Shown: positions 1-64,000 of the stretch, piece by piece | Layout: the number at the start of each line of letters is the position of its first letter | How positions within the stretch are numbered: the stretch's first letter is position 1 | Source: Modestobacter caceresii | GTDB lineage: Bacteria; Actinomycetota; Actinomycetes; Mycobacteriales; Geodermatophilaceae | NCBI RefSeq assembly: GCF_000761485.1 | Contig: NZ_JPMX01000075.1 | Span: forward strand, 69,502-133,501 | Direction of reading: 5' to 3' | DNA: 64,000 nt | Position numbers and translations under genes: made by a program | The notes under the pieces: model-generated | What the model saw: the letters and a program-made list of their open reading frames with translations, nothing else | Told to the model about the DNA's origin: nothing | The model's database searches: none

Positions 1-42
1 GCGTCTCACACCCGATGGTCACTGCGGGTCGTGGACGAGAAG

Positions 43-100
43 TTCTACGAGGCGTAGAAATGAGTTCTACAGCAGGTAGAAGACTACGCGCCGGTCGTAG
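43..100. promoter_or_regulatory. Array of three inverted repeats upstream of cydA
   Basis: Three 17-bp dyads sit in the 60 bases before cydA. The first (43-59) is TTCTACG-AGG-CGTAGAA, the second (65-81) TTCTAC-AGCAG-GTAGAA, and the third (84-100) CTACG-N7-CGTAG. Their centres (51, 73, 92) are about two helical turns apart, as expected for cooperative dimer binding. TCTAC/GTAGA half-sites resemble operators of BlaI/MecI/CopY-type winged-helix repressors; that assignment is inference and no such regulator gene lies in the window. The array ends just before the cydA ribosome binding site (AGGGAGG, about 106-112), so occupancy would be expected to block transcription of cydABDC. Confidence 0.6.
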
Positions 101-120
101 GAGACAGGGAGGCAGCAGCC

Positions 121-1686
121 GTGGACGTCCTGGACGTAGCGCGCTGGCAGTTCGGGATCACCACCGTCTACCACTTCATGATGGTCCCGCTGACCATCGG
201 GCTCGGGATCCTGCTCGTGGTCATGCACACGATGTGGGTGCGCACCAACAAGCCCGAGTGGCTGCGGATGACCCGGTTCTGGGGCCGGATCTACCTGATC
301 AACTTCGTCCTCGGGGTGGCCACCGGGCTGGTCCAGGAGTTCCAGTTCGGGCTCGCCTGGAGCGAGTACAGCCGGTTCGTGGGCGACGTCTTCGGGTCGC
401 TGCTCGCACTCGAGGCCCTGCTGGCCTTCTTCCTCGAGTCGACCTTCCTCGGCCTGTGGATCTTCGGCTGGGGGCGGATCCCCAAGAAGGTGCACCTCGC
501 CGCGCTCTGGGCGGCGGTGATCGGCTCGATCGTCAGCGCGTACTTCATCATCGCGGCCAACTCGTGGATGCAGCACCCGGTCGGGGTCGTGACCAACGAC
601 GCCACCGGGCGGCCGGAGCAGGTCGACTTCCTCGCCGTCCTGACCAACAACACCGCGCTGGCCGCGTTCAGCCACGCCATCGTGGGCGCGCTGATGGTCG
701 CCGCCGCCCTGCTCGTGGGCATCGGACTGTGGCACCTGCGCAAGCGCCGGCTGGCCGGGCTCTCCCCCGAGGACGTCGACCACGCGGTGTGGCGGCGCTC
801 GGTGCGGATCGGTGGCTGGGCCTCCCTCATCGCGTTCGTGCTGGTGGCGATCACCGGCGACTACCAGGCCAAGCTCATGTACCAGCAGCAGCCGCTCAAG
901 ATGTCCTCGGCCGAGGCGCTCTGCGAGACCGAGGCGCCGGCGCCGTTCTCGGTCTTCGCCTTCGGCAAGCTCGGCAGCAACGAGTGCGACGACGTGCACT
1001 CCTGGACCGTCCCGGCGCTGCTCTCCTACCTGGCCCACGGCGACTTCACCACCGCGGTGCCCGGGGTCAACGACCTACAGGAGGCGTACGCGGAGGCCTA
1101 CGGGGCGACCTACCCCGACGACCCGTCCTTCGGCGACAAGGCCGGCGAGCCGATCGACTACACCCCGCTGCTCGCGGTCACCTACTGGAACTTCCGGCTG
1201 ATGATCGGCATGGGCATGCTCTCGGCCGGGGTGGCGGCCTACGCACTCTGGTCGACCCGCCGGGGACGGGTGCCGACGTCGAAGATCGGCGTCTACGGCT
1301 CGCTGCTCGCGGTGGGTGCGCCGTTCGTCGCCAACGCCACGGGGTGGATCTTCACCGAGATGGGGCGCCAGCCCTTCGTCGTGCACCCGAACCCCGACGT
1401 GCCGCGCGAGGACCAGGTCTACTTCTTCACCGCGCAGGCCGTCTCCCCCGGAGTCAGCGCGGCCGAGGTCTGGACCTCGCTGATCGCCCTGACGCTGGTC
1501 TACGGCGCCCTGGCCGTGGTCGAGCTCTGGCTGATCGTGAACTTCGTCCGCCGCGGGGTCACCACCAGCGACGGCGCCCCGACCCCGGGCCACACCCCCG
1601 AGGGCGACCCCGACGACGACGTCACCCCGGGCAGCGCGAGCACCCGGCGGGCCGACGACGACGACGTCCTCTCCTTCGCCTACTGA
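121..1686 (+). CDS. cydA: Cytochrome bd ubiquinol/menaquinol oxidase subunit I
   Basis: Haem-bearing subunit of the high-affinity, copper-free terminal oxidase that oxidises quinol and reduces O2 in the cytoplasmic membrane. The 521-residue length and multi-helix pattern fit the family. Visible landmarks are the N-terminal haem ligand His18 (in VYHFMMVPLTIG), a second ligand in FSHAIVGALM, the quinol-binding Q-loop KLMYQQQPLKMSSAEAL with its Lys and Glu, and the invariant GRQPF. The Q-loop is the short type. Translation starts at GTG 121 after AGGGAGG. The last 40 residues are a hydrophilic Asp-rich tail. cydB follows after 28 bases and cydDC overlaps cydB, so all three should be cotranscribed from the promoter carrying the inverted repeats at 43-100. 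Confidence 0.97.
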   Translation: MDVLDVARWQFGITTVYHFMMVPLTIGLGILLVVMHTMWVRTNKPEWLRMTRFWGRIYLINFVLGVATGLVQEFQFGLAWSEYSRFVGDVFGSLLALEALLAFFLESTFLGLWIFGWGRIPKKVHLAALWAAVIGSIVSAYFIIAANSWMQHPVGVVTNDATGRPEQVDFLAVLTNNTALAAFSHAIVGALMVAAALLVGIGLWHLRKRRLAGLSPEDVDHAVWRRSVRIGGWASLIAFVLVAITGDYQAKLMYQQQPLKMSSAEALCETEAPAPFSVFAFGKLGSNECDDVHSWTVPALLSYLAHGDFTTAVPGVNDLQEAYAEAYGATYPDDPSFGDKAGEPIDYTPLLAVTYWNFRLMIGMGMLSAGVAAYALWSTRRGRVPTSKIGVYGSLLAVGAPFVANATGWIFTEMGRQPFVVHPNPDVPREDQVYFFTAQAVSPGVSAAEVWTSLIALTLVYGALAVVELWLIVNFVRRGVTTSDGAPTPGHTPEGDPDDDVTPGSASTRRADDDDVLSFAY

Positions 1687-1714
1687 CCGGCCTGAGACCG
1701 AGAGAGACACTCCC

Positions 1715-2743
1715 ATGGACCTGCAGACACTCTGGTTCGCCGCGGTCGCCGTCCTCTGGACCGGCTTCCTGCTCCTGGAGGGCTTCGACTTCGGCGTCGC
1801 CGCCCTGCTGCCGGTGATCGGGCGCCGCCCGGCCGACCGGCACCTGATGCTCCGGTCGATCGGCCCGCTCTGGGACGGCAACGAGGTGTGGCTGATCACC
1901 GCCGTCGGCGCGGTCTTCGCCGCCTTCCCCGGCTGGTACGCCACCTGGCTGCCGGCGCTCTACCTGCCGTTCGTGCTGGTGCTCTTCGGCCTGATCATCC
2001 GGGCCGTGGCCTTCGAGTGGCGGCACTCGCACCACACCGCGCAGTGGGACAGCACCTGGACCAACGTCATCGTCACCGGATCGCTGATCGCCGCCCTGGG
2101 GGTCGGGGCGGCGCTGGGCGGCACCACGCTGGGTCTGCCGATCGACGGCGACGGCACCCGGGTCGGCGGCGCCTTCGCCGGCGTGACCTGGTCGGCGGTG
2201 CTCGGCGGGGTCGCGGTGCTCGCCTACTCGATGGTGCACGGCGCGGTCTTCCTCGCGCTGAAGACCGAGGGCCCGGTGCGGCTGGCCGCCCGTGCCTTCG
2301 CCCGCCGCTGGTCGCTGGTCGCGGCGGTGCCGCTGCTGGCCTGGGCCGGGCTGGTGCAGCTGCGCGAGGGCACCGCCGTCACCGCGGTGCTGTGGCTGGT
2401 CGCCGCACTCGCGGTGCTGGTCACCTGGGCGAGCATCCGAGTGGACCGCGAGGGACCGGCCTTCACCGCCTGGGCCGTCGTCATGCTCGCCTCGGCGGCG
2501 ACGATCTTCGGCGCCGTCCACCCGGTGGTCGTCGTCTCCTTCATCGACCCGGCCTTCGACGTCACCATCGCCGAGGCCTCGGTCAGCGACTACACGTTGA
2601 CCGTGATGACCTGGGCGGCCGGCTTCGGGCTCCCGGTCGTGCTGGGCTACCAGGCCTGGACCTACTGGGTGTTCCGCAAGCGGCTCACCGCCGACCCGGA
2701 GACCCCGCACGCCGACGCCACCGAGGAGCCGGTGCGCGCATGA
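1715..2743 (+). CDS. cydB: Cytochrome bd oxidase subunit II
   Basis: Second structural subunit of the bd oxidase, an integral membrane protein of 342 residues that pairs with CydA. The start MDLQTLWFAAVAVLWTGF and the segment LLEGFDFGVAALLP are characteristic, as is SIGPLWDGNEVWLI. Eight to nine hydrophobic helices can be counted, the usual topology. ATG 1715 is preceded by GAGAGAGA, a moderate ribosome binding site. The stop codon overlaps the start of cydDC (ATGA at 2740-2743), indicating translational coupling of the oxidase to its assembly transporter. Confidence 0.97.
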   Translation: MDLQTLWFAAVAVLWTGFLLLEGFDFGVAALLPVIGRRPADRHLMLRSIGPLWDGNEVWLITAVGAVFAAFPGWYATWLPALYLPFVLVLFGLIIRAVAFEWRHSHHTAQWDSTWTNVIVTGSLIAALGVGAALGGTTLGLPIDGDGTRVGGAFAGVTWSAVLGGVAVLAYSMVHGAVFLALKTEGPVRLAARAFARRWSLVAAVPLLAWAGLVQLREGTAVTAVLWLVAALAVLVTWASIRVDREGPAFTAWAVVMLASAATIFGAVHPVVVVSFIDPAFDVTIAEASVSDYTLTVMTWAAGFGLPVVLGYQAWTYWVFRKRLTADPETPHADATEEPVRA

Positions 2744-5700
2744 CCCCGCGTCCCAGGAGGGGCCAAAATCGCGATTTTGGCCCCTCGGATCGGCGGGGGC
2801 CGCTGGGGGCGCTCGCTGGGGTGCCCGGGCTGACCGGGGCGCTGGTGCGGGCCGCGGTCGCCGCGCTCGGGCAGACCGTCGGCGTCGTCCTGCTCGCCGC
2901 CGGGCTCGCCCGGGCGGTGGCGGACGTCGCCGCCGGCGTCACCCCGGGGACGTCGCTGCTCGTGGCGCTGCTCGGCGTCGGGATCCGGGCCGCCGCCGGC
3001 GGGCTGGGCAGCGTGCTGGCCACCCGGGACGCCCGGCGGGCCGAGGACGCCCTGCGCCGCCGGCTGCTCACCCGGCTGCTGGCCGGCGAGGGCGAGGCGG
3101 TTGCGGCCGCCGGCGGCACCGGGCCGGCGGCGGTGCTGGCCAGCACCCGGCTGCACGACCTGGGCCCGGCGCTGGCCACCTACCTGCCGGCGCTCGCGCA
3201 GACGATCGTCGTCCCGCCGGTGCTGCTGGTGGTGCTGGGCCTGACCGACTGGCTCTCCGCGCTGCTGGTGGCGCTCACCCTGCCGCTGGTGCCGCTGTTC
3301 ATGGCGCTGGTCGGGCTGCACACCCGGGACCGGACGGTCGAGGCGGCCCGGGCGCTGGACCGGATCGCCGGGCACGTCGCCGAACTGGTCCGCGGCCTGC
3401 CGGTGCTGGTCGGACTGGGCCGCGCCGCCGACCAACTGTCCGCGCTGGCCGACCTCGGCGAGACCCACCGCCGGCGCACGCTGGCCACCCTGCGGATCGC
3501 CTTCCTCTCCTCGCTGGTGCTCGAGGTGCTCGCCACCCTGTCGGTCGCGCTGGTCGCGGTGACCGTCGGCGTGCGGTTGGTGCACGGGGACATGGGCCTG
3601 GACGGCGGCCTGCTCGCCCTGCTGCTCGCCCCCGAGGCGTTCGCGCCGCTGCGGGCACTGGGCGCGGCGCACCACGCCTCCGAGGACGCCGCCGAGGCCG
3701 CCGCCGCCGCCCGCGCCGTGCTCGCCGCCCCCGCTCCCCGGCCGGTGCTGGCCGCTCCGCCCGCCGGGCAGCTGCGCGGGATCACCGTCGACGGCCTCAC
3801 CGTCTCCTTCCCCGGCCGCGGCCGGCCGGCCGTCGACGGCGCCTCGTTCGAGGTGGCGCCGGGCGAGCTGGTGGCCCTGCGCGGGCCGAGCGGATCGGGC
3901 AAGTCCACCGTGCTCGCCGTCCTGGCCGGCCAGCTCCTCGACGGGGCGACCGCGCAGGTCGACGGCGTGGTGCTGGCACCGGCCGACGTCGCCGTCGTCC
4001 CGCAGTTCCCGCACACCGTCGCCGACACCGTGCTCGACGAGCTGCGCCGGCACGCCGGCGACGTCCCCGACGAGTGGGCCACCGACCTGGCCGACACCGC
4101 GCTGGCCTGGCTCGACGCCGGGCACCTGCGCGAACGCGCCTGCCGCACCCTCTCCCCCGGCGAGCTGCAGCGCGTCGCGCTGGCCCGGGCGCTGGTCCGG
4201 GTGCAGCGGGGGGCCCGGGTGCTGCTGCTGGACGAGCCGACGGCGTCCCTGGACGCGGCGAGCACCGCGCAGGTCGCCGAGCTGCTGGTCCGGCTGCGCG
4301 GCTCGCTCTGCACGGTGCTGGTCACCCACTCCCCCGCGCTGGCCGCGCTCGCCGACCGCGCCGTCGACCTCACCGGCCCCGACGCCCTGCCGCCGCTCAC
4401 CAGCGTCCCGGCGCCCGAGCGCACCGGCAGCGCCGAGGACGCCGGTGCCCCGCTCCCCGCCGCCGAGCCCGACGCCGCTCCCGAGGCGGACCGCACCACC
4501 GCCGGCCTCAGCTGGCCACGGCGGGCGGTGGTGCGGGCGGTCGCCGCCGGCTCTGCCTCGGCGGCGTCGGCCGTGGCGCTGACCGCGGTCTCGGGCTGGC
4601 TGATCGTCCGGGCCGCCGAGCAGCCGCCGATCCTCACCCTGCTGGTCGCCACGGCCGGGGTGCGCGGCTTCGGGCTGGCCCGCGCCGGGCTGCGCTGGCT
4701 GGAGCGGCTCACCGGCCACGACGCCGCCTTCCGGCTGGCGTCGAGCACCCGGCTGCAGGTGTGGCGCGCGCTGGTCGCGCAGGGCCCGGCCGCCGACCGC
4801 ACCCCCGGGCGGGCCCTGGCCCGGGTCGTCGGGGACGTCGGCCTGCTGCAGGACCTCTCCGTCCGGGTGGTCACCCCGCCCCTGGTCTCCGGCATCGTGC
4901 TGGCCGGGACGACGGCGGTGCTGGCCCTGCTCGACCCGCGGGCCGGCGCACTGGTCGCCGCGCTCGTCGGGATCGCGGTGCTGGGCGTGCTCGGCGTGCA
5001 CCGCTGGGCCGACCGGGGCGGCGCCCGGCACGCTGCCGAGCTGCGCACGGTGACCCTGCGGGAGGCCAGCGCAGCCCTCGAGGCCGCCGGCGACCTGCGG
5101 GCGCACGGCCTCACCGGCGAGGCCGTCGACCGGCTCGACCAGCTGGGCCGCCGGCAGGGCCGCGCGGCCCGGACAGGGGCCATCGCCACGGCCCTGGGCG
5201 ACGCGCTCGCGGTGCTGGCCACCGGTGCCGCCGCCGTCGGTGCGCTGGCCGTCGCGGCCGTCAGCGTCCGCGCCGGGGAGCTCTCCGCACCCACCGCCGC
5301 CGTCCTGGCGCTGGCGCCCCTGGCGCTGCTCGAGCCGCTCACCGCACTCGGCGCCGCGCAGCGGCACCGGCTGGCCTGGCACGACGCGCGCGCCCGGGTC
5401 GAGTCCGTGCTCGCCGAGCCGGTGGCCGCCGACCCGACGCCGGCCGAGCAGGTGGCCCCGCCGCGGCCGGTGCGCGAGCTGGCGCTGGAGCACGTCACCG
5501 CCGGCTGGCCCGGACGCCCGGCGGTGCTGCGCGACCTGGACGCCGTCGCCACCGCCGGGTCCGACTGGCTGGTGGTCACCGGCCCGTCCGGATCGGGCAA
5601 GTCGACGCTGCTGTCGGTGCTGATGGCCTCGCTGCGCCCCACGACCGGCGCCTACGTCCTGGGCGACGGGCGCCGCCCGGTGCCGGCCGACCGGCTGACC

Positions 5701-6180
5701 CGGGCCGACGTGCAGGGCACCATCGCCTGGTGCCCGCAGGACGCACACGTCTTCGACGCGACGCTCCGGGCCAACCTCGCGCTGGCCCGCCCCCGCGGCG
5801 AGCTGGCCGGTGCCGACGGCGAGGAGGCGATGCGCCGGGCCCTGACCGACGCCGGGCTCGGTGCGCTGCTGACCGCCCTGCCGGCGGGGCTGGACACCCC
5901 GGTCGGGGCCGGCGGCACCTCGTTGTCCGGTGGCGAGCGGCGGCGGCTGGCGGTGGCGCGGGCGCTGCTGGCCGACCGGGACGTCGTGCTGCTGGACGAG
6001 CCGACCGCCCACCTGGACCCGCCGACGGCTGCCGCCCTGGTGGCCGACCTGCGCCGGGCGCTGGCGGGCCGGCTGGTCGTCTGCGTGACCCACGACCCGG
6101 CGGTGGCCGAGGACCACGACAGCCTCCTGCAGCTGGACGGCGCACCCGCCGAGTCCACCCCGGCACCGGCGCGCCGCTGA
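2740..6180 (+). CDS. cydDC: Fused CydD-CydC heterodimeric ABC exporter (thiol reductant ABC exporter)
   Basis: The protein exports thiol reductants across the membrane and is needed to assemble cytochrome bd; in many bacteria it is two proteins. Here one 1146-residue chain carries both halves. The CydD-like half has membrane helices up to about residue 330, then a Walker A (GPSGSGKST, about 385), signature LSPGELQR (about 472) and Walker B LLLDEPTASLD. The CydC-like half repeats this with GPSGSGKST (about 948), LSGGERRR (about 1063) and VLLDEPTAHLD. A linker rich in Ala, Pro and Glu (about 545-585) joins them. ATG 2740 overlaps the cydB stop. A perfect 30-bp palindrome (2757-2786) encodes residues about 7-16, ahead of the first helix, so the N-terminus looks insertion-tolerant. 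A later start cannot be excluded. Confidence 0.95.
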   Translation: MTPRPRRGQNRDFGPSDRRGPLGALAGVPGLTGALVRAAVAALGQTVGVVLLAAGLARAVADVAAGVTPGTSLLVALLGVGIRAAAGGLGSVLATRDARRAEDALRRRLLTRLLAGEGEAVAAAGGTGPAAVLASTRLHDLGPALATYLPALAQTIVVPPVLLVVLGLTDWLSALLVALTLPLVPLFMALVGLHTRDRTVEAARALDRIAGHVAELVRGLPVLVGLGRAADQLSALADLGETHRRRTLATLRIAFLSSLVLEVLATLSVALVAVTVGVRLVHGDMGLDGGLLALLLAPEAFAPLRALGAAHHASEDAAEAAAAARAVLAAPAPRPVLAAPPAGQLRGITVDGLTVSFPGRGRPAVDGASFEVAPGELVALRGPSGSGKSTVLAVLAGQLLDGATAQVDGVVLAPADVAVVPQFPHTVADTVLDELRRHAGDVPDEWATDLADTALAWLDAGHLRERACRTLSPGELQRVALARALVRVQRGARVLLLDEPTASLDAASTAQVAELLVRLRGSLCTVLVTHSPALAALADRAVDLTGPDALPPLTSVPAPERTGSAEDAGAPLPAAEPDAAPEADRTTAGLSWPRRAVVRAVAAGSASAASAVALTAVSGWLIVRAAEQPPILTLLVATAGVRGFGLARAGLRWLERLTGHDAAFRLASSTRLQVWRALVAQGPAADRTPGRALARVVGDVGLLQDLSVRVVTPPLVSGIVLAGTTAVLALLDPRAGALVAALVGIAVLGVLGVHRWADRGGARHAAELRTVTLREASAALEAAGDLRAHGLTGEAVDRLDQLGRRQGRAARTGAIATALGDALAVLATGAAAVGALAVAAVSVRAGELSAPTAAVLALAPLALLEPLTALGAAQRHRLAWHDARARVESVLAEPVAADPTPAEQVAPPRPVRELALEHVTAGWPGRPAVLRDLDAVATAGSDWLVVTGPSGSGKSTLLSVLMASLRPTTGAYVLGDGRRPVPADRLTRADVQGTIAWCPQDAHVFDATLRANLALARPRGELAGADGEEAMRRALTDAGLGALLTALPAGLDTPVGAGGTSLSGGERRRLAVARALLADRDVVLLDEPTAHLDPPTAAALVADLRRALAGRLVVCVTHDPAVAEDHDSLLQLDGAPAESTPAPARR
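2757..2786. repeat. Perfect 30-bp palindrome in the cydDC 5' coding region
   Basis: The arm GAGGGGCCAAAATCG is followed directly by its exact reverse complement, with no spacer. The AT-rich core CCAAAAT/ATTTTGG is unusual in DNA of this composition. The same core recurs at 9185-9208 and 58215-58242, which marks a dispersed element family. It lies 17 bases after the cydDC start codon, is read through in frame and contributes QNRDFGP to the protein. Confidence 0.85.
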
Positions 6181-6261
6181 CCCGGCCTCCGCCACTGGGC
6201 GGCGACGGGACCGGCCGCGCGGCGAGCCGTGCCGCGGGCGGGCATGGGGGAGGCTGGGCCC

Positions 6262-6639
6262 ATGGCGCAGAACCCGACGGTCGAGGAGTTCCTCGCCACC
6301 CTGGACCACCCGCGCGCGGACGACGTCCGCCGGCTGCGCGCGGCGATCATGGCCTCGAACGCCGACCTCACCGAGCACGTGAAGTGGAAGGCGCCGAGCT
6401 TCTGCGCCCGAGGGGTCGACCGCGTCACCTTCCGGCTGTTCCCCGAAGACCACCTGCAACTGGTCTTCCACCGCGGCGCGAAGCCGCAGGAGACCGCGGG
6501 CTTCGCGTTCGGTGACGACACCGGGCTGCTGCGCTGGGCCGACACCGATCGCGCCGTGCTGACGCTGGGCGACTCCGCCGACGTGGCCGCCAAACAGGAC
6601 GCGATCGTGGCGCTCGTGGAGCGCTGGGTCCGGGTCTGA
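6262..6639 (+). CDS. DUF1801 domain protein
   Basis: A 125-residue soluble protein with the DUF1801 (YdhG/YjhX-like) pattern: VEEFLATLDHPRADDVRRL at the N-terminus, then EHVKWKAPSF and a β-rich core VTFRLFPEDHLQLVFHRGAK. Members of the family are small, widespread and of unknown function, with a fold sometimes compared to iron-sulphur scaffold or frataxin-like proteins. The start is ATG 6262, seven bases after GGGGGAGG. It is a separate unit from cydDC (82-base gap) and precedes the LysE-type gene by 78 bases. No catalytic residues can be assigned. Confidence 0.8.
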   Translation: MAQNPTVEEFLATLDHPRADDVRRLRAAIMASNADLTEHVKWKAPSFCARGVDRVTFRLFPEDHLQLVFHRGAKPQETAGFAFGDDTGLLRWADTDRAVLTLGDSADVAAKQDAIVALVERWVRV

Positions 6640-6717
6640 GCACGGTTCGCCGAGGACGGCGGTGCGACTTGCTGGTCGGGCTATCCCTGCCGCTCGTGCT
6701 CTGCCTACGGTGGGCGG

Positions 6718-7353
6718 GTGCCGGTGGAGATCGTGCCCTTCCTGCTCGTCGTCGCGGTCCTGACCCTCACCCCTGGTCCCGACATGGCCCTCGTGCTGCG
6801 CAACGGCGTGCGCGGCGGCGTCCCGGCGGCCTGGTGGACCGGGCTGGGCTGCTGCACGGGGATCGCGGTGCACGCGACCGCCGCCGTGATCGGCCTGTCG
6901 GCGGTCCTCGCCGCGTCGGCCACCGCCTTCACCGTGGTCAAGCTCGCCGGCGCGGCCTACCTCGTCTACCTGGGCCTCGCCGCGCTGTGGCACTCCCGGC
7001 GGGGGGAGCCCGGCACGGCCCAGCCGGCGGCGGCACCGGCGGTGGCGGTGGCGGAGCGAGGGACGGCCTTCCGACAGGGCCTGGTGACCGACCTGCTCAA
7101 CCCGAAGATCGCACTGCTCTTCCTGACCCTGCTCCCGCAGTTCGTCTCCCCGGGGGAGCCGGCCCTGGCCACCACCGCCGTACTGGCGGCCGTGTTCCTC
7201 GGCCTGGCTGTGCTGTGGTGGCGACTGTTCTCCCTCGCCGTCGCACCGCTCGGCCGGGTGCTGTCCCGGGAACGGGTGCGCACCGTGTTCGAGCGGGTCA
7301 CCGGCACGGTCCTGGTGGCACTCGGCCTGCGCGTGGCACTCGCCGATCGCTGA
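6718..7353 (+). CDS. LysE/RhtB family amino-acid exporter
   Basis: A 211-residue membrane protein with about six helices and the family hallmark near the N-terminus: LTLTPGPDMALVLRNGVRGG, in which the GPD motif follows the first helix. LVTDLLNPKIALLFLTLLPQF is the second conserved block. Members export lysine, threonine, homoserine or other amino acids; the substrate cannot be told here. GTG 6718 is taken as the start, with GTG 6724 possible. It faces the papain-like gene ending at 7431, with a 77-base gap and no strong hairpin. No regulator gene is adjacent. Confidence 0.88.
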   Translation: MPVEIVPFLLVVAVLTLTPGPDMALVLRNGVRGGVPAAWWTGLGCCTGIAVHATAAVIGLSAVLAASATAFTVVKLAGAAYLVYLGLAALWHSRRGEPGTAQPAAAPAVAVAERGTAFRQGLVTDLLNPKIALLFLTLLPQFVSPGEPALATTAVLAAVFLGLAVLWWRLFSLAVAPLGRVLSRERVRTVFERVTGTVLVALGLRVALADR

Positions 7354-7430
7354 GAAGCGCCCGTCGACGGTGACCCCGAGGATGGTCCAGCCGCTGCCCG
7401 CCCCACCTCAGCCGTACGGGAGGAGCCGGC

Positions 7431-8126
7431 TCAGTCGCAGGGCGGCCCCGCCGGGACGTCGACCTGGATCTCCGGGCCCAGCTCCGCGTCGACCAGCGGC
7501 AGGTCGTCACCGGACCAGAAGCTGCCCGGGTCGTAGGCGTTGAGCGGCCGGTTCTTCGGCAGCAGGCCCATCGCCGTGTAGGTGGTGGCGACCAGCTCGG
7601 CGCAGAAGATCGTGTCGTTCGTCTGGTGTCGGCGCAGCTTTCCGTTGACCCAGCCGTGCGCCAGGTGCCGGGTGGTGGGGAACGGCTTGCCGTCGAGCCG
7701 GGCGATGGTGCGCAGCACGGCGTCCTCCATCTCCCGGGGCACCCCGCCGTCGTCGGCCGGGCCGACCAGCTGGCGCAGCCAGGCCTGCTGGCCGTAGCGC
7801 TTCTTCCAGACGCAGACCGCATCGGACAGGTCGTGCAGCTGGACGCCGCGCTGATGGCGGCCGGACCACACGTCGGCCAGGGAGTGCCCCAGCTCGGCGT
7901 GCCAGAGCAGCGGCGGCAGGTCCTCGATCACGACGGCCATGCCGACGTGGTTGACCGGGGCGTTGGTGACGGTCTGGATGGCCCGGTCGGCCACCGACCC
8001 ACCACGGAAGACCCAGACGTCGCCGGTCCGGGTGAGCTCGACGGCGTCGTGCAACGGCAGGACACGGGCGGACGAGGTGCGGGACAGGGCACGAGAGTGA
8101 GCCACACCACTACCGTAACGGCTCAT
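7431..8126 (-). CDS. Permuted NlpC/P60 (YiiX-type) papain-fold hydrolase
   Basis: A 231-residue protein resembling the permuted papain-fold YiiX/YebB group of the NlpC/P60 clan. The order of catalytic elements is permuted: GDVWVFRG, then the His in APVNHVGMAVV, then the Cys in FCAELVATTYTAMGLL. Family members cleave amide or acyl bonds in peptidoglycan, lipids or small molecules, so the substrate here is open. No signal peptide is evident, which suggests a cytoplasmic enzyme. The chosen start ATG 8126 has GAGAGG four bases upstream; GTG 8105 is an alternative. The ATG shares two bases with the ATG of the divergent gene at 8125, so the two starts cannot both be occupied freely. Confidence 0.75.
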   Translation of the reverse strand: MSRYGSGVAHSRALSRTSSARVLPLHDAVELTRTGDVWVFRGGSVADRAIQTVTNAPVNHVGMAVVIEDLPPLLWHAELGHSLADVWSGRHQRGVQLHDLSDAVCVWKKRYGQQAWLRQLVGPADDGGVPREMEDAVLRTIARLDGKPFPTTRHLAHGWVNGKLRRHQTNDTIFCAELVATTYTAMGLLPKNRPLNAYDPGSFWSGDDLPLVDAELGPEIQVDVPAGPPCD

Positions 8127-8394
8127 GCGCCTCTCGAAGCTGCTCGGAGTCGCCGGGATCGTCGGCGTTGCCGCGACCGGCACCGTCCTCCTCCGCCACG
8201 AACGCCACCGCCGGGCCTATTCACCGGAGGAGGTGCGCGCCCGGCTGCAGGGCCGGGTCGCGGAGGTGGCGACCGCCGACGCCGACCCGGACCTCGTCCC
8301 CGACTGGCCGGCCGAGGTCGAGCGGCCGCAGCGCCACCCGATGGAGGCGCTGCTCAGCACGGTGATGCGGGTCGGGCCCCTCCGCCGCTTCTGA
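8125..8394 (+). CDS. Small membrane-anchored hypothetical protein
   Basis: An 89-residue protein with one N-terminal hydrophobic segment (LLGVAGIVGVAATGTVLL, residues 6-23), then a basic stretch and a charged, Pro-rich tail ending LRRF. It looks like a single-pass membrane protein with a cytoplasmic tail. I do not recognise a family. It is divergent from the papain-fold gene, with which it shares bases of the start codon. A GC-rich hairpin terminator (8398-8443) begins four bases after the stop codon. Confidence 0.6.
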   Translation: MRLSKLLGVAGIVGVAATGTVLLRHERHRRAYSPEEVRARLQGRVAEVATADADPDLVPDWPAEVERPQRHPMEALLSTVMRVGPLRRF

Positions 8395-8397
8395 CGG

Positions 8398-8443
8398 CCT
8401 CTCTCCCCCCGCCCCCAGCTTGCGAGGGGTGGGGGGAGAGAGG
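8398..8443. terminator. Bidirectional terminator between convergent genes
   Basis: The arms 8398-8415 and 8426-8443 pair over 18 positions with one mismatch (a C-rich arm against a G-rich arm), leaving a 10-base loop. The hairpin fills the 54-base gap between the small membrane protein gene and the convergent eutC. Confidence 0.75.
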
Positions 8444-8448
8444 GTCCT

Positions 8449-9222
8449 TCAGCCCGCGCCCGGCGGGAGCGTCGTCCCCTCGTCCTTGAGCACGACCCCG
8501 GAGGCCCCCAGCTGGCGGGACGCCTGGAGCAGCCCGGCGAGGGTGTCGGCGGCCTGGGCGTAGCCGAGGCCGTGCGGTGGCCGCACGTTGGAGATGCAGT
8601 TCCGTTCGGAGTCCGCCCGGCCCGGTCGCGGGCCGTGGGTCAGGTACAGGCCGAGGCTGTCGGCTGAGCTCAGCCCCGGCCGCTCCCCCACCAGGACCAC
8701 GACGATCCCCGCGCCCAGCGCCTCGCCCACCGGGTCGCCGAGGGCCACCCGTGCCTGGTGGGCGAGGACCAGCGGGGCGACCGACCAGCCGGGCAGCCGG
8801 GCCAGCAGGGCGGCCACGGTGCCGGCCGCGTGTTCGTGCACGGCCCGCGGGGACAGCCCGTCGGCGAGCACCAGCGCCAGGTCGTACGTACCGCCGGGCA
8901 GCTCGGTGTCCGGGGCGAGCCGCCGGCCCAGGTCCGGACGCTGCAGGTAGGTGGTCCGGTCCGGTGCCTGGCTGTGCACCTCCAGCACGTCCAGCCCGAC
9001 CCCGGCCTCGGTCAGCGCCGTCCGCACCCGGTCGGCGTCCAGGGCGGTGTGCACCGCGTCGCGGGCGGCCGCGTGCGCGGCGCGGAACTCCAGCTCCCGG
9101 GACGTCGGCAGCCCGTCACCGGCCCGGCCCAGCGCGACCCGCGCCCGGGTGGCGTCCCGCAACACCGCCCACGGGTCCGGCTCCCCACCACAATGGCCAT
9201 TTTGGTGGTCGGGGGTGGTCAT
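8449..9222 (-). CDS. eutC: Ethanolamine ammonia-lyase small subunit
   Basis: Light chain of the adenosylcobalamin-dependent enzyme that splits ethanolamine into acetaldehyde and ammonia. The 257-residue protein shows family blocks: RVALGRAGDGLPTSRELEF, the double-Arg substrate loop, VLVGERPGLSSADSLG and the late cysteine motif SERNCISNVRPPHGLGY. ATG 9222 overlaps the eutB stop by four bases. Codons 5-12 lie in a near-perfect palindrome (9185-9208), giving the odd peptide HQNGHCGG before the conserved part begins at about residue 16. No microcompartment genes are nearby, so acetaldehyde is probably handled by soluble dehydrogenases encoded elsewhere. Confidence 0.96.
   Translation of the reverse strand: MTTPDHQNGHCGGEPDPWAVLRDATRARVALGRAGDGLPTSRELEFRAAHAAARDAVHTALDADRVRTALTEAGVGLDVLEVHSQAPDRTTYLQRPDLGRRLAPDTELPGGTYDLALVLADGLSPRAVHEHAAGTVAALLARLPGWSVAPLVLAHQARVALGDPVGEALGAGIVVVLVGERPGLSSADSLGLYLTHGPRPGRADSERNCISNVRPPHGLGYAQAADTLAGLLQASRQLGASGVVLKDEGTTLPPGAG
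9185..9208. repeat. Palindrome copy in the eutC 5' coding region
   Basis: This is a 24-bp inverted repeat without spacer, matching at 11 of 12 arm positions and centred on GGCC. The right arm CCATTTTGGTGG carries the ATTTTGG core shared with the palindromes at 2757-2786 and 58215-58242. It starts 14 bases inside eutC and is translated in frame. Confidence 0.75.
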
Positions 9223-10631
9223 GAGCGGGCGGCGGCGAGCAGGGCGCGGGCCGCGGGCGCCTCGGGGGTCAGCTCGCGCACGTGGCCGGCGTCGTCGAGC
9301 AGGTCCATCATCGCCAGCCATGCCTCGAACTCCGGCGCCGGCCGCAGGTCCAGCACCGAGCGGGCGGTGAGGACGTCGGTGAACGACAGCGACTGGTAGT
9401 GCAGCATCACGTCGTCCGAGCCGGGGACGGCGATGACGAACGAGCAGCCCGCCGCGCCGAGCAGCAGCGTCAGGGTGTCGGTGTCGTCGCCGTCGACGTC
9501 GGTGTGGTTCGTGTAGCAGACGTCCACGCCCATCGGCAGGCCCAGCAGCTTGCCGCAGAAGTGGTCCTCCAGCCCGGCCCGGATCACCTGCTTGCCGTCG
9601 TAGAGGTACTCCGGCCCGATGAACCCGACGACCGTGTTCACCAGCAGCGGGTCGAAGTGCCGGGCGACGGCGTAGGCGCGGCACTCCAGCGTCTGCTGGT
9701 CGACCGGGCCGTCGACGCCGTGGTGCGCGTCGGCCGACAGCGCCGAACCCTGCCCGGTCTCGAAGTAGGTGACGTTGGCCCCCACCGTCCCGCGGCCCAG
9801 CTCCAGCGCACCGGCGCGCGCCTCGGCGAGCAGGTCGAGGGTGACGCCGAAGCCGCGGTTGCCGGCCTGGGTGCCGGCGACGGACTGGAAGACCAGGTCG
9901 ACCGGCGCACCTGCCTCCAGCGCCCGCAGCGTCGTGGTCACGTGCGCCAGCACGCAGGACTGGGTGGGGATCTCGTACCGGCTGATCACCGCGTCGACCA
10001 GCTCCAGCAGCGCGATCGTCTGCGCCGGGGAGTCGGTGGCCGGGTTGATCCCGATGACGGCGTCGCCGCTGCCGTGCAGCAGCCCGTCCAGGATTGCCGC
10101 GGTCACCCCGACGGCGTCGTCGGTGGGGTGGTTGGGCTGCAGCCGGGACGCCAGCCGGCCGGGCAGCCCGAGCGTGCTGCGCAGGCCGGTGACCACCCGG
10201 GTCCGGCGGGCGACCGCGACCAGGTCGGCGTTGCGCATCACCTTGGAGACGGCGGCGGCCATCTCCGGGGTGAGCCCGCGGGCCAGGCCGGAGATCGCCG
10301 CCTCGTCCCGCTCGGCGGCGCGGGCCAGCAGCCAGTCGCGGAACTCCCCCACCGTCAGTGCGGAGACCGGGGCGAAGGCAGCCGGGTCGTGGGTGTCCAG
10401 GATCAGCCGGGTGACGTCGTCCTCGTCGTAGCCGACCACCGGTTCGGTGAGGAAGGTGGCCAGCGGGACGTCGGCGAGCACGTGCTGCGCGGCGACCCGC
10501 TGGGCCTGCGACTCCGCGGCGACCCCGGCGAGCACGTCGCCGGAGCGGGCCGGCGTCGCCTTCGCCAGCACGTCGGTCAGCGAGCGGAACTCGTGGGTGT
10601 GCCCGCCCAGCGTCGTCCGGCGGACCGTCAT
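9219..10631 (-). CDS. eutB: Ethanolamine ammonia-lyase large subunit
   Basis: Heavy, TIM-barrel chain of the adenosylcobalamin-dependent lyase, 470 residues. Recognisable stretches include RSLTDVLAKATPARSGDVLAG at the N-terminus, LIGINPATDS-type sequence (AVIGINPATDSPAQT), the substrate region FQSVAGTQAGNRGFGV, ETGQGSALSADAHHG with the cobalamin-site Gly and His residues, and DVCYTNHTD. The start ATG 10631 overlaps the permease stop and its stop overlaps eutC, so permease-eutB-eutC is one tightly coupled operon transcribed leftward. No regulator of the EutR or EutV/W type is present; the leader before the permease is the likely control point. Confidence 0.97.
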   Translation of the reverse strand: MTVRRTTLGGHTHEFRSLTDVLAKATPARSGDVLAGVAAESQAQRVAAQHVLADVPLATFLTEPVVGYDEDDVTRLILDTHDPAAFAPVSALTVGEFRDWLLARAAERDEAAISGLARGLTPEMAAAVSKVMRNADLVAVARRTRVVTGLRSTLGLPGRLASRLQPNHPTDDAVGVTAAILDGLLHGSGDAVIGINPATDSPAQTIALLELVDAVISRYEIPTQSCVLAHVTTTLRALEAGAPVDLVFQSVAGTQAGNRGFGVTLDLLAEARAGALELGRGTVGANVTYFETGQGSALSADAHHGVDGPVDQQTLECRAYAVARHFDPLLVNTVVGFIGPEYLYDGKQVIRAGLEDHFCGKLLGLPMGVDVCYTNHTDVDGDDTDTLTLLLGAAGCSFVIAVPGSDDVMLHYQSLSFTDVLTARSVLDLRPAPEFEAWLAMMDLLDDAGHVRELTPEAPAARALLAAARS

Positions 10632-12091
10632 CGCACGTCCTCCTCGGCGGCGGCCAGCAGCGCGAACTCCTCCTCCGGCGCGGAGGCGACCAGGTGGTGG
10701 CGGCTGTAGAGGGCGAAGTAGCCGATGAAGACGGCGTAGGCGACCAGCGTCCAGGCCGCGGCGACGGGGTCGACCAGGAAGGTCGCGAGCACGGCGGCCG
10801 CCGCGAGCACCAGGGCCACGCCGGTGGTGACCGTCCCGCCGGGTGTCCGGTAGGGCCGGGGCAGGTCCGGCTCCCGCCGGCGCAGCACGATGTGGCTGAC
10901 CATCATCAGCACGTAGGAGACCGTCGCCCCGAAGACGGCCATGTTGAGCAGCATCGCGCCCTGCCCGGTCAGCGAGAGCGCGAAGCCGATGGCACCGGGG
11001 ACCAGCAGGGCCAGCACCGGCGCCTTGCGGGAGTTGGTCACCGACAGGGCCCGGGGCAGGTAGCCGGCGCGGGAGAGCGCGAAGGTCTGCCGGGAGTAGG
11101 CGTAGATGATCGAGAAGAAGCTGGCGACCAGGCCGACCAGCCCGGCGTAGTTGATCACCGTGGTGAGCCCGCTGGCGGCCCCGGCGACCTCGAGCGCCTC
11201 CACCGGGGGGTTGCCACTCGTCGACATCGCCTCCGCGCCCCCGGCACCGGCGGTGAACACCAGCATCAGCACCGCCAGCACCAGCAGCAGGCCCATCGCG
11301 GCGACGATGCCGCGGGGCAGGGAGCGGGCCGGGTCGCGGGCCTCCTCCGAGGCCAGCGGCACGCACTCCACGGCCAGGAAGAACCAGATGGCGAAGGGGA
11401 AGGCCGCCCAGATGCCCATCAGCCCGAACGGCAGGAACTCCGAGGCGCTGGCGGCGTCGGTGGGCGCGATGTCGGTCAGGTTGGCCGCGTCGAAGGCCGG
11501 GACCGCCCCGACCAGGTAGAGCACCAGCCCGGCCACGGCGACCGCGGCGATCACCAGCATCACCTTCAGCGCCTCACCGACGCCCAGCAGGTGGATGCCG
11601 ATGAACAGACCGTAGGCAACGAGGTACACCCACCAGCCGTCGGTGATGCCGAACAGCCCGAGCGACTCGACGTAGGCACCGATGAAGGTGGCGATCGCCG
11701 CCGGGGCGATCGCGTACTCGATCAGCACCGCGACGCCGGTCGCGTAACCACCCCAGGGCCCCAGCGCCCGGCGGGCGAAGGTGTAGCCGCCGCCGGCGGT
11801 CGGCAGCGCCGAGCCCAGCTCGGCCAGGCCGAAGACCATCGCCGAGTACATGACCGCCATCAGGACGACGGCGATCAGCAGCCCGCCGAACCCGCCCTGC
11901 TCCAGCCCGAAGTTCCAGCCGGCGTAGTCCCCGGAGATGACCGCGGCGACGCCGAGCCCGGCGAGCAGCACCCAGCCGGCGGTCCCCCCGCGGAGCTGCC
12001 GCTTCTCCAGGTAGCCGGAGTCGACCGTCTCCGCCTCGACCCCCCGCCCCGGTCCGTGTGCTGCTCGGGCGGGTGCGGGTTCGACGGTCAT
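10628..12091 (-). CDS. eat: Ethanolamine permease (APC superfamily)
   Basis: A 487-residue, 12-helix amino acid/polyamine/organocation transporter. The N-terminal pattern VISGDYAGWNFGLEQGGFGG and the segment GSALPTAGGGYTFARRALG are typical of ethanolamine permeases, and the fusion-like overlap with eutB supports ethanolamine as substrate. It is the first gene of the operon. ATG 12091 follows GGAGGA by eight bases. The hydrophilic N-terminus (about 35 residues) and the C-terminal tail EEEFALLAAAEEDVR are cytoplasmic. Confidence 0.93.
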   Translation of the reverse strand: MTVEPAPARAAHGPGRGVEAETVDSGYLEKRQLRGGTAGWVLLAGLGVAAVISGDYAGWNFGLEQGGFGGLLIAVVLMAVMYSAMVFGLAELGSALPTAGGGYTFARRALGPWGGYATGVAVLIEYAIAPAAIATFIGAYVESLGLFGITDGWWVYLVAYGLFIGIHLLGVGEALKVMLVIAAVAVAGLVLYLVGAVPAFDAANLTDIAPTDAASASEFLPFGLMGIWAAFPFAIWFFLAVECVPLASEEARDPARSLPRGIVAAMGLLLVLAVLMLVFTAGAGGAEAMSTSGNPPVEALEVAGAASGLTTVINYAGLVGLVASFFSIIYAYSRQTFALSRAGYLPRALSVTNSRKAPVLALLVPGAIGFALSLTGQGAMLLNMAVFGATVSYVLMMVSHIVLRRREPDLPRPYRTPGGTVTTGVALVLAAAAVLATFLVDPVAAAWTLVAYAVFIGYFALYSRHHLVASAPEEEFALLAAAEEDVR

Positions 12092-12180
12092 CTGCGGTCC
12101 TCCGACTCGTGGCCCCTGGGATCAGGCGGGGGCCAGCGTGTTCCCCTCGCACCCGCCGGTCAACGGGGTGCGACGTCCCG
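12092..12180 (-). promoter_or_regulatory. Structured leader of the ethanolamine operon, possibly cobalamin-responsive
   Basis: The leader contains a 7-bp stem (12148-12154 with 12166-12172), then GAGGGGAACACGCTGG, CCCCCGCC and GGCCACGAG before the ribosome binding site GGAGGA. The order GGGGAAC, CCCCCGC, GGCCAC echoes the conserved core of cobalamin riboswitches, and the operon enzyme needs adenosylcobalamin. The element is far shorter than a classical cobalamin riboswitch and several invariant positions differ. I therefore offer it only as a possible variant or as an unrelated hairpin leader. A short dyad GAACA-CGT-TGTTC lies just upstream at 12181-12193. Confidence 0.3.
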
Positions 12181-12205
12181 GAACACGTTGTTCACAAGAC
12201 GCCGG

Positions 12206-13600
12206 TCAGCCGAGCTCGAGCAGCTGCAGGTCGCGCACGTAGCTGCAGGCGCCGACGTGCGCGCGGGCGGCGGCGGGGCGCAGCACCACCCCGACCGGGC
12301 GCAGCACGACCGCCACCGGGCGCCGACCGAAGAGCACCGGCTGCGTCCAGCCGCGCCGGGGCAGCGGTGGGCGCCGCACCTGCTCGCCCTCGATGCCGAG
12401 CACCAGCACCGCGGCCAGCACCGCCATCAGGGCCACCGTGCCCAGCGCGGCGGGCAGCCCGGCGTGCTCGGCGAGGAAGCCGATCACCGGCGGGCCACCG
12501 AGCAGGCCGGTGTACCCGACCGTGGTGGACAGCGCGACGCCCGAGGGCCCGCCGAGTGCACCGGCCCGGGCGATCGCCAGCGGGAAGACGTTGGCCAGCC
12601 CGAGCCCGACGAGCACGAAACCGGCCAGGGCGACCGGCAGCGACGTCGTCGTCACCGCGGCCAGCGCGCCGGCCGCGGCCAGCAACGAGCCGCCGACGAG
12701 CAGCCGCCGCTCGCCCAGGGCGAGCACCAGCCGACCACCGGCCAGCCGACCGGCGGCCATCGCCGAGGAGAAGCCGGCGTACCCGGCGGCTGCCAGGGCG
12801 GGAGCGGCGGCCAGCTGCTCGCGCAGGTGGAGCGCACCCCAGTCGCTGAGCGCGCCCTCGCCGTAGGCGGTCGCCCCGGCCACCGCACCGAGCAGCACCA
12901 GGACGCCGGTGGGACGGGCGCTGCGCGTGCCCTCGGCGGCCGGCGCCCGCAGGTCGGCCGCCGGTTCCGGGCGGTCGCCGCGGACGAGCACCGGCCCGGC
13001 CCAGGCCATCGCGACCAGCCCGACGATCGCCACGCCGGCCAGGTGCGGGGCGACCCCCATCACGGACGAGGCCAGTCCGCCGACGAGGGCACCGACCAGA
13101 CCGCCACCGCTGAACGCGGCGTGCAGCCCGGACAGCAACGGCCGCCCGGCGCGCGCCTCGACCTGCACCCCGACGCTGTTGGCGGCGACGTTCACCGCAC
13201 CGGTGACGGCGCCGAACAGGAACAGCCCGGCGCACAGCGCCGGGAGGGTGCCGGCCAGCCCGGGCAGGACGGCGCTGAGGCTGGCGGCGACGCCGGCCAG
13301 CGCCGCCACCCGCCCGGTGCCGAACCGGGTGCACAGTGCACCGGTGGCCTGCATGCAGGCGAGCGCGCCGAGCGACAGGCACAGCAGCGCGACGCCCAGG
13401 GCGGTGTGGCCGGCGCCCGTGGCGGCGCTGACGTCGGGAACCCGGGCGGCCCAGCTGCCGAAGACGAAGCCGTCGAGACCGAAGAGGACGGCGACGGCCA
13501 CCCGCAGCCGGCGCAGCGAGGGTGGGGTGGACGAGGGGACGGCCCGGGCGAGCACCGAACGGAGCAGCCCCGGGGCACGGGAGGGCACAGAGATGACCAT
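12206..13600 (-). CDS. MFS transporter
   Basis: A 464-residue major facilitator with about 12 helices. The first loop motif SWAARVPDVSAATG and the late NVFPLAIARAGAL with VALSTTVGYTGLLGGPPVIG resemble the actinobacterial branch related to sugar or drug/H+ antiporters (YbjJ/fucose-permease-like); the substrate is unknown. The C-terminal extension of about 55 residues after the last helix is basic. ATG 13600 has GAAGG seven bases upstream. It is divergent from the membrane-protein gene at 13819 across a 218-base gap and stands alone on its side. Confidence 0.85.
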   Translation of the reverse strand: MVISVPSRAPGLLRSVLARAVPSSTPPSLRRLRVAVAVLFGLDGFVFGSWAARVPDVSAATGAGHTALGVALLCLSLGALACMQATGALCTRFGTGRVAALAGVAASLSAVLPGLAGTLPALCAGLFLFGAVTGAVNVAANSVGVQVEARAGRPLLSGLHAAFSGGGLVGALVGGLASSVMGVAPHLAGVAIVGLVAMAWAGPVLVRGDRPEPAADLRAPAAEGTRSARPTGVLVLLGAVAGATAYGEGALSDWGALHLREQLAAAPALAAAGYAGFSSAMAAGRLAGGRLVLALGERRLLVGGSLLAAAGALAAVTTTSLPVALAGFVLVGLGLANVFPLAIARAGALGGPSGVALSTTVGYTGLLGGPPVIGFLAEHAGLPAALGTVALMAVLAAVLVLGIEGEQVRRPPLPRRGWTQPVLFGRRPVAVVLRPVGVVLRPAAARAHVGACSYVRDLQLLELG

Positions 13601-13818
13601 GGGAGACCTTCAGGGAGTGGACGCGCAGCACCGCGGAACGGCTGGCGGGGGTCGGGGAGCACACGACCTCGGGCGCTGTCTCCCACGGTGCCACTCGGAC
13701 GTGTGCAATGCGTGTCCATCCGGGGTCCACGCGGCGTGAGAGCGCCCACGGTGTCGCACCCCACGTCCCGGCCGCCTCTGCGGTTGCCGGAGCAGCGCGG
13801 GAGAACGAGGGTCAGGGC

Positions 13819-14778
13819 ATGACCGGGACCTTCGCTCGTGGGCTGCTCGCCGGCGCCGCCGGCACCACCGCCCTCAACGCCCTCACCTATGCCGACATGC
13901 TGCGCCGCGGCCGTCCGGCCAGCACCGTGCCGGACCGGACCGCCGCCGCGCTCGCCGACGCCGCCGGCGTGGAGGTGCCGGGCAGGGGTGCGGAGCGGCA
14001 GGCCCGGACCACCGGGCTCGGTGCGCTCCTGGGGATCGGCAACGGCCTGGGCGTCGGCCTGCTGGCCAGCCTCGCCCGCGCCGGCGGGGTGCGGATGCCC
14101 GGGCCGGTCGGTGCGGTCGTCGTCGGTGCCGCGTCGATGGCGGCCACCGACGGGCCGACGGCGGCGCTGGGCGTGACCGATCCGCGCACCTGGACGTCAT
14201 CGGACTGGGCGGCCGACGCGGTGCCCCACCTGGCCTACGGTGCGGCCGTGCAGGCGGTCGTCTCCGCGCTGCCGACGCGGGAGGAGCGGGTCCTGGTCAA
14301 GCAGCGCGCCTCGGCCGGGCTGGTCGCCCGCTCGCTGCTGCTCGGCACGGCGGCCGGGTGCCGCAGCTCCCTCGGGCTCGCCGCGCCGACGCTCACCGCC
14401 GCCGACACCGGCGTCGTCAAGAAGCTGGGCTCCCTGCTCTCCGTGGGCGGCGAGGTCTACGCCGACAAGCAGCCGGGCATCCCGGCACGCACCAGCCCCG
14501 CCGTCCTCCCCGCGCGCCTGGCCAGCGGGGCCGGCGGCGCCGGGCTCCTCGCCCGACGCCAGGGGCAGAACGCCGCGCTGCCGGTGCTGGCCGGCGCCGC
14601 CGGTGCCGCGGCCGGCTCCTTCGGCGGCCTGGCCTGGCGGCGCTGGGCAGCGGACCTGATGCCGGACTGGCAGGCCGCGCTGATCGAGGACGGCGTGGCC
14701 GTCGTCCTGGCGCTGTCCGCCTGCCTGCCCGGCCGCCGGCGCTCGACCCGGCTGCGCGTGGTCACGATGCTCGACTGA
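13819..14778 (+). CDS. Ala/Gly-rich hypothetical membrane protein
   Basis: A 319-residue protein with several weakly hydrophobic Ala/Gly-rich segments (for example GLLAGAAGTTALNALTY, GLGALLGIGNGLGVGLLA, GAAGAAAGSFGGLAW). The pattern GLLAGAAGTTALN at the N-terminus and VPHLAYGAA in the middle recur in uncharacterised actinobacterial membrane proteins. A DUF4126-like stretch (RSSLGLAAPTL) follows in the second half, so the gene may be a fusion of two small membrane domains. No enzymatic motif is visible. ATG 13819 is used. Its stop codon faces the stop of the next gene at a distance of four bases, within the palindrome TGACCGGTCA. Confidence 0.65.
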   Translation: MTGTFARGLLAGAAGTTALNALTYADMLRRGRPASTVPDRTAAALADAAGVEVPGRGAERQARTTGLGALLGIGNGLGVGLLASLARAGGVRMPGPVGAVVVGAASMAATDGPTAALGVTDPRTWTSSDWAADAVPHLAYGAAVQAVVSALPTREERVLVKQRASAGLVARSLLLGTAAGCRSSLGLAAPTLTAADTGVVKKLGSLLSVGGEVYADKQPGIPARTSPAVLPARLASGAGGAGLLARRQGQNAALPVLAGAAGAAAGSFGGLAWRRWAADLMPDWQAALIEDGVAVVLALSACLPGRRRSTRLRVVTMLD

Positions 14779-14782
14779 CCGG

Positions 14783-15385
14783 TCAGGCCCGCCAGCCGGG
14801 GTCCCGGCCGGCGAGTCCGAGCGCCCGGTCGAAGGCGGGGGCGTCGGCCGGCACGGGCACCGCGGCCCCGTACCAGCCGCCGTCCCGGCCCATCGGCGCC
14901 AACGGCTCGACCGCCGCCAGCACCGCCTCCCCCAGCCCGGCCGGGACGTCGTAGCCGGCGCCGATCGCCCGGGCCAGGTCCCAGCCGTGCACGGCGAACT
15001 CGGCGAGCATGAGCGGGCCGACGACCCCGGCGGGCATCGGCGTGGTGCCGAGCAGCGTCTCGCCCTCCCAGGCGGCGCGGTCGGCCCAGGCGTCGGCCGC
15101 GGTGTCCAGCTCGACGGGGACGGCAGCGGCCCACTGCTCCACCGGCACGCCGTCCAGGAACGGCGCCGGCCGCAGGCTGCTCCCGTCCTGCTCCAGCGGC
15201 ATGCCGGTCGCCGACCGCTGGGACAGCAGGGCGGCCCAGGCCAGGTGGTCGACCAGCGCGCGGACGTCGTAGTCGCCGCACGGCGTGGGCGCGGTGAGCT
15301 GCTCGGGGCGGACGGCGGCCAGCGCGGTGGCGGCCAGGTCCGAGGCGGCGCGCACCGCGGCGGGCGGGCTGAGGGGCGAGGTCAT
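14783..15385 (-). CDS. DinB/maleylpyruvate-isomerase-like metal-binding protein (TIGR03086 type)
   Basis: A 200-residue member of the DinB-like four-helix family common in actinobacteria. Conserved blocks are LTAPTPCGDYDVRALVDHL, containing a metal-ligand His, and the later EFAVHGWDLARAIG, containing another. Related enzymes use mycothiol or bacillithiol as cofactor, and most members have no known substrate. ATG 15385 is chosen because the conserved region begins soon after it; GTG 15400 is also possible. It stands apart from the response-regulator gene (32-base gap) but is on the same strand and could be cotranscribed. Confidence 0.8.
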   Translation of the reverse strand: MTSPLSPPAAVRAASDLAATALAAVRPEQLTAPTPCGDYDVRALVDHLAWAALLSQRSATGMPLEQDGSSLRPAPFLDGVPVEQWAAAVPVELDTAADAWADRAAWEGETLLGTTPMPAGVVGPLMLAEFAVHGWDLARAIGAGYDVPAGLGEAVLAAVEPLAPMGRDGGWYGAAVPVPADAPAFDRALGLAGRDPGWRA

Positions 15386-15417
15386 GGAGGCAGCCTGCAC
15401 CCTGCCCGCCCGGTGGC

Positions 15418-16065
15418 TCAGCCGGGGACGAAGCCCGAGCGGTAGGCCAGCACCACGGCCTGCGTCCGGTCCCGGGCCCCGGTCTTGGCGAGCACCGCGG
15501 CGACGTGGGTGCGCACCGTCTCCACGCCGAGGAACAGCTCTCCGGCGATCTCGGCGTTGCTCAGCCCCTGGGCCATCAGCCCGAGCACCTGGCGTTCCCG
15601 CTCCGTCAGCCGCGCCAGCCCCGGCGCAGCGACCGGGTCGGCGGCGCGCACGTGCCGGCGGGCCAGTTCCCGGACGGCGTCGGGGAACAGCAAGGACTCC
15701 CCGCGGGCCACCGTCCGGATGCCGTGCAGCAGCTCCTCCGGCGTCGACCGCTTGAGCAGGAACCCGTCGGCGCCGGCGGCCAGTGCGTCGAAGACGTGGT
15801 CGTCGTTGGAGAAGGTCGTGAGCACGAGCACCCGGGCGGGCGAGCCGGCCCGCACCAGTGCCCGGGTGGCGGCGATCCCGTCCAGCCGGGGCATCCGCAC
15901 GTCCATCAGGACGACGTCCGGCGAGGTGCGGCCGACGAGGTCCAGCACGTCGGCGCCGTCCCCGGCCTCCCCGACCACCGACAGGTCCGGCTCAGCACCG
16001 ATCACGGCGGCCAGGCCGCGACGGATCATCGGCTCGTCGTCGACCAGCGCCACCCGGACGGTCAC
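15418..16065 (-). CDS. NarL/FixJ-type response regulator
   Basis: A 215-residue regulator: a receiver domain (residues 1-120) with acidic pocket D9/D10, phosphoacceptor Asp55 (VVLMDVRMP), the Thr of LTTFS and Lys of FLLKRS, followed by a LuxR-type helix-turn-helix (about 148-205, LTERERQVLGLMAQGLSNAEIA). GTG 16065 overlaps the sensor kinase stop (GTGA), so the pair is translationally coupled. The cognate kinase lies directly upstream. The membrane protein further upstream is a plausible target or signal partner. No target sites can be proposed. Confidence 0.94.
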   Translation of the reverse strand: MTVRVALVDDEPMIRRGLAAVIGAEPDLSVVGEAGDGADVLDLVGRTSPDVVLMDVRMPRLDGIAATRALVRAGSPARVLVLTTFSNDDHVFDALAAGADGFLLKRSTPEELLHGIRTVARGESLLFPDAVRELARRHVRAADPVAAPGLARLTERERQVLGLMAQGLSNAEIAGELFLGVETVRTHVAAVLAKTGARDRTQAVVLAYRSGFVPG

Positions 16066-17324
16066 CGGACCGCGCTCCGGGCGTGCACCGGCAGCCGGAC
16101 GGCGAGCTGCCACCGGCCGTCCTCGGCGACGCCGGCCCGCACCTCGCCCCGGAGGTCGCGCACCCGTTCCCGCACGCCGCGCAGCCCGCGCCCACCGCCG
16201 GCGCCGGCGGCCGCGGCGCCCGGCCCGGTGTTGGCCAGCACCAGCTCGAGGTCATCGGCGGCGGCGTCGACCACCAGCCGGCAGGCGGTGCCCGGGGCGT
16301 ACCGCAGCACGTTGGTGAGCCCTTCCTGCACGATCCGGTAGGCCTCCCGGGAGACCAGCGCCGGCAGGCTCTCGACCGCGCCACGGACCTCCACCGAGAC
16401 CACTGCACCGGCCGCCCGGGCGGTGCCGACCAGCTTGGCCAGGTCGCGCAGGTCCGGGGCCGGGGCGACGTCGGCGGCGGCCTGTTCCTCCGCGCGCAGC
16501 AGGCCGAGCACGTGGTCCAGGTCGACCAGTGCCCGCCGCGTGGCGTCCTCCGTCGCCCGGATGGCCTCCTCTGCGGCCACCGGGTCACGGGTGAGCAACC
16601 GGCGGGCGGCGCCGGCCTGCACGCTGGCCAGGCTCAGCGCGTGCCCGACGCTGTCGTGCAGCTCGCGGGCCAGCCGGTCCCGGCCGGTCAGCACCGACAC
16701 CGAGGCCTCGGCCGCAGCCAGCCGCTCGGCCGTGGAGCCGGCCAGCAGCCGGGGGGCGACCGCGGCCAGGCCCCGGCCGAGGAACTCCCCGCCGGCCACG
16801 ACGAGCAGCAGCAGGCCGGCGGCCAGCCCGACCCGGACCGGCCATCCAGCGGGCACGGCCATCCCCAGCAGGTCCTCCGCCCCCGCGCCGCCCGGCACGG
16901 CCACCAGCACCACCGCGGACGGCACACCGATGACCAGCAGGGCACCGACGACCGTGCCGGCCAGCACGTGCAGGGCCAGCAGCAGCGCGGTGCGGGCCCG
17001 CTGCGGCGCGGTGGTCGACGGCCCGGGGCGGTCGGTGAACCCACGGGCCAGCAGCCCACCGACCGCGACCGCCTCCACCGGCCGGACCTCGGCGAGCGCG
17101 CCGACCGCCACGACCGGGGCGGCCACCAGCAGCACCACGAGCACCCCGATCAGCACCGGCGGCAGGCCGGACGTGGCGATCACCTGCACCGGCCAGGCCA
17201 GCACGATCCCGACCGCCACCCCGATGGCCCCGCCCAGCAGCAGGTAGAGCCAGCGGTGCAGCGAGCGGCGCACCGCCGGGGCCGCCGTCCGCCGAGCCAC
17301 CTCTCGAGCCACCTGTCGAGCCAC
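16062..17324 (-). CDS. Membrane sensor histidine kinase (HisKA_3 type)
   Basis: A 420-residue kinase with about six N-terminal hydrophobic segments (to about residue 190), a HisKA_3 dimerisation helix with phosphoacceptor in RLARELHDSVGHALS, and a degenerate HATPase region (EAYRIVQEGLTNVLRYAPG, then GGRGLRGVRERV). It phosphorylates the regulator encoded by the overlapping next gene. GTG 17324 lies nine bases after GGAGAGG. The first residues repeat VARQVAREVARR, encoded by near-identical 12-base units. The sensing part is purely transmembrane, with no obvious extracellular domain, as in kinases that sense envelope stress or membrane partners. Confidence 0.92.
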   Translation of the reverse strand: MARQVAREVARRTAAPAVRRSLHRWLYLLLGGAIGVAVGIVLAWPVQVIATSGLPPVLIGVLVVLLVAAPVVAVGALAEVRPVEAVAVGGLLARGFTDRPGPSTTAPQRARTALLLALHVLAGTVVGALLVIGVPSAVVLVAVPGGAGAEDLLGMAVPAGWPVRVGLAAGLLLLVVAGGEFLGRGLAAVAPRLLAGSTAERLAAAEASVSVLTGRDRLARELHDSVGHALSLASVQAGAARRLLTRDPVAAEEAIRATEDATRRALVDLDHVLGLLRAEEQAAADVAPAPDLRDLAKLVGTARAAGAVVSVEVRGAVESLPALVSREAYRIVQEGLTNVLRYAPGTACRLVVDAAADDLELVLANTGPGAAAAGAGGGRGLRGVRERVRDLRGEVRAGVAEDGRWQLAVRLPVHARSAVR

Positions 17325-17401
17325 GAGGCCATCCTCTCCAGCCGGACAAGACCCGGACGACGCCCGCGCCACCCGATCGGCGCGGGCATCGGGGCCCCCG
17401 G

Positions 17402-18616
17402 TCAGTCGCGCACCGACAGCGCCGGCTCGCCCTGCCCGCAGGTGGCGCACGTGCCCCGGCGCCGGAACGCGTAGCCGGTCACCGCCGCGGCCAGCGCCAG
17501 TCCCCAGGGGAGCGTCGGGAAGACCAGGACGAGAGCGGCGTCGCCCAGGTCGCCGGCCAGCAGCCGCTCCACCGCCATCGCCAGGAACGCCGGGCTGGCT
17601 GCCAGCAGGGCCACGGCGACCAGTCCGCCGGCCAGCACGGGGACCCGCACCGGCACCGGCCGGCCGTGCAGCCCGGGCACCCACCCCGGCCAGACCTCAC
17701 CCCACGGCCGGATGAGCCCCAGCGTGAGCACCGCTCCGCCGAGCGCGGCGAAGCCGAGGCCCAGCCCGAACAACCGCATCTGCGGCTCCAGCACCCCATC
17801 CGTGGGCATGCCGACCGGCCACGGGGTCAGCCAGGTCATCCGCAGCAGGGCGTACGGCAGCGGACCGGCCACGGCGATCCAGGTGGCCACGGTCCCCCAG
17901 CGCCGGGCCGCCTCGGGTCCGGTCCACGCGGCACCGGGGCGCCCGCAGACCGCGCACCGGCCGGTCGCCGACCGTCGCAGCAGCATGGCGGTGGTGCCCC
18001 AGATCGTGGCGCCGGCCAGCAGCAGCGCCAGGTGCAGGTGCGGCATCGCGTGCTCGGCGAAACCGGAGCCCAGCTCGCCGGCGAGGTCGGTCACCGTGCC
18101 CGGCCGCAGCAGCCCGGCGGCCATCCCGGCGGCGACCACCGCAGCCACCCCGATCAGCCACGGCCGGGTGCACCGGTCCCGCGCCGCCCCGACGGTGAAG
18201 ACCACCAGGAAGGTGGCCGGGCCGACGATCGCGGCCAGATAGCCCAGCAGCACCAGCGAGCCGAGGTCAGCGGCGAGCACGCCGAGGACCGCAGCCTGCA
18301 CCGCCATGGCGGCCACCAGCAGGGACGACCCGCCCCGCCGGCGGGTCAGCAGGGCGAGGAGCAGGCCGGCGCCGGAGAGCGCCAGCAGGGTCCACGCCGT
18401 GGACGTGCGATCGAGCAGGGAGAGCACGCCGTACCGCTCGTCGGCGTCCAGCCCGGGCCAGCTGCCCGGGTCCAGCAGCCAGCGCAGGGCCAGCAGTGCG
18501 TGCAGCACGCTCCACCCGACGCCGACGCCGACGCCGGCGGCCAGCAGCCGGCGGACGGTGGGCGTGCTGTGGCCGATAGCATGGGCTGGGGCGGCGGGTG
18601 CACGGTCGAGGGTCAC
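17402..18616 (-). CDS. Polytopic membrane protein with two CxxC motifs
   Basis: A 404-residue protein with about ten predicted helices. Two cytoplasmic cysteine pairs stand out, CAVCGRPG in the central loop and CATCGQGEP near the C-terminus, each resembling a zinc-ribbon knuckle; together they could bind one metal. I do not recognise the family. It resembles uncharacterised actinobacterial membrane proteins found next to LuxR-type two-component systems. GTG 18616 has CGGAGG six bases upstream, a good ribosome binding site. The sensor kinase starts 77 bases after its stop, so it may be the first gene of a three-gene unit with the kinase and regulator. Confidence 0.7.
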   Translation of the reverse strand: MTLDRAPAAPAHAIGHSTPTVRRLLAAGVGVGVGWSVLHALLALRWLLDPGSWPGLDADERYGVLSLLDRTSTAWTLLALSGAGLLLALLTRRRGGSSLLVAAMAVQAAVLGVLAADLGSLVLLGYLAAIVGPATFLVVFTVGAARDRCTRPWLIGVAAVVAAGMAAGLLRPGTVTDLAGELGSGFAEHAMPHLHLALLLAGATIWGTTAMLLRRSATGRCAVCGRPGAAWTGPEAARRWGTVATWIAVAGPLPYALLRMTWLTPWPVGMPTDGVLEPQMRLFGLGLGFAALGGAVLTLGLIRPWGEVWPGWVPGLHGRPVPVRVPVLAGGLVAVALLAASPAFLAMAVERLLAGDLGDAALVLVFPTLPWGLALAAAVTGYAFRRRGTCATCGQGEPALSVRD

Positions 18617-18692
18617 GGTGGACCTCCGGATCAGCGGCCCGGGTGGGTCCCGGGGTCGCCGTCCAGCGTCGTGAGCGCGCTCGACCACCGGC

Positions 18693-18728
18693 TCCCCCGC
18701 TCGGGGGACCCGCCTCCGCCGTGCGGGT
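18693..18728. terminator. Tandem hairpins after the NYN-domain gene
   Basis: Two adjacent stem-loops overlap by one base: TCCCCC-GCTC-GGGGGA (18693-18708) and ACCCGC-N9-GCGGGT (18708-18728). They lie just beyond the stop codon of the leftward NYN gene and ahead of the membrane-protein gene, and probably end the upstream transcript. Confidence 0.55.
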
Positions 18729-18731
18729 GGC

Positions 18732-19145
18732 TCAGCCCTCGGCCGGGTCGGCCGCTCGGTCGGCCGCGGCCAGCAGCCAGCCGGGCCCGGCGATCCGGGC
18801 GACGGCGGGGAGCCGGTCGCGCAGCCCGCGGTCGGCGGTGACCACCAGCAGGTCGTCGTCGCCGTCGGCGAGGTCGGCGGCGGTCGCGGCCAGCGCGTCG
18901 TCGCCGCTGCCGGCCGCCCGGACCACCCGTAGGCCGGCCGGGGCCGCGACGTCCCGGGCCTGTCCCTCGACCACCGCGACCAGTGCGGTCACCGGTACCG
19001 GCTCGCCGTCGGGCCCGGCCAGCTCCCGGCCGGGCAGCGCGGCGAGCTGCTCCAGCAGCCGGGCGGTGGCGCCGGCCCGGTCGCGCCACCAGCCGTCGGG
19101 CCGGGCGCCCACGGTGTTGGCGACGTCGACCAGCAGGGTCGTCAT
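18732..19145 (-). CDS. NYN/PIN-like nuclease-fold protein
   Basis: A 137-residue protein fitting the NYN (PIN-like) fold: the N-terminal strand MTTLLVDVANTVG with its first Asp and Asn, a central GSGDDALAATAADL and a late VVTADRGLRDRL, giving the acidic residues expected of a metal-dependent RNase pocket. Related actinobacterial proteins are usually annotated only as NYN domain or NTP-pyrophosphohydrolase-like, and activity is unproven. ATG 19145 overlaps the stop of the upstream 48-residue membrane protein (ATGA), so the two are coupled. Confidence 0.75.
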   Translation of the reverse strand: MTTLLVDVANTVGARPDGWWRDRAGATARLLEQLAALPGRELAGPDGEPVPVTALVAVVEGQARDVAAPAGLRVVRAAGSGDDALAATAADLADGDDDLLVVTADRGLRDRLPAVARIAGPGWLLAAADRAADPAEG

Positions 19146-19288
19146 CGTCGTCGGGACGCGCCGAGCACTGCGGTGGCGACGAAGAAGAGCAGGCCGACGA
19201 TGGCGAGCCAGAACAGGCCCTCGACGATGACGCCGACCACGGTCACGGCGACCCAGACGAGGAGCAGCAGGAGCAGGAGGCGGAGCAC
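19142..19288 (-). CDS. Small hydrophobic membrane protein (48 residues)
   Basis: This very short gene encodes two closely packed hydrophobic helices with a Glu-containing turn (VRLLLLLLLVWV-like start, then GVIVEGLFWLAIVGLLFF) and a basic tail SRRR. Proteins of this kind are common in actinobacteria and have no known function. GTG 19288 is the inferred start. The stop overlaps the NYN-gene start, which supports real translation. It is separated from the siderophore-reductase stop by 20 bases on the same strand. Confidence 0.6.
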   Translation of the reverse strand: MLRLLLLLLLVWVAVTVVGVIVEGLFWLAIVGLLFFVATAVLGASRRR

Positions 19289-19308
19289 GGGTCCGACCGT
19301 AGCGAGGG

Positions 19309-20310
19309 TCAGCCGCCCTCGGCTGCGCCCAGCCGCCAGTAGCCCATGAAGGCCACCGAGGTGCGCGGCACACCGAGGTCGCGGACCAGGCGGCGGCGGA
19401 GCTTCTTGACCATGCCCGCCTCCCCGGCCAGCCAGGCGTAACAGCCGTCGGCGCCGCCCTCGTCGGGCACCTCCCAGAGGACGCCGCCCGCCAGGTCGAC
19501 GTCCTCGAGCTCCTGGCCAGCGGTGCGGGCGGCAACGCCGAGCTCGCAGAGAGCGGCGTGCACCGCCGTGCCGAGCGCCTCGCCGGGCGCGCGACCCCCG
19601 CGGACGAGCCAGCGGACCTCCACCCCCGGCGGCACGGCGAGCGACAGCACGTCGCGGGCCTCGGGGACCTCGAGCACGGCGATGGCGCGCCGGCCGGCGG
19701 GCAGCGCCTCCACGATCGCGCTGATCGCCGGGACGGCGGTCTCGTCCCCGGCGAGGAACAGGGGGCCGTCGGCCGGTGGGGCCCACTCGACCCCCCAGGG
19801 CCGGCCGGACCCGGCCCGGCCGGGGCGGGGCCGGTCGGGGCCCAGCACGACGATCGGGTCGCCCGGTACGGCGGCGGCGGCCCAGCTGGCGGCCGGGCCG
19901 GAGTGGCCCTCTTCGACCCCGTGCAGCACGACGTCGACGTCCAGCTCGCCGAGCTCCGGGCGGGCGGCGCGCACGGTGTAGGTGCGCAGGTACGGGCGGC
20001 GCTCGTCCGGGAGCGCGCAGTAGTCCTGGTACCAGGTCGGGCCGTCGGTGAGCAGGTCGGTGACCGGGGCGCCGTCCCGGGAGAGCACCAGCTTGATCCG
20101 CTGGTCGTCGCCGGCCGCGCCGAAGCCGGTGAGCTCCGGGCCGCGGAGGGTGAGCCGCAGGAAGGTGGGGCTCAACCGCTGGACGCGCCCCACGGTGGCG
20201 CTGAAGAAGCGGTAGCTCGGTGCGGCGACCGGCTGCGGGACCGCCGGTTGCGGCTCGGTGAGGTTCTCGAGAACCGCCGTTCCGGCACGTCCGGTCACCG
20301 CCGTGGTCAT
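19309..20310 (-). CDS. Siderophore-interacting protein (NADPH-dependent ferric-siderophore reductase)
   Basis: A 333-residue flavin reductase of the SIP/ViuB family that releases iron from imported siderophores by reduction. The FAD-binding domain shows RTYTVRAARPE (RxYT motif), followed by GDPIVVLGPDRP and the NAD(P) domain FLAGDETAVPAISAIVEALP. The closing pattern CYAWLAGEAGMVKKLRR and the C-terminal FMGYWRLG are diagnostic. ATG 20310 is the start. An IdeR/DtxR-type iron box (20358-20375) lies 48 bases upstream, so expression should rise under iron limitation. No transport genes accompany it. Confidence 0.95.
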   Translation of the reverse strand: MTTAVTGRAGTAVLENLTEPQPAVPQPVAAPSYRFFSATVGRVQRLSPTFLRLTLRGPELTGFGAAGDDQRIKLVLSRDGAPVTDLLTDGPTWYQDYCALPDERRPYLRTYTVRAARPELGELDVDVVLHGVEEGHSGPAASWAAAAVPGDPIVVLGPDRPRPGRAGSGRPWGVEWAPPADGPLFLAGDETAVPAISAIVEALPAGRRAIAVLEVPEARDVLSLAVPPGVEVRWLVRGGRAPGEALGTAVHAALCELGVAARTAGQELEDVDLAGGVLWEVPDEGGADGCYAWLAGEAGMVKKLRRRLVRDLGVPRTSVAFMGYWRLGAAEGG

Positions 20311-20357
20311 CGCTGCTCCCGCGCTCGTCGTGACCGGCTCGTGCGCAACCGGACGAT

Positions 20358-20375
20358 GGTGAGGCTAGCCTAACC
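20358..20375 (-). promoter_or_regulatory. Iron box (IdeR/DmdR1 type) for the siderophore reductase
   Basis: On the minus strand the site reads GGTTAGGCTAGCCTCACC, an 18-bp near-perfect dyad matching the TTAGGnnnnCCTAA core of DtxR/IdeR operators. It sits in the promoter region of the siderophore-interacting protein gene. Confidence 0.85.
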
Positions 20376-20422
20376 AGGGCATCGAGGGAACGCCCGAAGC
20401 GAGAAGAACTGCGCGCGGCGAC

Positions 20423-20872
20423 TCACCGAGCGCCCGGCTCGCGCCCCAGCGCGGCACAGATGGCGTCCGTGACCACCTCGGGGTCTTCGTGCTCCCAGAA
20501 GCGCAGCACCCGCCAACCCAGCTCGGTCAGCACCGCGTCGGTGCGCCGGTCGCGGGCGACGTTGGCGGTCAGCTTTGCGTCCCACCACTCGGCGTTCGTC
20601 GTCGGCCAGTGGCCGCAGGTCGGGCAGGCATGCCAGAAACAGCCATCGATGAAGACGACGAGGCGACGGCCCTTCCACACCAGGTCGCCACGGGCCCGGG
20701 TCGCGGCACAGGGCCGGACGTCGACCGGGTAGCGGACCCCGCGGGCGTGCAGCCGCCGGCGGACGGCGAGCTCCGGCGCGGTGTCCCGCCTCCCCTGCCG
20801 GTGGAACCTCGCTCGCACCGGAGCCGACGGGGGCTCCGGGGCGCGCCGGAGGTCGACCGCCGCCGTCCTCAC
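20423..20872 (-). CDS. vsr: Vsr-type (very short patch repair) DNA mismatch endonuclease
   Basis: A 149-residue member of the Vsr family, which nicks DNA beside T:G mismatches left by deamination of 5-methylcytosine. Family landmarks are RRDTAPELAVRRRLHARGVRY, the catalytic Asp in RARGDLVWKG, FIDGCFWHACPTC with zinc or catalytic residues, and LGWRVLRFWEHE near the end. The start is taken as GTG 20872, which overlaps the stop of the upstream nuclease-helicase (GTGA). GTG 20818 would also retain the domain. No cytosine methyltransferase is adjacent, which is unusual for a classical Vsr. The coupling to a RecB-like nuclease-helicase suggests a shared repair or defence role. Confidence 0.9.
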   Translation of the reverse strand: MRTAAVDLRRAPEPPSAPVRARFHRQGRRDTAPELAVRRRLHARGVRYPVDVRPCAATRARGDLVWKGRRLVVFIDGCFWHACPTCGHWPTTNAEWWDAKLTANVARDRRTDAVLTELGWRVLRFWEHEDPEVVTDAICAALGREPGAR

Positions 20873-23800
20873 ACCTGGGCGACGGCCGGGGCCGGCGGCG
20901 CGGGCCGGGCCGCCGCGGTGGCGATCTCCACCAGGCGGCACAGGCCGTTGACCAGCCGCAGCTGCTCCGGGGTCTGCACCGGCGAGGTGAGCAGCGCCGG
21001 GCTGCCCACGAGGTAGGCGACGGTCTTCGCCCGGGACAGCGCGACGTTCAGCCGGTGCCGGTCGAGCAGGAAGTCCAGCCGCCGGGGCACGTGGGCACCG
21101 CTGGAGGCGGCCAGGGAGAAGACCGCCACCGCCGCCTCCCGGCCCTGGAACTTGTCCACCGTGCCGACCTCCACCCCACCCAGCCCGACTGCGGCGAGCG
21201 CGCTGCGCACCTGGTTGACCTGCGCGTTGTACGGGGTGACGACCAGGACGTCGGCCGGCCCCATCACCCGCTCGACCCCGCCGGTCCGCCAGCTCCGGCC
21301 GATCAGCCCGGCGACGAGCTCGGCGACGACGGCCGCCTCCTCCGGCGAGGCGGAGCCGTTGCCCTCGTGCACCACCGGCACCCAGCCGATCCCGGCCGGC
21401 GCCGCCCACCGGGCCGGGGCGTCGAGCTCGTTGCCGGCCGTGACCGGCGCGGGCTGCAGTTCCCCGCCGTAGGACAGCCCGGAGACCACCCGGCACAGCG
21501 CAGGCGCCATCCGCCAGCTGCGGTCCAGGAACACCCCCCGGTCGGCGGGCAGCACCTCCTCCTCGCCCAGCACGTGCTGCAGTGCGGAGACGTCCGCGCC
21601 GTCGGGGTGGATCCCCCGACCCGGCTGGCGGAGCTGCTGGGGGTCGCCGAGCAGCACCAGGCTGGCCGCGGCCCTGCTCACCGCCAGGGTGTTGGCCAGG
21701 GACAGCTGCCCGGCTTCGTCGACCACCAGCACGTCCAGCCGACCGGCCAGCTCCGGCCGGGCGAACAGCCACGAGGTGCCGGCCACCAGGTCGACGTCGC
21801 CGCCGTCGAGTGCGTCGACGACCTGCCCGTTGGAGCCGACGCACTGGACGTCGGCGTCGCCGCACCGCTGCAGCTCGTCGGCCTTCTGCAGCGCCCGGAC
21901 CGGCACCCCGGCCTCGCGGGCGGCCGCCATCACCGCGTCGAGCAGGTTGCCGATCACCTTGTGGCTGGAGGCGGTCACCCCCACCCGCTTGCCGGCGCGG
22001 ACCAGGTCGATGACCGCGCGGGCCCCGGTGTACGTCTTGCCGGCTCCCGGCGGGCCCTGGACCGCGAGCACCCCGCCGTCGAGCAGCCCGGCCAGCCGGC
22101 GCACCGCGGCCGCCGACTCCTCCCCCGGCTCGCGCTGCGGCGCCTCGGCGAGCAGCCGCGGCGGTCGGCGCAGCAACAGGTCGCGGGCCGACCGCGCAGG
22201 GCCCGGGGCGTCGATGCCGCTGACCGCGACCTGCTCACCGAGGTCGGTGAGCGCGGCCCGGAACAGCTTGTCGCTCGGTGGCGAGGTGGGCAGCAGCCCG
22301 GTCGGGTGCTCGAGCGTGGCGGCGGCGCCGCGCGCCAGCACCACCCAGCCGGCGGTCGGGTCGATGTCGACGACCGAGCTGGTGAGCCGCTTCCCGTCCG
22401 CGTCGGGCAACAGGTGCTCGTACCGGTTGCCGGCCGACACCTTGGTCTCCTGCGGCGGAAAGCGGTAGCGCCAGTGCTGCGACCGCTGGGCCGCACCGAC
22501 CAGCTCGGGCGCCTCCAGCGGGCCCAGCGCCGGGGTCTCCCGCTCCAGGTCGTCGGCCGCCAGGTCGCGCAGCCGGAAGTACTCCCACCAGGCCGATCGG
22601 GCCTCCCGGGCGTGCCACCCCAGCTGCTGGGCCAGCAGCCAGGTGGCCTCCTGCTCCGGGGTCCGGTCGGTGTCGGGCAGCCCGGCGGTCAGCCGGAGCT
22701 CCAGCTCCTCGCGCAGCTCCTGCGCCGCGGCGTTCTCGGCAGAGCCGTCCGGGTCGCCGTCCTCCGGCCGGCCCAGCCGCGCGCCCGAGGCGAGCAGCTC
22801 GGTGCGCCGGGCCTCCAGCCAGTCGCGCAGCTCCCGGGTGGAGACGCAGTCGTCGCGGTTGTAGGCCTCGATCTGGTCGAGCAGCGCCTGGTCGCGGGTG
22901 GCGAGCCAGCGCTCGAAGGCGACGATGCTCTCCCCGGCGTCCGACACGTCCGCGCCGTGCGCGCGGGTGTGCCCGCGGTAGTAGTCCTCCACCTGCTTGA
23001 TCGAGTACGACTCCTTGCTCAGCCGCAGTCCCTGGCGCACCACGGCGTAGAGGTCGACGAGGACGTCGCCCCGCAGCAGCCGGTCGACCTCGACCTCCCG
23101 CGTCTGCAGCCGGGCCGACAGCGTCTTGAGCCGGGTCGGCTCGTAGGGCGCGTAGTGGAAGACGTGCATCGCCGGGTCGGCGGCGTGGGCCGCGGTCAGG
23201 TGGTCGACCAGCGCCTCGAACGCGAGCCGCTCGGCAGCGGACTGGTCGTCAGCGGCCGGGTCGCAGCCCCAGAAGGCGGTGAACTCCCCGGCGGTGTCCA
23301 GGACGCCCCACAGGTACTCCAGCCCGGCATCGCCGGCGAAGGGGTCGCCCTCGATGTCGAAGAACAGGTCGCCGGCGCTCGGCGGCGGCAGCAGCTCGAA
23401 GCCCCGCCCCGGCTCGCGCGGCAGGAACTCGTAGCTCGGCAGCCCGGACTCGCGCTCGGCCACCTGCAGCCGGGCCTGCTGGGTGAGCCGCTCCCGCGAG
23501 CTGCGGCCGATGGCGTCGGGCAACTCGTCGGGGGCGCGGGTGGCCAGCGCGGTGACGGTCGGGACACCGGCCTCGACCAGCGCGGTCGCGTGGTCGCGGC
23601 GCATGAAGGCCACGAGGGACAGCGAGTCCTCCTCGCGCCAGCGCGCCGTGCAGGTGTCCCGCCAGGGGCAGACGCCGCAGTGCGCGTTCGGGTACGGCGG
23701 CGCCAGCTCCCCGTCGGCGAGCCCGGAGAGGAACCGGGTGCGGGCGGCCCTGGTGTACGCCTCCGCGTCGGAGTACCGGAAGACCAGTTCCTGCTGGTCG

Positions 23801-24330
23801 CCGGTGACCACGGTGAGCAGCTCGGGCGGCACGCCCTGCAGCCCGGCCAGGAGGTCGCCGTACAGCGCCATCTGCAGCAGGGCCGGGACCTTGATCCGGC
23901 GGGCCAGCTTGGTGTCGGCGACGTCGTAGGCCCAGGCCCCCAGGTCGCTGACCCGATCGGTGCGCTTGAGCAGGAAGTCGGCGTGCCCGCGCCAGGTGCC
24001 GTCGAAGAAGGTGGCCTGGTAGACGACGTCCGCGCCGGCGCGCATCGCGGCGAGCGTCTCGTCCTGAGCGCGACGCAGCCCGGCGGCGTCCTTGCCCGAC
24101 GGACCGGTGACCTCCACGACGGACAGGCCCCGGTCGCCCAGCCGCTGCACGTGCCGCTCCTCGTGCGCCATGCCGTGGGCGGCGACCAGCTCGGTCATCG
24201 GATCGACCGCCGGCGGGCGGCTGCGGGAGCCGCGGGCGACCTCGAGGGAGAGCCGAGTGAGGTGCTCGCACTCGATGAAGCCGGTCAGGTCACTGGCACT
24301 GACCACCAGCGCGCCGTCGGACTCGTACAC
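20869..24330 (-). CDS. TM0106-type RecB/Cas4-like nuclease fused to RNase H-like and SF1 helicase domains
   Basis: An 1153-residue multidomain protein. Residues 1-230 form a RecB/Cas4-like nuclease with iron-sulphur cysteines (Cys21 in FIECEHL and the cluster CGVCPWRDTC at about 215) and the motifs GHADFLL and DTKLA. Residues about 320-500 form an RNase H-like exonuclease (FFDIEGDPFAG, YNRDDCVST). The C-terminal part is an SF1 UPF1-type helicase: GPPGAGKTYT (about 762), LVVDEAGQLS (about 872), LLGDPQQL, VGTVDKFQG and LNVALSRAK. Such proteins likely process DNA or RNA ends; the biological role is unproven. GTG 24330 is the start. The stop overlaps vsr by four bases. The ring of nuclease, exonuclease, helicase and Vsr is compatible with repair or anti-phage function. 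Confidence 0.93.
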   Translation of the reverse strand: MYESDGALVVSASDLTGFIECEHLTRLSLEVARGSRSRPPAVDPMTELVAAHGMAHEERHVQRLGDRGLSVVEVTGPSGKDAAGLRRAQDETLAAMRAGADVVYQATFFDGTWRGHADFLLKRTDRVSDLGAWAYDVADTKLARRIKVPALLQMALYGDLLAGLQGVPPELLTVVTGDQQELVFRYSDAEAYTRAARTRFLSGLADGELAPPYPNAHCGVCPWRDTCTARWREEDSLSLVAFMRRDHATALVEAGVPTVTALATRAPDELPDAIGRSSRERLTQQARLQVAERESGLPSYEFLPREPGRGFELLPPPSAGDLFFDIEGDPFAGDAGLEYLWGVLDTAGEFTAFWGCDPAADDQSAAERLAFEALVDHLTAAHAADPAMHVFHYAPYEPTRLKTLSARLQTREVEVDRLLRGDVLVDLYAVVRQGLRLSKESYSIKQVEDYYRGHTRAHGADVSDAGESIVAFERWLATRDQALLDQIEAYNRDDCVSTRELRDWLEARRTELLASGARLGRPEDGDPDGSAENAAAQELREELELRLTAGLPDTDRTPEQEATWLLAQQLGWHAREARSAWWEYFRLRDLAADDLERETPALGPLEAPELVGAAQRSQHWRYRFPPQETKVSAGNRYEHLLPDADGKRLTSSVVDIDPTAGWVVLARGAAATLEHPTGLLPTSPPSDKLFRAALTDLGEQVAVSGIDAPGPARSARDLLLRRPPRLLAEAPQREPGEESAAAVRRLAGLLDGGVLAVQGPPGAGKTYTGARAVIDLVRAGKRVGVTASSHKVIGNLLDAVMAAAREAGVPVRALQKADELQRCGDADVQCVGSNGQVVDALDGGDVDLVAGTSWLFARPELAGRLDVLVVDEAGQLSLANTLAVSRAAASLVLLGDPQQLRQPGRGIHPDGADVSALQHVLGEEEVLPADRGVFLDRSWRMAPALCRVVSGLSYGGELQPAPVTAGNELDAPARWAAPAGIGWVPVVHEGNGSASPEEAAVVAELVAGLIGRSWRTGGVERVMGPADVLVVTPYNAQVNQVRSALAAVGLGGVEVGTVDKFQGREAAVAVFSLAASSGAHVPRRLDFLLDRHRLNVALSRAKTVAYLVGSPALLTSPVQTPEQLRLVNGLCRLVEIATAAARPAPPAPAVAQV

Positions 24331-24394
24331 CGTTGCCCCCGTCCCCTCCCCCTGGTGGAGGAGCTGCAGCGACCGTACGGCGGGGGTACGACAC

Positions 24395-24412
24395 GTCGGC
24401 GGAGGCGCCGAC
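24395..24412 (-). terminator. Hairpin after the PHA operon
   Basis: GTCGGCG-GAGG-CGCCGAC forms a perfect 7-bp stem with a four-base loop, 23 bases beyond the phaZ stop codon on the minus strand and ahead of the nuclease-helicase start. Confidence 0.5.
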
Positions 24413-24434
24413 CGCTCCCGTCGGACAGCTCCGG

Positions 24435-25268
24435 TCAGCTGAGGAAGCGTTCCACCACCGGCGCCAGCTCCGGCGCCTCGGTGACCAGGGCGAGGTGACC
24501 GCCGCGGTAGAGGTGCAGCTCCGAGTCAGGGATCAGCCGGGCCATCACGCGAGGGTTCACCGCGGGGATGATCGGGTCGTCGTCGCCGGCGATCACCAGG
24601 GTGGGCTGCTTGATCATGCGGAGCAGCGGAAGGCTCGACCAGCCGGCGCCGGCCGCCAGCTGGTAGTAGTAGCCGCGCTGCGGGCCCAGCCGCGACTCGG
24701 CGTGCAGCACCTCCGCCGCGCGCTCGGGGTGCTGGCGCATCGTGCCGCCGTAGATCTCCCCTGCGATCGTCCGGGCGTAATCGGGGTCGCGGTGCCGCCG
24801 TGGGGTGAGCATCTTGGACAGCACCCGCGGGTGCGCCGGCACCATGAGCGACCCCGTCCCGGTCGCGGCCAGCACCAGCCGCCGACACCGCCGCCGGTGC
24901 TGCACGGCGAACTGCTGTGCCAGACCGCCGCCCCAGGAGAAGCCGAGGACGTCGACGGCCTCCCGGTGGCCCAGCTTGCTGAGCAGCCCCGCGACGACCG
25001 GCGCGAACGTGACCATCGTGTAGGGCATGACCGGCCTCGGGGACCCGCCCACACCCGGGACGTCGAACCGGATCACCTCACGCCGGGGATCGAGCGCATC
25101 GACGAAGGGCTGCAACACCTCCAGGCTCGCGCCGATGCCGTTGAGCAACAGCAACGGCGGCAGCGTGCCGTCGCCGGGGTGGACCGAGACGCGCAGCGTC
25201 CGGCCCCCGACGGTGACCGTCCGCAGCGGGGGGTCGCCGTCCCGGCGGGTGCCCCTCCCGACGCTCAT
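24435..25268 (-). CDS. phaZ: Intracellular poly(3-hydroxyalkanoate) depolymerase, α/β hydrolase
   Basis: A 277-residue α/β hydrolase that probably mobilises stored PHA. The nucleophile elbow is GFSWGGGLAQ (Ser at about 118), with a late Asp in VIAGDDDPIIP and a His in LYRGGHLALV. The phrase LLLLNGIGASLEVLQPF and the overall length match pseudomonad-type PhaZ rather than a generic hydrolase. ATG 25268 overlaps the phaC stop by four bases, so polymerase and depolymerase are coupled, which supports the functional call. It is the last gene of the leftward operon. Confidence 0.87.
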   Translation of the reverse strand: MSVGRGTRRDGDPPLRTVTVGGRTLRVSVHPGDGTLPPLLLLNGIGASLEVLQPFVDALDPRREVIRFDVPGVGGSPRPVMPYTMVTFAPVVAGLLSKLGHREAVDVLGFSWGGGLAQQFAVQHRRRCRRLVLAATGTGSLMVPAHPRVLSKMLTPRRHRDPDYARTIAGEIYGGTMRQHPERAAEVLHAESRLGPQRGYYYQLAAGAGWSSLPLLRMIKQPTLVIAGDDDPIIPAVNPRVMARLIPDSELHLYRGGHLALVTEAPELAPVVERFLS

Positions 25269-27031
25269 TTGTCGAACACGTACGTGCCAGGAGCCGCGCC
25301 CAGGGCGGGCTGGCCACCGCCGAGCTCCGCCGGCGCGTCGACCCCGTCGCCGGCCCGCTCACCCACCCACCGGGCGTAGTCGGTCCACCACGACCCCTTC
25401 TCGGTGTGTGCGGCGGCGAGCCACTCGTCGGCGTCCGGGACGTTGGGCGCGCCCGTCCGCCAGGTCGACTTCGGGTTGCTCGGCGGGTTCACCAGCGAGG
25501 CGATGTGCCCGCTGGTGGACAACACGAACCGGGTGTCCCCACCGAGCAGCTGGGTGGTCGCGTAACAGGACTGCCACGGGCAGATGTGGTCGGCGATCCC
25601 GGCGACCACGTAGGCGTCGACCGTGACCGCGGACAGGTCCACTGGCGACCCGAGCATGGTGGCGGCACCCGGCTTGGTCAGGGAGTTGTGCACGGCCATG
25701 TCCATGAAGCCCCGGTGCAGTGCCGCGGCCATCCGGGTGGTGTCGGAATTCCAGTACAAGATGTCGAACGCCGGCGGGGGCTTGCCCTGCAGGTAGTTGT
25801 TGACCCAGTAGTTCCAGATCAGGTCGTTGGGCCGCAGCCAGGCGAACACCTCCGCCAGCGTCGCGCCGTCCAGGTACCCCTTCTTCGCCGACGCCCGGAT
25901 GGCCGACTGGGCGGACTTCTCGTCCAGGAACGCCCCCACCGTCCCGCCGCGGGCCTGGTCGAGCACGGTCACGGCGAAGCACACGGAGGCGACCCGCTCC
26001 TGCTCGCCGATCGCGGCGAGGTGCCCGAGCACCATCGCGGTGATCATCCCGCCGGAGCAGAAGGACATCAGGTTGGTCTGCCGCTCGCCGGTGATCCGCT
26101 CCGCCGCGGCCATCGCGTCGAGCACCGCCTGCCCGTAGGTGTCCAGGCCCCAGTCGGCGTGCCGCGCGTCGGGGTTCCGCCAGGACATCATGAAGACCTG
26201 CTGCCCGTCGGCGACCATGTGCTCGGCGATGCTGCGACCCTCGGCCAGGTCGGCGATGTAGAACTTGTTGATCGTCGGCGGCACCATCACCAGCGGGACG
26301 GCGTGCACCGTCGGCGTGGTGGGCTGGTACTGGATCAGCTCGAAGACCGGCGTCCGCAGCACGACGACGCCGGGGGTGCGCGCCAGGTCCTTGCCCACCT
26401 CGAAGGCGTCCGGCTCGACCATCGAGGGCACCCGGGGTGCCGAGGACAGGTCACGGACCAGCCGCCTGGTGCCGGACACCGCACTGCGCCCGCCCGTGTC
26501 GATCGCCGTCTTCCACGCCGAGGGGTTCAGCGCCGGGTTGTTGCTGGGTGCCAGGGCCTCGACGATGTTGGTCACGGAGAACCGGATCCGCTCGTCGTGG
26601 GCATAGGGCAGGGCTGCGTCGTCGACCAGTCGGGTCGCCGTCTGCGCCGTCGCCAGGTGTGCCTGCATGGCCCGCTTCAACACCGGGTTGCCCGACCAGG
26701 CCGGATCGGCGTAACGCTTGTCCTTGGCGTTCGGCGCCACCTCGGAACGGCCGAGCCCGATGCGACCCCACTCGCCGACGAGCCGGCCGGTGTGGCCGAG
26801 CACGGTGCGCGGACGGCGCGCCAGCGCCGCGGTGAAGCGGAGGCTGCTGCTGACCGGCGGCACCAACCGGCGCAGCGGCCCGAGCGCAGCGTCGGTCAAG
26901 ATCATGTCCAGCCCGGTGGCCGACTCGGCGATCCGCTCCGGCTCGGCATCGGGATCGCCGCCGGTGGTCGACGCGGCCACCGGTACGGATCGCGCGATGC
27001 CCTGCCCGGACGAGCGCGCGGGGCCGCTCAC
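25265..27031 (-). CDS. phaC: Class II-like poly(3-hydroxyalkanoate) synthase
   Basis: The enzyme polymerises 3-hydroxyacyl-CoA into intracellular polyester granules. The 588-residue chain has the PhaC N-terminal domain (VGKDLARTPGVVVLRTPVFEL, PPTINKFYIADL) and the lipase-like box with catalytic Cys325 (LMSFCSGGM). A later catalytic Asp lies near GIADHICPW and the His is in STSGHIASLVNPPS. One-gene synthase with adjacent PhaZ resembles class II systems that use medium-chain substrates, but substrate range cannot be read from sequence. GTG 27031 follows GAGGAG by six bases. A LacI-family gene is divergent across a 390-base region and may regulate the operon. Confidence 0.93.
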   Translation of the reverse strand: MSGPARSSGQGIARSVPVAASTTGGDPDAEPERIAESATGLDMILTDAALGPLRRLVPPVSSSLRFTAALARRPRTVLGHTGRLVGEWGRIGLGRSEVAPNAKDKRYADPAWSGNPVLKRAMQAHLATAQTATRLVDDAALPYAHDERIRFSVTNIVEALAPSNNPALNPSAWKTAIDTGGRSAVSGTRRLVRDLSSAPRVPSMVEPDAFEVGKDLARTPGVVVLRTPVFELIQYQPTTPTVHAVPLVMVPPTINKFYIADLAEGRSIAEHMVADGQQVFMMSWRNPDARHADWGLDTYGQAVLDAMAAAERITGERQTNLMSFCSGGMITAMVLGHLAAIGEQERVASVCFAVTVLDQARGGTVGAFLDEKSAQSAIRASAKKGYLDGATLAEVFAWLRPNDLIWNYWVNNYLQGKPPPAFDILYWNSDTTRMAAALHRGFMDMAVHNSLTKPGAATMLGSPVDLSAVTVDAYVVAGIADHICPWQSCYATTQLLGGDTRFVLSTSGHIASLVNPPSNPKSTWRTGAPNVPDADEWLAAAHTEKGSWWTDYARWVGERAGDGVDAPAELGGGQPALGAAPGTYVFDK

Positions 27032-27421
27032 GTCGCACTCCTCGGGCTGAGGTGGACTGACCGTGCTGGGGTGGTGCGGAGCTGGCACACGAGGGTTCCT
27101 CGTCTCGACACGCTGGCGGTCACGCGATGGTCCATCCGGGCGTACTGGACGTGATGCCCATCACACAGCCCGCAGGCCGGGTGAGCAACCGGGCGGCCCG
27201 GCGGCGAGCCGCGCGGTGTTCCTGCTGCGGCACTGCCGCCGGTGCCGACATCCTGGCGTGCGCCGACCAGGGCCGGACAGGGGCAACAGCCAGGGACACA
27301 TCGCCCTGTACATCGAAAGACACATCGACGGATGTGCCCTGCCCGGACAGCACACCTACACCCGCCGTCTGCCCACGGGGCAGCGGTTTCCCCCTTTCTC
27401 CACTTCGGTAGAAAGCGCGCT
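27032..27421. promoter_or_regulatory. 390-base divergent intergenic region with two candidate operators
   Basis: The region between phaC and the LacI-family gene contains no plausible gene. Two short dyads are visible: GTGATG-CC-CATCAC (27151-27164, about 120 bases from phaC) and CACATC-GACG-GATGTG (27321-27336, about 85 bases from the regulator). Either could be a LacI-family operator, since such sites are even-length palindromes. Neither matches a characterised consensus that I can name. Confidence 0.35.
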
Positions 27422-28537
27422 GTGCCTACGACGTTGAGCTCCGTGGCCGCAGCCGCGGGGGTCAGCACCAGTACCGCGAGCCGCGCCCTGTCCGGACACC
27501 CGGCGGTGCTGCCCAGCACCCGCGCCCGGGTGGAGGCGGCCGCCGCGGCCCTGCAGTACGAGCCCAACCGCACGGCCAGCGCACTGCGCACCCGGCGTAC
27601 CGGGCTGATCGGCCTGGTCGTCAACAGCCTGCGCTCGGCGACGTCCCACACGATCGCGGAGACCCTGCAGGGCTGGGCCGCTGAACACGAGTACCAGCTG
27701 CTGGTCTGCACCACCGGGGGCGACCCGGCGCGCGAGGCCTCGTTCCTGCAGACAGTCCGCCAGCACCACTTCGACGGCGTGGTGATCGCCGGCTCCGGTG
27801 CGAACACCGACCTGGTCAACGCCCTGGTCCAGGCGGACCACGCGGTCGTGACGATGAACCGCGAGGTGCCCGGCTCCCTGGCCCCGTCGGTGATGTCCGC
27901 CTACGAGACCGCAGCCCGACTGGCCGCCGAGCACCTGCTCCAGCTGGGGCACACCCGGATCGCCGCGATCGAGGGCCCACCGTCGGTGACCTCCGGCCGA
28001 CTGCACGACGCCGGCTTCCAGGCCGCGATGGCGGCGGCCGGCGTCCCGGTCCTGGAGGAGCTGGTGTGCCGGGGGCCCTTCACACCCGACTTCGGCCGGT
28101 GGGCCGCCGCCGAGCTGCTCGGCCTGTCCGAGCCACCGACGGCCCTGCTGGTGACCAACCACGAGGCGTCGTTCGGGGCACTGCCGGTGATCGGCGACAG
28201 CGAGCTGCGGGTGCCCGACCAGCTGTCGGTGATCTGCACGGAGGACGAGCCGTTCTACCAGTGGTGGTCGCCGCCGGTCACCACCGTCGACAACTGCGCC
28301 GCCCTGCTCGCCGTGGGCGCGGCCGACCTGCTGCTCCGTCAGCTGACGTCCGGCGCGCAGGACCTCCCGTCGCGCCGCACCGAGCTGGTGACCCCGGCGC
28401 TCGTCGAGCGCGGGTCGACCGCGCCACCACCTGCGCGGCCGCCGGGCCGCCGCGGAGGTGTCCACGGCGGCCCCGGGGCGCACTCAGCTCAGCCGGCCAC
28501 CTCGGACAGCTCCGGCGCGAAGCCGTCCAGCAGGTAG
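27422..28537 (+). CDS. LacI/GalR-family transcriptional regulator
   Basis: A 371-residue repressor-type protein. Residues 3-25 (TLSSVAAAAGVSTSTASRAL) form the helix-turn-helix, followed by the hinge YEPNRTASALRTRRTG and a periplasmic-binding-protein-like effector domain (LIGLVVNSL, EHLLQLGHTRIAAIEGP, ALLVTNHEASFG). GTG 27422 is used because the domain starts immediately after it. It is divergent from phaC and could control PHA metabolism or a sugar function. The last 45 residues are a low-complexity Pro/Gly/Ser tail; the final 16 codons overlap the 3' end of the convergent lipoprotein gene. The tail may be dispensable. Confidence 0.92.
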   Translation: MPTTLSSVAAAAGVSTSTASRALSGHPAVLPSTRARVEAAAAALQYEPNRTASALRTRRTGLIGLVVNSLRSATSHTIAETLQGWAAEHEYQLLVCTTGGDPAREASFLQTVRQHHFDGVVIAGSGANTDLVNALVQADHAVVTMNREVPGSLAPSVMSAYETAARLAAEHLLQLGHTRIAAIEGPPSVTSGRLHDAGFQAAMAAAGVPVLEELVCRGPFTPDFGRWAAAELLGLSEPPTALLVTNHEASFGALPVIGDSELRVPDQLSVICTEDEPFYQWWSPPVTTVDNCAALLAVGAADLLLRQLTSGAQDLPSRRTELVTPALVERGSTAPPPARPPGRRGGVHGGPGAHSAQPATSDSSGAKPSSR

Positions 28538-29508
28538 GGCAGGCTCAGGGCGCTGGCGAACTGCAGCGCCGCGTAGTCCTCGCCCTCGATGAAGATCGAC
28601 CGGCCCTCGGTCACGGTGGGGAGCCCGGACAGCACCGGGTCCCCTTCGATCCCCGCCCGCTCGGCCTCGGAACCGGACTGGAAGACCAGCACGTCGGCGT
28701 CCAGCATCCGGGCCTCCTCGCGGCTGACCGTCCCGTAGAAGTCGCTCTGCGCCGCGGCGTCCAGGGCCGGGTCGACGACCATGCCCAGGTCCAGGAAGAA
28801 CCGGGTGCGGGTGTCGTCGGACGTGTGGAAGGGGTACTCCCCGCCGTACGCCGGGCCGGAGAGGGTCACCGTCTTCCCCTCCAGCTCCGGGTGCTCCGCC
28901 CGCGCCGCCGCGATCTGCTCCTCGACGTCGGCGATCAGCTCCTCCGCGCGGTCGGGCTGACCGAGCGCCTCGCCGGTGATCCGGGTCTGCTCCTGCCAGG
29001 GGGTGCCGAAGGCGATGTGCTCCTCGGGCTGCACGACCGTCGGCGCGATCGCGCTGAGCGTCTCGTACTCGTCCTCCGTCAGACCGGCGGTGACCGCCAT
29101 GATCAGGTCCGGGTCGAGCGCCGCGATCTGCTCCGGGTCGACCTCCGCCCGCGGCAGGATCTCCGGGTCGGCGTCGCCGGCCGCCTCGTCGGCCCAGGGG
29201 AAGAAGACGTCGTCCTCGGGGCCGAATGCGTAGCGGACGGCCACCGGGACGACACCGAAGGCGAGGATCGCGTCCTGCTCGGTGTAGCCGAGGGAGACCA
29301 CCCGCTCGGGCTCCTCCGGGATCGTCGTCGTCCCGTAGGCGTGCTCGATGGTGACCGGGAAGGCGGCCTCGGCTGCCGAGCCGGCGGCGGCCTCGGCCGG
29401 CTGCTCGTCGGACTTCGACGAGCAGCCGGCCAGGACGGCGACCGCGAGGACGGGGAGGGCCACGGAGCTGGTGAACGTGCGTCGCGCGAGCGACCGGGAG
29501 AGGAACAT
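28489..29508 (-). CDS. Ferric-siderophore ABC transporter substrate-binding lipoprotein
   Basis: A 339-residue FepB/FecB-type binding protein. The signal peptide ends in a lipobox (VLAVAVLAGC, lipidated Cys29). Typical blocks are IPEEPERVVSLGYTEQDAIL, DPEQIAALDPDLIMAV and RFFLDLGMVVDPAL. It captures iron-siderophore complexes at the outer face of the membrane and hands them to an ABC permease, whose genes are not in the window. An iron box (29523-29541) overlaps the promoter just before the ATG. Its 3' end overlaps the LacI-family gene tail to tail by 49 bases, and both transcripts are therefore antisense there. Confidence 0.94.
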   Translation of the reverse strand: MFLSRSLARRTFTSSVALPVLAVAVLAGCSSKSDEQPAEAAAGSAAEAAFPVTIEHAYGTTTIPEEPERVVSLGYTEQDAILAFGVVPVAVRYAFGPEDDVFFPWADEAAGDADPEILPRAEVDPEQIAALDPDLIMAVTAGLTEDEYETLSAIAPTVVQPEEHIAFGTPWQEQTRITGEALGQPDRAEELIADVEEQIAAARAEHPELEGKTVTLSGPAYGGEYPFHTSDDTRTRFFLDLGMVVDPALDAAAQSDFYGTVSREEARMLDADVLVFQSGSEAERAGIEGDPVLSGLPTVTEGRSIFIEGEDYAALQFASALSLPYLLDGFAPELSEVAG

Positions 29509-29522
29509 GGTGTTGTTCTACC

Positions 29523-29541
29523 TGAGGGCAGCCTTACCTAA
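29523..29541 (-). promoter_or_regulatory. Iron box (IdeR/DmdR1 type) for the siderophore-binding lipoprotein
   Basis: On the minus strand the site reads TTAGGTAAGGCTGCCCTCA, matching the 19-bp DtxR/IdeR consensus at about 15 positions. It lies 14 bases from the start codon, a position where a bound repressor would block transcription. Confidence 0.85.
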
Positions 29542-29588
29542 CTAACCGGTCGTCTCCCTCGTTGCCCGATCGATACCTGCCGACGGGG

Positions 29589-30806
29589 TCAGACGACCCG
29601 CTCGAACACCGCGGCGAGCCCCTGCCCACCGCCGATGCACATCGTCTCCAGGCCGTAGCGGGCCTCGCGGCGGCGCATCTCGTGGGCGAGCGTGGCCAGG
29701 ATCCGGGCGCCGGTCGCCCCCACCGGGTGCCCCAGGGAGATGCCGGACCCGTTGACGTTGACCCGGTCGCGGTCGTCCGCGCCCAGGCCCCACTCCCCCA
29801 GGCAGGCCAGCACCTGGCTGGCGAACGCCTCGTTGAGCTCGATGAGGTCCATGTCGGCCAGGGTCAGCCCGGTCTGCTCCAGCACCTTGGCCGTCGCCGG
29901 GACCGGGCCGATGCCCATGGTCTCCGGCGGCACGCCCGCCACGGCCCAGCCGGTCAGCCGCACGAAGGGCTGCCAGCCACGGCGGTCGGCCTCGGCGCGG
30001 GTGGTCACCACGCAGACGGCGGCGCCGTCGTTCTGGCCGGAGGCGTTGCCGGCCGTCACCGTCGCCTCCGGGTCGACCCGGCCCATGACCGGGCGCAGGC
30101 CGGCCAGGTCCTCCATCGTCGTGTCCGGGCGGGGGTGCTCGTCCTCGGTGACCGTGCGCGCCGGCGTCTTGCGGGTCCCGGGCACCTCGACGCCGATGAT
30201 CTCGTCGGCGAACCGGCCCTCGCGGATGGCCGCGCCGGCGGCCTGCTGGGAGCGCAACGCCCAGGCGTCCTGCTCCAGTCGGTCGACCGAGTACTCACGA
30301 CGGACGTTCTCCGCGGTCTCCAGCATGCCGCCGGGCACGGGGTGGTGGAGGCCACCGGCGGTCTCCCGGGCCCGCGCCAGCCGGTCGTGCAGCATGACGC
30401 CGTCGCCCTTGGCCCCGCTGCGCAGCCCCAGTGCGTAGTGCTCGACGTTGCTCATCGACTCCACCCCACCGGCGACGACGACCTTGCCGGCGCCGGCCGC
30501 CACCTGCATCGCGGCGTAGATGACGGCCTGCAGGCCGGATCCGCAGCGCCGGTCGATCTGCAGGCCGGGCACCTGTACGCCCAGGCCGGCGTCCAGGGCG
30601 GCGATCCGGCCGATCGCCGGGTTCTCACCGCTGGGGCTGCAGTTGCCGAGGATGACGTCGTCGACCTCGCCCTCCCCCAGCCCGGTCCGCTCCACCAGGC
30701 CCCGCAGCGCGGTAGCGGCGAGCTCGTTGGCGGACAGACCGGCGAAGACCCCGCCGAAGCGACCGACGGGAGTGCGGACCGGGGAACAGATGACGACGTC
30801 GTCCAT
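29589..30806 (-). CDS. Acetyl-CoA C-acyltransferase (thiolase)
   Basis: A 405-residue thiolase that condenses or cleaves acyl-CoA with CoA. The active-site residues are present: Cys88 in DRRCGSGLQAV, the His in GISLGHPVGATGARI and the second Cys in MCIGGGQGLAA. ELNEAFASQVLA carries the conserved Asn. Either β-oxidation degradation or acetoacetyl-CoA synthesis for PHA precursors is possible; the latter would fit the phaC/phaZ genes 2 kb away but is inference. ATG 30806 begins the family sequence MDDVVICSPVRTPVG; upstream in-frame residues look non-coding. No FadB-type partner is adjacent. Confidence 0.94.
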   Translation of the reverse strand: MDDVVICSPVRTPVGRFGGVFAGLSANELAATALRGLVERTGLGEGEVDDVILGNCSPSGENPAIGRIAALDAGLGVQVPGLQIDRRCGSGLQAVIYAAMQVAAGAGKVVVAGGVESMSNVEHYALGLRSGAKGDGVMLHDRLARARETAGGLHHPVPGGMLETAENVRREYSVDRLEQDAWALRSQQAAGAAIREGRFADEIIGVEVPGTRKTPARTVTEDEHPRPDTTMEDLAGLRPVMGRVDPEATVTAGNASGQNDGAAVCVVTTRAEADRRGWQPFVRLTGWAVAGVPPETMGIGPVPATAKVLEQTGLTLADMDLIELNEAFASQVLACLGEWGLGADDRDRVNVNGSGISLGHPVGATGARILATLAHEMRRREARYGLETMCIGGGQGLAAVFERVV

Positions 30807-30884
30807 GCCCCGACTCTGCCAGCTCTGCCCCGGCTCGGTGCAGCGGAGCCGACCACTCACCGGAAGTCGGCGTCGCCCGGGACG

Positions 30885-30926
30885 CCGACGACGCCCCTGC
30901 CCGCGGATCGAGAGGGGCGTCGTCGG
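30885..30926. terminator. Hairpin between SDR and thiolase genes
   Basis: CCGACGACGCCCCT pairs perfectly with AGGGGCGTCGTCGG over 14 bp, with a 14-base loop. It sits seven bases past the SDR stop codon on the minus strand, so it probably separates the two leftward transcripts. Confidence 0.75.
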
Positions 30927-30932
30927 AGCGGG

Positions 30933-31718
30933 TCAGTCGCGCGGCTTCGCCATCGCCTCGTGCGCGGAGCTCTTGAGCGAGTCGGGGAGCACCTTGTTGG
31001 CCGCGCCCTGCACCTTGGTCCTCAGCGAGGCGGCGAGCACCTTCTCCTCCCCGGCCATCAGCGCCTCGAAGCCCTGCGCGGCGACCGCCGCCGGGTCGTC
31101 CTTGGGGCCCTGGCCGATGGCGGTGTCCTCCAGGTCGGCCCGGGAGAAGAACTCGGTGTCCGTGGGGCCGGGCATCAGCGCGGTGATCGTGACGGCGGAG
31201 TCCTTGAGCTCCTGCTGCACGGCCTCGGTCAGCGACTGGACGAAGGACTTCGAGGCGTTGTAGACCGGCTGGTACGCGCCGGGCATGGTCGCCGCGATCG
31301 AGGAGGTCACCAGCACCCGGCCCGCGTTGCGACCGGTCATCTGCACGAGGACCAGCTTCAGCAGCGCGGCGGTGGAGACCACGTTGAGCTGCATGACCTC
31401 CAGGTCGTCGGCCCAGTCGGTGTCGACGAAGGCACCGCCACGGCCGACGCCGGCGTTGAGCGCGGCGGCGTCCAGCGGGCGGCCGAGGCCCTGCACCCGG
31501 GTCCACAGCTGTTCGATCCCGTCGGGGGTGCGCAGGTCGGCCTGTACGGCGGTCACCTCGGCGCCCTCGGCGCGCAGCTTCGCGGCCGCCGTGTCGATCG
31601 TCGGGTCCTCGGCGTCGATCACCAGGTCGAAGCCGTGCTGGGCGAACTGCTTGGCGAGCTCGTACCCGATCCCGCTGGAGGCGCCGGTGACGAGGGCAAG
31701 GGGCTTGGTGTCGGTCAT
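30933..31718 (-). CDS. Short-chain dehydrogenase/reductase
   Basis: A 261-residue classical SDR using NAD(P)H. The nucleotide loop is TGASSGIG (residues 10-17), followed by the NAG motif (ALNAGVGRGG), the active-site Ser in VTSSIAATMP and the YNASK catalytic pair. Like other DltE-type SDRs it has an acidic residue (Asp) after strand β2, which tends to favour NAD, though this cannot be settled. The C-terminal 35 residues are charged. ATG 31718 has GCGAGG close upstream. A strong hairpin follows the stop codon. The substrate is unknown. Confidence 0.92.
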   Translation of the reverse strand: MTDTKPLALVTGASSGIGYELAKQFAQHGFDLVIDAEDPTIDTAAAKLRAEGAEVTAVQADLRTPDGIEQLWTRVQGLGRPLDAAALNAGVGRGGAFVDTDWADDLEVMQLNVVSTAALLKLVLVQMTGRNAGRVLVTSSIAATMPGAYQPVYNASKSFVQSLTEAVQQELKDSAVTITALMPGPTDTEFFSRADLEDTAIGQGPKDDPAAVAAQGFEALMAGEEKVLAASLRTKVQGAANKVLPDSLKSSAHEAMAKPRD

Positions 31719-31876
31719 GCACCTCGCCCTACCCGCCCCCCGGGCCTGGTTCACCCACCGCGACCTCCTTTCCGGCCGCGGGGGCTGGCGGCCGCACCCG
31801 GGGTCAGGGAGTGCGGCCGGACCGACCCTCGCACCCGCTGCTGACGGTTCCGTGTGCACCGGCTCAGACTCGGCCC

Positions 31877-32101
31877 ATGACCGAGGACGCAGGGCCGGCC
31901 GGGGACGTCGGCGTGATCTGTTCGGCGAAGGGCTGCCGGGAGCCGGCGACCGTCGTCCTGGTGTGGAACAACCCGAAGGTGCACACCCCCGACCGGGAGA
32001 AGACCTGGACGGCGTGCGAGGCGCACCGCGAGCAGCTCTCGCACCACCTGGCGATCCGGTCGTTCCTGCGCCGCGTCGAGCCGGTCCGCCCGCTGCGGTA
32101 G
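31877..32101 (+). CDS. Small conserved actinobacterial Cys-rich protein
   Basis: A 74-residue protein with a CSAKGC pair, a third Cys and a His (WTACEAHREQLSHHL), the spacing of a small zinc-binding domain. The phrase VWNNPKVHTPDREKTW is strongly conserved in a family of short actinobacterial proteins that databases often mislabel as acetone carboxylase; no such activity is supported by the sequence. ATG 31877 is the start. The TPP riboswitch of the next gene begins 12 bases after its stop codon, so read-through transcription could feed that switch. Confidence 0.72.
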   Translation: MTEDAGPAGDVGVICSAKGCREPATVVLVWNNPKVHTPDREKTWTACEAHREQLSHHLAIRSFLRRVEPVRPLR

Positions 32102-32113
32102 CTTCAGCGGCGC

Positions 32114-32198
32114 ACACGGGAGCCCGGGCGCGGGCTGAGAAGGCGGACGACCACCGCCGACCGTCCACACCTGATCCGGTTCATGCCGGCGGAGGGAG
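32114..32198 (+). ncRNA. TPP (thiamin pyrophosphate) riboswitch, THI element
   Basis: The element contains the conserved pieces in order: GGGAGCCC pairing with GGGCT, the invariant CTGAGA (32135-32140), a side hairpin GGCGG/CCGCC, then GACCGT, ACCTGATCCGG, the loop TTCATGCCGG and the closing GGAGGGA (32191-32197). This matches the TPP-sensing riboswitch of actinobacteria. The GGAGGGA segment is also the ribosome binding site of the next gene, nine bases before ATG 32206, which implies translational repression when TPP is bound. It is remarkable because the downstream genes are a zinc dehydrogenase and an MFS transporter rather than known thiamine genes. Confidence 0.93.
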
Positions 32199-32205
32199 CT
32201 GCTCG

Positions 32206-33216
32206 ATGCTCGCAGCCCGTTTCCACGCACCTGACCGACCCCTGGCCCTGGACGACGTCCCGGTGCCCGAACCCGCCCCCGACGAGGTGCGGGTGCGGGT
32301 GCGCGCGGCCGGGGTCTGCGGCACCGAACTGCACTTCACCGACGGCCTGTACGCGCCGTCCCGGACGCCGATGACGCTGGGCCACGAGGCCGCGGGCACG
32401 GTCGACGCGGTCGGGTCGGCCGTCACCGGCTGGGCCGAGGGCGACCGGGTCGCCGTCTACTACTACCTCTTCTGCGGCAGCTGCCGCTGGTGCCTGCGCG
32501 GTCGGCAGAACCTGTGCCTCACCCCGCGCGGGGTGCTGGCCTTCGCCGCGGACGGCGCCTTCGCCGAGCAGCTGGTGGTGCCGGCGCACTGCCTGGTCCG
32601 GCTGCCCGACGAGCTGCCGTTCGAGGCTGCCGCACCGCTGTGCTGCGCGGGCACGACCGCGGTGCACGCGCTCACCGAGGCCGCGGTCGAGCCCGGTGAC
32701 GTGGTCGTCGTGCTCGGCGCGGGCGGGGTCGGGCTGGCCGCGGTGCAGGAGGCCCGACGACGCGGCGGCGTGGTCGTGGCCGTCAGCCGGGACGACGCCC
32801 GTAGGTCGGCTGCCCGGTCCGCCGGAGCGGTGGCCGCGGTCTCCCCCGCCGAACTCGCCGACACCGTGGCCCGGCTGTCCGGCGGGCAGGGCGCCGACGT
32901 CGTCGTGGAGCTCGCCGGGGTGACGGCGACCCTGGAGCTGGCGACGGCGGTGCTCGGTCGCCGCGGGCGGCTGGTGCTGGTCGGGTACAGCGCCGACGCA
33001 CTGACGGTGAGCCCGCTGGGGATGGTGGTCGCCGAGCAGCGGGTCATCGCCAGCGTGGGCAACACGCTGGCCGAGCTGGAGCAGGCGGTGGCGCTGGCCG
33101 CGGCCGGGCAGCTGGCGCCGCCGGTGGCGGGCACGCTGCCGCTGACCCAGGTGAACGAGGCGCTGGACCGGCTGCGCAAGGGGGACGTCGCAGGGCGGCT
33201 CGTGCTCACCCCCTGA
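32206..33216 (+). CDS. Zinc-dependent medium-chain alcohol dehydrogenase under a TPP riboswitch
   Basis: A 336-residue MDR enzyme. The catalytic zinc ligands are Cys38 (GVCGTELHF) and His60-Glu61 (LGHEAAG), and the structural zinc site is C90/C93/C96/C104 (FCGSCRWCLRGRQNLC). The Rossmann loop is VLGAGGVGLAA. It oxidises or reduces an unidentified alcohol, polyol or aldehyde with NAD(P). The preceding TPP riboswitch ties it to thiamine status; a role in thiamine salvage, in providing a precursor, or in replacing a TPP-dependent step is conceivable but unproven. The MFS gene begins 44 bases after the stop and probably shares the transcript. Confidence 0.92.
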   Translation: MLAARFHAPDRPLALDDVPVPEPAPDEVRVRVRAAGVCGTELHFTDGLYAPSRTPMTLGHEAAGTVDAVGSAVTGWAEGDRVAVYYYLFCGSCRWCLRGRQNLCLTPRGVLAFAADGAFAEQLVVPAHCLVRLPDELPFEAAAPLCCAGTTAVHALTEAAVEPGDVVVVLGAGGVGLAAVQEARRRGGVVVAVSRDDARRSAARSAGAVAAVSPAELADTVARLSGGQGADVVVELAGVTATLELATAVLGRRGRLVLVGYSADALTVSPLGMVVAEQRVIASVGNTLAELEQAVALAAAGQLAPPVAGTLPLTQVNEALDRLRKGDVAGRLVLTP

Positions 33217-33260
33217 CGCCCCGCAGCGGTGTCCCGGGCCGCGTGTGAGGATCGGCGCTC

Positions 33261-34514
33261 GTGCGACATCGCAGCAAGGACGCCCCCCTCCCCCGCGAGG
33301 TCGGCGTCCTGGCGATCGTCGCCTTCGTCGTCGCCCTCGGCTTCGGAATCGTCGCCCCGGCGATCCCGCTGTTCGTCCGCGACTACGGGGTCGGCACCAC
33401 CGCCGTCGGGTTCGCCGTCAGCGCGTTCGCCTTCTTCCGGTTCGTCTCCGCCTTCGCCGGGGGCTCCCTCGTCGAGCGGATCGGCGAGCGCGCCGTGCTC
33501 GCCGCCGGGCTGGCGATCGTCGCGGTCGCCACCGCCGCGGCCGCCCTGGCCGGCAACTTCCCGCTCTTCGTCGCCCTGCGCGCGGCCGGCGGGATCGGCA
33601 GCGCGATGTTCACCGTGGCCGCCCTCTCGCTGCTGCTGCGCACGGCACCGGCGGCCCAGCGCGGCCGGGCTGCGGCCACCTACCAGGGCGGTTTCATCCT
33701 CGGCGGCATCGCCGGCCCGGCGGCCGGCGGGTTCCTCGCCGAGGTCTCCCCGCGGCTGCCGTTCTTCGTCTACGGCGGCTTCCTGCTGGTCGCGGGGGTG
33801 GTCGCGCTGGTCCTGCTGCGCCCGGCCGCGCTGCCCCCGGTCGCGGGAGCCGCGGCCGACCCGGACCCCGCGGCTGACCAGGTGCGCGGCGGTGGCCCCT
33901 CGGCCGTGGCCGTGCCCCCCGCGGGCGCCGATGGTGGCGGGCTGCGCGCGGCGCTGCGGTCCCGGGCCTACGTCGCGGCGCTGGTGGCCAACCTGGGCGT
34001 GGGCTGGGTGCTGTTCGGCGTCCGCAACTCCCTCGTGCCGCTGTACGTGACCGAGGAGCTGGGCAAGACGGTGGCCTGGGCCGGCGCCGGCCTGCTCGCG
34101 GGGTCGGTGGCGCAGGCGGTCGGGCTGCTGCGCGCCGGGCGGCTGGCGGACAGCTGGGGTCGCCGCCCCTCGCTGCTGCTCGGTTCGGCACTGTCCACCG
34201 CGGCGATCGCGGTCCTGGTGCTGCCGCCGACCACCGCCGCGTTCCTGCTCTCGATGGCCACCTTCGGGCTGGGCGCCTCGCTGCTGGCCAGCGTGCCGGC
34301 CGCGGTGGTCGGTGACGTCAGCCCGGCCCGAGGCGGCCGGGTGGTGGCGGTCTTCCAGATGGTCGCCGACCTGGGCGCGGTGGCCGGGCCGCTGGTCGCC
34401 GGCTGGCTCACCGACGCCTTCTCCTACCAGGTCGCCTTCGCCGTCAGCGCCGCCGTGCTGGGCGCGGCGCTGCTCGCTGCGCTGGCGATGCCGCGGGACC
34501 GCCCCGCCGGCTGA
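33261..34514 (+). CDS. MFS transporter, probably in the TPP-riboswitch operon
   Basis: A 417-residue 12-helix major facilitator with the loop 2-3 motif GGSLVERIGERAVL (GxxxDRxGRR type) and the repeat at GRLADSWGRRPSLL in the second half, typical of drug:H+ antiporter-1 transporters. GTG 33261 is the start. The 44-base gap to the dehydrogenase makes cotranscription from the riboswitch-controlled leader likely, so a thiamine-related substrate (vitamin, precursor or breakdown product) deserves consideration. Homology alone would suggest a multidrug or sugar exporter. It faces the DinB-like gene at 34528 with 13 bases between stop codons. Confidence 0.87.
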   Translation: MRHRSKDAPLPREVGVLAIVAFVVALGFGIVAPAIPLFVRDYGVGTTAVGFAVSAFAFFRFVSAFAGGSLVERIGERAVLAAGLAIVAVATAAAALAGNFPLFVALRAAGGIGSAMFTVAALSLLLRTAPAAQRGRAAATYQGGFILGGIAGPAAGGFLAEVSPRLPFFVYGGFLLVAGVVALVLLRPAALPPVAGAAADPDPAADQVRGGGPSAVAVPPAGADGGGLRAALRSRAYVAALVANLGVGWVLFGVRNSLVPLYVTEELGKTVAWAGAGLLAGSVAQAVGLLRAGRLADSWGRRPSLLLGSALSTAAIAVLVLPPTTAAFLLSMATFGLGASLLASVPAAVVGDVSPARGGRVVAVFQMVADLGAVAGPLVAGWLTDAFSYQVAFAVSAAVLGAALLAALAMPRDRPAG

Positions 34515-34527
34515 GTCGGCAGGCCGG

Positions 34528-35220
34528 TCAGAGCCAGGGCGCCAGCGTCGGCAGCGGACCGTCGGCCTCCAGCTCCTCCCCCGCACTGCGGCCGGTGACC
34601 CACGCCGCGACCGCCGGCAGCGGACCGGCGACGGCCAGGGCGCCGGTGCCCCACTCCCGGTCACCGGCGAACAACGCGACGTCGGGCACGGAGTCGCGGC
34701 GGTCCCACATCCGGAAGACGTCGTCGACGAGCGCGGCCAGGACGTCGTCCGGGAGGTCGGTGAAGGCGACGCCCTCGTCCAGGTCGACCGCGTGCACCCA
34801 CACCTCCCGGCAGCGCATCCAGGGCACCTCCGCGGCCGGCACCTGGCGCCCCTGCGCGGTCCGCACCTGGGCTGCCCACGCCTCCTCCGGCAGGCCACGG
34901 ACCGCGGCTGCCAGCCGGCCGGTCGCGGCCACCACGGCAGCGCGCAGCTCGGCGGCCGGCAGCTGTGCCGCCTCGTAGATCTGGGCGTCCCGCGCCTCCA
35001 TCGAGGCGTACATCGGCGTCTCCACCCCGGTGCGCGCCCAGGTCAGCAGGTTCACCAGCGCGTCGGCGTTGGCCGCCAGGTGCGCCAGGAGGTGCCGCCG
35101 CGACCAGCCGGTCAGCAGGGACGGCGCGTCGAGATCCTCGTCGGTCAGCCGGCCCAGCGCCGTCCCGAGGAGTCGCTCGCCGTCCTCCCACCAGCCGAGC
35201 GTCTCGACCGGCGCGGTCAT
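34528..35220 (-). CDS. Mycothiol-dependent maleylpyruvate isomerase family protein
   Basis: A 230-residue protein with an N-terminal DinB-like metal-binding domain (LLTGWSRRHLLAHLAANADAL, with the first His ligand, and CREVWVHAVDLDEG with the later His and Asp) and a C-terminal MDMPI domain (ALFAGDREWGTGALAVAGPL). The family includes mycothiol-dependent maleylpyruvate isomerase from the gentisate pathway, but most actinobacterial members have unknown thiol-transfer substrates, and no aromatic catabolic genes are here. ATG 35220 is the start. It is divergent from the receiver-flavoprotein gene. Confidence 0.87.
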   Translation of the reverse strand: MTAPVETLGWWEDGERLLGTALGRLTDEDLDAPSLLTGWSRRHLLAHLAANADALVNLLTWARTGVETPMYASMEARDAQIYEAAQLPAAELRAAVVAATGRLAAAVRGLPEEAWAAQVRTAQGRQVPAAEVPWMRCREVWVHAVDLDEGVAFTDLPDDVLAALVDDVFRMWDRRDSVPDVALFAGDREWGTGALAVAGPLPAVAAWVTGRSAGEELEADGPLPTLAPWL

Positions 35221-35408
35221 CGACGGGTTCCGGGCTCGTGCGCGGGCGCGGTCATGACGTCACCCTGCCGCGCCGCGGGCCGACGTGCCAGAGCTGGCCC
35301 GCGGCCGATCGGGACTACCGCCGTTCACCTGCACCCGGTTGGATGGAGATGCCATCGGGGGCCTGCCCACCGGGGCGGTCCACCTCGACGGCCCCGACCG
35401 GAGGTGCC

Positions 35409-37070
35409 GTGCCCGCGCGACCTGTCCTGCTCACCGTCGACGACGACCGCGCGGTCAGCCGCGCCGTCGCCCGCGACCTGCGCCGCCACTACGGCGACCG
35501 CTACCGGATCGTCCGCGCCGAGAGCGGCCGCGACGCGCTCGCCGTGCTGCGTGAGCTGACCGCGCGCGGCGAGGCCGCCGCCCTGCTCCTCGCCGACCAC
35601 CGGATGCCCGGGATGACCGGCGTGGAGTTCCTGGAGCAGGCGATGGACCTGGCGCCGACGGCCAAGCGGGTCCTGCTCACCGCCTACGCCGACACCGACG
35701 CGGCGATCCGGGCGATCAACGACGTCGACCTGGACCACTACCTGCTCAAGCCCTGGGACCCGCCGGAGGAGCTGCTCTACCCGGTGCTCGACGAGCTGCT
35801 CGAGGCCTGGTCGCGCACCGCCCGGGCGCCGTTCGAGGGCATCACGCTGCTGGGCCACCAGTGGTCGGCGGAGACCCAGCAGCTCAAGGAGTTCCTGGCC
35901 CGCAACCAGGTGCCCTACCGGCACCTCCAGGGCGAGGACGCCGCCGGCATCCGCACCGCCGCCGACCTGGCGGACGACGCGACGCTGCCGGCCCTGCTCT
36001 TCCCCGAGGGAACCGTGCTCCGCCGGCCCACCCTCCAGCAGGTCGCCCAGCAGGTCGGGCTGGCCACGACCGCCGGCAGCCCGTTCTACGACGTCGTGGT
36101 GGTGGGCGGCGGACCGGCCGGGCTGGGCGCGGCGGTGTACGCGGCCAGCGAGGGGCTGCGCACCCTGCTCGTCGAGCGCACGGCCACCGGCGGGCAGGCC
36201 GGCCAGAGCAGCCGGATCGAGAACTACCTCGGGTTCCCGCTCGGGGTGTCGGGCAGCGAGCTCGCCCAGCGGGCCCGCGACCAGGCCGTGCGGTTCGGCG
36301 TCGAACTCCTCACCGCCGCCGAGGTCGTGCAGATCGCACCCAAGGGCGATGGCCGGGCGCTGCTCTTCGCCGACGGCAGCCAGGTCGCCGCGCACGCCGT
36401 CGTGCTGGCCACCGGCGTCTCCTGGCGGCTGCTGCCGGCCGACGGCGCCGCCGACCTCACCGGCCGCGGCGTCTACTACGGCGCCGTCGCGCACGAGGCC
36501 GCCGACTGCGCCGGCGAGGAGGTCTTCGTCGTCGGCGCGGCCAACTCCGCCGGCCAGGCCGCGCTGCACTTCGCCCGCTTCGCCAGCAAGGTGGTGGTGC
36601 TCTGCCGGGGCACCGACATCCGGCAGAGCATGTCCGAGTACCTGGTCGCCCGGATCGAGGCCGACCCGCTGATCGAGGTGCGCACCTGCACCCAGGTGCG
36701 GGCCGTGGAGGGCGCCGACCACCTCGAGCGACTCGTGCTCGCCGACTCCCGTACCGGTGCCACCGAGGTCGTCCCGGCGTCCCGGCTCTTCGTGTTCATC
36801 GGCGCCTCGCCGCCCACCGAGTGGCTGGGCGAGGCGTTCCTGCGCGACGACCGCGGCTTCCTGCGCACCGGGCCGGCGCTGCTGGACGAGGCGGGCCGCC
36901 CGCCGCGGGACTGGCCGCTGACCCGGGCGCCGTACCACCTGGAGTGCTCCGTGCCCGGCGTGTTCGTGGCCGGCGACGTCCGCGCCGAGTCGGTGAAGCG
37001 GGTCGCCTCCGCCGTCGGCGAGGGCGCGATGGCCGTCACGCTCGTGCACCGCTACCTGGAGGCGAACTGA
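35409..37070 (+). CDS. Receiver–glutaredoxin-like–thioredoxin-reductase-like fusion flavoprotein
   Basis: A 553-residue fusion. Residues 1-135 are a response-regulator receiver with phosphoacceptor Asp63, Thr91 and Lys114 (YLLKPW). Residues about 141-220 look like a glutaredoxin fold (GITLLGHQW, then LPALLFPEGTVLRRP) in which the usual CPYC is replaced by WSAE. From about 227 it is thioredoxin-reductase-like, with GGGPAGLGA for FAD, VFVVGAANSAGQAA for NAD(P)H and GVFVAGDVRAESVKRV. The CxxC disulphide of true TrxR is missing; the position reads GVYYGAVAHEAADC. Phosphorylation probably gates an NAD(P)H-using or sensing flavoprotein. GTG 35409 has GGAGG four bases away. The kinase gene follows after one base. 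Confidence 0.9.
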   Translation: MPARPVLLTVDDDRAVSRAVARDLRRHYGDRYRIVRAESGRDALAVLRELTARGEAAALLLADHRMPGMTGVEFLEQAMDLAPTAKRVLLTAYADTDAAIRAINDVDLDHYLLKPWDPPEELLYPVLDELLEAWSRTARAPFEGITLLGHQWSAETQQLKEFLARNQVPYRHLQGEDAAGIRTAADLADDATLPALLFPEGTVLRRPTLQQVAQQVGLATTAGSPFYDVVVVGGGPAGLGAAVYAASEGLRTLLVERTATGGQAGQSSRIENYLGFPLGVSGSELAQRARDQAVRFGVELLTAAEVVQIAPKGDGRALLFADGSQVAAHAVVLATGVSWRLLPADGAADLTGRGVYYGAVAHEAADCAGEEVFVVGAANSAGQAALHFARFASKVVVLCRGTDIRQSMSEYLVARIEADPLIEVRTCTQVRAVEGADHLERLVLADSRTGATEVVPASRLFVFIGASPPTEWLGEAFLRDDRGFLRTGPALLDEAGRPPRDWPLTRAPYHLECSVPGVFVAGDVRAESVKRVASAVGEGAMAVTLVHRYLEAN

Positions 37071-37071
37071 G

Positions 37072-38508
37072 ATGACCGCGAGCCACGGGCCCTCCTCGGG
37101 GGTCGACCTCGCCGAGGTGCGCAGCCTGTTCCTGTTCGCCGAGCTGGAGGACGCCGACCAGCGCTGGGTGGCCGAGCACAGCGACGTGCGGGTGTACGAC
37201 GCCGACGTCGTCGTCTTCGCCGAGGGACAGCCCTCCGACGCGCTGTACGTGCTGCTGGAGGGTGGGCTGCTGCTGTCCAAGCACACCGACGGGGAGGACG
37301 TCGTCCTCAACGACACGACGCACCGCGGCGCCTACGCCGGCGCGGTCCGCGCGTTCACCCAGAGCCGCGACCCGAACTTCCAGACCACGCTGCGGACCAC
37401 CCGGCCCAGCCGGTTCCTGCGGTTGCCGGCCGAGGACTTCGCCGCGCTGGTGCACCGGCTGTGCCCCATGGCGGTACACCTGCTCGACGGCCTGTACGAG
37501 GGCATCCGGATGACCGAGTCGACGATGCGCCAGCGCGAGCACCTGGTGCAGCTGGGGACGCTGTCGGCCAACCTCGCCCACGAGCTGAACAACCCGGCAG
37601 CGGCCGCGGTGCGAGCCACCGAGCAGCTGCGCTCCCGGGTCGCCGGCATGCGCCGGAAGCTCGGCCTGCTGTCGGAGGCCGGGCTCTCCCCCGAGCTGGT
37701 CGGCCGGCTGATCAAGACGCAGGAGATGTCCGTCGAGCGGGCGCTCAAGCCGCACGCCGATCTGACCGCGCTCCAGGAGAGCGACCTCGAGGACGCGATC
37801 GCCGACCGGCTGGAGGAGATCGGCGTCGAGCAGGCGCTGGAGCTCGCACCGGTGTTCGCCGGCTCCGGCATGGACGCGCAGTGGGTGGACGACGTCGTGG
37901 AGCAGGTCGACTCCGGACTGGAGTGGGACGCCGCGTTCGGCTGGCTGCGCTACACCCTGGAGACCGAGGCGCTGATAGACGAGATCGAGGAGGCCACCAC
38001 CCGGATCTCCTCCCTCGTCGGCGCGGTGAAGCAGTACTCGCACCTGGACCAGGCCCGGCACTCCGACGTCGACGTCAAGCCCGGGCTGGAGAGCACGCTG
38101 GTGATGCTGGCCCGCAAGCTCACCGGCATCGAGGTGCACCGTGACTACGCCGCCGACCTGCCGCCGGTGCCCGGCTACCCGGCCGAGCTGAACCAGGTCT
38201 GGACCAACCTGATCGACAACGCCGCCGACGCGATGGACGGGTCCGGGGTGCTGACCCTGCGCACCCGGGCCGACCAGCACGCGGTGTTCGTGGAGGTCAC
38301 CGACGACGGCCCGGGGGTGCCGGAGGCGGTGCGCCAGGACCTGTTCGAGCCGTTCGTGACCACCAAGCGGGCCGGCGACGGGAGCGGGCTGGGACTGGAC
38401 AACGCGAGGCGGATCATCGAGCGGCGGCACGGCGGGTCGCTGACGTACACGACCGGTCCGGAGGGGACGACGTTCTGCGTCCGGCTGCCGCTGAGCCGGA
38501 CGCACTGA
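37072..38508 (+). CDS. Cyclic-nucleotide-binding-domain histidine kinase
   Basis: A 478-residue cytoplasmic kinase without membrane helices. Residues about 15-140 form a CRP/cNMP-type β-barrel (LFLFAELEDADQRW, YVLLEGGLLLSK). His170 in LSANLAHELNNPAAAA is the phosphoacceptor, a helical region of about 130 residues follows, and the ATPase has its N box in NQVWTNLIDNAADAM, G1 in DDGPGVPE and G2 in GSGLGLDNARRI. It is the probable phosphodonor for the receiver of the adjacent flavoprotein: the start lies one base after that stop. The ligand of the barrel (cAMP, haem, or none) is unknown. Confidence 0.93.
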   Translation: MTASHGPSSGVDLAEVRSLFLFAELEDADQRWVAEHSDVRVYDADVVVFAEGQPSDALYVLLEGGLLLSKHTDGEDVVLNDTTHRGAYAGAVRAFTQSRDPNFQTTLRTTRPSRFLRLPAEDFAALVHRLCPMAVHLLDGLYEGIRMTESTMRQREHLVQLGTLSANLAHELNNPAAAAVRATEQLRSRVAGMRRKLGLLSEAGLSPELVGRLIKTQEMSVERALKPHADLTALQESDLEDAIADRLEEIGVEQALELAPVFAGSGMDAQWVDDVVEQVDSGLEWDAAFGWLRYTLETEALIDEIEEATTRISSLVGAVKQYSHLDQARHSDVDVKPGLESTLVMLARKLTGIEVHRDYAADLPPVPGYPAELNQVWTNLIDNAADAMDGSGVLTLRTRADQHAVFVEVTDDGPGVPEAVRQDLFEPFVTTKRAGDGSGLGLDNARRIIERRHGGSLTYTTGPEGTTFCVRLPLSRTH

Positions 38509-38514
38509 CCGGCC

Positions 38515-38802
38515 ATGTCCTGGCGGGTGGACGGGGAGGCCGTCTGTCGGCATGCCGAGGGGCTGCCGGCCGCACCCGGCCCGGCCGAGGCGTGCGCGGA
38601 CTGCCTCCGGGACGGCGGGCAGTGGGTGCACCTGCGGCGTTGCCTGAGCTGTGACCACGTGGCCTGCTGCGACTCCTCACCGCACCGGCACGCCACCGCG
38701 CACGCGACCGCGACCGGGCACCCGGTGGTCGCCTCCGCCGAGCCGCGCGAGCACTGGGCCTGGTGCTACCCCGACCAGGCCCTCCTCCTCCCCCAGCGCT
38801 GA
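38515..38802 (+). CDS. UBP-type zinc finger protein
   Basis: A 95-residue protein consisting of a single zf-UBP domain. Ligands visible in order are Cys11, His13, Cys27, Cys30, Cys43, Cys46, Cys51 and His57/59/63, with the motif CLSCDHVACCDSS and HATATGHPV. In eukaryotes the domain binds the free C-terminal Gly-Gly of ubiquitin; in bacteria its ligand is not known, although actinobacteria possess ubiquitin-like modifiers such as Pup. It begins six bases after the kinase stop and is therefore the third member of the signalling operon. Confidence 0.88.
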   Translation: MSWRVDGEAVCRHAEGLPAAPGPAEACADCLRDGGQWVHLRRCLSCDHVACCDSSPHRHATAHATATGHPVVASAEPREHWAWCYPDQALLLPQR

Positions 38803-38823
38803 CACCGGGCCGGGGGCGGACCG

Positions 38824-40095
38824 TCAGCCCTTCACATAGGGGATCGTCTGCGGGCCCTCCGGCAGCGCGCAGACCCGCGCGCCGGGGCCCGCCGCCGCGA
38901 CCGCCTCGGCGACGGTGGCCGCGATGTCGGTCGTCTGCCCCAGGTGGGCCTCGGCCAGCTGGGCGTCGGTGAGGTGGTCGGTGTGCATCACGACCCGGTG
39001 CGCCGACTGGATCCGCGCCTGGATCTGCACCTGCCACTGGTCGGGCACGGTCTGCTCGCGGGCGGAGATCAGCTCCAGCAGCGCCTCCGGTGACGCCGCT
39101 GAGGTGAGCACCTCGCGGTAGGAGCCGTGGTCGGGGAAGCCGTCCTCGCAGGCGGCGGCGCAGACGATCAGCCCGTCGGGCCGGGTGACCTGCGCGGCCG
39201 CCGACATGCCCTTCACCGACTGGTAGAGGTTCTGGTCCAGCGGGAAGCCCGAACCGGTGGTGACGACGACGTCGAACGGCGCGTCCACCGGTGCCATCGC
39301 CACCTCGCGGGCCCGCTCGATCGCCACCGCGTGCATCTCCAGCGTGTCCCCGCCGAACGCGGCGATGACCTCCTGCCGGGTGTTGAGCACGACGTCGAAG
39401 GAGTACGTCACGTCGGTGCCCGCGGTGATCGCCCGGACGTCGTCGTGCACCGGGTTGCCCTGGGTGACGCCCCACGTCGCCCGCGGGTCGCCGATCCGCT
39501 TCGCGTCGTGCAGCACCAGCACCGTGTCCAGCGCGGCCAGGCCCGGGGCGACCATCTTGGGCCCACCGGAGAAGCCGGCGAAGAAGTGCGGCTCGACGAA
39601 GCCGGTGGTGATCCGGACGTCGGCGTCCACCCACTGCTCGTTGAGCCAGACCGGCACCCCGTCGCCGAAGGTGCCCATCCAGCGGTGCGTGTCGCTCGCC
39701 CGGGAGTCGTGGTTGACGATCCGGACGGTGTCCACGACCTCGTCGCCGAACATCGCCCGCAGCTCCGCCTCGGTGTTGGCCCGGTGCGTGCCGGTGGCGA
39801 CCAGGACGACGACGTCCTCCAGACGCACGACGCCGTCGAGCTCCTCGAGCACCGCCGGGATCATCAGGTGCCGGGGCTGGGCGCGGGTGCCGTCGCAGGC
39901 GGAGATCGCCACCGTCTGCCCCGGCCGCACCCGATCCCGCAGCGGCAACCCGCTCACCGGCTCGCGCAACGCCCGGCGCAGCTCGGCGGCGACGTCCGGG
40001 GCGGCCGGGTGCTGCACGGGGGTGATCACCGCCGCGTCGTCCGGGAGCTCGACGGGGAGCCCTCCGCGCCCGTAGGCGAGCGTCACCTGCTGCAC
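38824..40095 (-). CDS. larA: LarA-type lactate racemase domain protein
   Basis: A 423-residue member of the nickel-pincer lactate racemase family. Equivalents of the LarA catalytic and cofactor residues can be traced: ACDGTR, VATGTHRANTE (first catalytic His), FVEPHFFAGFSGGPKM (second His and the lysine that attaches the cofactor), GNPVHDD, and YQSVKGM near the substrate site. Paralogues racemise other 2-hydroxyacids, so lactate is not proven. The cofactor-making genes larB, larC and larE are not nearby and must be elsewhere, or the enzyme could be inactive. GTG 40095 follows GGAGG. It is divergent from the thioesterase gene. Confidence 0.88.
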   Translation of the reverse strand: MQQVTLAYGRGGLPVELPDDAAVITPVQHPAAPDVAAELRRALREPVSGLPLRDRVRPGQTVAISACDGTRAQPRHLMIPAVLEELDGVVRLEDVVVLVATGTHRANTEAELRAMFGDEVVDTVRIVNHDSRASDTHRWMGTFGDGVPVWLNEQWVDADVRITTGFVEPHFFAGFSGGPKMVAPGLAALDTVLVLHDAKRIGDPRATWGVTQGNPVHDDVRAITAGTDVTYSFDVVLNTRQEVIAAFGGDTLEMHAVAIERAREVAMAPVDAPFDVVVTTGSGFPLDQNLYQSVKGMSAAAQVTRPDGLIVCAAACEDGFPDHGSYREVLTSAASPEALLELISAREQTVPDQWQVQIQARIQSAHRVVMHTDHLTDAQLAEAHLGQTTDIAATVAEAVAAAGPGARVCALPEGPQTIPYVKG

Positions 40096-40191
40096 GTCGT
40101 CCTCCAGGAGCCGGGTGCCCCATCAGACCACCAGACCGCGCATCCCACCGGGCGACCGTGTGCCGTCGACCGCCCCGGGTAGCTGCGGTGG

Positions 40192-40563
40192 ATGAGCGAC
40201 ACGAGCTTCGTGGAGACCCTGGGCGTGTACGGCCGAACGGCGGAGGACGGGACGGCGCAGCTGCAGCTGGACGTCACCGACCAGCACCTGAACGAGGCGG
40301 GCACGCTCCACGGTGGGGTGCTGGCCACCCTCGTCGACACCGCCATGGGCCACGCCGTGCGCAGCCGCACCGGGGAGGACGACGTCCCGGCCACCAGCCA
40401 GCTGACCGTCACCTACCTGCGGCCCGGCGGTCCCGGCACCCTCCAGGTCACCGGCCGGGTCAGCAAGCAGGGCGAGCACCTGACGGTGTGCGAGGCCGAC
40501 GTCGAGCAGGATGGCCGCAGCCTGGTGCACGCCGTCGCCACGTTCGCGGTGCTGCACCGGTGA
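40192..40563 (+). CDS. PaaI-type hotdog thioesterase
   Basis: A 123-residue hotdog-fold acyl-CoA thioesterase with the family pattern DQHLNEAGTLHGGVLATLVDTAMGHAV (residues about 28-54), where Asn and the HGG loop form the active site, and a later SQLTVTYLRPG. Members hydrolyse aromatic or aliphatic acyl-CoAs, often to relieve CoA trapping. ATG 40192 is the start. The phosphotriesterase-like gene begins 26 bases downstream on the same strand, so a common transcript is likely. LarA is divergent. Confidence 0.9.
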   Translation: MSDTSFVETLGVYGRTAEDGTAQLQLDVTDQHLNEAGTLHGGVLATLVDTAMGHAVRSRTGEDDVPATSQLTVTYLRPGGPGTLQVTGRVSKQGEHLTVCEADVEQDGRSLVHAVATFAVLHR

Positions 40564-40588
40564 CCTGACCCCGAGCAAGGGAGCTCGC

Positions 40589-41566
40589 ATGCCCACCGTG
40601 CACACCGTCCGCGGCCCGATCGACACCGCCGACCTCGGCCGCACCCTCATGCACGAGCACGTGTTCGTGCTGTCCACCGAGCACCAGCAGAACTACGGCA
40701 CCGGCGACTGGTGGGACGAGGAGGAGCGGGTCGCCGACGCCGTCACCAAGCTCAACGAGCTCAAGGCGCTGGGGATCGACACGATCGTCGACCCGACGGT
40801 GTGGGGGCTGGGCCGCTACCTGCCGCGGGTGCAGCGGGTGGCGGCGCAGACCGAGCTGAACATCATCGTGGCCACCGGGCTGTACACCTACGACGAGATC
40901 CCGTTCCAGTACGCGCATCGCGGGCCGGGCACCCTCATCGAGACACCCACCGACCCGATGGTCGACGACTTCACCCGGGACGTCCGCGCCGGCATCGCCG
41001 ACACCGGCGTGCACGCCGCCTTCCTCAAGTGCGCCGTGGAGGCCAAGGGGCTCACCCCGGGCGTCGAGCGCACCCTGCGGGCCGTCGCAGCCACCCACCG
41101 GGAGACCGGGGTGCCGATCACCGTGCACACCTCGGCCGCCGCACAGACCGGCCGGCTGGCGGTCCAGGTGCTCCGCGAGGAGGGCGCCGACCTGACCAAG
41201 GTGGTCATCGGCCACGCCGGCGACAGCAACGACCTCGACCACCTCAAGGAGCTGGCCGACGCCGGCTGCATCCTGGGCATGGACCGGTTCGGCCTGGACC
41301 TCTACAACCCGACCAGCGCGCGGGTGGACACCATCGTCGCGCTGGCCGAGCAGGGGTACGCCGACCGGATGGTGCTCAGCCAGGACGCCAGCTGCTACAT
41401 CGACTGGTTCCCCGGGGAGGCGCGCACCGCGATGACCCAGGCGATGCCGAACTGGAACTTCACCCACGTGCCGCAGGACGTGCTGCCGATGCTGCGGGAG
41501 CGCGGAGCGAGCGAAGGGCACCTGGACCAGATGCTGGTCCAGGTGCCCCGGCGGTACTTCGAGTAG
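40589..41566 (+). CDS. Phosphotriesterase-like metal-dependent hydrolase
   Basis: A 325-residue TIM-barrel amidohydrolase of the phosphotriesterase-like family. Metal ligands are His22 and His24 (LMHEHVF), the carbamylatable Lys in AFLKCAVEAKG, the His in ITVHTSAAA, the His in VIGHAGDSND and the Asp in VLSQDASCYIDWF. Most members are lactonases or esterases that show side activity on organophosphates; the LSQDAS and IDWF forms suggest a lactonase-type enzyme, but the substrate is unknown. ATG 40589 has AAGGGAG upstream. It probably forms an operon with the thioesterase. It faces the HTH gene, with four bases between the stops. Confidence 0.9.
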   Translation: MPTVHTVRGPIDTADLGRTLMHEHVFVLSTEHQQNYGTGDWWDEEERVADAVTKLNELKALGIDTIVDPTVWGLGRYLPRVQRVAAQTELNIIVATGLYTYDEIPFQYAHRGPGTLIETPTDPMVDDFTRDVRAGIADTGVHAAFLKCAVEAKGLTPGVERTLRAVAATHRETGVPITVHTSAAAQTGRLAVQVLREEGADLTKVVIGHAGDSNDLDHLKELADAGCILGMDRFGLDLYNPTSARVDTIVALAEQGYADRMVLSQDASCYIDWFPGEARTAMTQAMPNWNFTHVPQDVLPMLRERGASEGHLDQMLVQVPRRYFE

Positions 41567-41570
41567 CGGG

Positions 41571-42029
41571 TCAGGCGGGCCGGCGGCCGGCGAGCTGGCG
41601 GGCCGCGGCGACGGTGTCGGCATCCAGCGCGTCGACGTCCCCGTCGCGGCGCGCTGCCGCCTGGCCGTCCAGCCAGCTGACGTGCCGCTCCCAGGCGGCC
41701 CGCGGCGAGATGCCGAGCGCCCGCCCGATCTGCTGCCAGTCGGCGCCGCCGCGCAGCGCCGCTCGGATGCCGAGCTGGCGGTGGGCGTGGGCCTTGCGGG
41801 CGACGACCTCACCGAGGGCGAGCAGCTCGAGGGCCTCGTCGACGTCCAGCGAGGTGCCGAGGGCCTTGAAGCTGGCCCAGTCGTCGTCGTCGTCCGCACG
41901 GTCGTTGGGGCCGTCGACGGCGACGTTGTCGCGCCGGCTCAGGAAGTCCAGCCGGGTCACGGCGGTCACGAGCGAGAACTCGCTCTCCAGCACCTCGGGG
42001 GTGGTGGCGACCTCAGGCACAGTGGTCAT
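41571..42029 (-). CDS. Small HTH-like hypothetical protein
   Basis: A 152-residue acidic protein. Its second half holds a helix-turn-helix-like pattern, IRAALRGGADWQQIGRALGI followed by SPRAAWERHVSWL, of the sort found in sigma-4-like or AsnC-like DNA-binding segments. The N-terminus is Val/Thr-rich and a run of Asp lies at about 50. I do not recognise a named family; homologues occur as single genes in high-GC actinobacteria. ATG 42029 is favoured; ATG 42041 would add MLFL. A DNA-binding role is inference only. Confidence 0.6.
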   Translation of the reverse strand: MTTVPEVATTPEVLESEFSLVTAVTRLDFLSRRDNVAVDGPNDRADDDDDWASFKALGTSLDVDEALELLALGEVVARKAHAHRQLGIRAALRGGADWQQIGRALGISPRAAWERHVSWLDGQAAARRDGDVDALDADTVAAARQLAGRRPA

Positions 42030-42136
42030 GAGGAAGAGCATTTCCCGAAGCCAGCACGCTGTAACCCGATCGTGACCAGCGTCTCGTGCACGGCCGAGTG
42101 GCCTCGCACACGGTGGTCGGCCGGACGCGGCACGTG

Positions 42137-42174
42137 CCCGGCTCCGACCCGCCGCACGGCGGCCCGGAGCCGGG
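42137..42174. terminator. Hairpin after the ferritin-like gene
   Basis: CCCGGCTCCG pairs with CGGAGCCGGG over 10 bp, and the intervening bases hold a second small stem GCCG/CGGC. It lies five bases beyond the stop of the leftward gene at 42179. Confidence 0.6.
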
Positions 42175-42178
42175 GCGC

Positions 42179-43117
42179 TCAGTCCGGGATCCCGACGGCC
42201 TCCTTGGCCAGGGCGGCCAGCCGGGTCTGCACCGCGCTCACCACGCTGGAGCGCGCCTTGTGCGCCTCCTCGTAGCGGATGACCGCGTCGATCTCCTGCG
42301 GGTCGTCGAGCTCCTCCACCGCGGTGGCGATCTGCGCGGTCGACATCGAGTCGTAGCCGGTGATCGGCAGCTCGTCGGCGGTGAGGTCCCCGAGCTCGCG
42401 GCGGGTGGCGGCGACCGCCTCGGCCGCGGCACTGTCGCCCTCCCGCTCGGCGATGCGCTCGGCCCGGCGGAGCGAGGCGAGCCGGCCCACGGCGAGGGTC
42501 TCCCGCACGGCGCCGGTGAGGGCACCGGCCTGCTCACCGGCGTGCTGCGCGGTGTCCACGGCCCGGTTGACCGTGTTGGCCGCGAACCGGACCGGCAGGT
42601 TCGCCAGCTTGGTGGCGCCACCGGCCACCCGCTGGAACGGAGTGGCCACCAGCGCCGCGGGGCCACCGAGGGCCTGCTCGGCGAGGACGACGGTGAGCCA
42701 CTCGACGGTGGCCGAGTGCGCCCTGATCAGCCGCTCGGCGAGCGCCTTCACCTCCGCCTGCCCGGCGGTGTCGGCCAGCACCCTGAGGTAGGTGGCGCGG
42801 TCCAGGAGCTGGTGCTCCAGCTGGAGGTCCTGCAGCAGCGCCTCGTCGATCGGCTCCGCCTGCTCCAGCGTGCCCTTGACCAGGGCGCCGAGCCGGCCGA
42901 GCACGGGCGTGACGACGTCGGTCACCCCGCCGAGCTCGCGCAGCTGGTCGGCGATGGCGGTGCTGCGCTCGGCCGCGTGCTGGGCGTTCTGCTCCAGCTC
43001 CCGGCGGACGGCGTCGGTGCGCGCCTGGGCGACCCGGATCCGAGCGATCTGCTCCTCGGTGTGGGTGAGCGCCAACAGGGCGCGGAGCTGGGTGAGGAGG
43101 GGGGTGGTGTCGGTCAT
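42179..43117 (-). CDS. Ferritin-like helical protein
   Basis: A 312-residue, almost entirely α-helical protein without cysteines or signal peptide. The middle (LLQDLQLEHQLLDRATYLRVLADT with ALAERLIRAHSATVEWLTVVL) shows Glu and His residues in helical register, the pattern of ferritin-like four-helix bundles seen in stress proteins of actinobacteria. The N-terminal 60 residues and the last 90 residues are helices of the coiled-coil kind. A metal-binding role in oxidative or desiccation stress is plausible but not shown. ATG 43117 begins MTDTTPLL; a further 43 in-frame residues upstream look non-coding. Confidence 0.6.
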   Translation of the reverse strand: MTDTTPLLTQLRALLALTHTEEQIARIRVAQARTDAVRRELEQNAQHAAERSTAIADQLRELGGVTDVVTPVLGRLGALVKGTLEQAEPIDEALLQDLQLEHQLLDRATYLRVLADTAGQAEVKALAERLIRAHSATVEWLTVVLAEQALGGPAALVATPFQRVAGGATKLANLPVRFAANTVNRAVDTAQHAGEQAGALTGAVRETLAVGRLASLRRAERIAEREGDSAAAEAVAATRRELGDLTADELPITGYDSMSTAQIATAVEELDDPQEIDAVIRYEEAHKARSSVVSAVQTRLAALAKEAVGIPD

Positions 43118-43320
43118 GGGGACTCCAACGGGTTGGGTGTGACCGGACCCCTGCTGCATGCCCAGCGTGACCCGGGTGCCAACAACAGCAAGCGGTCGGC
43201 TGGCGATGACCGTCGTCACATCCGGGCGTGCGCAGCTCCCTCGCACTGGGCAGCCGCCAGGAGAGCCGTGCCGCGCACGGGCGAGGGCGTGGACAGTGGG
43301 GGGACACGAGGAGGTGAACG

Positions 43321-44151
43321 GTGGCGACGATGAGTGACCAGACGCGTGACCAGACGCGTGACCAGACGAGTGACGACGTGCGCGACCCCGACCTGGTGGC
43401 CGTGCAGGAGGGCCCCGAGGCGGCCAGCGAACTGACCCGTCCAGCCGGCCTGGACCGGGACAAGATCCTGCAGGCCGCCGTCGACTTCATCGACGAGGAG
43501 GGCCTGGCCGCCCTCACCATGCGCCGGCTGGGCTCCACGCTGGGCGTCGAGGCGATGGCGTTGTACCGGTACGTGCCCGGCCGGGAGGACCTGCTCGACG
43601 GGGTCGTCGACCGTGTCGTGGAGACGCTCTGGGACGACGAGGACGGCGACGACGTCTACATCGGTGACCACTCCGGCTGGCAGGACTACCTGGTCCGGCT
43701 GGCGCACGGGATGCGCCGGATCGCCCTCGCCCACCCGGCGGTCTTCCCGCTGGTCGCCAGCCGTCCGCCGGCTGCGCCCTGGGTGCGCCCACCGCTGCGC
43801 AGCCTGCGCCTGGTCGAGTCCTTCCTCGGCACGCTGCACGACGGCGGCTTCCCCGACCAGGCCGCCGTCGCCGCGTACCGCGCCTACTCCAGCTTCCTGC
43901 TCGGCCACCTGCTGCTCGAGGTCACCCAGATCGGTGCGCAGGTGAGCCTGCTGGACCAGCCCGAGGGCGACCCGCAGGCCCAGAAGGAGACCGACTTCGC
44001 CGAGTACCCGAACCTGGCGCGGACCGAGCCGCTGCTCGGTCAGGACAAGTCGGCGGCGGAGTTCGAGGAGTCGTTGGAGAACCTGCTGGACCGGCTGGAC
44101 CGGCTGCTGCACGAGGCGAAGAACTCCGGCGGCGACGTCGGCGACCTCTGA
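43321..44151 (+). CDS. TetR/AcrR-family transcriptional regulator
   Basis: A 276-residue regulator. The DNA-binding domain spans about residues 45-95 (RDKILQAAVDFIDEEGLAAL, TMRRLGSTLGVEAMALYRYV) and is followed by a tetracycline-repressor-like C-terminal domain (YLVRLAHGMRRIALAHPAVF). An unusual acidic 43-residue N-terminal extension includes three DQT(R/S) repeats encoded by 12-bp tandem units. GTG 43321 has GAGGAGGT six bases upstream; ATG 43330 is also possible. A perfect dyad at 44200-44216, 49 bases after its stop and ahead of the PRC-barrel gene, is a candidate binding site. The effector is unknown. Confidence 0.92.
   Translation: MATMSDQTRDQTRDQTSDDVRDPDLVAVQEGPEAASELTRPAGLDRDKILQAAVDFIDEEGLAALTMRRLGSTLGVEAMALYRYVPGREDLLDGVVDRVVETLWDDEDGDDVYIGDHSGWQDYLVRLAHGMRRIALAHPAVFPLVASRPPAAPWVRPPLRSLRLVESFLGTLHDGGFPDQAAVAAYRAYSSFLLGHLLLEVTQIGAQVSLLDQPEGDPQAQKETDFAEYPNLARTEPLLGQDKSAAEFEESLENLLDRLDRLLHEAKNSGGDVGDL
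43334..43369 (+). repeat. Three 12-bp tandem repeats in the TetR-family gene
   Basis: The unit GTGACCAGACGC occurs three times in succession (the third copy ends in A instead of C) and encodes repeated Asp-Gln-Thr-Arg. The repeats keep the reading frame, so copy-number changes would lengthen or shorten the N-terminus without frameshift. Confidence 0.85.
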
Positions 44152-44199
44152 TCGCGCCCGGCCCGGCCCCCGCTGGGTCGGAGAGTCCGACGAGGATGG

Positions 44200-44216
44200 C
44201 GTTTACGCCGTAAACG
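44200..44216. promoter_or_regulatory. Perfect 17-bp dyad before the PRC-barrel gene, candidate TetR operator
   Basis: CGTTTAC-GCC-GTAAACG is a perfect inverted repeat of 7-bp arms. GTTTAC/GTAAAC half-sites are typical for TetR-family operators, and a TetR-family gene lies just upstream. The site is 80 bases from the start of the stress-protein gene. Confidence 0.65.
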
Positions 44217-44296
44217 AGCGGGCACAGAGGTGTCTGACGACCGGCCGTCCCGAGACGGTGCACACCGGTCCACCAGATCCTCCGAAGGGAACGCCC

Positions 44297-45112
44297 GTGA
44301 TCACGCAGCAGGACATCACCAGCATCATCGGCAGCAACGCCGTGGATGCCGACGGCGACAAGCTCGGCAAGGTCGGCCAGGTCTACCTGGACGACCAGAC
44401 CGGCAGCCCCGAGTGGGCCACCGTCAGCACCGGCATGTTCGGCACCTCGGAGACCTTCGTCCCGCTGACCGACGCCACGGTCGCGGACGGCACCCTCCGC
44501 GTCCCCTACCAGAAGTCCAAGGTCAAGGACGCCCCCCGGGTGGACGCCGACCAGGGTCACCTCAGCCCCGAGGAGGAGACCGAGCTCTACCGCTACTACG
44601 GCGTCGGCGTCGGCACCGAGACCGCCCGGGTCGACACCACCCGGACCGACACCACCCGGACCGACACCGTCGGGACCGACGCCAACCGGCACGGCACCGT
44701 CGGCCACGACACGTCCGGCCCGACGACCGACGACGCGATGACCCGCTCCGAGGAGCAGATCCGGGTCGGCACCCAGCAGGTCGAGGCCGGCCGGGCCCGC
44801 CTGCGCAAGTACGTCGTCACCGAGGACGTGACGACCACCGTCCCGGTCTCCCACGAGGAGGTCCGGCTCGAGCGCGAGCCGATCACCGACGCCAACCGCG
44901 ACGAGGCGCTGGCCGGCCCGGCGATCTCCGAGGAGGAGCACGAGGTCGTGCTGCACGCCGAGCGTCCGGTCGTCGCCAAGGAGACCGTCCCCGTCGAGCG
45001 CGTGCGCCTGGACACCGAGACGGTCACCGAGCAGGAGACGGTGACCGACACGGTCCGCAAGGAGCAGATCGAGAGCGACGTCGACGGCGTCCGGGACACC
45101 GACCGCCGCTGA
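44297..45112 (+). CDS. PRC-barrel and DUF2382 (YsnF-like) stress protein
   Basis: A 271-residue hydrophilic protein. Residues 1-95 form a PRC-barrel (IIGSNAVDADGDKLGKVGQV, EWATVSTGMFG). A Thr/Asp-rich linker with DTTRTDT repeats (about 115-140) joins it to a DUF2382 domain (about 160-255; LRKYVVTEDVTTTVPVSHEE, HEVVLHAERPVVAKETVPVE), as in general-stress protein YsnF. A role in stress or desiccation tolerance is inferred from relatives. GTG 44297 has GAAGGGA upstream. The dyad at 44200-44216 and two hairpins after the stop define a likely single-gene unit. Confidence 0.88.
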   Translation: MITQQDITSIIGSNAVDADGDKLGKVGQVYLDDQTGSPEWATVSTGMFGTSETFVPLTDATVADGTLRVPYQKSKVKDAPRVDADQGHLSPEEETELYRYYGVGVGTETARVDTTRTDTTRTDTVGTDANRHGTVGHDTSGPTTDDAMTRSEEQIRVGTQQVEAGRARLRKYVVTEDVTTTVPVSHEEVRLEREPITDANRDEALAGPAISEEEHEVVLHAERPVVAKETVPVERVRLDTETVTEQETVTDTVRKEQIESDVDGVRDTDRR

Positions 45113-45118
45113 TCCACC

Positions 45119-45148
45119 GGGTCGGCCCGCCACACAGCGGGCCGACCC
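45119..45148 (+). terminator. First hairpin after the PRC-barrel gene
   Basis: GGGTCGGCCCGC pairs perfectly with GCGGGCCGACCC over 12 bp around a six-base loop, starting six bases after the stop codon. Confidence 0.75.
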
Positions 45149-45201
45149 CGCACCACCCCGCGACCGCGTCGGCCAGCCCCGCCCACCGGTCGCCCTGTAC
45201 C

Positions 45202-45243
45202 CGTCACGGTCGGCGTGCGGCTGCTCGCCCGCCGACCGTGACG
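45202..45243 (+). terminator. Second hairpin, followed by a T-rich tract
   Basis: CGTCACGGTCGGCG pairs with CGCCGACCGTGACG over 14 bp with a 14-base loop. The following bases are TCTTCTTCCC, giving the T-rich tail of an intrinsic terminator. It is 20 bases upstream of the next start, so it could also act in that gene's leader. Confidence 0.65.
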
Positions 45244-45263
45244 TCTTCTTCCCTGGAGCGACC

Positions 45264-45935
45264 ATGACCGGCAGCACCACCCCCTCCGACCCGTCCGATC
45301 GCAGCACCTCGGTCGGCGACAAGACCACCAGCTTCCGCAACAACGACGTGGACCCCGGCACCGGCGCACGCGCCAGCCGGGGCACCGTCCACGACGCCGT
45401 CGACCGCCAGCACGACCGCTTCGGTGGCATCAAGTGGGGTGCCGCCTTCTTCGGCTGGCTGTCCGCCAACGGCCTGGCCGTCCTGCTCATCGCGGCGATC
45501 TCCGCCGCCGGGGTCGCCATCGGGCTGACCGAGGGCGTCCCCTCCGTCGACGAGGCCGCGTCCAACGCCAGCGGCATCGGGATCGGCGGCGGCATCGCGC
45601 TGCTCGTCGTCCTCTTCCTGGCCTACCTGGCCGGTGGCTACGTCGCCGGCCGGATGGCCCGCTTCGACGGTGTGCGCCAGGGCATCGCGGTGTGGGTGGT
45701 CGGCCTGCTGGTCGTCCTCGCCCTGGCCATCGCCGGCGCGGTCCTCGGCTCGGAGTTCAACGTGCTCTCCGACCTGAACCTGCCGCGCATCCCGATCGAC
45801 GAGGGCACCCTCACGACCGCCGGCATCATCGCCCTGGTCGCCGTCCTGCTGGTCACGCTGCTGGGCGCCGTGCTCGGCGGCAAGCTCGGTGAGCGCTACC
45901 ACCGCAAGGTCGACCGGGCCGGCTTCGCCGCCTGA
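45264..45935 (+). CDS. Four-helix membrane protein with disordered N-terminus
   Basis: A 223-residue protein: about 55 hydrophilic residues (Thr, Asp, Arg-rich), then four hydrophobic helices (near 60-85, 105-125, 137-160 and 185-207). The pattern GGYVAGRMARFDGVRQGIAVW between helices two and three recurs in small actinobacterial membrane proteins of the YrzE/DUF3792-like kind. It lies 151 bases after the PRC-barrel stress gene and may share stress regulation, though two hairpins separate them. Function is unknown. A 21-bp hairpin follows its stop codon. Confidence 0.7.
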   Translation: MTGSTTPSDPSDRSTSVGDKTTSFRNNDVDPGTGARASRGTVHDAVDRQHDRFGGIKWGAAFFGWLSANGLAVLLIAAISAAGVAIGLTEGVPSVDEAASNASGIGIGGGIALLVVLFLAYLAGGYVAGRMARFDGVRQGIAVWVVGLLVVLALAIAGAVLGSEFNVLSDLNLPRIPIDEGTLTTAGIIALVAVLLVTLLGAVLGGKLGERYHRKVDRAGFAA

Positions 45936-45977
45936 CCGACTGCGGACCAGCCCGCTGGTCCGCACGCACAGCAGTCC

Positions 45978-46025
45978 CAGTACCGCCACCGTTGGCCCGG
46001 GGGAGGGCCAACGGTGGCGGTACTG
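45978..46025. terminator. Long perfect hairpin terminator
   Basis: The arms 45978-45998 and 46005-46025 are perfect complements over 21 bp (CAGTACCGCCACCG at the base) around a six-base loop. It lies 43 bases after the stop of the membrane protein. Part of the outer sequence GCAGT/ACTGC is repeated, so the stem may extend with a bulge. Confidence 0.8.
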
Positions 46026-46155
46026 CTGTGTCCGGGGTCGGTCCAGCCGGGCCACGGGGCGCCTGCCGGGGTGGCTGGGGCTGGTGAGGTGACACCCCGG
46101 ACACGGCCTGCGTGTTGCGCGCGTCGCAGCCGCCGGCGTCTCACATCGTGGCGCC

Positions 46156-46395
46156 ATGGCCTTCCCCTACCGCACGGCCCGGGCCGTGATGATGGTCGGC
46201 TCGCTGAACGACCCGGCCGGCCAGACGGCGCGGCTCATCGGACCGGCGCACGCCACCCTCGGGCTCAGCGGGGCACGCGGCCGTACCGCTCTCTGCGGCG
46301 CCTACGTGGCCCGGGACGAAGCGGTGCCGTGGCCCCCGCAGGCCGAGCTCTACGACGCCCTCTGCGCCGACTGCGACACCCTCGCCCGGCTCTGA
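46156..46395 (+). CDS. Small hypothetical protein
   Basis: A 79-residue protein with Cys residues at about 47, 70 and 73, the last two in LCADCDTL, possibly a partial zinc site. No hydrophobic helix and no recognised family. ATG 46156 is the start; no clear ribosome binding site is visible, so support is modest. It stands alone before the 2005-residue gene, with a 136-base gap. Confidence 0.5.
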   Translation: MAFPYRTARAVMMVGSLNDPAGQTARLIGPAHATLGLSGARGRTALCGAYVARDEAVPWPPQAELYDALCADCDTLARL

Positions 46396-46531
46396 CCGAG
46401 CGGGCCGCGGCGCCACCACCGCCGGCGAGCTGATCGGCGCACCGAGACCTCACCGGACATCGGCTGTCACACCCGTCCCACGAGCGGCTCGCCTGAGCGG
46501 AACGGTCCGTCCGACCAGGTACACAGACTCC

Positions 46532-49500
46532 ATGCGCAACGCGGCCGACCTCCAGGTGAGCTCCGAGGGCCCGGCGGCGGCGTCCTCGCCGTCGGTCTCG
46601 GTCGAGCTCAGGGTCAGCCCGGTGGTCAGCTACGCGCTCGCCGCCCTCGCCGTGCCGGTCGTCTCCCGGCTCACCCTCGCCGGCAGCACGTCGACCGTCC
46701 GCGGGGCGGCGCTCCGGCTGTCCGTGCAGGACGCCCAGGGCGAGCTCGCCCCCGCCGTCGAGCGGCTGGTCGACCTCGAGGCCGGCCGCACCACGGTGAT
46801 CGACGACGTCGGCCTCACCCTGGACCCCGCCACCCTCCGGCAGGGCGGGGAGCGCCGTCCGGGCTGGGTGCAGGTGGAGCTGGCGGCCGCAGGCCAGGTG
46901 CTGGCCGAGCATCGGGTGCCGGTGACGGTGCTGGCCGCCGCCCAGTGGCTGGCCACACCCCTGCCGCTGGCCCTGGAGGTGCTCGCCGCCCACGTGCAGC
47001 CGCAGCACCCGGCGATCACCGCGCTGGTCGCCGACGCCGCCACCCTCCTCCAGGAGGGCACCGACAGCAGCAGCATGACCGGCTACGCCGACGGGCCCGA
47101 ACGGGTCGACGAGGTGGTCGAGGCGATCACCTGGGCGGTGCGCCGCCGCGAGGTCCGGCACGGTCAGCCGCCGGCCGACTGGACCGGGTCCGGGCAGCAC
47201 GTCCGCGACCCCGGTGAGGTCCTCGACGGTCGGGCCGGCACCTGCCTGGACACCGTCCTCACCCTCGCCGCCGCCCTGGAGCACGTCGGCCTCCGCCCGC
47301 TGCTGTGGGTGGTCGAGGGGCACGCCTTCCTGGGCTACTGGCGGGAGGAGCGCAGCGCCGAGACGGCTGCGACCACCGATGTGGCAGCACTGGTGGACCT
47401 CGTCGACCAGCGCGTGATCGGCCTGGTCGAGACCACCCTGCTCACCGACCGCGGCAACACCACGCCCGACCTGCACGGCCCGGCCTACACCGCCTGGTTG
47501 TCCGGTGACCTCTCCCGGGTCCTCGGTGTCACCGACGTCCACCGCGCCCGCCTCGACGGCGTCCGCCCGCTGCCCGTCCACACCCGCTCGGCGGACGGCT
47601 CGGTCCAGGTGGTCGAGCCGCACCCGACCGCGGGCCAGGCCCCGACCCTCCCCGACGACCCGGCCCTCCCCGACGACCCGACGGCGCCCGGGGCCGACCA
47701 CCGCCCGCCTCCCCCGGCCCGGGTCCAGCAGTGGCAGGACGACCTGCTCGACCTCAGCCCGCGCAACCGGCTGATCGACTCCACCGAGGGCTCCGGGCTG
47801 CCGCTCACCGTGCCGCAGGACGCGCTGGCGACGCTGGCGGAACTGGTCAGCGGCGGGGCCACGCTGACCCTCCTGCCCAGTGACCGGGTCGCCGGCGTGC
47901 AGGCCGACCCCGGGGTGCGGACCGCCGGCGACCTGCCATCCCAGCAGCTGCTGCAGCAGCTCACCGAGCGTCGCTCGGTGCACGTCGACGTCCTGCACGC
48001 CGACTACCCGTCCCGGCTGCGCGGCCTCGCCCACCGGGTGCGCACGGTGGGTGAGCAGACCGGCGCCAACGGCCTGTACCTCGCCCTGGGCAGCCTGGTC
48101 TGGGAGCTCGACGGCCGCCCGCTGCGGTCACCGCTGGTGCTCGTCCCCGTCCTGCTCACCCCACCCGCCCACGGCGGCGGGTACCGGCTGACGGTCGACG
48201 AGGCCGGGAACAGCCTGCCGAACGGCTGCCTGCTGGAGCAGCTCCGCCGGGTGCACGGGCTCACCGTGCCCGGGCTGAGCGCCCTGGCCGACGACGGCGC
48301 CGACATCGACCCGGCCACGGCGGTGGAGGCGCTGCGTGCGGCGCTGGCCGCCGCCTCGCTCCCCCACCGGATCGAGGCGACCGCGGACCTGGCCGTCCTG
48401 CCGGTCGCGGCGTACCGGCTGTGGCGTGACCTCGACGAGCACTGGGCCGAGTTCGTGTCCAACCCGCTGGTCGCCCACCTGGTGCACGCCCCGACCGAGG
48501 CCTTCGTCGACCCGGCGCCCGCCCCCGCCGACCCGGTCGACCTGGACGAGCTCGCCGCGCAGTGCCCGGCGCCCGCGGACGCCGCCCAGCTGCACGCGAT
48601 CGCCGAGGCCACCGCCGGGCGGACGTTCGTGCTCGAGGGCGCGCCCGGCACCGGCAAGTCCCAGACCATCACCAACCTGCTCACCCGGGCCGTCGCCGAG
48701 GGCAAGCGGGTCCTGTTCGTCGCCGGGAAGCGCGCCGCGCTGGACGTCGTCGCCCGCCGTCTCGACGCGGTCGGCATGGGCCCGTTCGCCCTCGACCTGC
48801 ACGACAAGGGCAGCCGACCGGCCGTCGTCCGGGCCCAGATCCGTGCCGCGCTGGAGCACACGGTCGACGTCGACGCCCAGGGCCTGGCGGCCGACGCCGA
48901 GGAGCTGCGGTCGGCCCGGCGCAGCCTGCAGCACTACGCGGAACGGCTGCACGCGGACAACCCTGCGGGCCTGTCGCTCTACTCCGCCCGCACCGCCGTG
49001 CTGGCCGCGGCCGCCGACGTCGACCCGCTGCCGGTGACCGCCCGCTTCGCCGCTCGGGCCACCGCCGAGGTGGTCACCGAGGTGCACCGCGCGCTGGCGC
49101 TGCTGCCGGACATCGCCGGCCTGGCCCGCCCGTCGGCCGGGCACGCGTGGGCCTTCATCGACACCATCGAACTCGACATCACCGAGGTGCAGCAGGCCGC
49201 GGTCGCCGTCGACGCCGCCATCCGGGAGCTGCCGGGCGAGGGTGGGCTGGCCGCGGTCCTGCGGGCCGTCCGCACCCCGGAGGACCTGGACGCCCTGGTG
49301 CACCTGCTCGGCGGCCCCCGGATCGGGCTGGCCGTGCTCGACGAGGTGCGCTCCCCACGCTGGACGGCGGCCACCGACGACCTGCTCGGCGAGATCGCCG
49401 CGCTGGCCGCCGCGCCGCACCCCGGTCTGGAGGCGCTCACCCCGGCCGCCCTCGACCTGCCGCTGGCCGACCTGTTCGTCCAGGCCCAGGAGGCCGCCGC

Positions 49501-52500
49501 GGCGAGCTGGGTGGCGCGGCGCGGCAAGCTGGCCGCCGTCCGGGACCAGCTCACCCCGGCGCTGCGTCCGGGCGCCTCGATCAAGCCCGGCGACGTCCCC
49601 GAGCTGACCGCCGAGCTGCGGCGGGTGCAGACCGCCGTCCGGGCCCTGGCCTCGCGCGCCGCCGGCATCCCGGGGCTGCAGGTGCCGCCCGGGTGGAACC
49701 CCTTCACCGAACCGGGCCGGTCGGTCTTCGACGCCGAGGTGCGCTGGCTGCGCCGCGCCGCCGCCACGGTCGACGGCAGCGCCGGGTTCCCCGCTGCCGT
49801 ACGCAGGTTCCTCACCGCCGGCCCGGTGACCGACGCCTTCGGGGCCCGCACCGTGGCCCGGCTACGCGACGCGCTCCGCCAGCTGCTGACGGTCTGCGCC
49901 AGCAGCTCGGCGCAGCTGGGCGCGTGGAGCGGCGAGGACGGGCTGGTGCTGCGCTGGACGATGACCCGGCCGGAGCGCGGCGTCGAGTACGTGCACCCGA
50001 TGTCCCTGCGCCGGTGGGTCAGCCTGCTGGACACCCTCGAACCGCTGCGGCTGGCTGGGCTCACCGAGGCGCGGCTGCAGCTGCTGCACGGCGCGGTGCC
50101 CGCCGACGACGCGGTGCGTGCCTTCGACCGGGGGCTGGCCGAGGCCTCGGTCCTCGAGCGGCAGCAGGCCACCGGGCTGGACACGTTCGACGCCGGGCTG
50201 CACGAGCGCACCCTCGCCCGTTTCGGCGCAGCGTCCCGCGCTGTGCGGTCCCACCTGGTCGACGCCGTGCCGGCCGCGGTGCTGGCCGCCCGGCCGTTCG
50301 ACGCCGCCAGCAGCGATCAGGTCAGTGCCCTGCTGCGCGAGCTGGCCGAGCAGCGGTTGGGGGTGCGCGGCCTGCTCGCCACCCACGGTGACCTGATCAC
50401 CGCCGTCCTGCCCTGCGTGCTGGCCACGCCGGAGTCGGTGGCCCGGTTCCTCCCCGCGGTCGCCGACCAGTTCGACCTGGTCGTGTTCGACGAGGCCTCG
50501 CAGCTCCGGGTGGCCGACGCCGTCGGCGCCCTGGGCCGGGCCCGGTCCGCGGTGGTGGTCGGGGACAGTGCGCAGCTGCCCCCGCTGACCGCCGGCCTCG
50601 ACGACGACGCCGACACCGACGCGATCCCCACCGAGGCGAGCATCCTCACCGAGTGCGTGCAGGCACGGGTGCCCCAGCAGCGGCTGACCTGGCACTACCG
50701 CAGCCAGGACGAGTCGCTGATCGCCTTCAGCAACGCCCGGTACTACGGCGGCCGGCTCTCCTCCTTCCCGGCGCCGGCGCACGGGCCGGCCGCTGCTGCC
50801 CCGGACGGCCACGGGGTCTCCCTGGTTCAGGTCGAGGGCACCTTCGTGCGCTCCGGCCCCGGCCTGCGCACCAACCCGGTGGAGGCCCGCGCGGTCGTCG
50901 CCGAGGTCGTGCGCCGGTTCTCCTCGGCCGCCCCGGCGGTGCCGTCGATCGGGGTGGTCGCCTCGACCGCGCCACAGCGGACGCTGATCGAGGAGCTGCT
51001 GCGCGACTCCGGTGACCAGCGGGTGGTCGACGCGCTGGACCGCAGCGACGGCGAGGGGCTCTTCGTCAAGGACCTGGACAACGTGCAGGGTGACGAGCGG
51101 GACGTCGTCTTCCTCTCCACCGTCTTCAGCGCCGACGCGCGCGGCCGGCTGCCCCTGGACCTCGGGCTGCTGAGCCGCAGCGGCGGGGAGCGGCGGCTGA
51201 ACGTGGCCGTCACCCGCGCCCGCCGGCAGGTCGTCGTCGTCAGCTCCTTCGCCCCCGAGCAGCTGGACGCCGACCAGACCACGTCGACGGGGGTCGAGCA
51301 CCTGCGCGCCTACCTCGACCTCGCCGCCCGCGGCACCGATGCACTCCCCCGCACCGGGACGTCGCTCGACCGGCACCGCGACGACGTGGCCGCCGCGCTG
51401 CGCGCCCGGGGACTGGTGGTGCGCACCGACGTCGGCCTGTCGGGCTTCCGCCTCGACCTGACCGTCGCCCGCGAGTCGGCGCCGGACGCCCCGGTGCTGG
51501 CCGTGCTGCTCGACGGCCCGGCCTGGGCGGGGCGCCAGACGGTCGGGGACCGCGACGGCCTCCCGGTCGAGGTGCTCCGGGAGCTGCGCTGGCCGGCGGT
51601 GGAGCGGGTGTGGCTGCCGAGCTGGCTGGCCGACCGCGAGGCCGTGCTGACCGCGCTCGAGGCGGTGGTGGAGGCGGCGTCCCCCGCCCCGGCAGCCGTC
51701 GAGCCCCAGGTCCGGGTCGAGGTCGAGGAGCCGCCCTACGACGGCCCGCTGGCCGACGTCATCCCGCTCCGCCCGCTCGCGGCCCGGGTCACGCCGGCCC
51801 CCGAGCCCGACCCCGACCCCGTCGTGGTCGAGCCCGTCGTGGCCGAGACGGACCCCGAGCCGGTCGCCGTCGCCGAGCCGGCCGCCGTCCCGGAGCCGGT
51901 CGCCCCGCAGCCAGCGGCGACGCCCGCACCGGCCCCGCCGAAGCGCGCCGCCGGGACGTCGCCGAAGGCGCCCGCCAAGGCTGCCCGCAGCCGTGCGCCG
52001 CTGGACGAGGAACAGCCGTTCATCGCCTGGGCGCCGAAGCCCGCCGGGGAGAAGAAGCAGCTGGACCAGCTGAGCGACCCCGCCGTCGCCCGGCTGGTCC
52101 GCCGGGTGCTCACCGCCGGCCTCAAGGCGGAGGGGCCGGTGCACCGCGACCGGCTGGCCCGGCTCACCGCCGCGGCGTTCGGACTGTCCCGGGTGACCGA
52201 GGCCCGGCGGGACGCCCTGCTGGCGCTGCTGCCGGCCAGCGCCGTCGACGGCGACTTCCTGTGGCCCGCCTCGATCGACCGGGCGCCATGGCGCTGGTTC
52301 CGCCGTCAGGCCAGCAGCACCGCACGCCCGCTGGAGCACGTGGCGCCGCAGGAGATCGCCAACGCGATGGTGGCGCTGTGCCGGGCCGGCACCGGCCTGT
52401 CCCGCGACCAGCTGCAGCTCCGGACGCTCGAGGTCTTCGGCCACCGCCGGCGCACCGCGGCCCTGCTGCCGCTGCTGGACGCCGCCCTGGCCGACGCCGT

Positions 52501-52549
52501 GGCCGCCGGGCGGCTCACCGAGCAGCCGTCCGGTCTGCTCAGCGTCTGA
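46532..52549 (+). CDS. Giant transglutaminase-like–DUF4011–SF1 helicase–Vsr-like nuclease–DUF3320 protein
   Basis: A 2005-residue cytoplasmic protein. An N-terminal β-domain is followed by a transglutaminase-like region with Cys238 (AGTCLD) and His264 (EGHAFLGYW). DUF4011 starts near residue 398 (WQDDLLDLSPRNRLID). A split SF1 helicase follows: Lys709 in GAPGTGKSQT, Asp1320-Glu1321 (VVFDEASQLR), GDSAQLPP, TWHYRSQ (about 1389), VQGDERDVVFLS and NVAVTRAR. Residues about 1612-1715 look like a Vsr-type restriction-endonuclease fold with Asp1642 (FRLDLTV). A Pro/Glu-rich linker (about 1745-1815) leads to DUF3320. Similar proteins include the single-gene Hhe anti-phage system, so defence is plausible. 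Its stop overlaps the convergent HD gene by 11 bases. Confidence 0.9.
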   Translation: MRNAADLQVSSEGPAAASSPSVSVELRVSPVVSYALAALAVPVVSRLTLAGSTSTVRGAALRLSVQDAQGELAPAVERLVDLEAGRTTVIDDVGLTLDPATLRQGGERRPGWVQVELAAAGQVLAEHRVPVTVLAAAQWLATPLPLALEVLAAHVQPQHPAITALVADAATLLQEGTDSSSMTGYADGPERVDEVVEAITWAVRRREVRHGQPPADWTGSGQHVRDPGEVLDGRAGTCLDTVLTLAAALEHVGLRPLLWVVEGHAFLGYWREERSAETAATTDVAALVDLVDQRVIGLVETTLLTDRGNTTPDLHGPAYTAWLSGDLSRVLGVTDVHRARLDGVRPLPVHTRSADGSVQVVEPHPTAGQAPTLPDDPALPDDPTAPGADHRPPPPARVQQWQDDLLDLSPRNRLIDSTEGSGLPLTVPQDALATLAELVSGGATLTLLPSDRVAGVQADPGVRTAGDLPSQQLLQQLTERRSVHVDVLHADYPSRLRGLAHRVRTVGEQTGANGLYLALGSLVWELDGRPLRSPLVLVPVLLTPPAHGGGYRLTVDEAGNSLPNGCLLEQLRRVHGLTVPGLSALADDGADIDPATAVEALRAALAAASLPHRIEATADLAVLPVAAYRLWRDLDEHWAEFVSNPLVAHLVHAPTEAFVDPAPAPADPVDLDELAAQCPAPADAAQLHAIAEATAGRTFVLEGAPGTGKSQTITNLLTRAVAEGKRVLFVAGKRAALDVVARRLDAVGMGPFALDLHDKGSRPAVVRAQIRAALEHTVDVDAQGLAADAEELRSARRSLQHYAERLHADNPAGLSLYSARTAVLAAAADVDPLPVTARFAARATAEVVTEVHRALALLPDIAGLARPSAGHAWAFIDTIELDITEVQQAAVAVDAAIRELPGEGGLAAVLRAVRTPEDLDALVHLLGGPRIGLAVLDEVRSPRWTAATDDLLGEIAALAAAPHPGLEALTPAALDLPLADLFVQAQEAAAASWVARRGKLAAVRDQLTPALRPGASIKPGDVPELTAELRRVQTAVRALASRAAGIPGLQVPPGWNPFTEPGRSVFDAEVRWLRRAAATVDGSAGFPAAVRRFLTAGPVTDAFGARTVARLRDALRQLLTVCASSSAQLGAWSGEDGLVLRWTMTRPERGVEYVHPMSLRRWVSLLDTLEPLRLAGLTEARLQLLHGAVPADDAVRAFDRGLAEASVLERQQATGLDTFDAGLHERTLARFGAASRAVRSHLVDAVPAAVLAARPFDAASSDQVSALLRELAEQRLGVRGLLATHGDLITAVLPCVLATPESVARFLPAVADQFDLVVFDEASQLRVADAVGALGRARSAVVVGDSAQLPPLTAGLDDDADTDAIPTEASILTECVQARVPQQRLTWHYRSQDESLIAFSNARYYGGRLSSFPAPAHGPAAAAPDGHGVSLVQVEGTFVRSGPGLRTNPVEARAVVAEVVRRFSSAAPAVPSIGVVASTAPQRTLIEELLRDSGDQRVVDALDRSDGEGLFVKDLDNVQGDERDVVFLSTVFSADARGRLPLDLGLLSRSGGERRLNVAVTRARRQVVVVSSFAPEQLDADQTTSTGVEHLRAYLDLAARGTDALPRTGTSLDRHRDDVAAALRARGLVVRTDVGLSGFRLDLTVARESAPDAPVLAVLLDGPAWAGRQTVGDRDGLPVEVLRELRWPAVERVWLPSWLADREAVLTALEAVVEAASPAPAAVEPQVRVEVEEPPYDGPLADVIPLRPLAARVTPAPEPDPDPVVVEPVVAETDPEPVAVAEPAAVPEPVAPQPAATPAPAPPKRAAGTSPKAPAKAARSRAPLDEEQPFIAWAPKPAGEKKQLDQLSDPAVARLVRRVLTAGLKAEGPVHRDRLARLTAAAFGLSRVTEARRDALLALLPASAVDGDFLWPASIDRAPWRWFRRQASSTARPLEHVAPQEIANAMVALCRAGTGLSRDQLQLRTLEVFGHRRRTAALLPLLDAALADAVAAGRLTEQPSGLLSV

Positions 52550-53141
52550 CCCCGTCCAGCGGGTTGGCCCGCACCCGGTCGGCGAAGCCCTCGGCGACGA
52601 ACTGCCCGGCCAGGGACGAGGGCTTGCGGCGGGCCTGCTCGGTGAAGCAACCGAGGAACTCCTCGGCCAGCCCCAACCGGGGGTGGGCGTCCAGCACCTC
52701 GGCCCGGAAGGCCGCCGGCCAGTCGTCGGGACGGCGGCCGGAGACGTCCAGCCCGGTGGCCAGCTCGAGCAGGTGGCCCTCCGGGTCGGTCGCGACGTCC
52801 ACCTCCGGTGCCATGTGGGCGACGATGACCTCGACGGTGCGGCGACGGCGGCCGGCGTCCCACCCGGCGCCCGCGCCGAAGACCCAGGCGACCGCGCCGC
52901 CGGCCTCCTCGAACGGCACGGTGGCGCTGTCGAAGGCCGGCGCCAGCCCGATGTCGTGCAGCATCGCCGCCACGTAGAGCAGTTCGGCGTCGAAGGCGAT
53001 CCCACGCTCCCGGCCGTACTCGGCGGCCCAGAGATGGGCGCGCCGGCAGTGGTTCAGCAGCGCGGGTGAGTGGAAGGCCTGGGCCACCTCGAACGCGGAG
53101 GCGGCAGCGGCGGTGTCGGGGACGAGGTCGTCGAGGGGCAC
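52539..53141 (-). CDS. HD-domain phosphohydrolase-like protein
   Basis: A 200-residue metal-dependent HD-superfamily member: first His in LLNHCRRAHLWA, the HD pair in AAMLHDIGLAP, a further His in IVAHMAPEVD, and a supporting Asp in the C-terminal part. Comparable small HD proteins (YfbR/cyanamide-hydratase-like) act on nucleotides or small amides; the substrate here is unknown. GTG 53141 is the start, with a weak ribosome binding site. The 3' end overlaps the giant helicase gene tail to tail by 11 bases; no functional link is implied. Confidence 0.82.
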   Translation of the reverse strand: MPLDDLVPDTAAAASAFEVAQAFHSPALLNHCRRAHLWAAEYGRERGIAFDAELLYVAAMLHDIGLAPAFDSATVPFEEAGGAVAWVFGAGAGWDAGRRRRTVEVIVAHMAPEVDVATDPEGHLLELATGLDVSGRRPDDWPAAFRAEVLDAHPRLGLAEEFLGCFTEQARRKPSSLAGQFVAEGFADRVRANPLDGVRR

Positions 53142-53236
53142 GGACGGCAGTCTGGCCGCCGACCGTGCCCTCCGTCCCGGGTCCGGCCCGACGTGGCAGG
53201 AACCCCGCGCTCGGCGGCGGGATCAGCCCCGTCGGG

Positions 53237-54121
53237 TCAGCCGGCCGGCGTCCAGCCGGTGCTCTGCAGCCACCCGGGCAGGTCGTGCAGGTCGGGCACG
53301 AGCGCCCGGCTGGCGGCCAGGTCACCCTGGTAGGCGGGGAGCTCGGCGAACCAGCGGAACATCCGGGTCATGTCCTCGTCCCCGCCGAGCACCGCCAGCG
53401 GCAGCGCCTCGTAGCGGCCGGGCAGTCCCGCTGCGGCTCCGAACGCGGCGGCGATCTGCGCACCGGTCCGCTCGTCGCCGACGAGCTCGACCGAGCCGCC
53501 GGGCACCTGGCCAGGCTCCCGCAGCAGCGCTGCGGCGGCGACGCCGATGTCCTGGACGGCGACCATCTGCAGCGGCACGTCGGCCGGGAGCGGCAACCGC
53601 ACCACGACCACGCCGTCCTCCACCGTCGGTCCCTGGGCGGTCAGGTTGTCCAGGAAGAAGACCGGCCGCAGGAAGGTGGCGGGCACCCCCAGCGCCGCGA
53701 TGTGCTCCTCGACCCGGCGCTTGCTCTCGAAGTGCGGCACGCCGGTCTCCCGCTCCGCGCCGCCGACCGAGCTGTACACCAGGTGCCCGACACCCGACTC
53801 GGCTGCGGCATCGGCGAGCGCCCGGCCGTCCTGCACCTCCCCGTCGACGCCGCGCTCGTCGGCGAAGGTGGTCATCGCGAACACCCGGTCGGCTCCGCGG
53901 AATGCGGTGCGCAGCGACTCCGGGTCGCGGAGGTCGGCGTGCACTAGGTCCGCGCCGCGTGCGGCCAGCGCCTGGGCCGTGGCCTTGCCGGGATCGCGCA
54001 CCAGCGCGCGGACCCGCACGCCGGCGGCGAGCAACGCCCGCGCGGTCGCCCCGCCCTGCTGTCCGGTCGCGCCGACGACGGCGACGAGCGGGCTGTCGTT
54101 GCTGGGGATGCTGCTGTCCAT
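53237..54121 (-). CDS. NmrA-like NAD(P)-binding protein
   Basis: A 294-residue atypical SDR of the NmrA/HSCARG group. VAVVGATGQQGGATARALL (residues about 13-31) is the dinucleotide-binding loop, GxxGxxG in type, with VRALVRDP after it and VYSSVGGAERETGVPHF in the middle. The active-site Tyr-Lys of classical SDRs is absent or altered (HFESK), as expected for redox-sensing members that bind but need not turn over NAD(P). ATG 54121 follows GAGGGAG. It is divergent from a MarR-family gene, and the shared 82-base region contains a candidate operator. Confidence 0.9.
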   Translation of the reverse strand: MDSSIPSNDSPLVAVVGATGQQGGATARALLAAGVRVRALVRDPGKATAQALAARGADLVHADLRDPESLRTAFRGADRVFAMTTFADERGVDGEVQDGRALADAAAESGVGHLVYSSVGGAERETGVPHFESKRRVEEHIAALGVPATFLRPVFFLDNLTAQGPTVEDGVVVVRLPLPADVPLQMVAVQDIGVAAAALLREPGQVPGGSVELVGDERTGAQIAAAFGAAAGLPGRYEALPLAVLGGDEDMTRMFRWFAELPAYQGDLAASRALVPDLHDLPGWLQSTGWTPAG

Positions 54122-54165
54122 GCTGTACTCCCTCGGACCAGGGACCGCCTCGCGCGGCTCCTGTA

Positions 54166-54186
54166 GCCGACTAACCAATAGCCGGC
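54166..54186. promoter_or_regulatory. Candidate MarR-family operator between nmrA-like and marR-like genes
   Basis: GCCGACTA-ACCAA-TAGCCGGC is a 21-bp dyad with seven of eight arm pairs matching. It lies 17 bases before the MarR-family start codon and 45 bases from the divergent start, as expected for an autoregulated MarR repressor controlling both genes. Confidence 0.6.
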
Positions 54187-54203
54187 TGTCTTTCATTCCG
54201 GGG

Positions 54204-54692
54204 GTGGGCACACTGGAGCAGGAGCACGCGCACGGTGCGTCGTCGGTCGCGGCGGTCGGGCCGGTGAGCGCGCTGATCCCGGCGGTCGCGCGGGCGCACC
54301 GCACGCTGGCGGGGACCCTGCTGCGGGAGGTCGGCCTCTACCCGGGCCAGGAGCTCCTGCTGATGCAGCTCTGGGAGCACGAGCCGCGCTCGCCCGGCGA
54401 ACTCGCCCGGGCGCTGCGGGTCGAGCCGCCGACTGCCGTCAAGGCGGTCTCCCGACTGGAGGACGCGGGGTTCGTGCAGCGGGAACGGTCGACCGACGAC
54501 CGTCGGGTGGTGCTGGTGTCGCTGACCGCGAGCGGCCGGGCGCTGCGTGCGCGGGTCGAGCAGATCTGGGCCGAGCTGGAGCGGCGCACGGTCGGGGACC
54601 TCAGTCAGGCCGACCGCGCGCGGCTGATCGAGCTGCTGGGCTCGATCAGCCGCAACGTCGGTGACGTCGGCCCGGACCCGTGCGGGCCCTGA
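54204..54692 (+). CDS. MarR-family transcriptional regulator
   Basis: A 162-residue winged-helix regulator. The wing region reads RSTDDRRVVLVSLTASGRAL, the recognition helix sits in PGELARALRVEPPTAVKAV, and the preceding SRLEDAGFVQRE is typical of the family. GTG 54204 is chosen; an earlier in-frame start is unlikely because the candidate operator overlaps that region. It probably represses itself and the divergent NmrA-like gene in response to a small aromatic or oxidant ligand. It converges with the 50-residue gene at 54721. Confidence 0.92.
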   Translation: MGTLEQEHAHGASSVAAVGPVSALIPAVARAHRTLAGTLLREVGLYPGQELLLMQLWEHEPRSPGELARALRVEPPTAVKAVSRLEDAGFVQRERSTDDRRVVLVSLTASGRALRARVEQIWAELERRTVGDLSQADRARLIELLGSISRNVGDVGPDPCGP

Positions 54693-54720
54693 CCTCGTCC
54701 CGGCGAGGGGAGACGCTGGG

Positions 54721-54873
54721 TCAGCCGCGACGACTGGTGCCGGTGCCGCCGCTCTTCTTGCCGCGCATCGAGGAGATGGCGTTCTTGATCTTGGCCTGGT
54801 TCTGCGGCTTCTTCGCCTCTGTCATGGCCTTCTTGGCGACCGCGCCCTTGGTGAGCTTGCTGATCAGTCCCAT
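54721..54873 (-). CDS. Very small basic protein (50 residues)
   Basis: ATG 54873 has an excellent ribosome binding site (GAAGGAG, seven bases upstream) and opens a 50-residue Lys-rich frame: MGLISKLTKGAVAKKAMTEA, then KKPQNQAKIKNAISSMRGKK and a Gly/Thr/Ser tail. The helix-breaking tail and amphipathic basic helices suggest a nucleic-acid or membrane-associated small protein. Similar short sequences occur in other actinobacteria. No function is assigned. Confidence 0.65.
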   Translation of the reverse strand: MGLISKLTKGAVAKKAMTEAKKPQNQAKIKNAISSMRGKKSGGTGTSRRG

Positions 54874-54957
54874 GGTGTTCTCCTTCGTCTCGTCTGCCCG
54901 GTGTTCCCCTGTCGGTGCCCGCCCAGCGCGCGCTCAACCGGCCCCGGGGGGTCTCGT

Positions 54958-55623
54958 TCAGCTGGACGCCGGCCGGCCCTCGTCGGCGTCCCGGGCTGCA
55001 TCCCCGTCCTCGTCCTCGTCGTCCGGCGCGTCCCCCAGACCGCTGTCCCGGGCCAACAGGTAGGTCGCCCCGCCCAGCAGGGCCCCGGCGATCACCGAGA
55101 GGACCACGACCACCGGTGGGCTCACGGGGCCGAGCGCCCAGGTGAGCAGCGACCGGGAGCGGGAGGTCGGGTCCGCCAGGACCACACCCACGAAGACGGC
55201 GGCCAGCAGACCCGCCCCGGCCGCGAAGACGGCGGAGGCCCGGCCGGTCCACCCCAGGCGGTCGGCGAGCTCCCGGGCGGCCCGCACGATCCGGCCGGCC
55301 CGCAGCACCCGGAGCGCGCCGACCGCACGGACCAGCCGGAGCAGCTGGACCGGTCCGACGGCGAGCACGATCGCCACCAGCACGGCGAAGCTGAGCGCCA
55401 GCAACCCCACGTGCCCCCGGATCCAGGCACGCTTGTCCTCGGCCACGACCAGCAGCACGACCGCCTCGCCGACGAGCACGACCCCGCTGGCGACGTCCAC
55501 CCAGCGGCCGGCGGTGCCCAGCGGCCCGCCGGCGAAGGTCAGGAACATCGCCGGCACCGAGGCGAGCGCCGCGACCAGGACGGGGAGTGCCAGACGGCGC
55601 TCCCACCGTTCCTCCCGGCTCAC
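54958..55623 (-). CDS. Voltage-sensor-like membrane protein lacking a pore
   Basis: A 221-residue protein with six hydrophobic segments. After the third comes an S4-like stretch with regularly spaced Arg, RLVRAVGALRVLRAGRIVRA (about 93-112), the signature of the voltage sensor of ion channels. The sequence that follows has two more helices but no TVGYG-type selectivity filter, so it is unlikely to be an ordinary potassium channel. The tail is an acidic, disordered DDEDEDGD stretch. GTG 55623 has GAGGTG five bases upstream. A voltage-sensing or proton-conducting role is speculation. Confidence 0.65.
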   Translation of the reverse strand: MSREERWERRLALPVLVAALASVPAMFLTFAGGPLGTAGRWVDVASGVVLVGEAVVLLVVAEDKRAWIRGHVGLLALSFAVLVAIVLAVGPVQLLRLVRAVGALRVLRAGRIVRAARELADRLGWTGRASAVFAAGAGLLAAVFVGVVLADPTSRSRSLLTWALGPVSPPVVVVLSVIAGALLGGATYLLARDSGLGDAPDDEDEDGDAARDADEGRPASS

Positions 55624-55642
55624 GGCGCACCTCGCACAGGGG

Positions 55643-56611
55643 TCAGGACGACGGGGTCAGCGAACGCACCCGCTCGATGAGCTCGCTCTTGCAGACCTCG
55701 AGGAACCCGTCCGGGTCCGGACCTGCGTTCTGGAAGACGAGGTGGTCGAAACCGGCGTCGACGTAGGGCTGCGCCTGCTGCACGTGCCGGTCGAGGTCCG
55801 GGCCGCAGGAGAACTGGCCCTTGACGTCCTCGGCGGTCACCGTGCTGCTGGCGGCGTCGAAGTTGACCGGGTTGGGCAGCTCGCTCATCACCTTCCAGCC
55901 GGACAGCGCCCAGCGGCTGGTCTTCAGCGCCTCCTGCGCGGCGGCGTCCTCGTCCGGCGCCCAGGCCATCGGCACCTCGGCGTACTTCGGGCCGCTGCCG
56001 CCGTGCTCGGCGTAGGCCTCGACGAGCTCGGCCTTCGGCTCGGTGGCGAACAGCCCGCTCCCGTACTGGGCCGCGAGCTTGGAGGCCCCCGGGCCGCCGC
56101 TGGCGACGGCGATCACCGGCAGCTGGTCGGGCAGGTCGAACACCCGGGCGTCCTCGAGGGTGAGGTACTTCCCCTCGTAGGACTGGTAGCCGCCCTGCCA
56201 CAGCAGGTTGATGATCTCCAGCGCCTCGCGGAGCATGTGGTGCCGGATCCGGACGGCGGGCCAGCCGCCCCCGACCACGTGCTCGTTGAGCCGTTCACCG
56301 GACCCGATGCCCAGGGTGAAGCGGTTGCCGGAGAGCAGCTGCACGGTGGCGGCGGCCTGGGCGATGATCGCCGGGTGGTACCGGATCATCGGGCAGGTCA
56401 CGCCGGTGGCCAGGCCGATCCGCTCGGTCTTCGCCGCCATGCTCCCGAGCATCGACCAGGTGAACCCGCTGTGGCCCTGCTCCTCCAGCCACGGGTGGTA
56501 GTGGTCGCTCAGCTCGACGAAGTCGAAGCCGGCCTCCTCGGCCGCCACCGTCTGCTCGACGATCTCCGTGGGGCTGAACGCCTCGGTGGCGAGCTTGTAG
56601 CCGACCTGCAT
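55643..56611 (-). CDS. F420-dependent LLM-class oxidoreductase (TIGR03557-type)
   Basis: A 322-residue luciferase-like (TIM-barrel) enzyme that uses cofactor F420, typical of actinobacteria. The family sequence is clear: VGYKLATEAFSPTEIVEQTV, ELSDHYHPWLEEQGHSGFTW, TGVTCPMIRYHPAIIAQAAA and LGIGSGERLNEHVVGGGWP. It resembles the F420-dependent glucose-6-phosphate dehydrogenase group, but some members act on other sugars or alcohols. ATG 56611 has GGAGGG upstream. The next upstream gene on the strand (GT51) ends 71 bases away. Confidence 0.93.
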   Translation of the reverse strand: MQVGYKLATEAFSPTEIVEQTVAAEEAGFDFVELSDHYHPWLEEQGHSGFTWSMLGSMAAKTERIGLATGVTCPMIRYHPAIIAQAAATVQLLSGNRFTLGIGSGERLNEHVVGGGWPAVRIRHHMLREALEIINLLWQGGYQSYEGKYLTLEDARVFDLPDQLPVIAVASGGPGASKLAAQYGSGLFATEPKAELVEAYAEHGGSGPKYAEVPMAWAPDEDAAAQEALKTSRWALSGWKVMSELPNPVNFDAASSTVTAEDVKGQFSCGPDLDRHVQQAQPYVDAGFDHLVFQNAGPDPDGFLEVCKSELIERVRSLTPSS

Positions 56612-56682
56612 GGGGAGTCCCTCCGTCGTCACCTGCTGTCTGGACGGCGGTGCCCGGGAGGTCGGCAGCGGAAACCGGCCGG

Positions 56683-57453
56683 TCAGCCGACGACCAGGCC
56701 CCAGGGGTCGGCGTCCACCTCGTCGGCCTGGGCACGGGTCAGCTCACCGACGTCCACCAGCCGGTCCAGCACGTGCTCCTGCCGGCCGGCGGCCCGGTCG
56801 GGGTGTCGCACCGGGTCGTAGGCGCTCGGGGCCTGCAGCAGGCCGGCCAGCAGCGTGGCCTGGGCCCAGCTGAGCTCCTCGGGCGGCACGCCGAAGTACC
56901 CCTGCGCCGCCGCGGTGGCACCGGTGAAGCCGTGCCCGAAGTAGGCGTCGTCCAGGTACATCCGGAGCACGGCGTCCTCGCTCCACGTGCGGTCCAGCTT
57001 CAGCGCCAGCACCACCGCGGAGACCCGGTCGGTGAACCCGTTCTCCCCGCCCTCGTAGACGTTCTTCGCCAGCTGCTGGTGCAGCGTCGACCCGCCCAGG
57101 TCGACGCCGGTCAGCGCTCCGCGGGCCGCCCGCACCACACCGCGCGGGTCGACGCCCGGGTGGCTGCGGAAGTGGCTGTCCTCGGGGGCCAGCACGGCCG
57201 CCGACAGCCGCGCCGGCAGTGGCCCGGACAGCGGCGGCGCTGCGGCGGCCGCCAGCCGGGCGTCCACCCGGTCCCGGGCGTCGCCGACGTCGGGGGTCAA
57301 CTGCCAGGCCACGGCGAGGAAGAGCAGCCCGACGAGGGCGAGGGCGACCATGGCCCGGACCGCACGGCGCAGCGCCCGGCGCCCCCAGGACACCCGCCGT
57401 GGCTGCGGGGCCGGTGCGGGCGACCGGGTGGGCCGGGACGCCGTCGTCACCAC
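56683..57453 (-). CDS. Monofunctional peptidoglycan glycosyltransferase (GT51), copy 1
   Basis: A 256-residue membrane-anchored glycosyltransferase (mtgA/PBP GT51 type) that polymerises lipid II glycan. A transmembrane helix (about 38-55) is followed by the catalytic-Glu motif APEDSHFRSHPGVDPRGVV and GGSTLHQQLAKNVYEGGEN, then a second conserved block (AQATLLAGLLQAPSAYDP). The penicillin-binding transpeptidase domain is missing. GTG 57453 or 57450 is the start. A paralogue lies at 59444, and the two share long identical stretches such as AQGYFGVPP and SWAQATLLAGL. Confidence 0.88.
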   Translation of the reverse strand: MVTTASRPTRSPAPAPQPRRVSWGRRALRRAVRAMVALALVGLLFLAVAWQLTPDVGDARDRVDARLAAAAAPPLSGPLPARLSAAVLAPEDSHFRSHPGVDPRGVVRAARGALTGVDLGGSTLHQQLAKNVYEGGENGFTDRVSAVVLALKLDRTWSEDAVLRMYLDDAYFGHGFTGATAAAQGYFGVPPEELSWAQATLLAGLLQAPSAYDPVRHPDRAAGRQEHVLDRLVDVGELTRAQADEVDADPWGLVVG

Positions 57454-57635
57454 GCCGGCCCACCGGCGGACGTCGGGGCGTGCGGTGCGGACATCGGGTG
57501 CTCCTCGGCTGGGGTGCGGTGCTCCCCCAGTCGACCGCAGCCCACCCGCGGCGCGCATCGGCCCGCGCGCTGACCTCCGCCGTCCCACCTGCACCCCCGG
57601 GCGGACCCCTGCCTCCGCTCCTGGGTGGACCCCGG

Positions 57636-58112
57636 TCAGGCCGGGGTGGCCAGCCGGGCCAGCAGCCGGTCCAGGAACGGCACCTGGCCCTTGACGAGCT
57701 TGGCCCGCGCCTCCGCGACCGGGAACCACCCGGCCCGGTCGATCTCGGGGAACTGCTGGACCCGGCCCGTCCGGGGCGGCCACTCCAGGTCGAAGGTGTT
57801 GCTGGTGCAGGCTGCGGCGTCCAGGTCGCCCGCCGCGGCGAAGACGGTGAGCAGCTTGCCGCTGGTCACCCGCAGCTCACCGAGGTCGAGGAACTCCTGC
57901 GCCGGCACCGGCGAGCCGAGCTCCTCGGCGAACTCTCGGCGGGCCACGTCCAGCGGCTCCTCCCCCTGGCCGTGCTCGCCCTTGGGGATCGACCACCCGC
58001 CGTCGTCCTTGCGCGCCCAGAACGGGCCACCCATGTGCCCGAGCAGCACCTCGACCCCACCGTCACTGGAGACCCGGTGGAGCAGCACCCCGGCGCTGCG
58101 CGTGACTGGCAC
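57636..58112 (-). CDS. NUDIX hydrolase
   Basis: A 158-residue NUDIX protein that cleaves nucleoside-diphosphate-linked substrates. The box fits the consensus G(x5)E(x7)REUxEExGU exactly (residues about 42-64, containing REFAEELG). Lipid- or cap-like substrates are both possible. GTG 58112 starts the domain after one residue; ATG 58169 would add a Pro-rich 19-residue leader. It is divergent from rtcB, with the palindrome (58215-58242) between. The close pairing with an RNA ligase suggests RNA-end metabolism, but this is only context. Confidence 0.88.
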   Translation of the reverse strand: MPVTRSAGVLLHRVSSDGGVEVLLGHMGGPFWARKDDGGWSIPKGEHGQGEEPLDVARREFAEELGSPVPAQEFLDLGELRVTSGKLLTVFAAAGDLDAAACTSNTFDLEWPPRTGRVQQFPEIDRAGWFPVAEARAKLVKGQVPFLDRLLARLATPA

Positions 58113-58214
58113 GCCCGGCAGCTTCGCACGGGGCCGGCCGGGTAAAGCGGGTGCGGGTCCAGCCGGCATCGCGTTGACTGCCCCGGCCGCGCGGCACCAC
58201 CGACACCCCCGCAG

Positions 58215-58242
58215 GTCCACCGAAATGGCCATTCTGGTGGAC
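58215..58242. repeat. Palindrome copy upstream of rtcB
   Basis: A 28-bp inverted repeat without spacer, 12 of 14 pairs matching, centred on GGCC with outer arms GTCCACC/GGTGGAC. Inner sequence AAATGGCCATT resembles the palindromes at 2757-2786 and 9185-9208. It lies 26 bases before the rtcB start codon. Confidence 0.75.
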
Positions 58243-58267
58243 GGGGTGGAGCACACGGGAAGGGACC

Positions 58268-59431
58268 ATGGAGACCATCAACGGACGGCTGCTGAGCTGG
58301 GCGTCCATCCTCGACCCCGGCACCCGCGAGCAGGCCGAGCGCACCGCGGCGATGCCGTTCATCCGCCCGTACCTGGCGCTGATGCCCGACGCCCACCTGG
58401 GCAAGGGCGCGACCGTCGGCTCGGTCATCCCCACCGAAGGCGCCATCATCCCGGCCGCGGTCGGCGTCGACATCGGCTGCGGGATGATGGCGGTGCGCAC
58501 CCAGTTCGACGCATCTGCCCTCGCCGGCCGGGACCTGTCCGTGCTGCACGGGCAGATCTCCCGCTCGGTGCCGCTGTCGGCCGGGCGGAACAACAAGGCG
58601 GTCCGGCCCACCGCCGAGCCCCGGGTCGCCGAGCTCCGCGCGCTGCCCGGCATCGCCCAGGCCGACGGCGCCGCCGGCAACTGGCCGCTGCAGCTGGGCT
58701 CGCTCGGCTCGGGCAACCACTTCATCGAGGTGTCGCTGGACGAGCAGGACCGGGTGTGGCTGTTCCTGCACTCCGGCTCCCGCGGGGTCGGCAACAAGCT
58801 CGCGTCGGTGCACATCCGCCGGGCCCAGGAGTGGTGCCGGGCGCAGGGGGTCGAGCTGGCCGACCGCGACCTGGCGTACCTGCAGGAGGGGACGCCGGAG
58901 TTCGACGCGTACCTGGAGGCGCTGCGCTGGGCGCAGCGGTTCGCCTTCCTCAATCGCGAGGAGATGATGGACCGGGTCGTCGAGCAGCTGGGCCGGTTCG
59001 TCCGGGACGACGTCCAGCGGCTGGAGACGGTGAACTGCCACCACAACTACACCGAGCGCGAGCGGCACGACGGGCGCGAGGTGTGGCTGTCCCGCAAGGG
59101 CGCGATCTCCGCCCGCCGGGGACAGGCCGGGCTGATCCCCGGCTCGATGGGGACGGCGTCCTACGTCGTCTCCGGGCTGGGCAACGCGACGGCGCTGATG
59201 TCGGCCCCGCACGGGGCCGGCCGCAACCACTCGCGGAACGCCGCCCGCCGGCTGTTCAGCCGGGAGGACCTGGAGCAGCGGATGACCGGGATCGCCTGGG
59301 GGCACTCCGACGCGTTCCTGGACGAGCACCCGGATGCGTACAAGCCGATCGACCAGGTGATGGCCGACGCGGCCGACCTGGTGGAGGTCCGGCACACGCT
59401 GCGCCAGGTCGTCAACGTCAAGGGCGACTGA
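58268..59431 (+). CDS. rtcB: RtcB-type RNA-splicing ligase
   Basis: A 387-residue GTP- and manganese-dependent RNA ligase joining 3'-phosphate and 5'-hydroxyl ends. Motifs are present and intact: MPDAHLGKG, GVDIGCGMM (with the metal Asp and Cys), LGSGNHFIEV, FLHSGSRGVG, VNCHHNYTE, SRKGAISAR with the nearby GSMG, and the terminal APHGAGR containing the guanylated His. ATG 58268 has GGGAAGGG just upstream. RtcB in bacteria repairs tRNA or rRNA damage. No RtcA or RtcR is adjacent, and the promoter region has no sigma-54 motif, so it is not the E. coli-type rtcBA operon. Confidence 0.95.
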   Translation: METINGRLLSWASILDPGTREQAERTAAMPFIRPYLALMPDAHLGKGATVGSVIPTEGAIIPAAVGVDIGCGMMAVRTQFDASALAGRDLSVLHGQISRSVPLSAGRNNKAVRPTAEPRVAELRALPGIAQADGAAGNWPLQLGSLGSGNHFIEVSLDEQDRVWLFLHSGSRGVGNKLASVHIRRAQEWCRAQGVELADRDLAYLQEGTPEFDAYLEALRWAQRFAFLNREEMMDRVVEQLGRFVRDDVQRLETVNCHHNYTERERHDGREVWLSRKGAISARRGQAGLIPGSMGTASYVVSGLGNATALMSAPHGAGRNHSRNAARRLFSREDLEQRMTGIAWGHSDAFLDEHPDAYKPIDQVMADAADLVEVRHTLRQVVNVKGD

Positions 59432-59443
59432 AGAAGGACCCGG

Positions 59444-60211
59444 TCAGCTGGTGACCAGACCCCAGTCGTCGGCAGCGATCTCGGCGGCCTCGTCGCGGCC
59501 CAGCACGCCCTCGTCGACCAGCCGGCCCAGCACGTGGGCCTGCCGCTGGCCGGCGAGGGCCGGGGACACCAGCGGGTCGTAGGCGGTGGGCGCGGCGAAC
59601 AGGCCGGCGAGCAGCGTCGCCTGCGCCCAGCTCAGCTGGTCGGGCGGCACCCCGAAGTAGCCCTGGGTGGCCGCGGTCAGCCCGACGAAGCCGTGGCCGT
59701 AGTACCCGTTGTCCAGGTACATCCGCAGCAGCTCGTCCTTGCTGTACGCCGCGTCCAGCTTGAGCGCGAGGACGACGGCCTCAGCCTTCTGCACCGGGCC
59801 GTTCTCCCCACCCAGGTACACGTTCTTGGCCAGCTGCTGCACCAGCGTCGACCCGCCCTGGTCGGTGCCCGACACCAGCCCCCAGAACGCGCGGACCGCC
59901 CCGGTCGGGCTCACCCCGAGGTGGCTGGTGAAGCCGGTGTCCTCGGTCGCGAGCAGGGCCTGCACGAAGGCCGGGGCGGGCTCCACCTGCAGCGGGGGCG
60001 CACCCTGCTCGGCCAGGTGCGCCGCGACCCGCGCCGCGGCGTCGTCGACCGGCGGCGTCCGCGCCCAGCCGATGCCGACCACGACCACGCCCAGGAAGAC
60101 CAGCACCAGGGCCAGCCCGCCGAGGCGGCGCAGCACCCGCCGGGGCCAGGATCGCCGGGGAGGCAGTGGCTCGGCGGTCGCCCGGGCACGCTGCAGGGTG
60201 CCTGCTGACAC
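59444..60211 (-). CDS. Monofunctional peptidoglycan glycosyltransferase (GT51), copy 2
   Basis: A 255-residue paralogue of the protein at 56683, with a transmembrane helix (GGLALVLVFLGVVVVGIGW, about 30-49), the catalytic region TEDTGFTSHLGVSPTGAV and GGSTLVQQLAKNVYLGGENG. The catalytic Glu and a Gln-rich loop are conserved. GTG 60211 is the start. The stop faces rtcB's stop across 12 bases. A perfect 26-bp palindrome (60251-60276) lies 40 bases upstream, in its promoter region. The paralogy implies local duplication, with the NUDIX and rtcB genes inserted between the copies. Confidence 0.88.
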   Translation of the reverse strand: MSAGTLQRARATAEPLPPRRSWPRRVLRRLGGLALVLVFLGVVVVGIGWARTPPVDDAAARVAAHLAEQGAPPLQVEPAPAFVQALLATEDTGFTSHLGVSPTGAVRAFWGLVSGTDQGGSTLVQQLAKNVYLGGENGPVQKAEAVVLALKLDAAYSKDELLRMYLDNGYYGHGFVGLTAATQGYFGVPPDQLSWAQATLLAGLFAAPTAYDPLVSPALAGQRQAHVLGRLVDEGVLGRDEAAEIAADDWGLVTS

Positions 60212-60250
60212 CGGTCGACCACCTTCCCGTCCGGCCGCACCAGGACCTGG

Positions 60251-60276
60251 ACGGCACCGATCATGATCGGTGCCGT
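60251..60276. repeat. Perfect 26-bp palindrome upstream of GT51 copy 2
   Basis: ACGGCACCGATCA and its exact reverse complement abut at an ATCATGAT centre. It differs from the CCAAAAT palindromes in core sequence but has similar size, no spacer and the same position near the start of a gene. Confidence 0.8.
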
Positions 60277-60375
60277 GGTCGAGTCCGGGGAGCCCGGACG
60301 GCGGCCGGAGCGGCCCTGGGCGCCGGACTCCACCCTTCCGGGGGACGCACGGGGCGGGCGTCGCTCAGCGGACGG

Positions 60376-62232
60376 TCACTCCGGCAGCGGCCAGGGACGC
60401 TCCTCGCTGATGCCGAGCCCGGTGCTGCAGAGGCGGTCCGGGTCGATGTCCTGCGGGCGGAAGTAGACCGTCGAGGCGGTGACGTCGTCGCCGAAGTCCC
60501 GCGGGGAGTCCGCCGTCGGCGGGGCCACCAGCACCGGCTGCGTCGACTCGATCGAGAAGCGGATGACCCGGGTGAACTGGCAGTCGGTGGCGACCGACAC
60601 GATGCTGAACTCGATCGGCGGGCGACCGGTGCCGCGCACGATGTTGTCCAGCCCGCCGGCTCCGGTCGAGCCCTCGACGAGGTCGATCACCCCGTCCTCG
60701 TCCTGCACCTCGGAGCTGTCGTTCTGGGCGTGGACGTGGCCGGAGATCGTCTGCCGCACCCGCCCGGGGAGCACCTCGCGCACCTCCTCGGCGGCGACCG
60801 GCTCGTGGACGGCGAAGACGTCGATCGTCTCCAGGGCGTCGGCGGGTTCCCCCGTTTCGGCGTCGATGCCGTCCAGCACGGCGGAGCCGTCGCCGACGAG
60901 GGGGTCGTCACCGCCGAGGGCGCCGTCGGCGGGGGCCTCGTCGAGGACGATCTCCTCGCTCGCCGGGATCTCCTCGTCCTCCAGCACGCCGAGGGCCTCC
61001 CGCACCGCCTCGCGCTGCAGCGGCTCCACCACGTCGGCCGCATCGGCGCCGTACCGGCCGGGGCCGCCGTAGACCCGGGGGTCCGACAGGCCCGCGACGG
61101 TGAGCCCGTAGGCGTCCACGACGCCGGCGGTCACGGCGTAGCCGTCCGCGGTGGCGACCTTGTCGCCCAGCACGGTGACGCCCGGGACGGAGCGCATGAC
61201 CTCGACCGTGGCCGGGGAGTCGTGGTTGCCGGCCACCCAGAGCATCGGGGCGGTCTCGGTGAGGGCGGCGACCGCCTCCAGGTAGGCCGGGGTCAGCTCC
61301 TGGCGGGTGCCGAAGGCGCTCTCGTCGCCGGCGTTGACGATCAGGTCGACGTCGTAGTTGGCCGCGTACCGCGCCACCAGCGGGTAGTTCGCCGACAGGT
61401 GCATGTCGGAGATGGTCATGATCTGCAGCGCCGTCTCCGGCGTCTGGTCGTCCTCGATCTGGGCCTGCAGCGCCGCCTGGATGCCGACCACCGAGCCGAG
61501 CACGTCCAGGGCCTTGTTCGACTGGCTGTAGTAGGCGCTCAGCTCACTGGGGAACAGCTGCGCCGCGGCGAGCGTGCCGGTCAGCTGCGAGTCCCGCACC
61601 CAGTTCGGGTTGTAGCTGAGCACCCCGTACCCGGCGACGGTCACCGTGACGGCGGCGGCGCCAGCGGCCTGCAGCGACCGGTACCGCAGCTCGTGCGGGC
61701 GGCGCGGCAGGCCTCGCAGGTAGCGGACCGACATGTTGATCGCGGCGGCGATGAGCAGACCGGAGACGAGGCCCAGCAGGAACTCGGCGATCAGCCAGGT
61801 GGCGATCCGCGGCAGCTGGGCGGTGAAGTCGGCCTGCATCCGCTCCACGAAGCCGGGCAGGTCACCGCCGGCCAACCTGGTGAGCTGCAGGACGTCGACG
61901 TCGACCGGGCTGATGTGCACGCCGAAGGGCACCCCGCTGACCTCGGGGAACTCCCAGCTGCCCAGCGTGGTGTCGGCGCTGAGCCCCGGCCGGCTGAGCA
62001 GCGTGCCGCGGACCTCGAACGGCACCCCCTGCACGGTCGCCTCGTACGGGAACGCGCGCAGCGCCGCAGCGGCGCAGACCAGCGGCAGGACCAGCCGCAG
62101 CGCCCACCGCAGCACCACCTGGACGACGCGGGAGACGACCTGTCCGGTGCGCCGGGCGATCCGCTCCGCCTCCTGACGGCGGGTGAACGGGAGAGGGAGG
62201 GGCAGCTGGTCGCCGCCGCGGGTGCTGGACAT
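60376..62232 (-). CDS. Membrane-bound metallophosphoesterase
   Basis: A 618-residue protein with three hydrophobic segments in the first 215 residues (about 43-60, 145-168, 190-210) and a calcineurin-like phosphoesterase domain. Metal motifs appear in order: SDMHLSAN (DxH), NAGDES (GD), AGNHDSPA (GNHD) and SGHVHAQN (GHxH). An acidic linker of about 55 residues (about 415-475, rich in Glu, Asp and Ala) is inserted within the catalytic domain, between the GNHD and GHxH blocks. The domain probably faces outside, acting on phosphoesters of the cell surface. ATG 62232 is the start. Confidence 0.85.
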   Translation of the reverse strand: MSSTRGGDQLPLPLPFTRRQEAERIARRTGQVVSRVVQVVLRWALRLVLPLVCAAAALRAFPYEATVQGVPFEVRGTLLSRPGLSADTTLGSWEFPEVSGVPFGVHISPVDVDVLQLTRLAGGDLPGFVERMQADFTAQLPRIATWLIAEFLLGLVSGLLIAAAINMSVRYLRGLPRRPHELRYRSLQAAGAAAVTVTVAGYGVLSYNPNWVRDSQLTGTLAAAQLFPSELSAYYSQSNKALDVLGSVVGIQAALQAQIEDDQTPETALQIMTISDMHLSANYPLVARYAANYDVDLIVNAGDESAFGTRQELTPAYLEAVAALTETAPMLWVAGNHDSPATVEVMRSVPGVTVLGDKVATADGYAVTAGVVDAYGLTVAGLSDPRVYGGPGRYGADAADVVEPLQREAVREALGVLEDEEIPASEEIVLDEAPADGALGGDDPLVGDGSAVLDGIDAETGEPADALETIDVFAVHEPVAAEEVREVLPGRVRQTISGHVHAQNDSSEVQDEDGVIDLVEGSTGAGGLDNIVRGTGRPPIEFSIVSVATDCQFTRVIRFSIESTQPVLVAPPTADSPRDFGDDVTASTVYFRPQDIDPDRLCSTGLGISEERPWPLPE

Positions 62233-62352
62233 CGGGGTCGATTCTCGCGTGTGGTGCGACGCGCCGCCCCCCTGCCCTGCCTCTCCGGCGCGTCCGGCAG
62301 GGGGTCATCGACCCGGAGGGCGGGGCCGGAGGTGACACGCTCCCGGCCCGGC

Positions 62353-63261
62353 GTGGGACGCTGGACCCTGACCGACGACGACGCGCTCGCTGACTCGCCG
62401 CCGACGAACGGGGCTCCCTTGGCACTGATCACCTGCCCCACCTGCAATTCCGAGGAGATCTCGGGCAAGCCGCAGCCGGACGGGCGCCTGCTGATCCACT
62501 GCGATGACTGCGGCGCCGAGTGGCTGCGCGGGGAGACCCGCCGCGACCCGGCCCGGCCCGCCGTGCAGTCCTTCGACTCCCTGCAGGCGGCCTTCCCCAC
62601 CCCGGCCGACGTCCGTCCCGACGTGCGGGAGCGGGTGATGCTGCTGCAGTCGGAGTTCGCCATGGACCGGCCCGAGCCGGACCCGGACGTCGAGCCCTAC
62701 CGCGAGCGGTATGCGGCGTTGTTCTCCCGCGAGAACCTGTCGTCGGCGACGCCGGAGCAGCTGCTGCACTTCGCCAACTCCACGACCGTCGCCGACCCGG
62801 GCAACGTGTCCGGCTTCAACCGGGCGTGGAAGACCGCCGGCCCGGACAAGGCGGCCGCCCAGGTGCGGCAGACGATCGAGCACCTGCTGTACGGGCCGGA
62901 GAGCCTGCGGCTCGAGGACCGGATGACCCAGCTGATCGACGGCAGCAAGAAGGGCCTGGGCTTCCCGTCGTTCAAGGAGGCGCTGCTGACCAAGGTCCTC
63001 TGCGTCGTGGAGCCCGAGCGCTTCCTGCCCGTGGTGCGGTACACCGCCGCGAACGGCGGCAAGAAGGAGCTGGCCAAGACGGTCTTCGAGCTGGACCTCC
63101 CGCCGGTGGAGAAGACGGCGTGGACCAGCGGCCGGCTGGCGGTCTGGAGCAACGACCTGCTCCGCTCACTGGTCGGCAACGACCTCCCGGACCTGCAGCA
63201 GGCGGCGCGCTTCCTGCAGTGGGCCAAGGACCGCCCGGTGATGTCCCGCAGCGACAGCTGA
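62353..63261 (+). CDS. Zinc-ribbon protein with a defence-like C-terminal region
   Basis: A protein of about 302 residues. Near the N-terminus is a zinc ribbon, CPTCNSEEISG then IHCDDCGAEW. The remaining 230 residues are helical and contain GFPSFKEALLTKVLCVVEPERFLPVVRYT, which resembles regions found near the N-terminus of some AAA+ restriction-type proteins; no ATPase or nuclease motif follows. I do not recognise a named family. GTG 62353 is a tentative start; GTG 62332 and TTG 62419 would also fit. It is divergent from the metallophosphoesterase gene. A hairpin terminator follows the stop. Confidence 0.65.
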   Translation: MGRWTLTDDDALADSPPTNGAPLALITCPTCNSEEISGKPQPDGRLLIHCDDCGAEWLRGETRRDPARPAVQSFDSLQAAFPTPADVRPDVRERVMLLQSEFAMDRPEPDPDVEPYRERYAALFSRENLSSATPEQLLHFANSTTVADPGNVSGFNRAWKTAGPDKAAAQVRQTIEHLLYGPESLRLEDRMTQLIDGSKKGLGFPSFKEALLTKVLCVVEPERFLPVVRYTAANGGKKELAKTVFELDLPPVEKTAWTSGRLAVWSNDLLRSLVGNDLPDLQQAARFLQWAKDRPVMSRSDS

Positions 63262-63262
63262 C

Positions 63263-63293
63263 CGCCCCGCCCCGGCCTCCCGGGTGCGGGGCG
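63263..63293. terminator. Bidirectional hairpin between convergent genes
   Basis: CGCCCCGC pairs with GCGGGGCG over 8 bp, and the loop holds an inner CCCGG/CCGGG stem. It occupies the 40-base gap between the zinc-ribbon gene and the DUF3048 gene. Confidence 0.7.
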
Positions 63294-63301
63294 TCCGGCG
63301 T

Positions 63302-64000
63302 TCAGCCGACGGCGACCGCGCCGCCGGAGTTGGGCACCAGCTCGACCCAGGTGTTCCCCGGAGCCAGTCGGACCGGGTTGCCATCGGCCCCGCGCAGCAC
63401 CACGCGCTCTCCGACGCCGGTCTTGACCCAGGTGGCGGCCACCGTCTTGCCGCCGGTGGCGACGAGGGCCTCCCCCTCCCCCACCAGCACGGTCTCCGGC
63501 ACCGCGTTGCCGGCCGGGTCGCGGGCCGCGGTCGCCCGGACGTCCACCCGCAACACGACGACGTTGGTGGCGGTCAGCCGGGCACCGTCGGCCCCGACGG
63601 CCGGGGTGCTGCCCTCGGTCCGCAGCCACCGGGCGTCCGGTGGGCTCCAGGTCCACTGCGGGCGGCTGACCCGGGACAGGGTCAGCGCCAGGTTCGTCGC
63701 CGGCGTCCCGGCGGTCACCGCGGTGGCCTCCTCCGCCGTGGCGGCCAGGTCGAACTGCGGCGGCGGCGCCGCCTGGTGGGCGGGGTCGGCCTGGGCCAGG
63801 AGGCGCAGCGGGTCGGCGTGCACGTTGTGCGGGGCAGGCCGGTCGCTGGTGCGGAAGAAGCCGTCGGCGCCGGCGTCGTTGCTGAGCACCTGCATCCCGG
63901 CGGCGGCGATCGCATCCACGTAGCCGGCCTGGCCACCGGAGAAGGCGAACAGGCCGTGCAGCGGCGCGGCGATCGCCGGGTCCATCGGACGCACGGAACG
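63302..64000 (-). CDS. DUF3048 (YerB-like) domain protein, truncated by window edge
   Basis: The 233 residues present are the C-terminal part of a DUF3048-type lipoprotein. The family pattern RSVRPMDPAIAAPLHGLFAFSGG at the truncated end continues beyond position 64000, so the true start lies outside. The C-terminal domain (TNVVVLRVDVRATAARD, GKTVAATWVKTG, LAPGNTWVELVPNSG) matches the conserved half of YerB. Members are surface or secreted lipoproteins of unknown function. The stop faces the zinc-ribbon gene. Confidence 0.85.
   Translation of the reverse strand, partial: RSVRPMDPAIAAPLHGLFAFSGGQAGYVDAIAAAGMQVLSNDAGADGFFRTSDRPAPHNVHADPLRLLAQADPAHQAAPPPQFDLAATAEEATAVTAGTPATNLALTLSRVSRPQWTWSPPDARWLRTEGSTPAVGADGARLTATNVVVLRVDVRATAARDPAGNAVPETVLVGEGEALVATGGKTVAATWVKTGVGERVVLRGADGNPVRLAPGNTWVELVPNSGGAVAVG

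Follow-up and report, generated by a model that had tools for sequence, protein, structure and literature searches.

The TPP riboswitch, or THI element (RF00059), is the closest described counterpart of the regulatory element studied here, with which it shares a full-length aptamer and the CTGAGA, ACCTGAT and GGGA boxes. The present element differs in that the aptamer contains the Shine-Dalgarno sequence (SD) and overlaps the start codon of the gene downstream, and in that this gene encodes a zinc dehydrogenase, hereafter called ADH, which is not among the thiamin genes in the available portions of PMC3766115, PMC6593275 and PMC12452182. The salvage operon thiM-thiE-thiD, encoding HET kinase, TMP synthase and HMP/HMP-P kinase, is regulated by an element of the same kind. 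Its divergent neighbour in Blastococcus and Geodermatophilus is the ADH gene, and the two elements lie back to back; the difference is that the ADH would add an oxidoreductase step.

Pyrimidine salvage by TenA (thiaminase II) offers a further comparison, as tenA adjoins genes of ADH relatives at three loci (L131, L084 and L089), the products of which are 39-47 % identical to the ADH described here. A transporter named in PMC6593275 is ThiU. It is an MFS protein with a predicted role in HET transport and resembles the MFS protein encoded downstream of the ADH in that a transporter gene lies near a TPP element.

The TPP riboswitch and its target gene

The window, i.e. the whole 64-kb stretch of Modestobacter caceresii DNA that was analysed, contained a single Rfam match at gathering score, to RF00059 at positions 32106-32215 of the forward strand (58.3 bits against a gathering cut-off of 54.3; E 7.5e-09 in the search of the whole window), with all 105 positions of the model covered. 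The features of the locus are as follows.

31877..32101, + strand, gene of a 74-amino-acid small protein, stopping 5 bases 5' of the aptamer
32106..32215, + strand, full-length aptamer of the TPP riboswitch (RF00059), extending into the first ADH codons
32170..32172, + strand, CCU strand of aptamer helix P4, partner of the SD in the Rfam alignment
32191..32195, + strand, Shine-Dalgarno sequence GGAGG of the ADH gene, its AGG part within helix P4 (from the sequence and the pair list)
32206..33216, + strand, zinc-dependent medium-chain dehydrogenase/reductase (ADH), 336 amino acids, ATG start, Pfam-confirmed, predicted target of the riboswitch
33261..34514, + strand, MFS transporter, 417 amino acids, GTG start, Pfam MFS_1, probably a resident bystander

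The original prediction, made from the sequence letters, was of a complete THI element before a zinc dehydrogenase gene, followed after 44 bases by an MFS gene. The RF00059 score above the gathering threshold, the Pfam matches of both proteins and the presence of all three boxes (CTGAGA, ACCTGATCCGG and GGAGGGA), among them those binding the pyrimidine and the diphosphate, bear this out. The match begins 8 bases 5' of the start originally given and ends 10 bases inside the ADH gene. The second letter of the last box, usually GTAGGGA, is G in Modestobacter.

The SD is located 10 nt 5' of the ATG at 32206, and its AGG pairs with the CCU strand of P4 in the Rfam alignment (pairs 32170-32195, 32171-32194 and 32172-32193). 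Because the aptamer extends into the ADH gene, there is no room for an intervening terminator and control would be translational; the anatomy suggests direct masking of the SD by the aptamer. It had been claimed that GGAGGGA doubles as ribosome binding site and that repression is direct. The pairing of the SD with an aptamer strand agrees with this, but folding without ligand did not free the SD, and masking is read from the arrangement of the helix. The unconstrained ensemble also left most of the SD paired, and the ligand-free fold of the leader was not unusually stable (z -0.98), for which reasons thermodynamic folding was not taken as decisive for the ON state. Promoter and terminator scans, poorly suited to GC-rich actinobacteria, found neither.

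Covariation was measured for 24 named pairs in 27 ADH leaders, 25 of them distinct. The pairs were formed in 93.3 % of cells, with 28 double-change cells, and the covariation score (0.149, shuffled mean 0.069) was higher than in any of 500 shuffles or any slid version. Helix P1 was weak, with no more than 54 % of its cells paired, and P4 and P5 showed so little variation that they contributed little to the test; the CCU strand of P4 was paired in 98.7 % of cells of alignment A3, with hardly any variation. The riboswitch is of the ordinary type, and what is unusual is its target gene.

The host genome contained five TPP matches, four of them, including that of the window, above the Rfam cut-off. 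The others precede thiM-thiE-thiD (C6), thiC (C52), a CytX-like gene followed by thiO, thiS and thiG (C46; the CytX-like gene scored 204.4 bits, under its cut-off of 309.85) and, at 49.7 bits and hence below the cut-off, a gene for a sodium:solute symporter (C84).

The ADH has the Pfam domains ADH_N and ADH_zinc_N, belongs to a family with the signature AAGVCGTELHF and is 85-97 % identical to the ADHs of named Modestobacter records. Residues C38, H60, E61 and C147, and C90, C93, C96 and C104, which we take to be the catalytic and the structural zinc ligands, respectively, were invariant in 32 aligned rows, as were the Rossmann glycines and R195, located where the second Rossmann strand ends. 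An arginine after this strand signals NADP(H), and by this rule the cofactor is probably NADP(H). The AlphaFold model (pLDDT 86) had 2eer as its best PDB match (TM 0.94), the 50 best matches having TM 0.88-0.94 and 30-37 % identity. The fold and the zinc-site residues are shared with the zinc ADHs 2eer (ST2577), R. ruber ADH-A and FurX; no title of the zinc ADHs among these 50 matches mentions thiamin. Assignment to a named NCBIfam family was rejected, all 25 matches being under their cut-offs (best 192.7 against 349). The earlier statement that neither protein resembles a thiamin gene holds for the families scanned (NCBIfam and Pfam); the link of the ADH to thiamin comes from its genomic context.

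Conservation of the element and linkage of the ADH to thiamin genes

At a threshold of E <= 1e-60 the ADH was found in 30 of 112 genomes of the family, 14 of the 23 Modestobacter genomes and 16 from three other genera, and was absent from 82. The element was present at the start of the ADH gene in 20 of the 30 orthologues at the Rfam cut-off and in all 30, one truncated by a contig end, with model R1, which was partly trained on the test set, 14 of the 28 elements from which it was built being ADH-start elements of the same orthologues. A 58-row ADH tree (53 of the 55 loci L056-L110, without L065 and L107 of under 280 residues, plus L042, L045, L049, L127 and the window; L131 and L133 not included) placed the 30 rows with predicted TPP control inside one group of 32 rows (SH-aLRT 91).

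In 14 of the 16 family orthologues outside Modestobacter the ADH gene was divergent from thiM, at a spacing of 229-272 bp; the exceptions, L051 and L052, are both from Blastococcus. The thiM side had its own TPP element in all 14 loci, 13 of which had a match to ThiD and 12 to ThiE, L054 being a short contig, and ThiM, ThiE and ThiD were confirmed with Pfam in those examples scanned. No match to thiM, thiE, thiD or tenA was found in the fetched flanks of the ADH loci of Modestobacter, the two exceptional Blastococcus, Gaiellaceae and Egibacteraceae. Genes in these GC-rich loci were called by codon composition and used where hmmscan or tblastn confirmed them; the ABC genes of L088, L090, L095 and L096 were assigned by eye. 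ThiM was present in 29 of the 30 ADH-positive and 53 of the 82 ADH-negative genomes of the family (p 2.6e-4 in a plain Fisher test, which ignores kinship). The association was weaker within genera (p 0.013 in g3 and 0.079 in g2), and in genera g4 and g1 ThiM occurs in most genomes irrespective of the ADH.

Scanning genome contigs for ADH relatives yielded 62 loci. With R1, an element at the start of the ADH gene was found also in one MAG each of Acidimicrobiia, Gaiellaceae and Egibacteraceae (loci L066, L080 and L083), with Rfam scores of 54.1, 69.3 and 50.2 bits, respectively, of which only that of the Gaiellaceae MAG passes 54.3; L064 and L074 had none. A survey of 396 genomes of the phylum gave three ADH matches beyond that of the window, in G758 (apparently the Egibacteraceae record already found), G533 and G651. 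A class-wide search with the L040 ADH as query (394 genomes, E 1e-75) returned only the genome of the window, and a plasmid search at E 1e-60 gave no match.

Several of these relatives are encoded beside thiamin genes. The Acidimicrobiia locus L066 has the order TPP element-ADH-thiD-thiE. In G533 (L133) thiE and an AIR-synthase-like gene come immediately after the ADH gene, with a formamidase-family gene upstream and a TPP-like 3' half upstream of the ADH gene, scoring 25.1 bits, far under the cut-off. In G651 (L131) tenA directly precedes the ADH gene, and L084 and L089 have the orders ALDH-ADH-tenA-tenA and ALDH-tenA-ADH-tenA. Three tested TenA copies from these last three loci passed the NCBIfam salvage_TenA cut-off. 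Clustering with thiamin genes was thus observed at 14 of the 16 family loci outside Modestobacter and at L066, L084, L089, L131 and L133, and not in Modestobacter itself. The genes of several Acidimicrobiia ADHs, of approximately 40 % identity, have ABC transporter genes as divergent neighbours; at L085, one such locus in which domains were checked, the binding protein is NMT1/THI5-like.

Searches for a TPP element at L131, L084 and L089 found none, and no tested relative under 49 % identity to the ADH of the window had one over threshold. For the ADHs of Actinomycetospora (73 % identical) and Halosaccharopolyspora (52 % identical), the fetched flanks contained neither an element nor any thiamin gene of those searched for. 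These two close homologues without an element, together with the 82 family genomes without the ADH, would be expected if the riboswitch were a leader that had been captured or was decaying, next to an ADH unrelated to thiamin. We regard this as highly improbable, since the element stands at all 30 family orthologues, with covarying helices, and recurs in three other actinobacterial lineages, in one of them above the Rfam cut-off.

A second explanation would keep the ADH under TPP control but have it cope with a side effect of low TPP, such as aldehydes accumulating as TPP enzymes slow, instead of acting on a thiamin precursor. The breadth of the enzyme family and the aldehyde dehydrogenase genes in the clusters of L084 and L089 are in keeping with such a role, which the thiD-thiE, thiE and tenA clusters make quite improbable, as they point to precursors and not to central metabolism.

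A third places the ADH on the thiazole branch, where 5-(2-hydroxyethyl)-4-methylthiazole would be regenerated from its aldehyde for ThiM. Both the divergent arrangement with thiM at 229-272 bp and the occurrence of ThiM in all but one of the ADH-positive family genomes accord with it. However, thiM shares its operon with thiE and thiD, so that the linkage does not single out ThiM, and among nine outside genomes ThiM (E <= 1e-10) was found only in those of L080 and L064 and was absent from the seven of L066, L083, L084, L089, L074, L133 (G533) and L131 (G651), several of these being possibly incomplete MAGs. We consider a role confined to this branch unlikely, and a single substrate for all contexts may be doubtful given the seven genomes without ThiM. 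Of 14 genomes checked for TenA, 10 gave a match; those of L066, L080, G533 and G085 gave none. As ThiM is not obligatory and the recurrent partners are ThiD, ThiE and TenA, the pyrimidine branch is favoured.

The downstream MFS transporter

The original prediction joined the ADH and the MFS transporter in one TPP-controlled salvage, precursor or export route. The two genes are on the same strand with a gap of 44 bases, in which no terminator-like site was found by a scan that performs poorly on DNA of such high GC content, and they adjoin each other in 13 of the 14 ADH-positive Modestobacter; in the 14th, whose assembly is fragmented, they are on different contigs. Transcription may run on from the ADH gene into the MFS gene, which has an SD-like GAGG of its own at 33247-33250.

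Against such a unit stands the distribution of the MFS gene. It was found in 89 of the 112 family genomes (E <= 1e-50), 64 of which had no ADH match at the thresholds applied, and it was beside the ADH gene in none of the 16 ADH-positive genomes outside Modestobacter. Within the family, the element is kept with the ADH, and the pairing with the MFS gene is found in Modestobacter only. Four Modestobacter (G088, G094, G096 and G106) have the MFS gene without the ADH. In the three loci fetched from these (L118-L120; all but G094) ADH and element are absent and the MFS gene retains its place and its neighbours, the gene of the 74-amino-acid protein lying directly 5' of it in L119 and L120 and approximately 1 kb apart in L118 (tblastn, covering L118-L120, L127 and L128). 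Neither a TPP element nor any of the thi genes sought was found at the nine MFS loci without the window-type ADH, i.e. L118-L120 and six loci of other genera. The MFS protein differs in this from ThiU, as its association with a TPP element or thi genes is not conserved at the other loci examined. A 20-row MFS tree had the ADH-less G106 among ADH-bearing species, which fits loss of the ADH in G106; the position of two other ADH-less species and the base were unresolved.

The best matches of the transporter are drug-efflux-like MFS proteins, and among solved structures the best sequence match was NorA, over residues 12-188 (the first half). Export would moreover be a strange function for a gene that should be silent at high TPP. 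We rejected the ADH and MFS as a functional pair and consider that a single TPP-controlled salvage or export unit is very improbable; the transporter is probably a bystander with no found tie to thiamin.

A proposed role in thiamin salvage

Of the undescribed salvage route originally suggested, the ADH part is supported by the conserved element and by the clusters with thiM-thiE-thiD, thiD-thiE, thiE and tenA, but the MFS transporter as partner is not. The ADH family is tied to thiamin salvage by its regulation and gene order and, to a lesser degree, by co-occurrence. On balance it is probable that the ADH is TPP-repressed through a riboswitch of the ordinary type and acts in the salvage of a thiamin building block, with the MFS transporter outside the pathway.

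We propose, more tentatively, that the ADH provides an oxidoreductase step new to bacterial vitamin B1 salvage: a TPP-repressed, NADPH-type family of several actinobacterial classes that would convert the aldehyde of a thiamin half, likeliest the 5-formyl-pyrimidine from degraded thiamin, to the alcohol for ThiD or ThiM. When TPP is scarce, the P4 helix holding the SD would loosen and the ADH would be made. The enzyme would then act on a thiamin moiety in its aldehyde form, reducing it to the primary alcohol needed by the salvage kinases, the NADPH-dependent direction favoured being that from aldehyde to the alcohol phosphorylated by ThiD or ThiM. The MFS gene would be transcribed in the same direction downstream without being part of the pathway. 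Oxidation would likewise agree with the ALDH genes that lie beside the ADH gene in L084 and L089. As substrate, 5-formyl pyrimidine, giving HMP for ThiD, is our first choice, possible though itself in considerable doubt; thiazole acetaldehyde, giving HET for ThiM, is the alternative and an unlikely one.

No paper on a TPP-controlled zinc dehydrogenase was found among the best-ranked open-access matches listed; the founding THI-element study or a database annotation may already list one. To our knowledge, the salvage steps known are those of hydrolases, kinases and transporters. The locus also illustrates that gene order can mislead, as a neighbouring transporter appears to be co-regulated in one genus only. 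Thiamin degrades easily, and microbes partly live on its pieces. If the proposed role is true, oxidised pieces of thiamin would be recovered as well, by a defined enzyme for which a few candidate substrates can be named.

Neighbours of the dehydrogenase and its relatives

Window, 34965-38508: fusion-like open reading frame, then a histidine-kinase-like gene
L080 (Gaiellaceae MAG), 4911-6860: dehydrogenase (ADH) under predicted TPP control, then a PfkB-family kinase gene
L133 (genome G533), 4274-6041: formamidase-family gene and TPP-like element upstream of ADH-thiE
L085, L088, L090, L095 and L096 (Acidimicrobiia), around 3000-6000: ADH relatives and divergent ABC-transporter-like genes

The first open reading frame in the window stretch resembles, as judged by eye, a response-regulator/thioredoxin-reductase fusion, and the histidine-kinase-like protein encoded next carries a cyclic-nucleotide-binding domain. 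The kinase gene of the Gaiellaceae locus follows the ADH. In the aptamer of this ADH, the CTGAGA and ACC boxes are not separated by the stem that is present in the other ADH leaders. The TPP-like element of G533 scored 25.1 bits, matched the 3' half only and appears truncated. The binding protein of the ABC genes in L085 is NMT1/THI5-like; the ABC genes at the other four Acidimicrobiia loci were assigned by eye.

Cobalamin riboswitch in Blastococcus tunisiensis

L034, 149-322: cobalamin riboswitch, 102.3 bits

This riboswitch lies close to the ADH of B. tunisiensis and is adjoined, on the same contig (L041), by CbtA and a weakly FhuF-like gene.

TenA-family and symporter genes in the window's own genome

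L007 (contig C46), 1819-3068: two tandem TenA-family genes
L009 (contig C84), 7485-8933: SSS-family symporter gene
L005, 1501-1614: TPP-like element, 49.7 bits

The TenA-family pair is divergent from a CytX-like gene under predicted TPP control, and in two other genomes (G016 and G006) tandem TenA genes adjoin thiM. The TPP-like element, under the RF00059 cut-off of 54.3 bits, lies upstream of the symporter gene in C84. This symporter is a candidate ThiV-type thiamin transporter.
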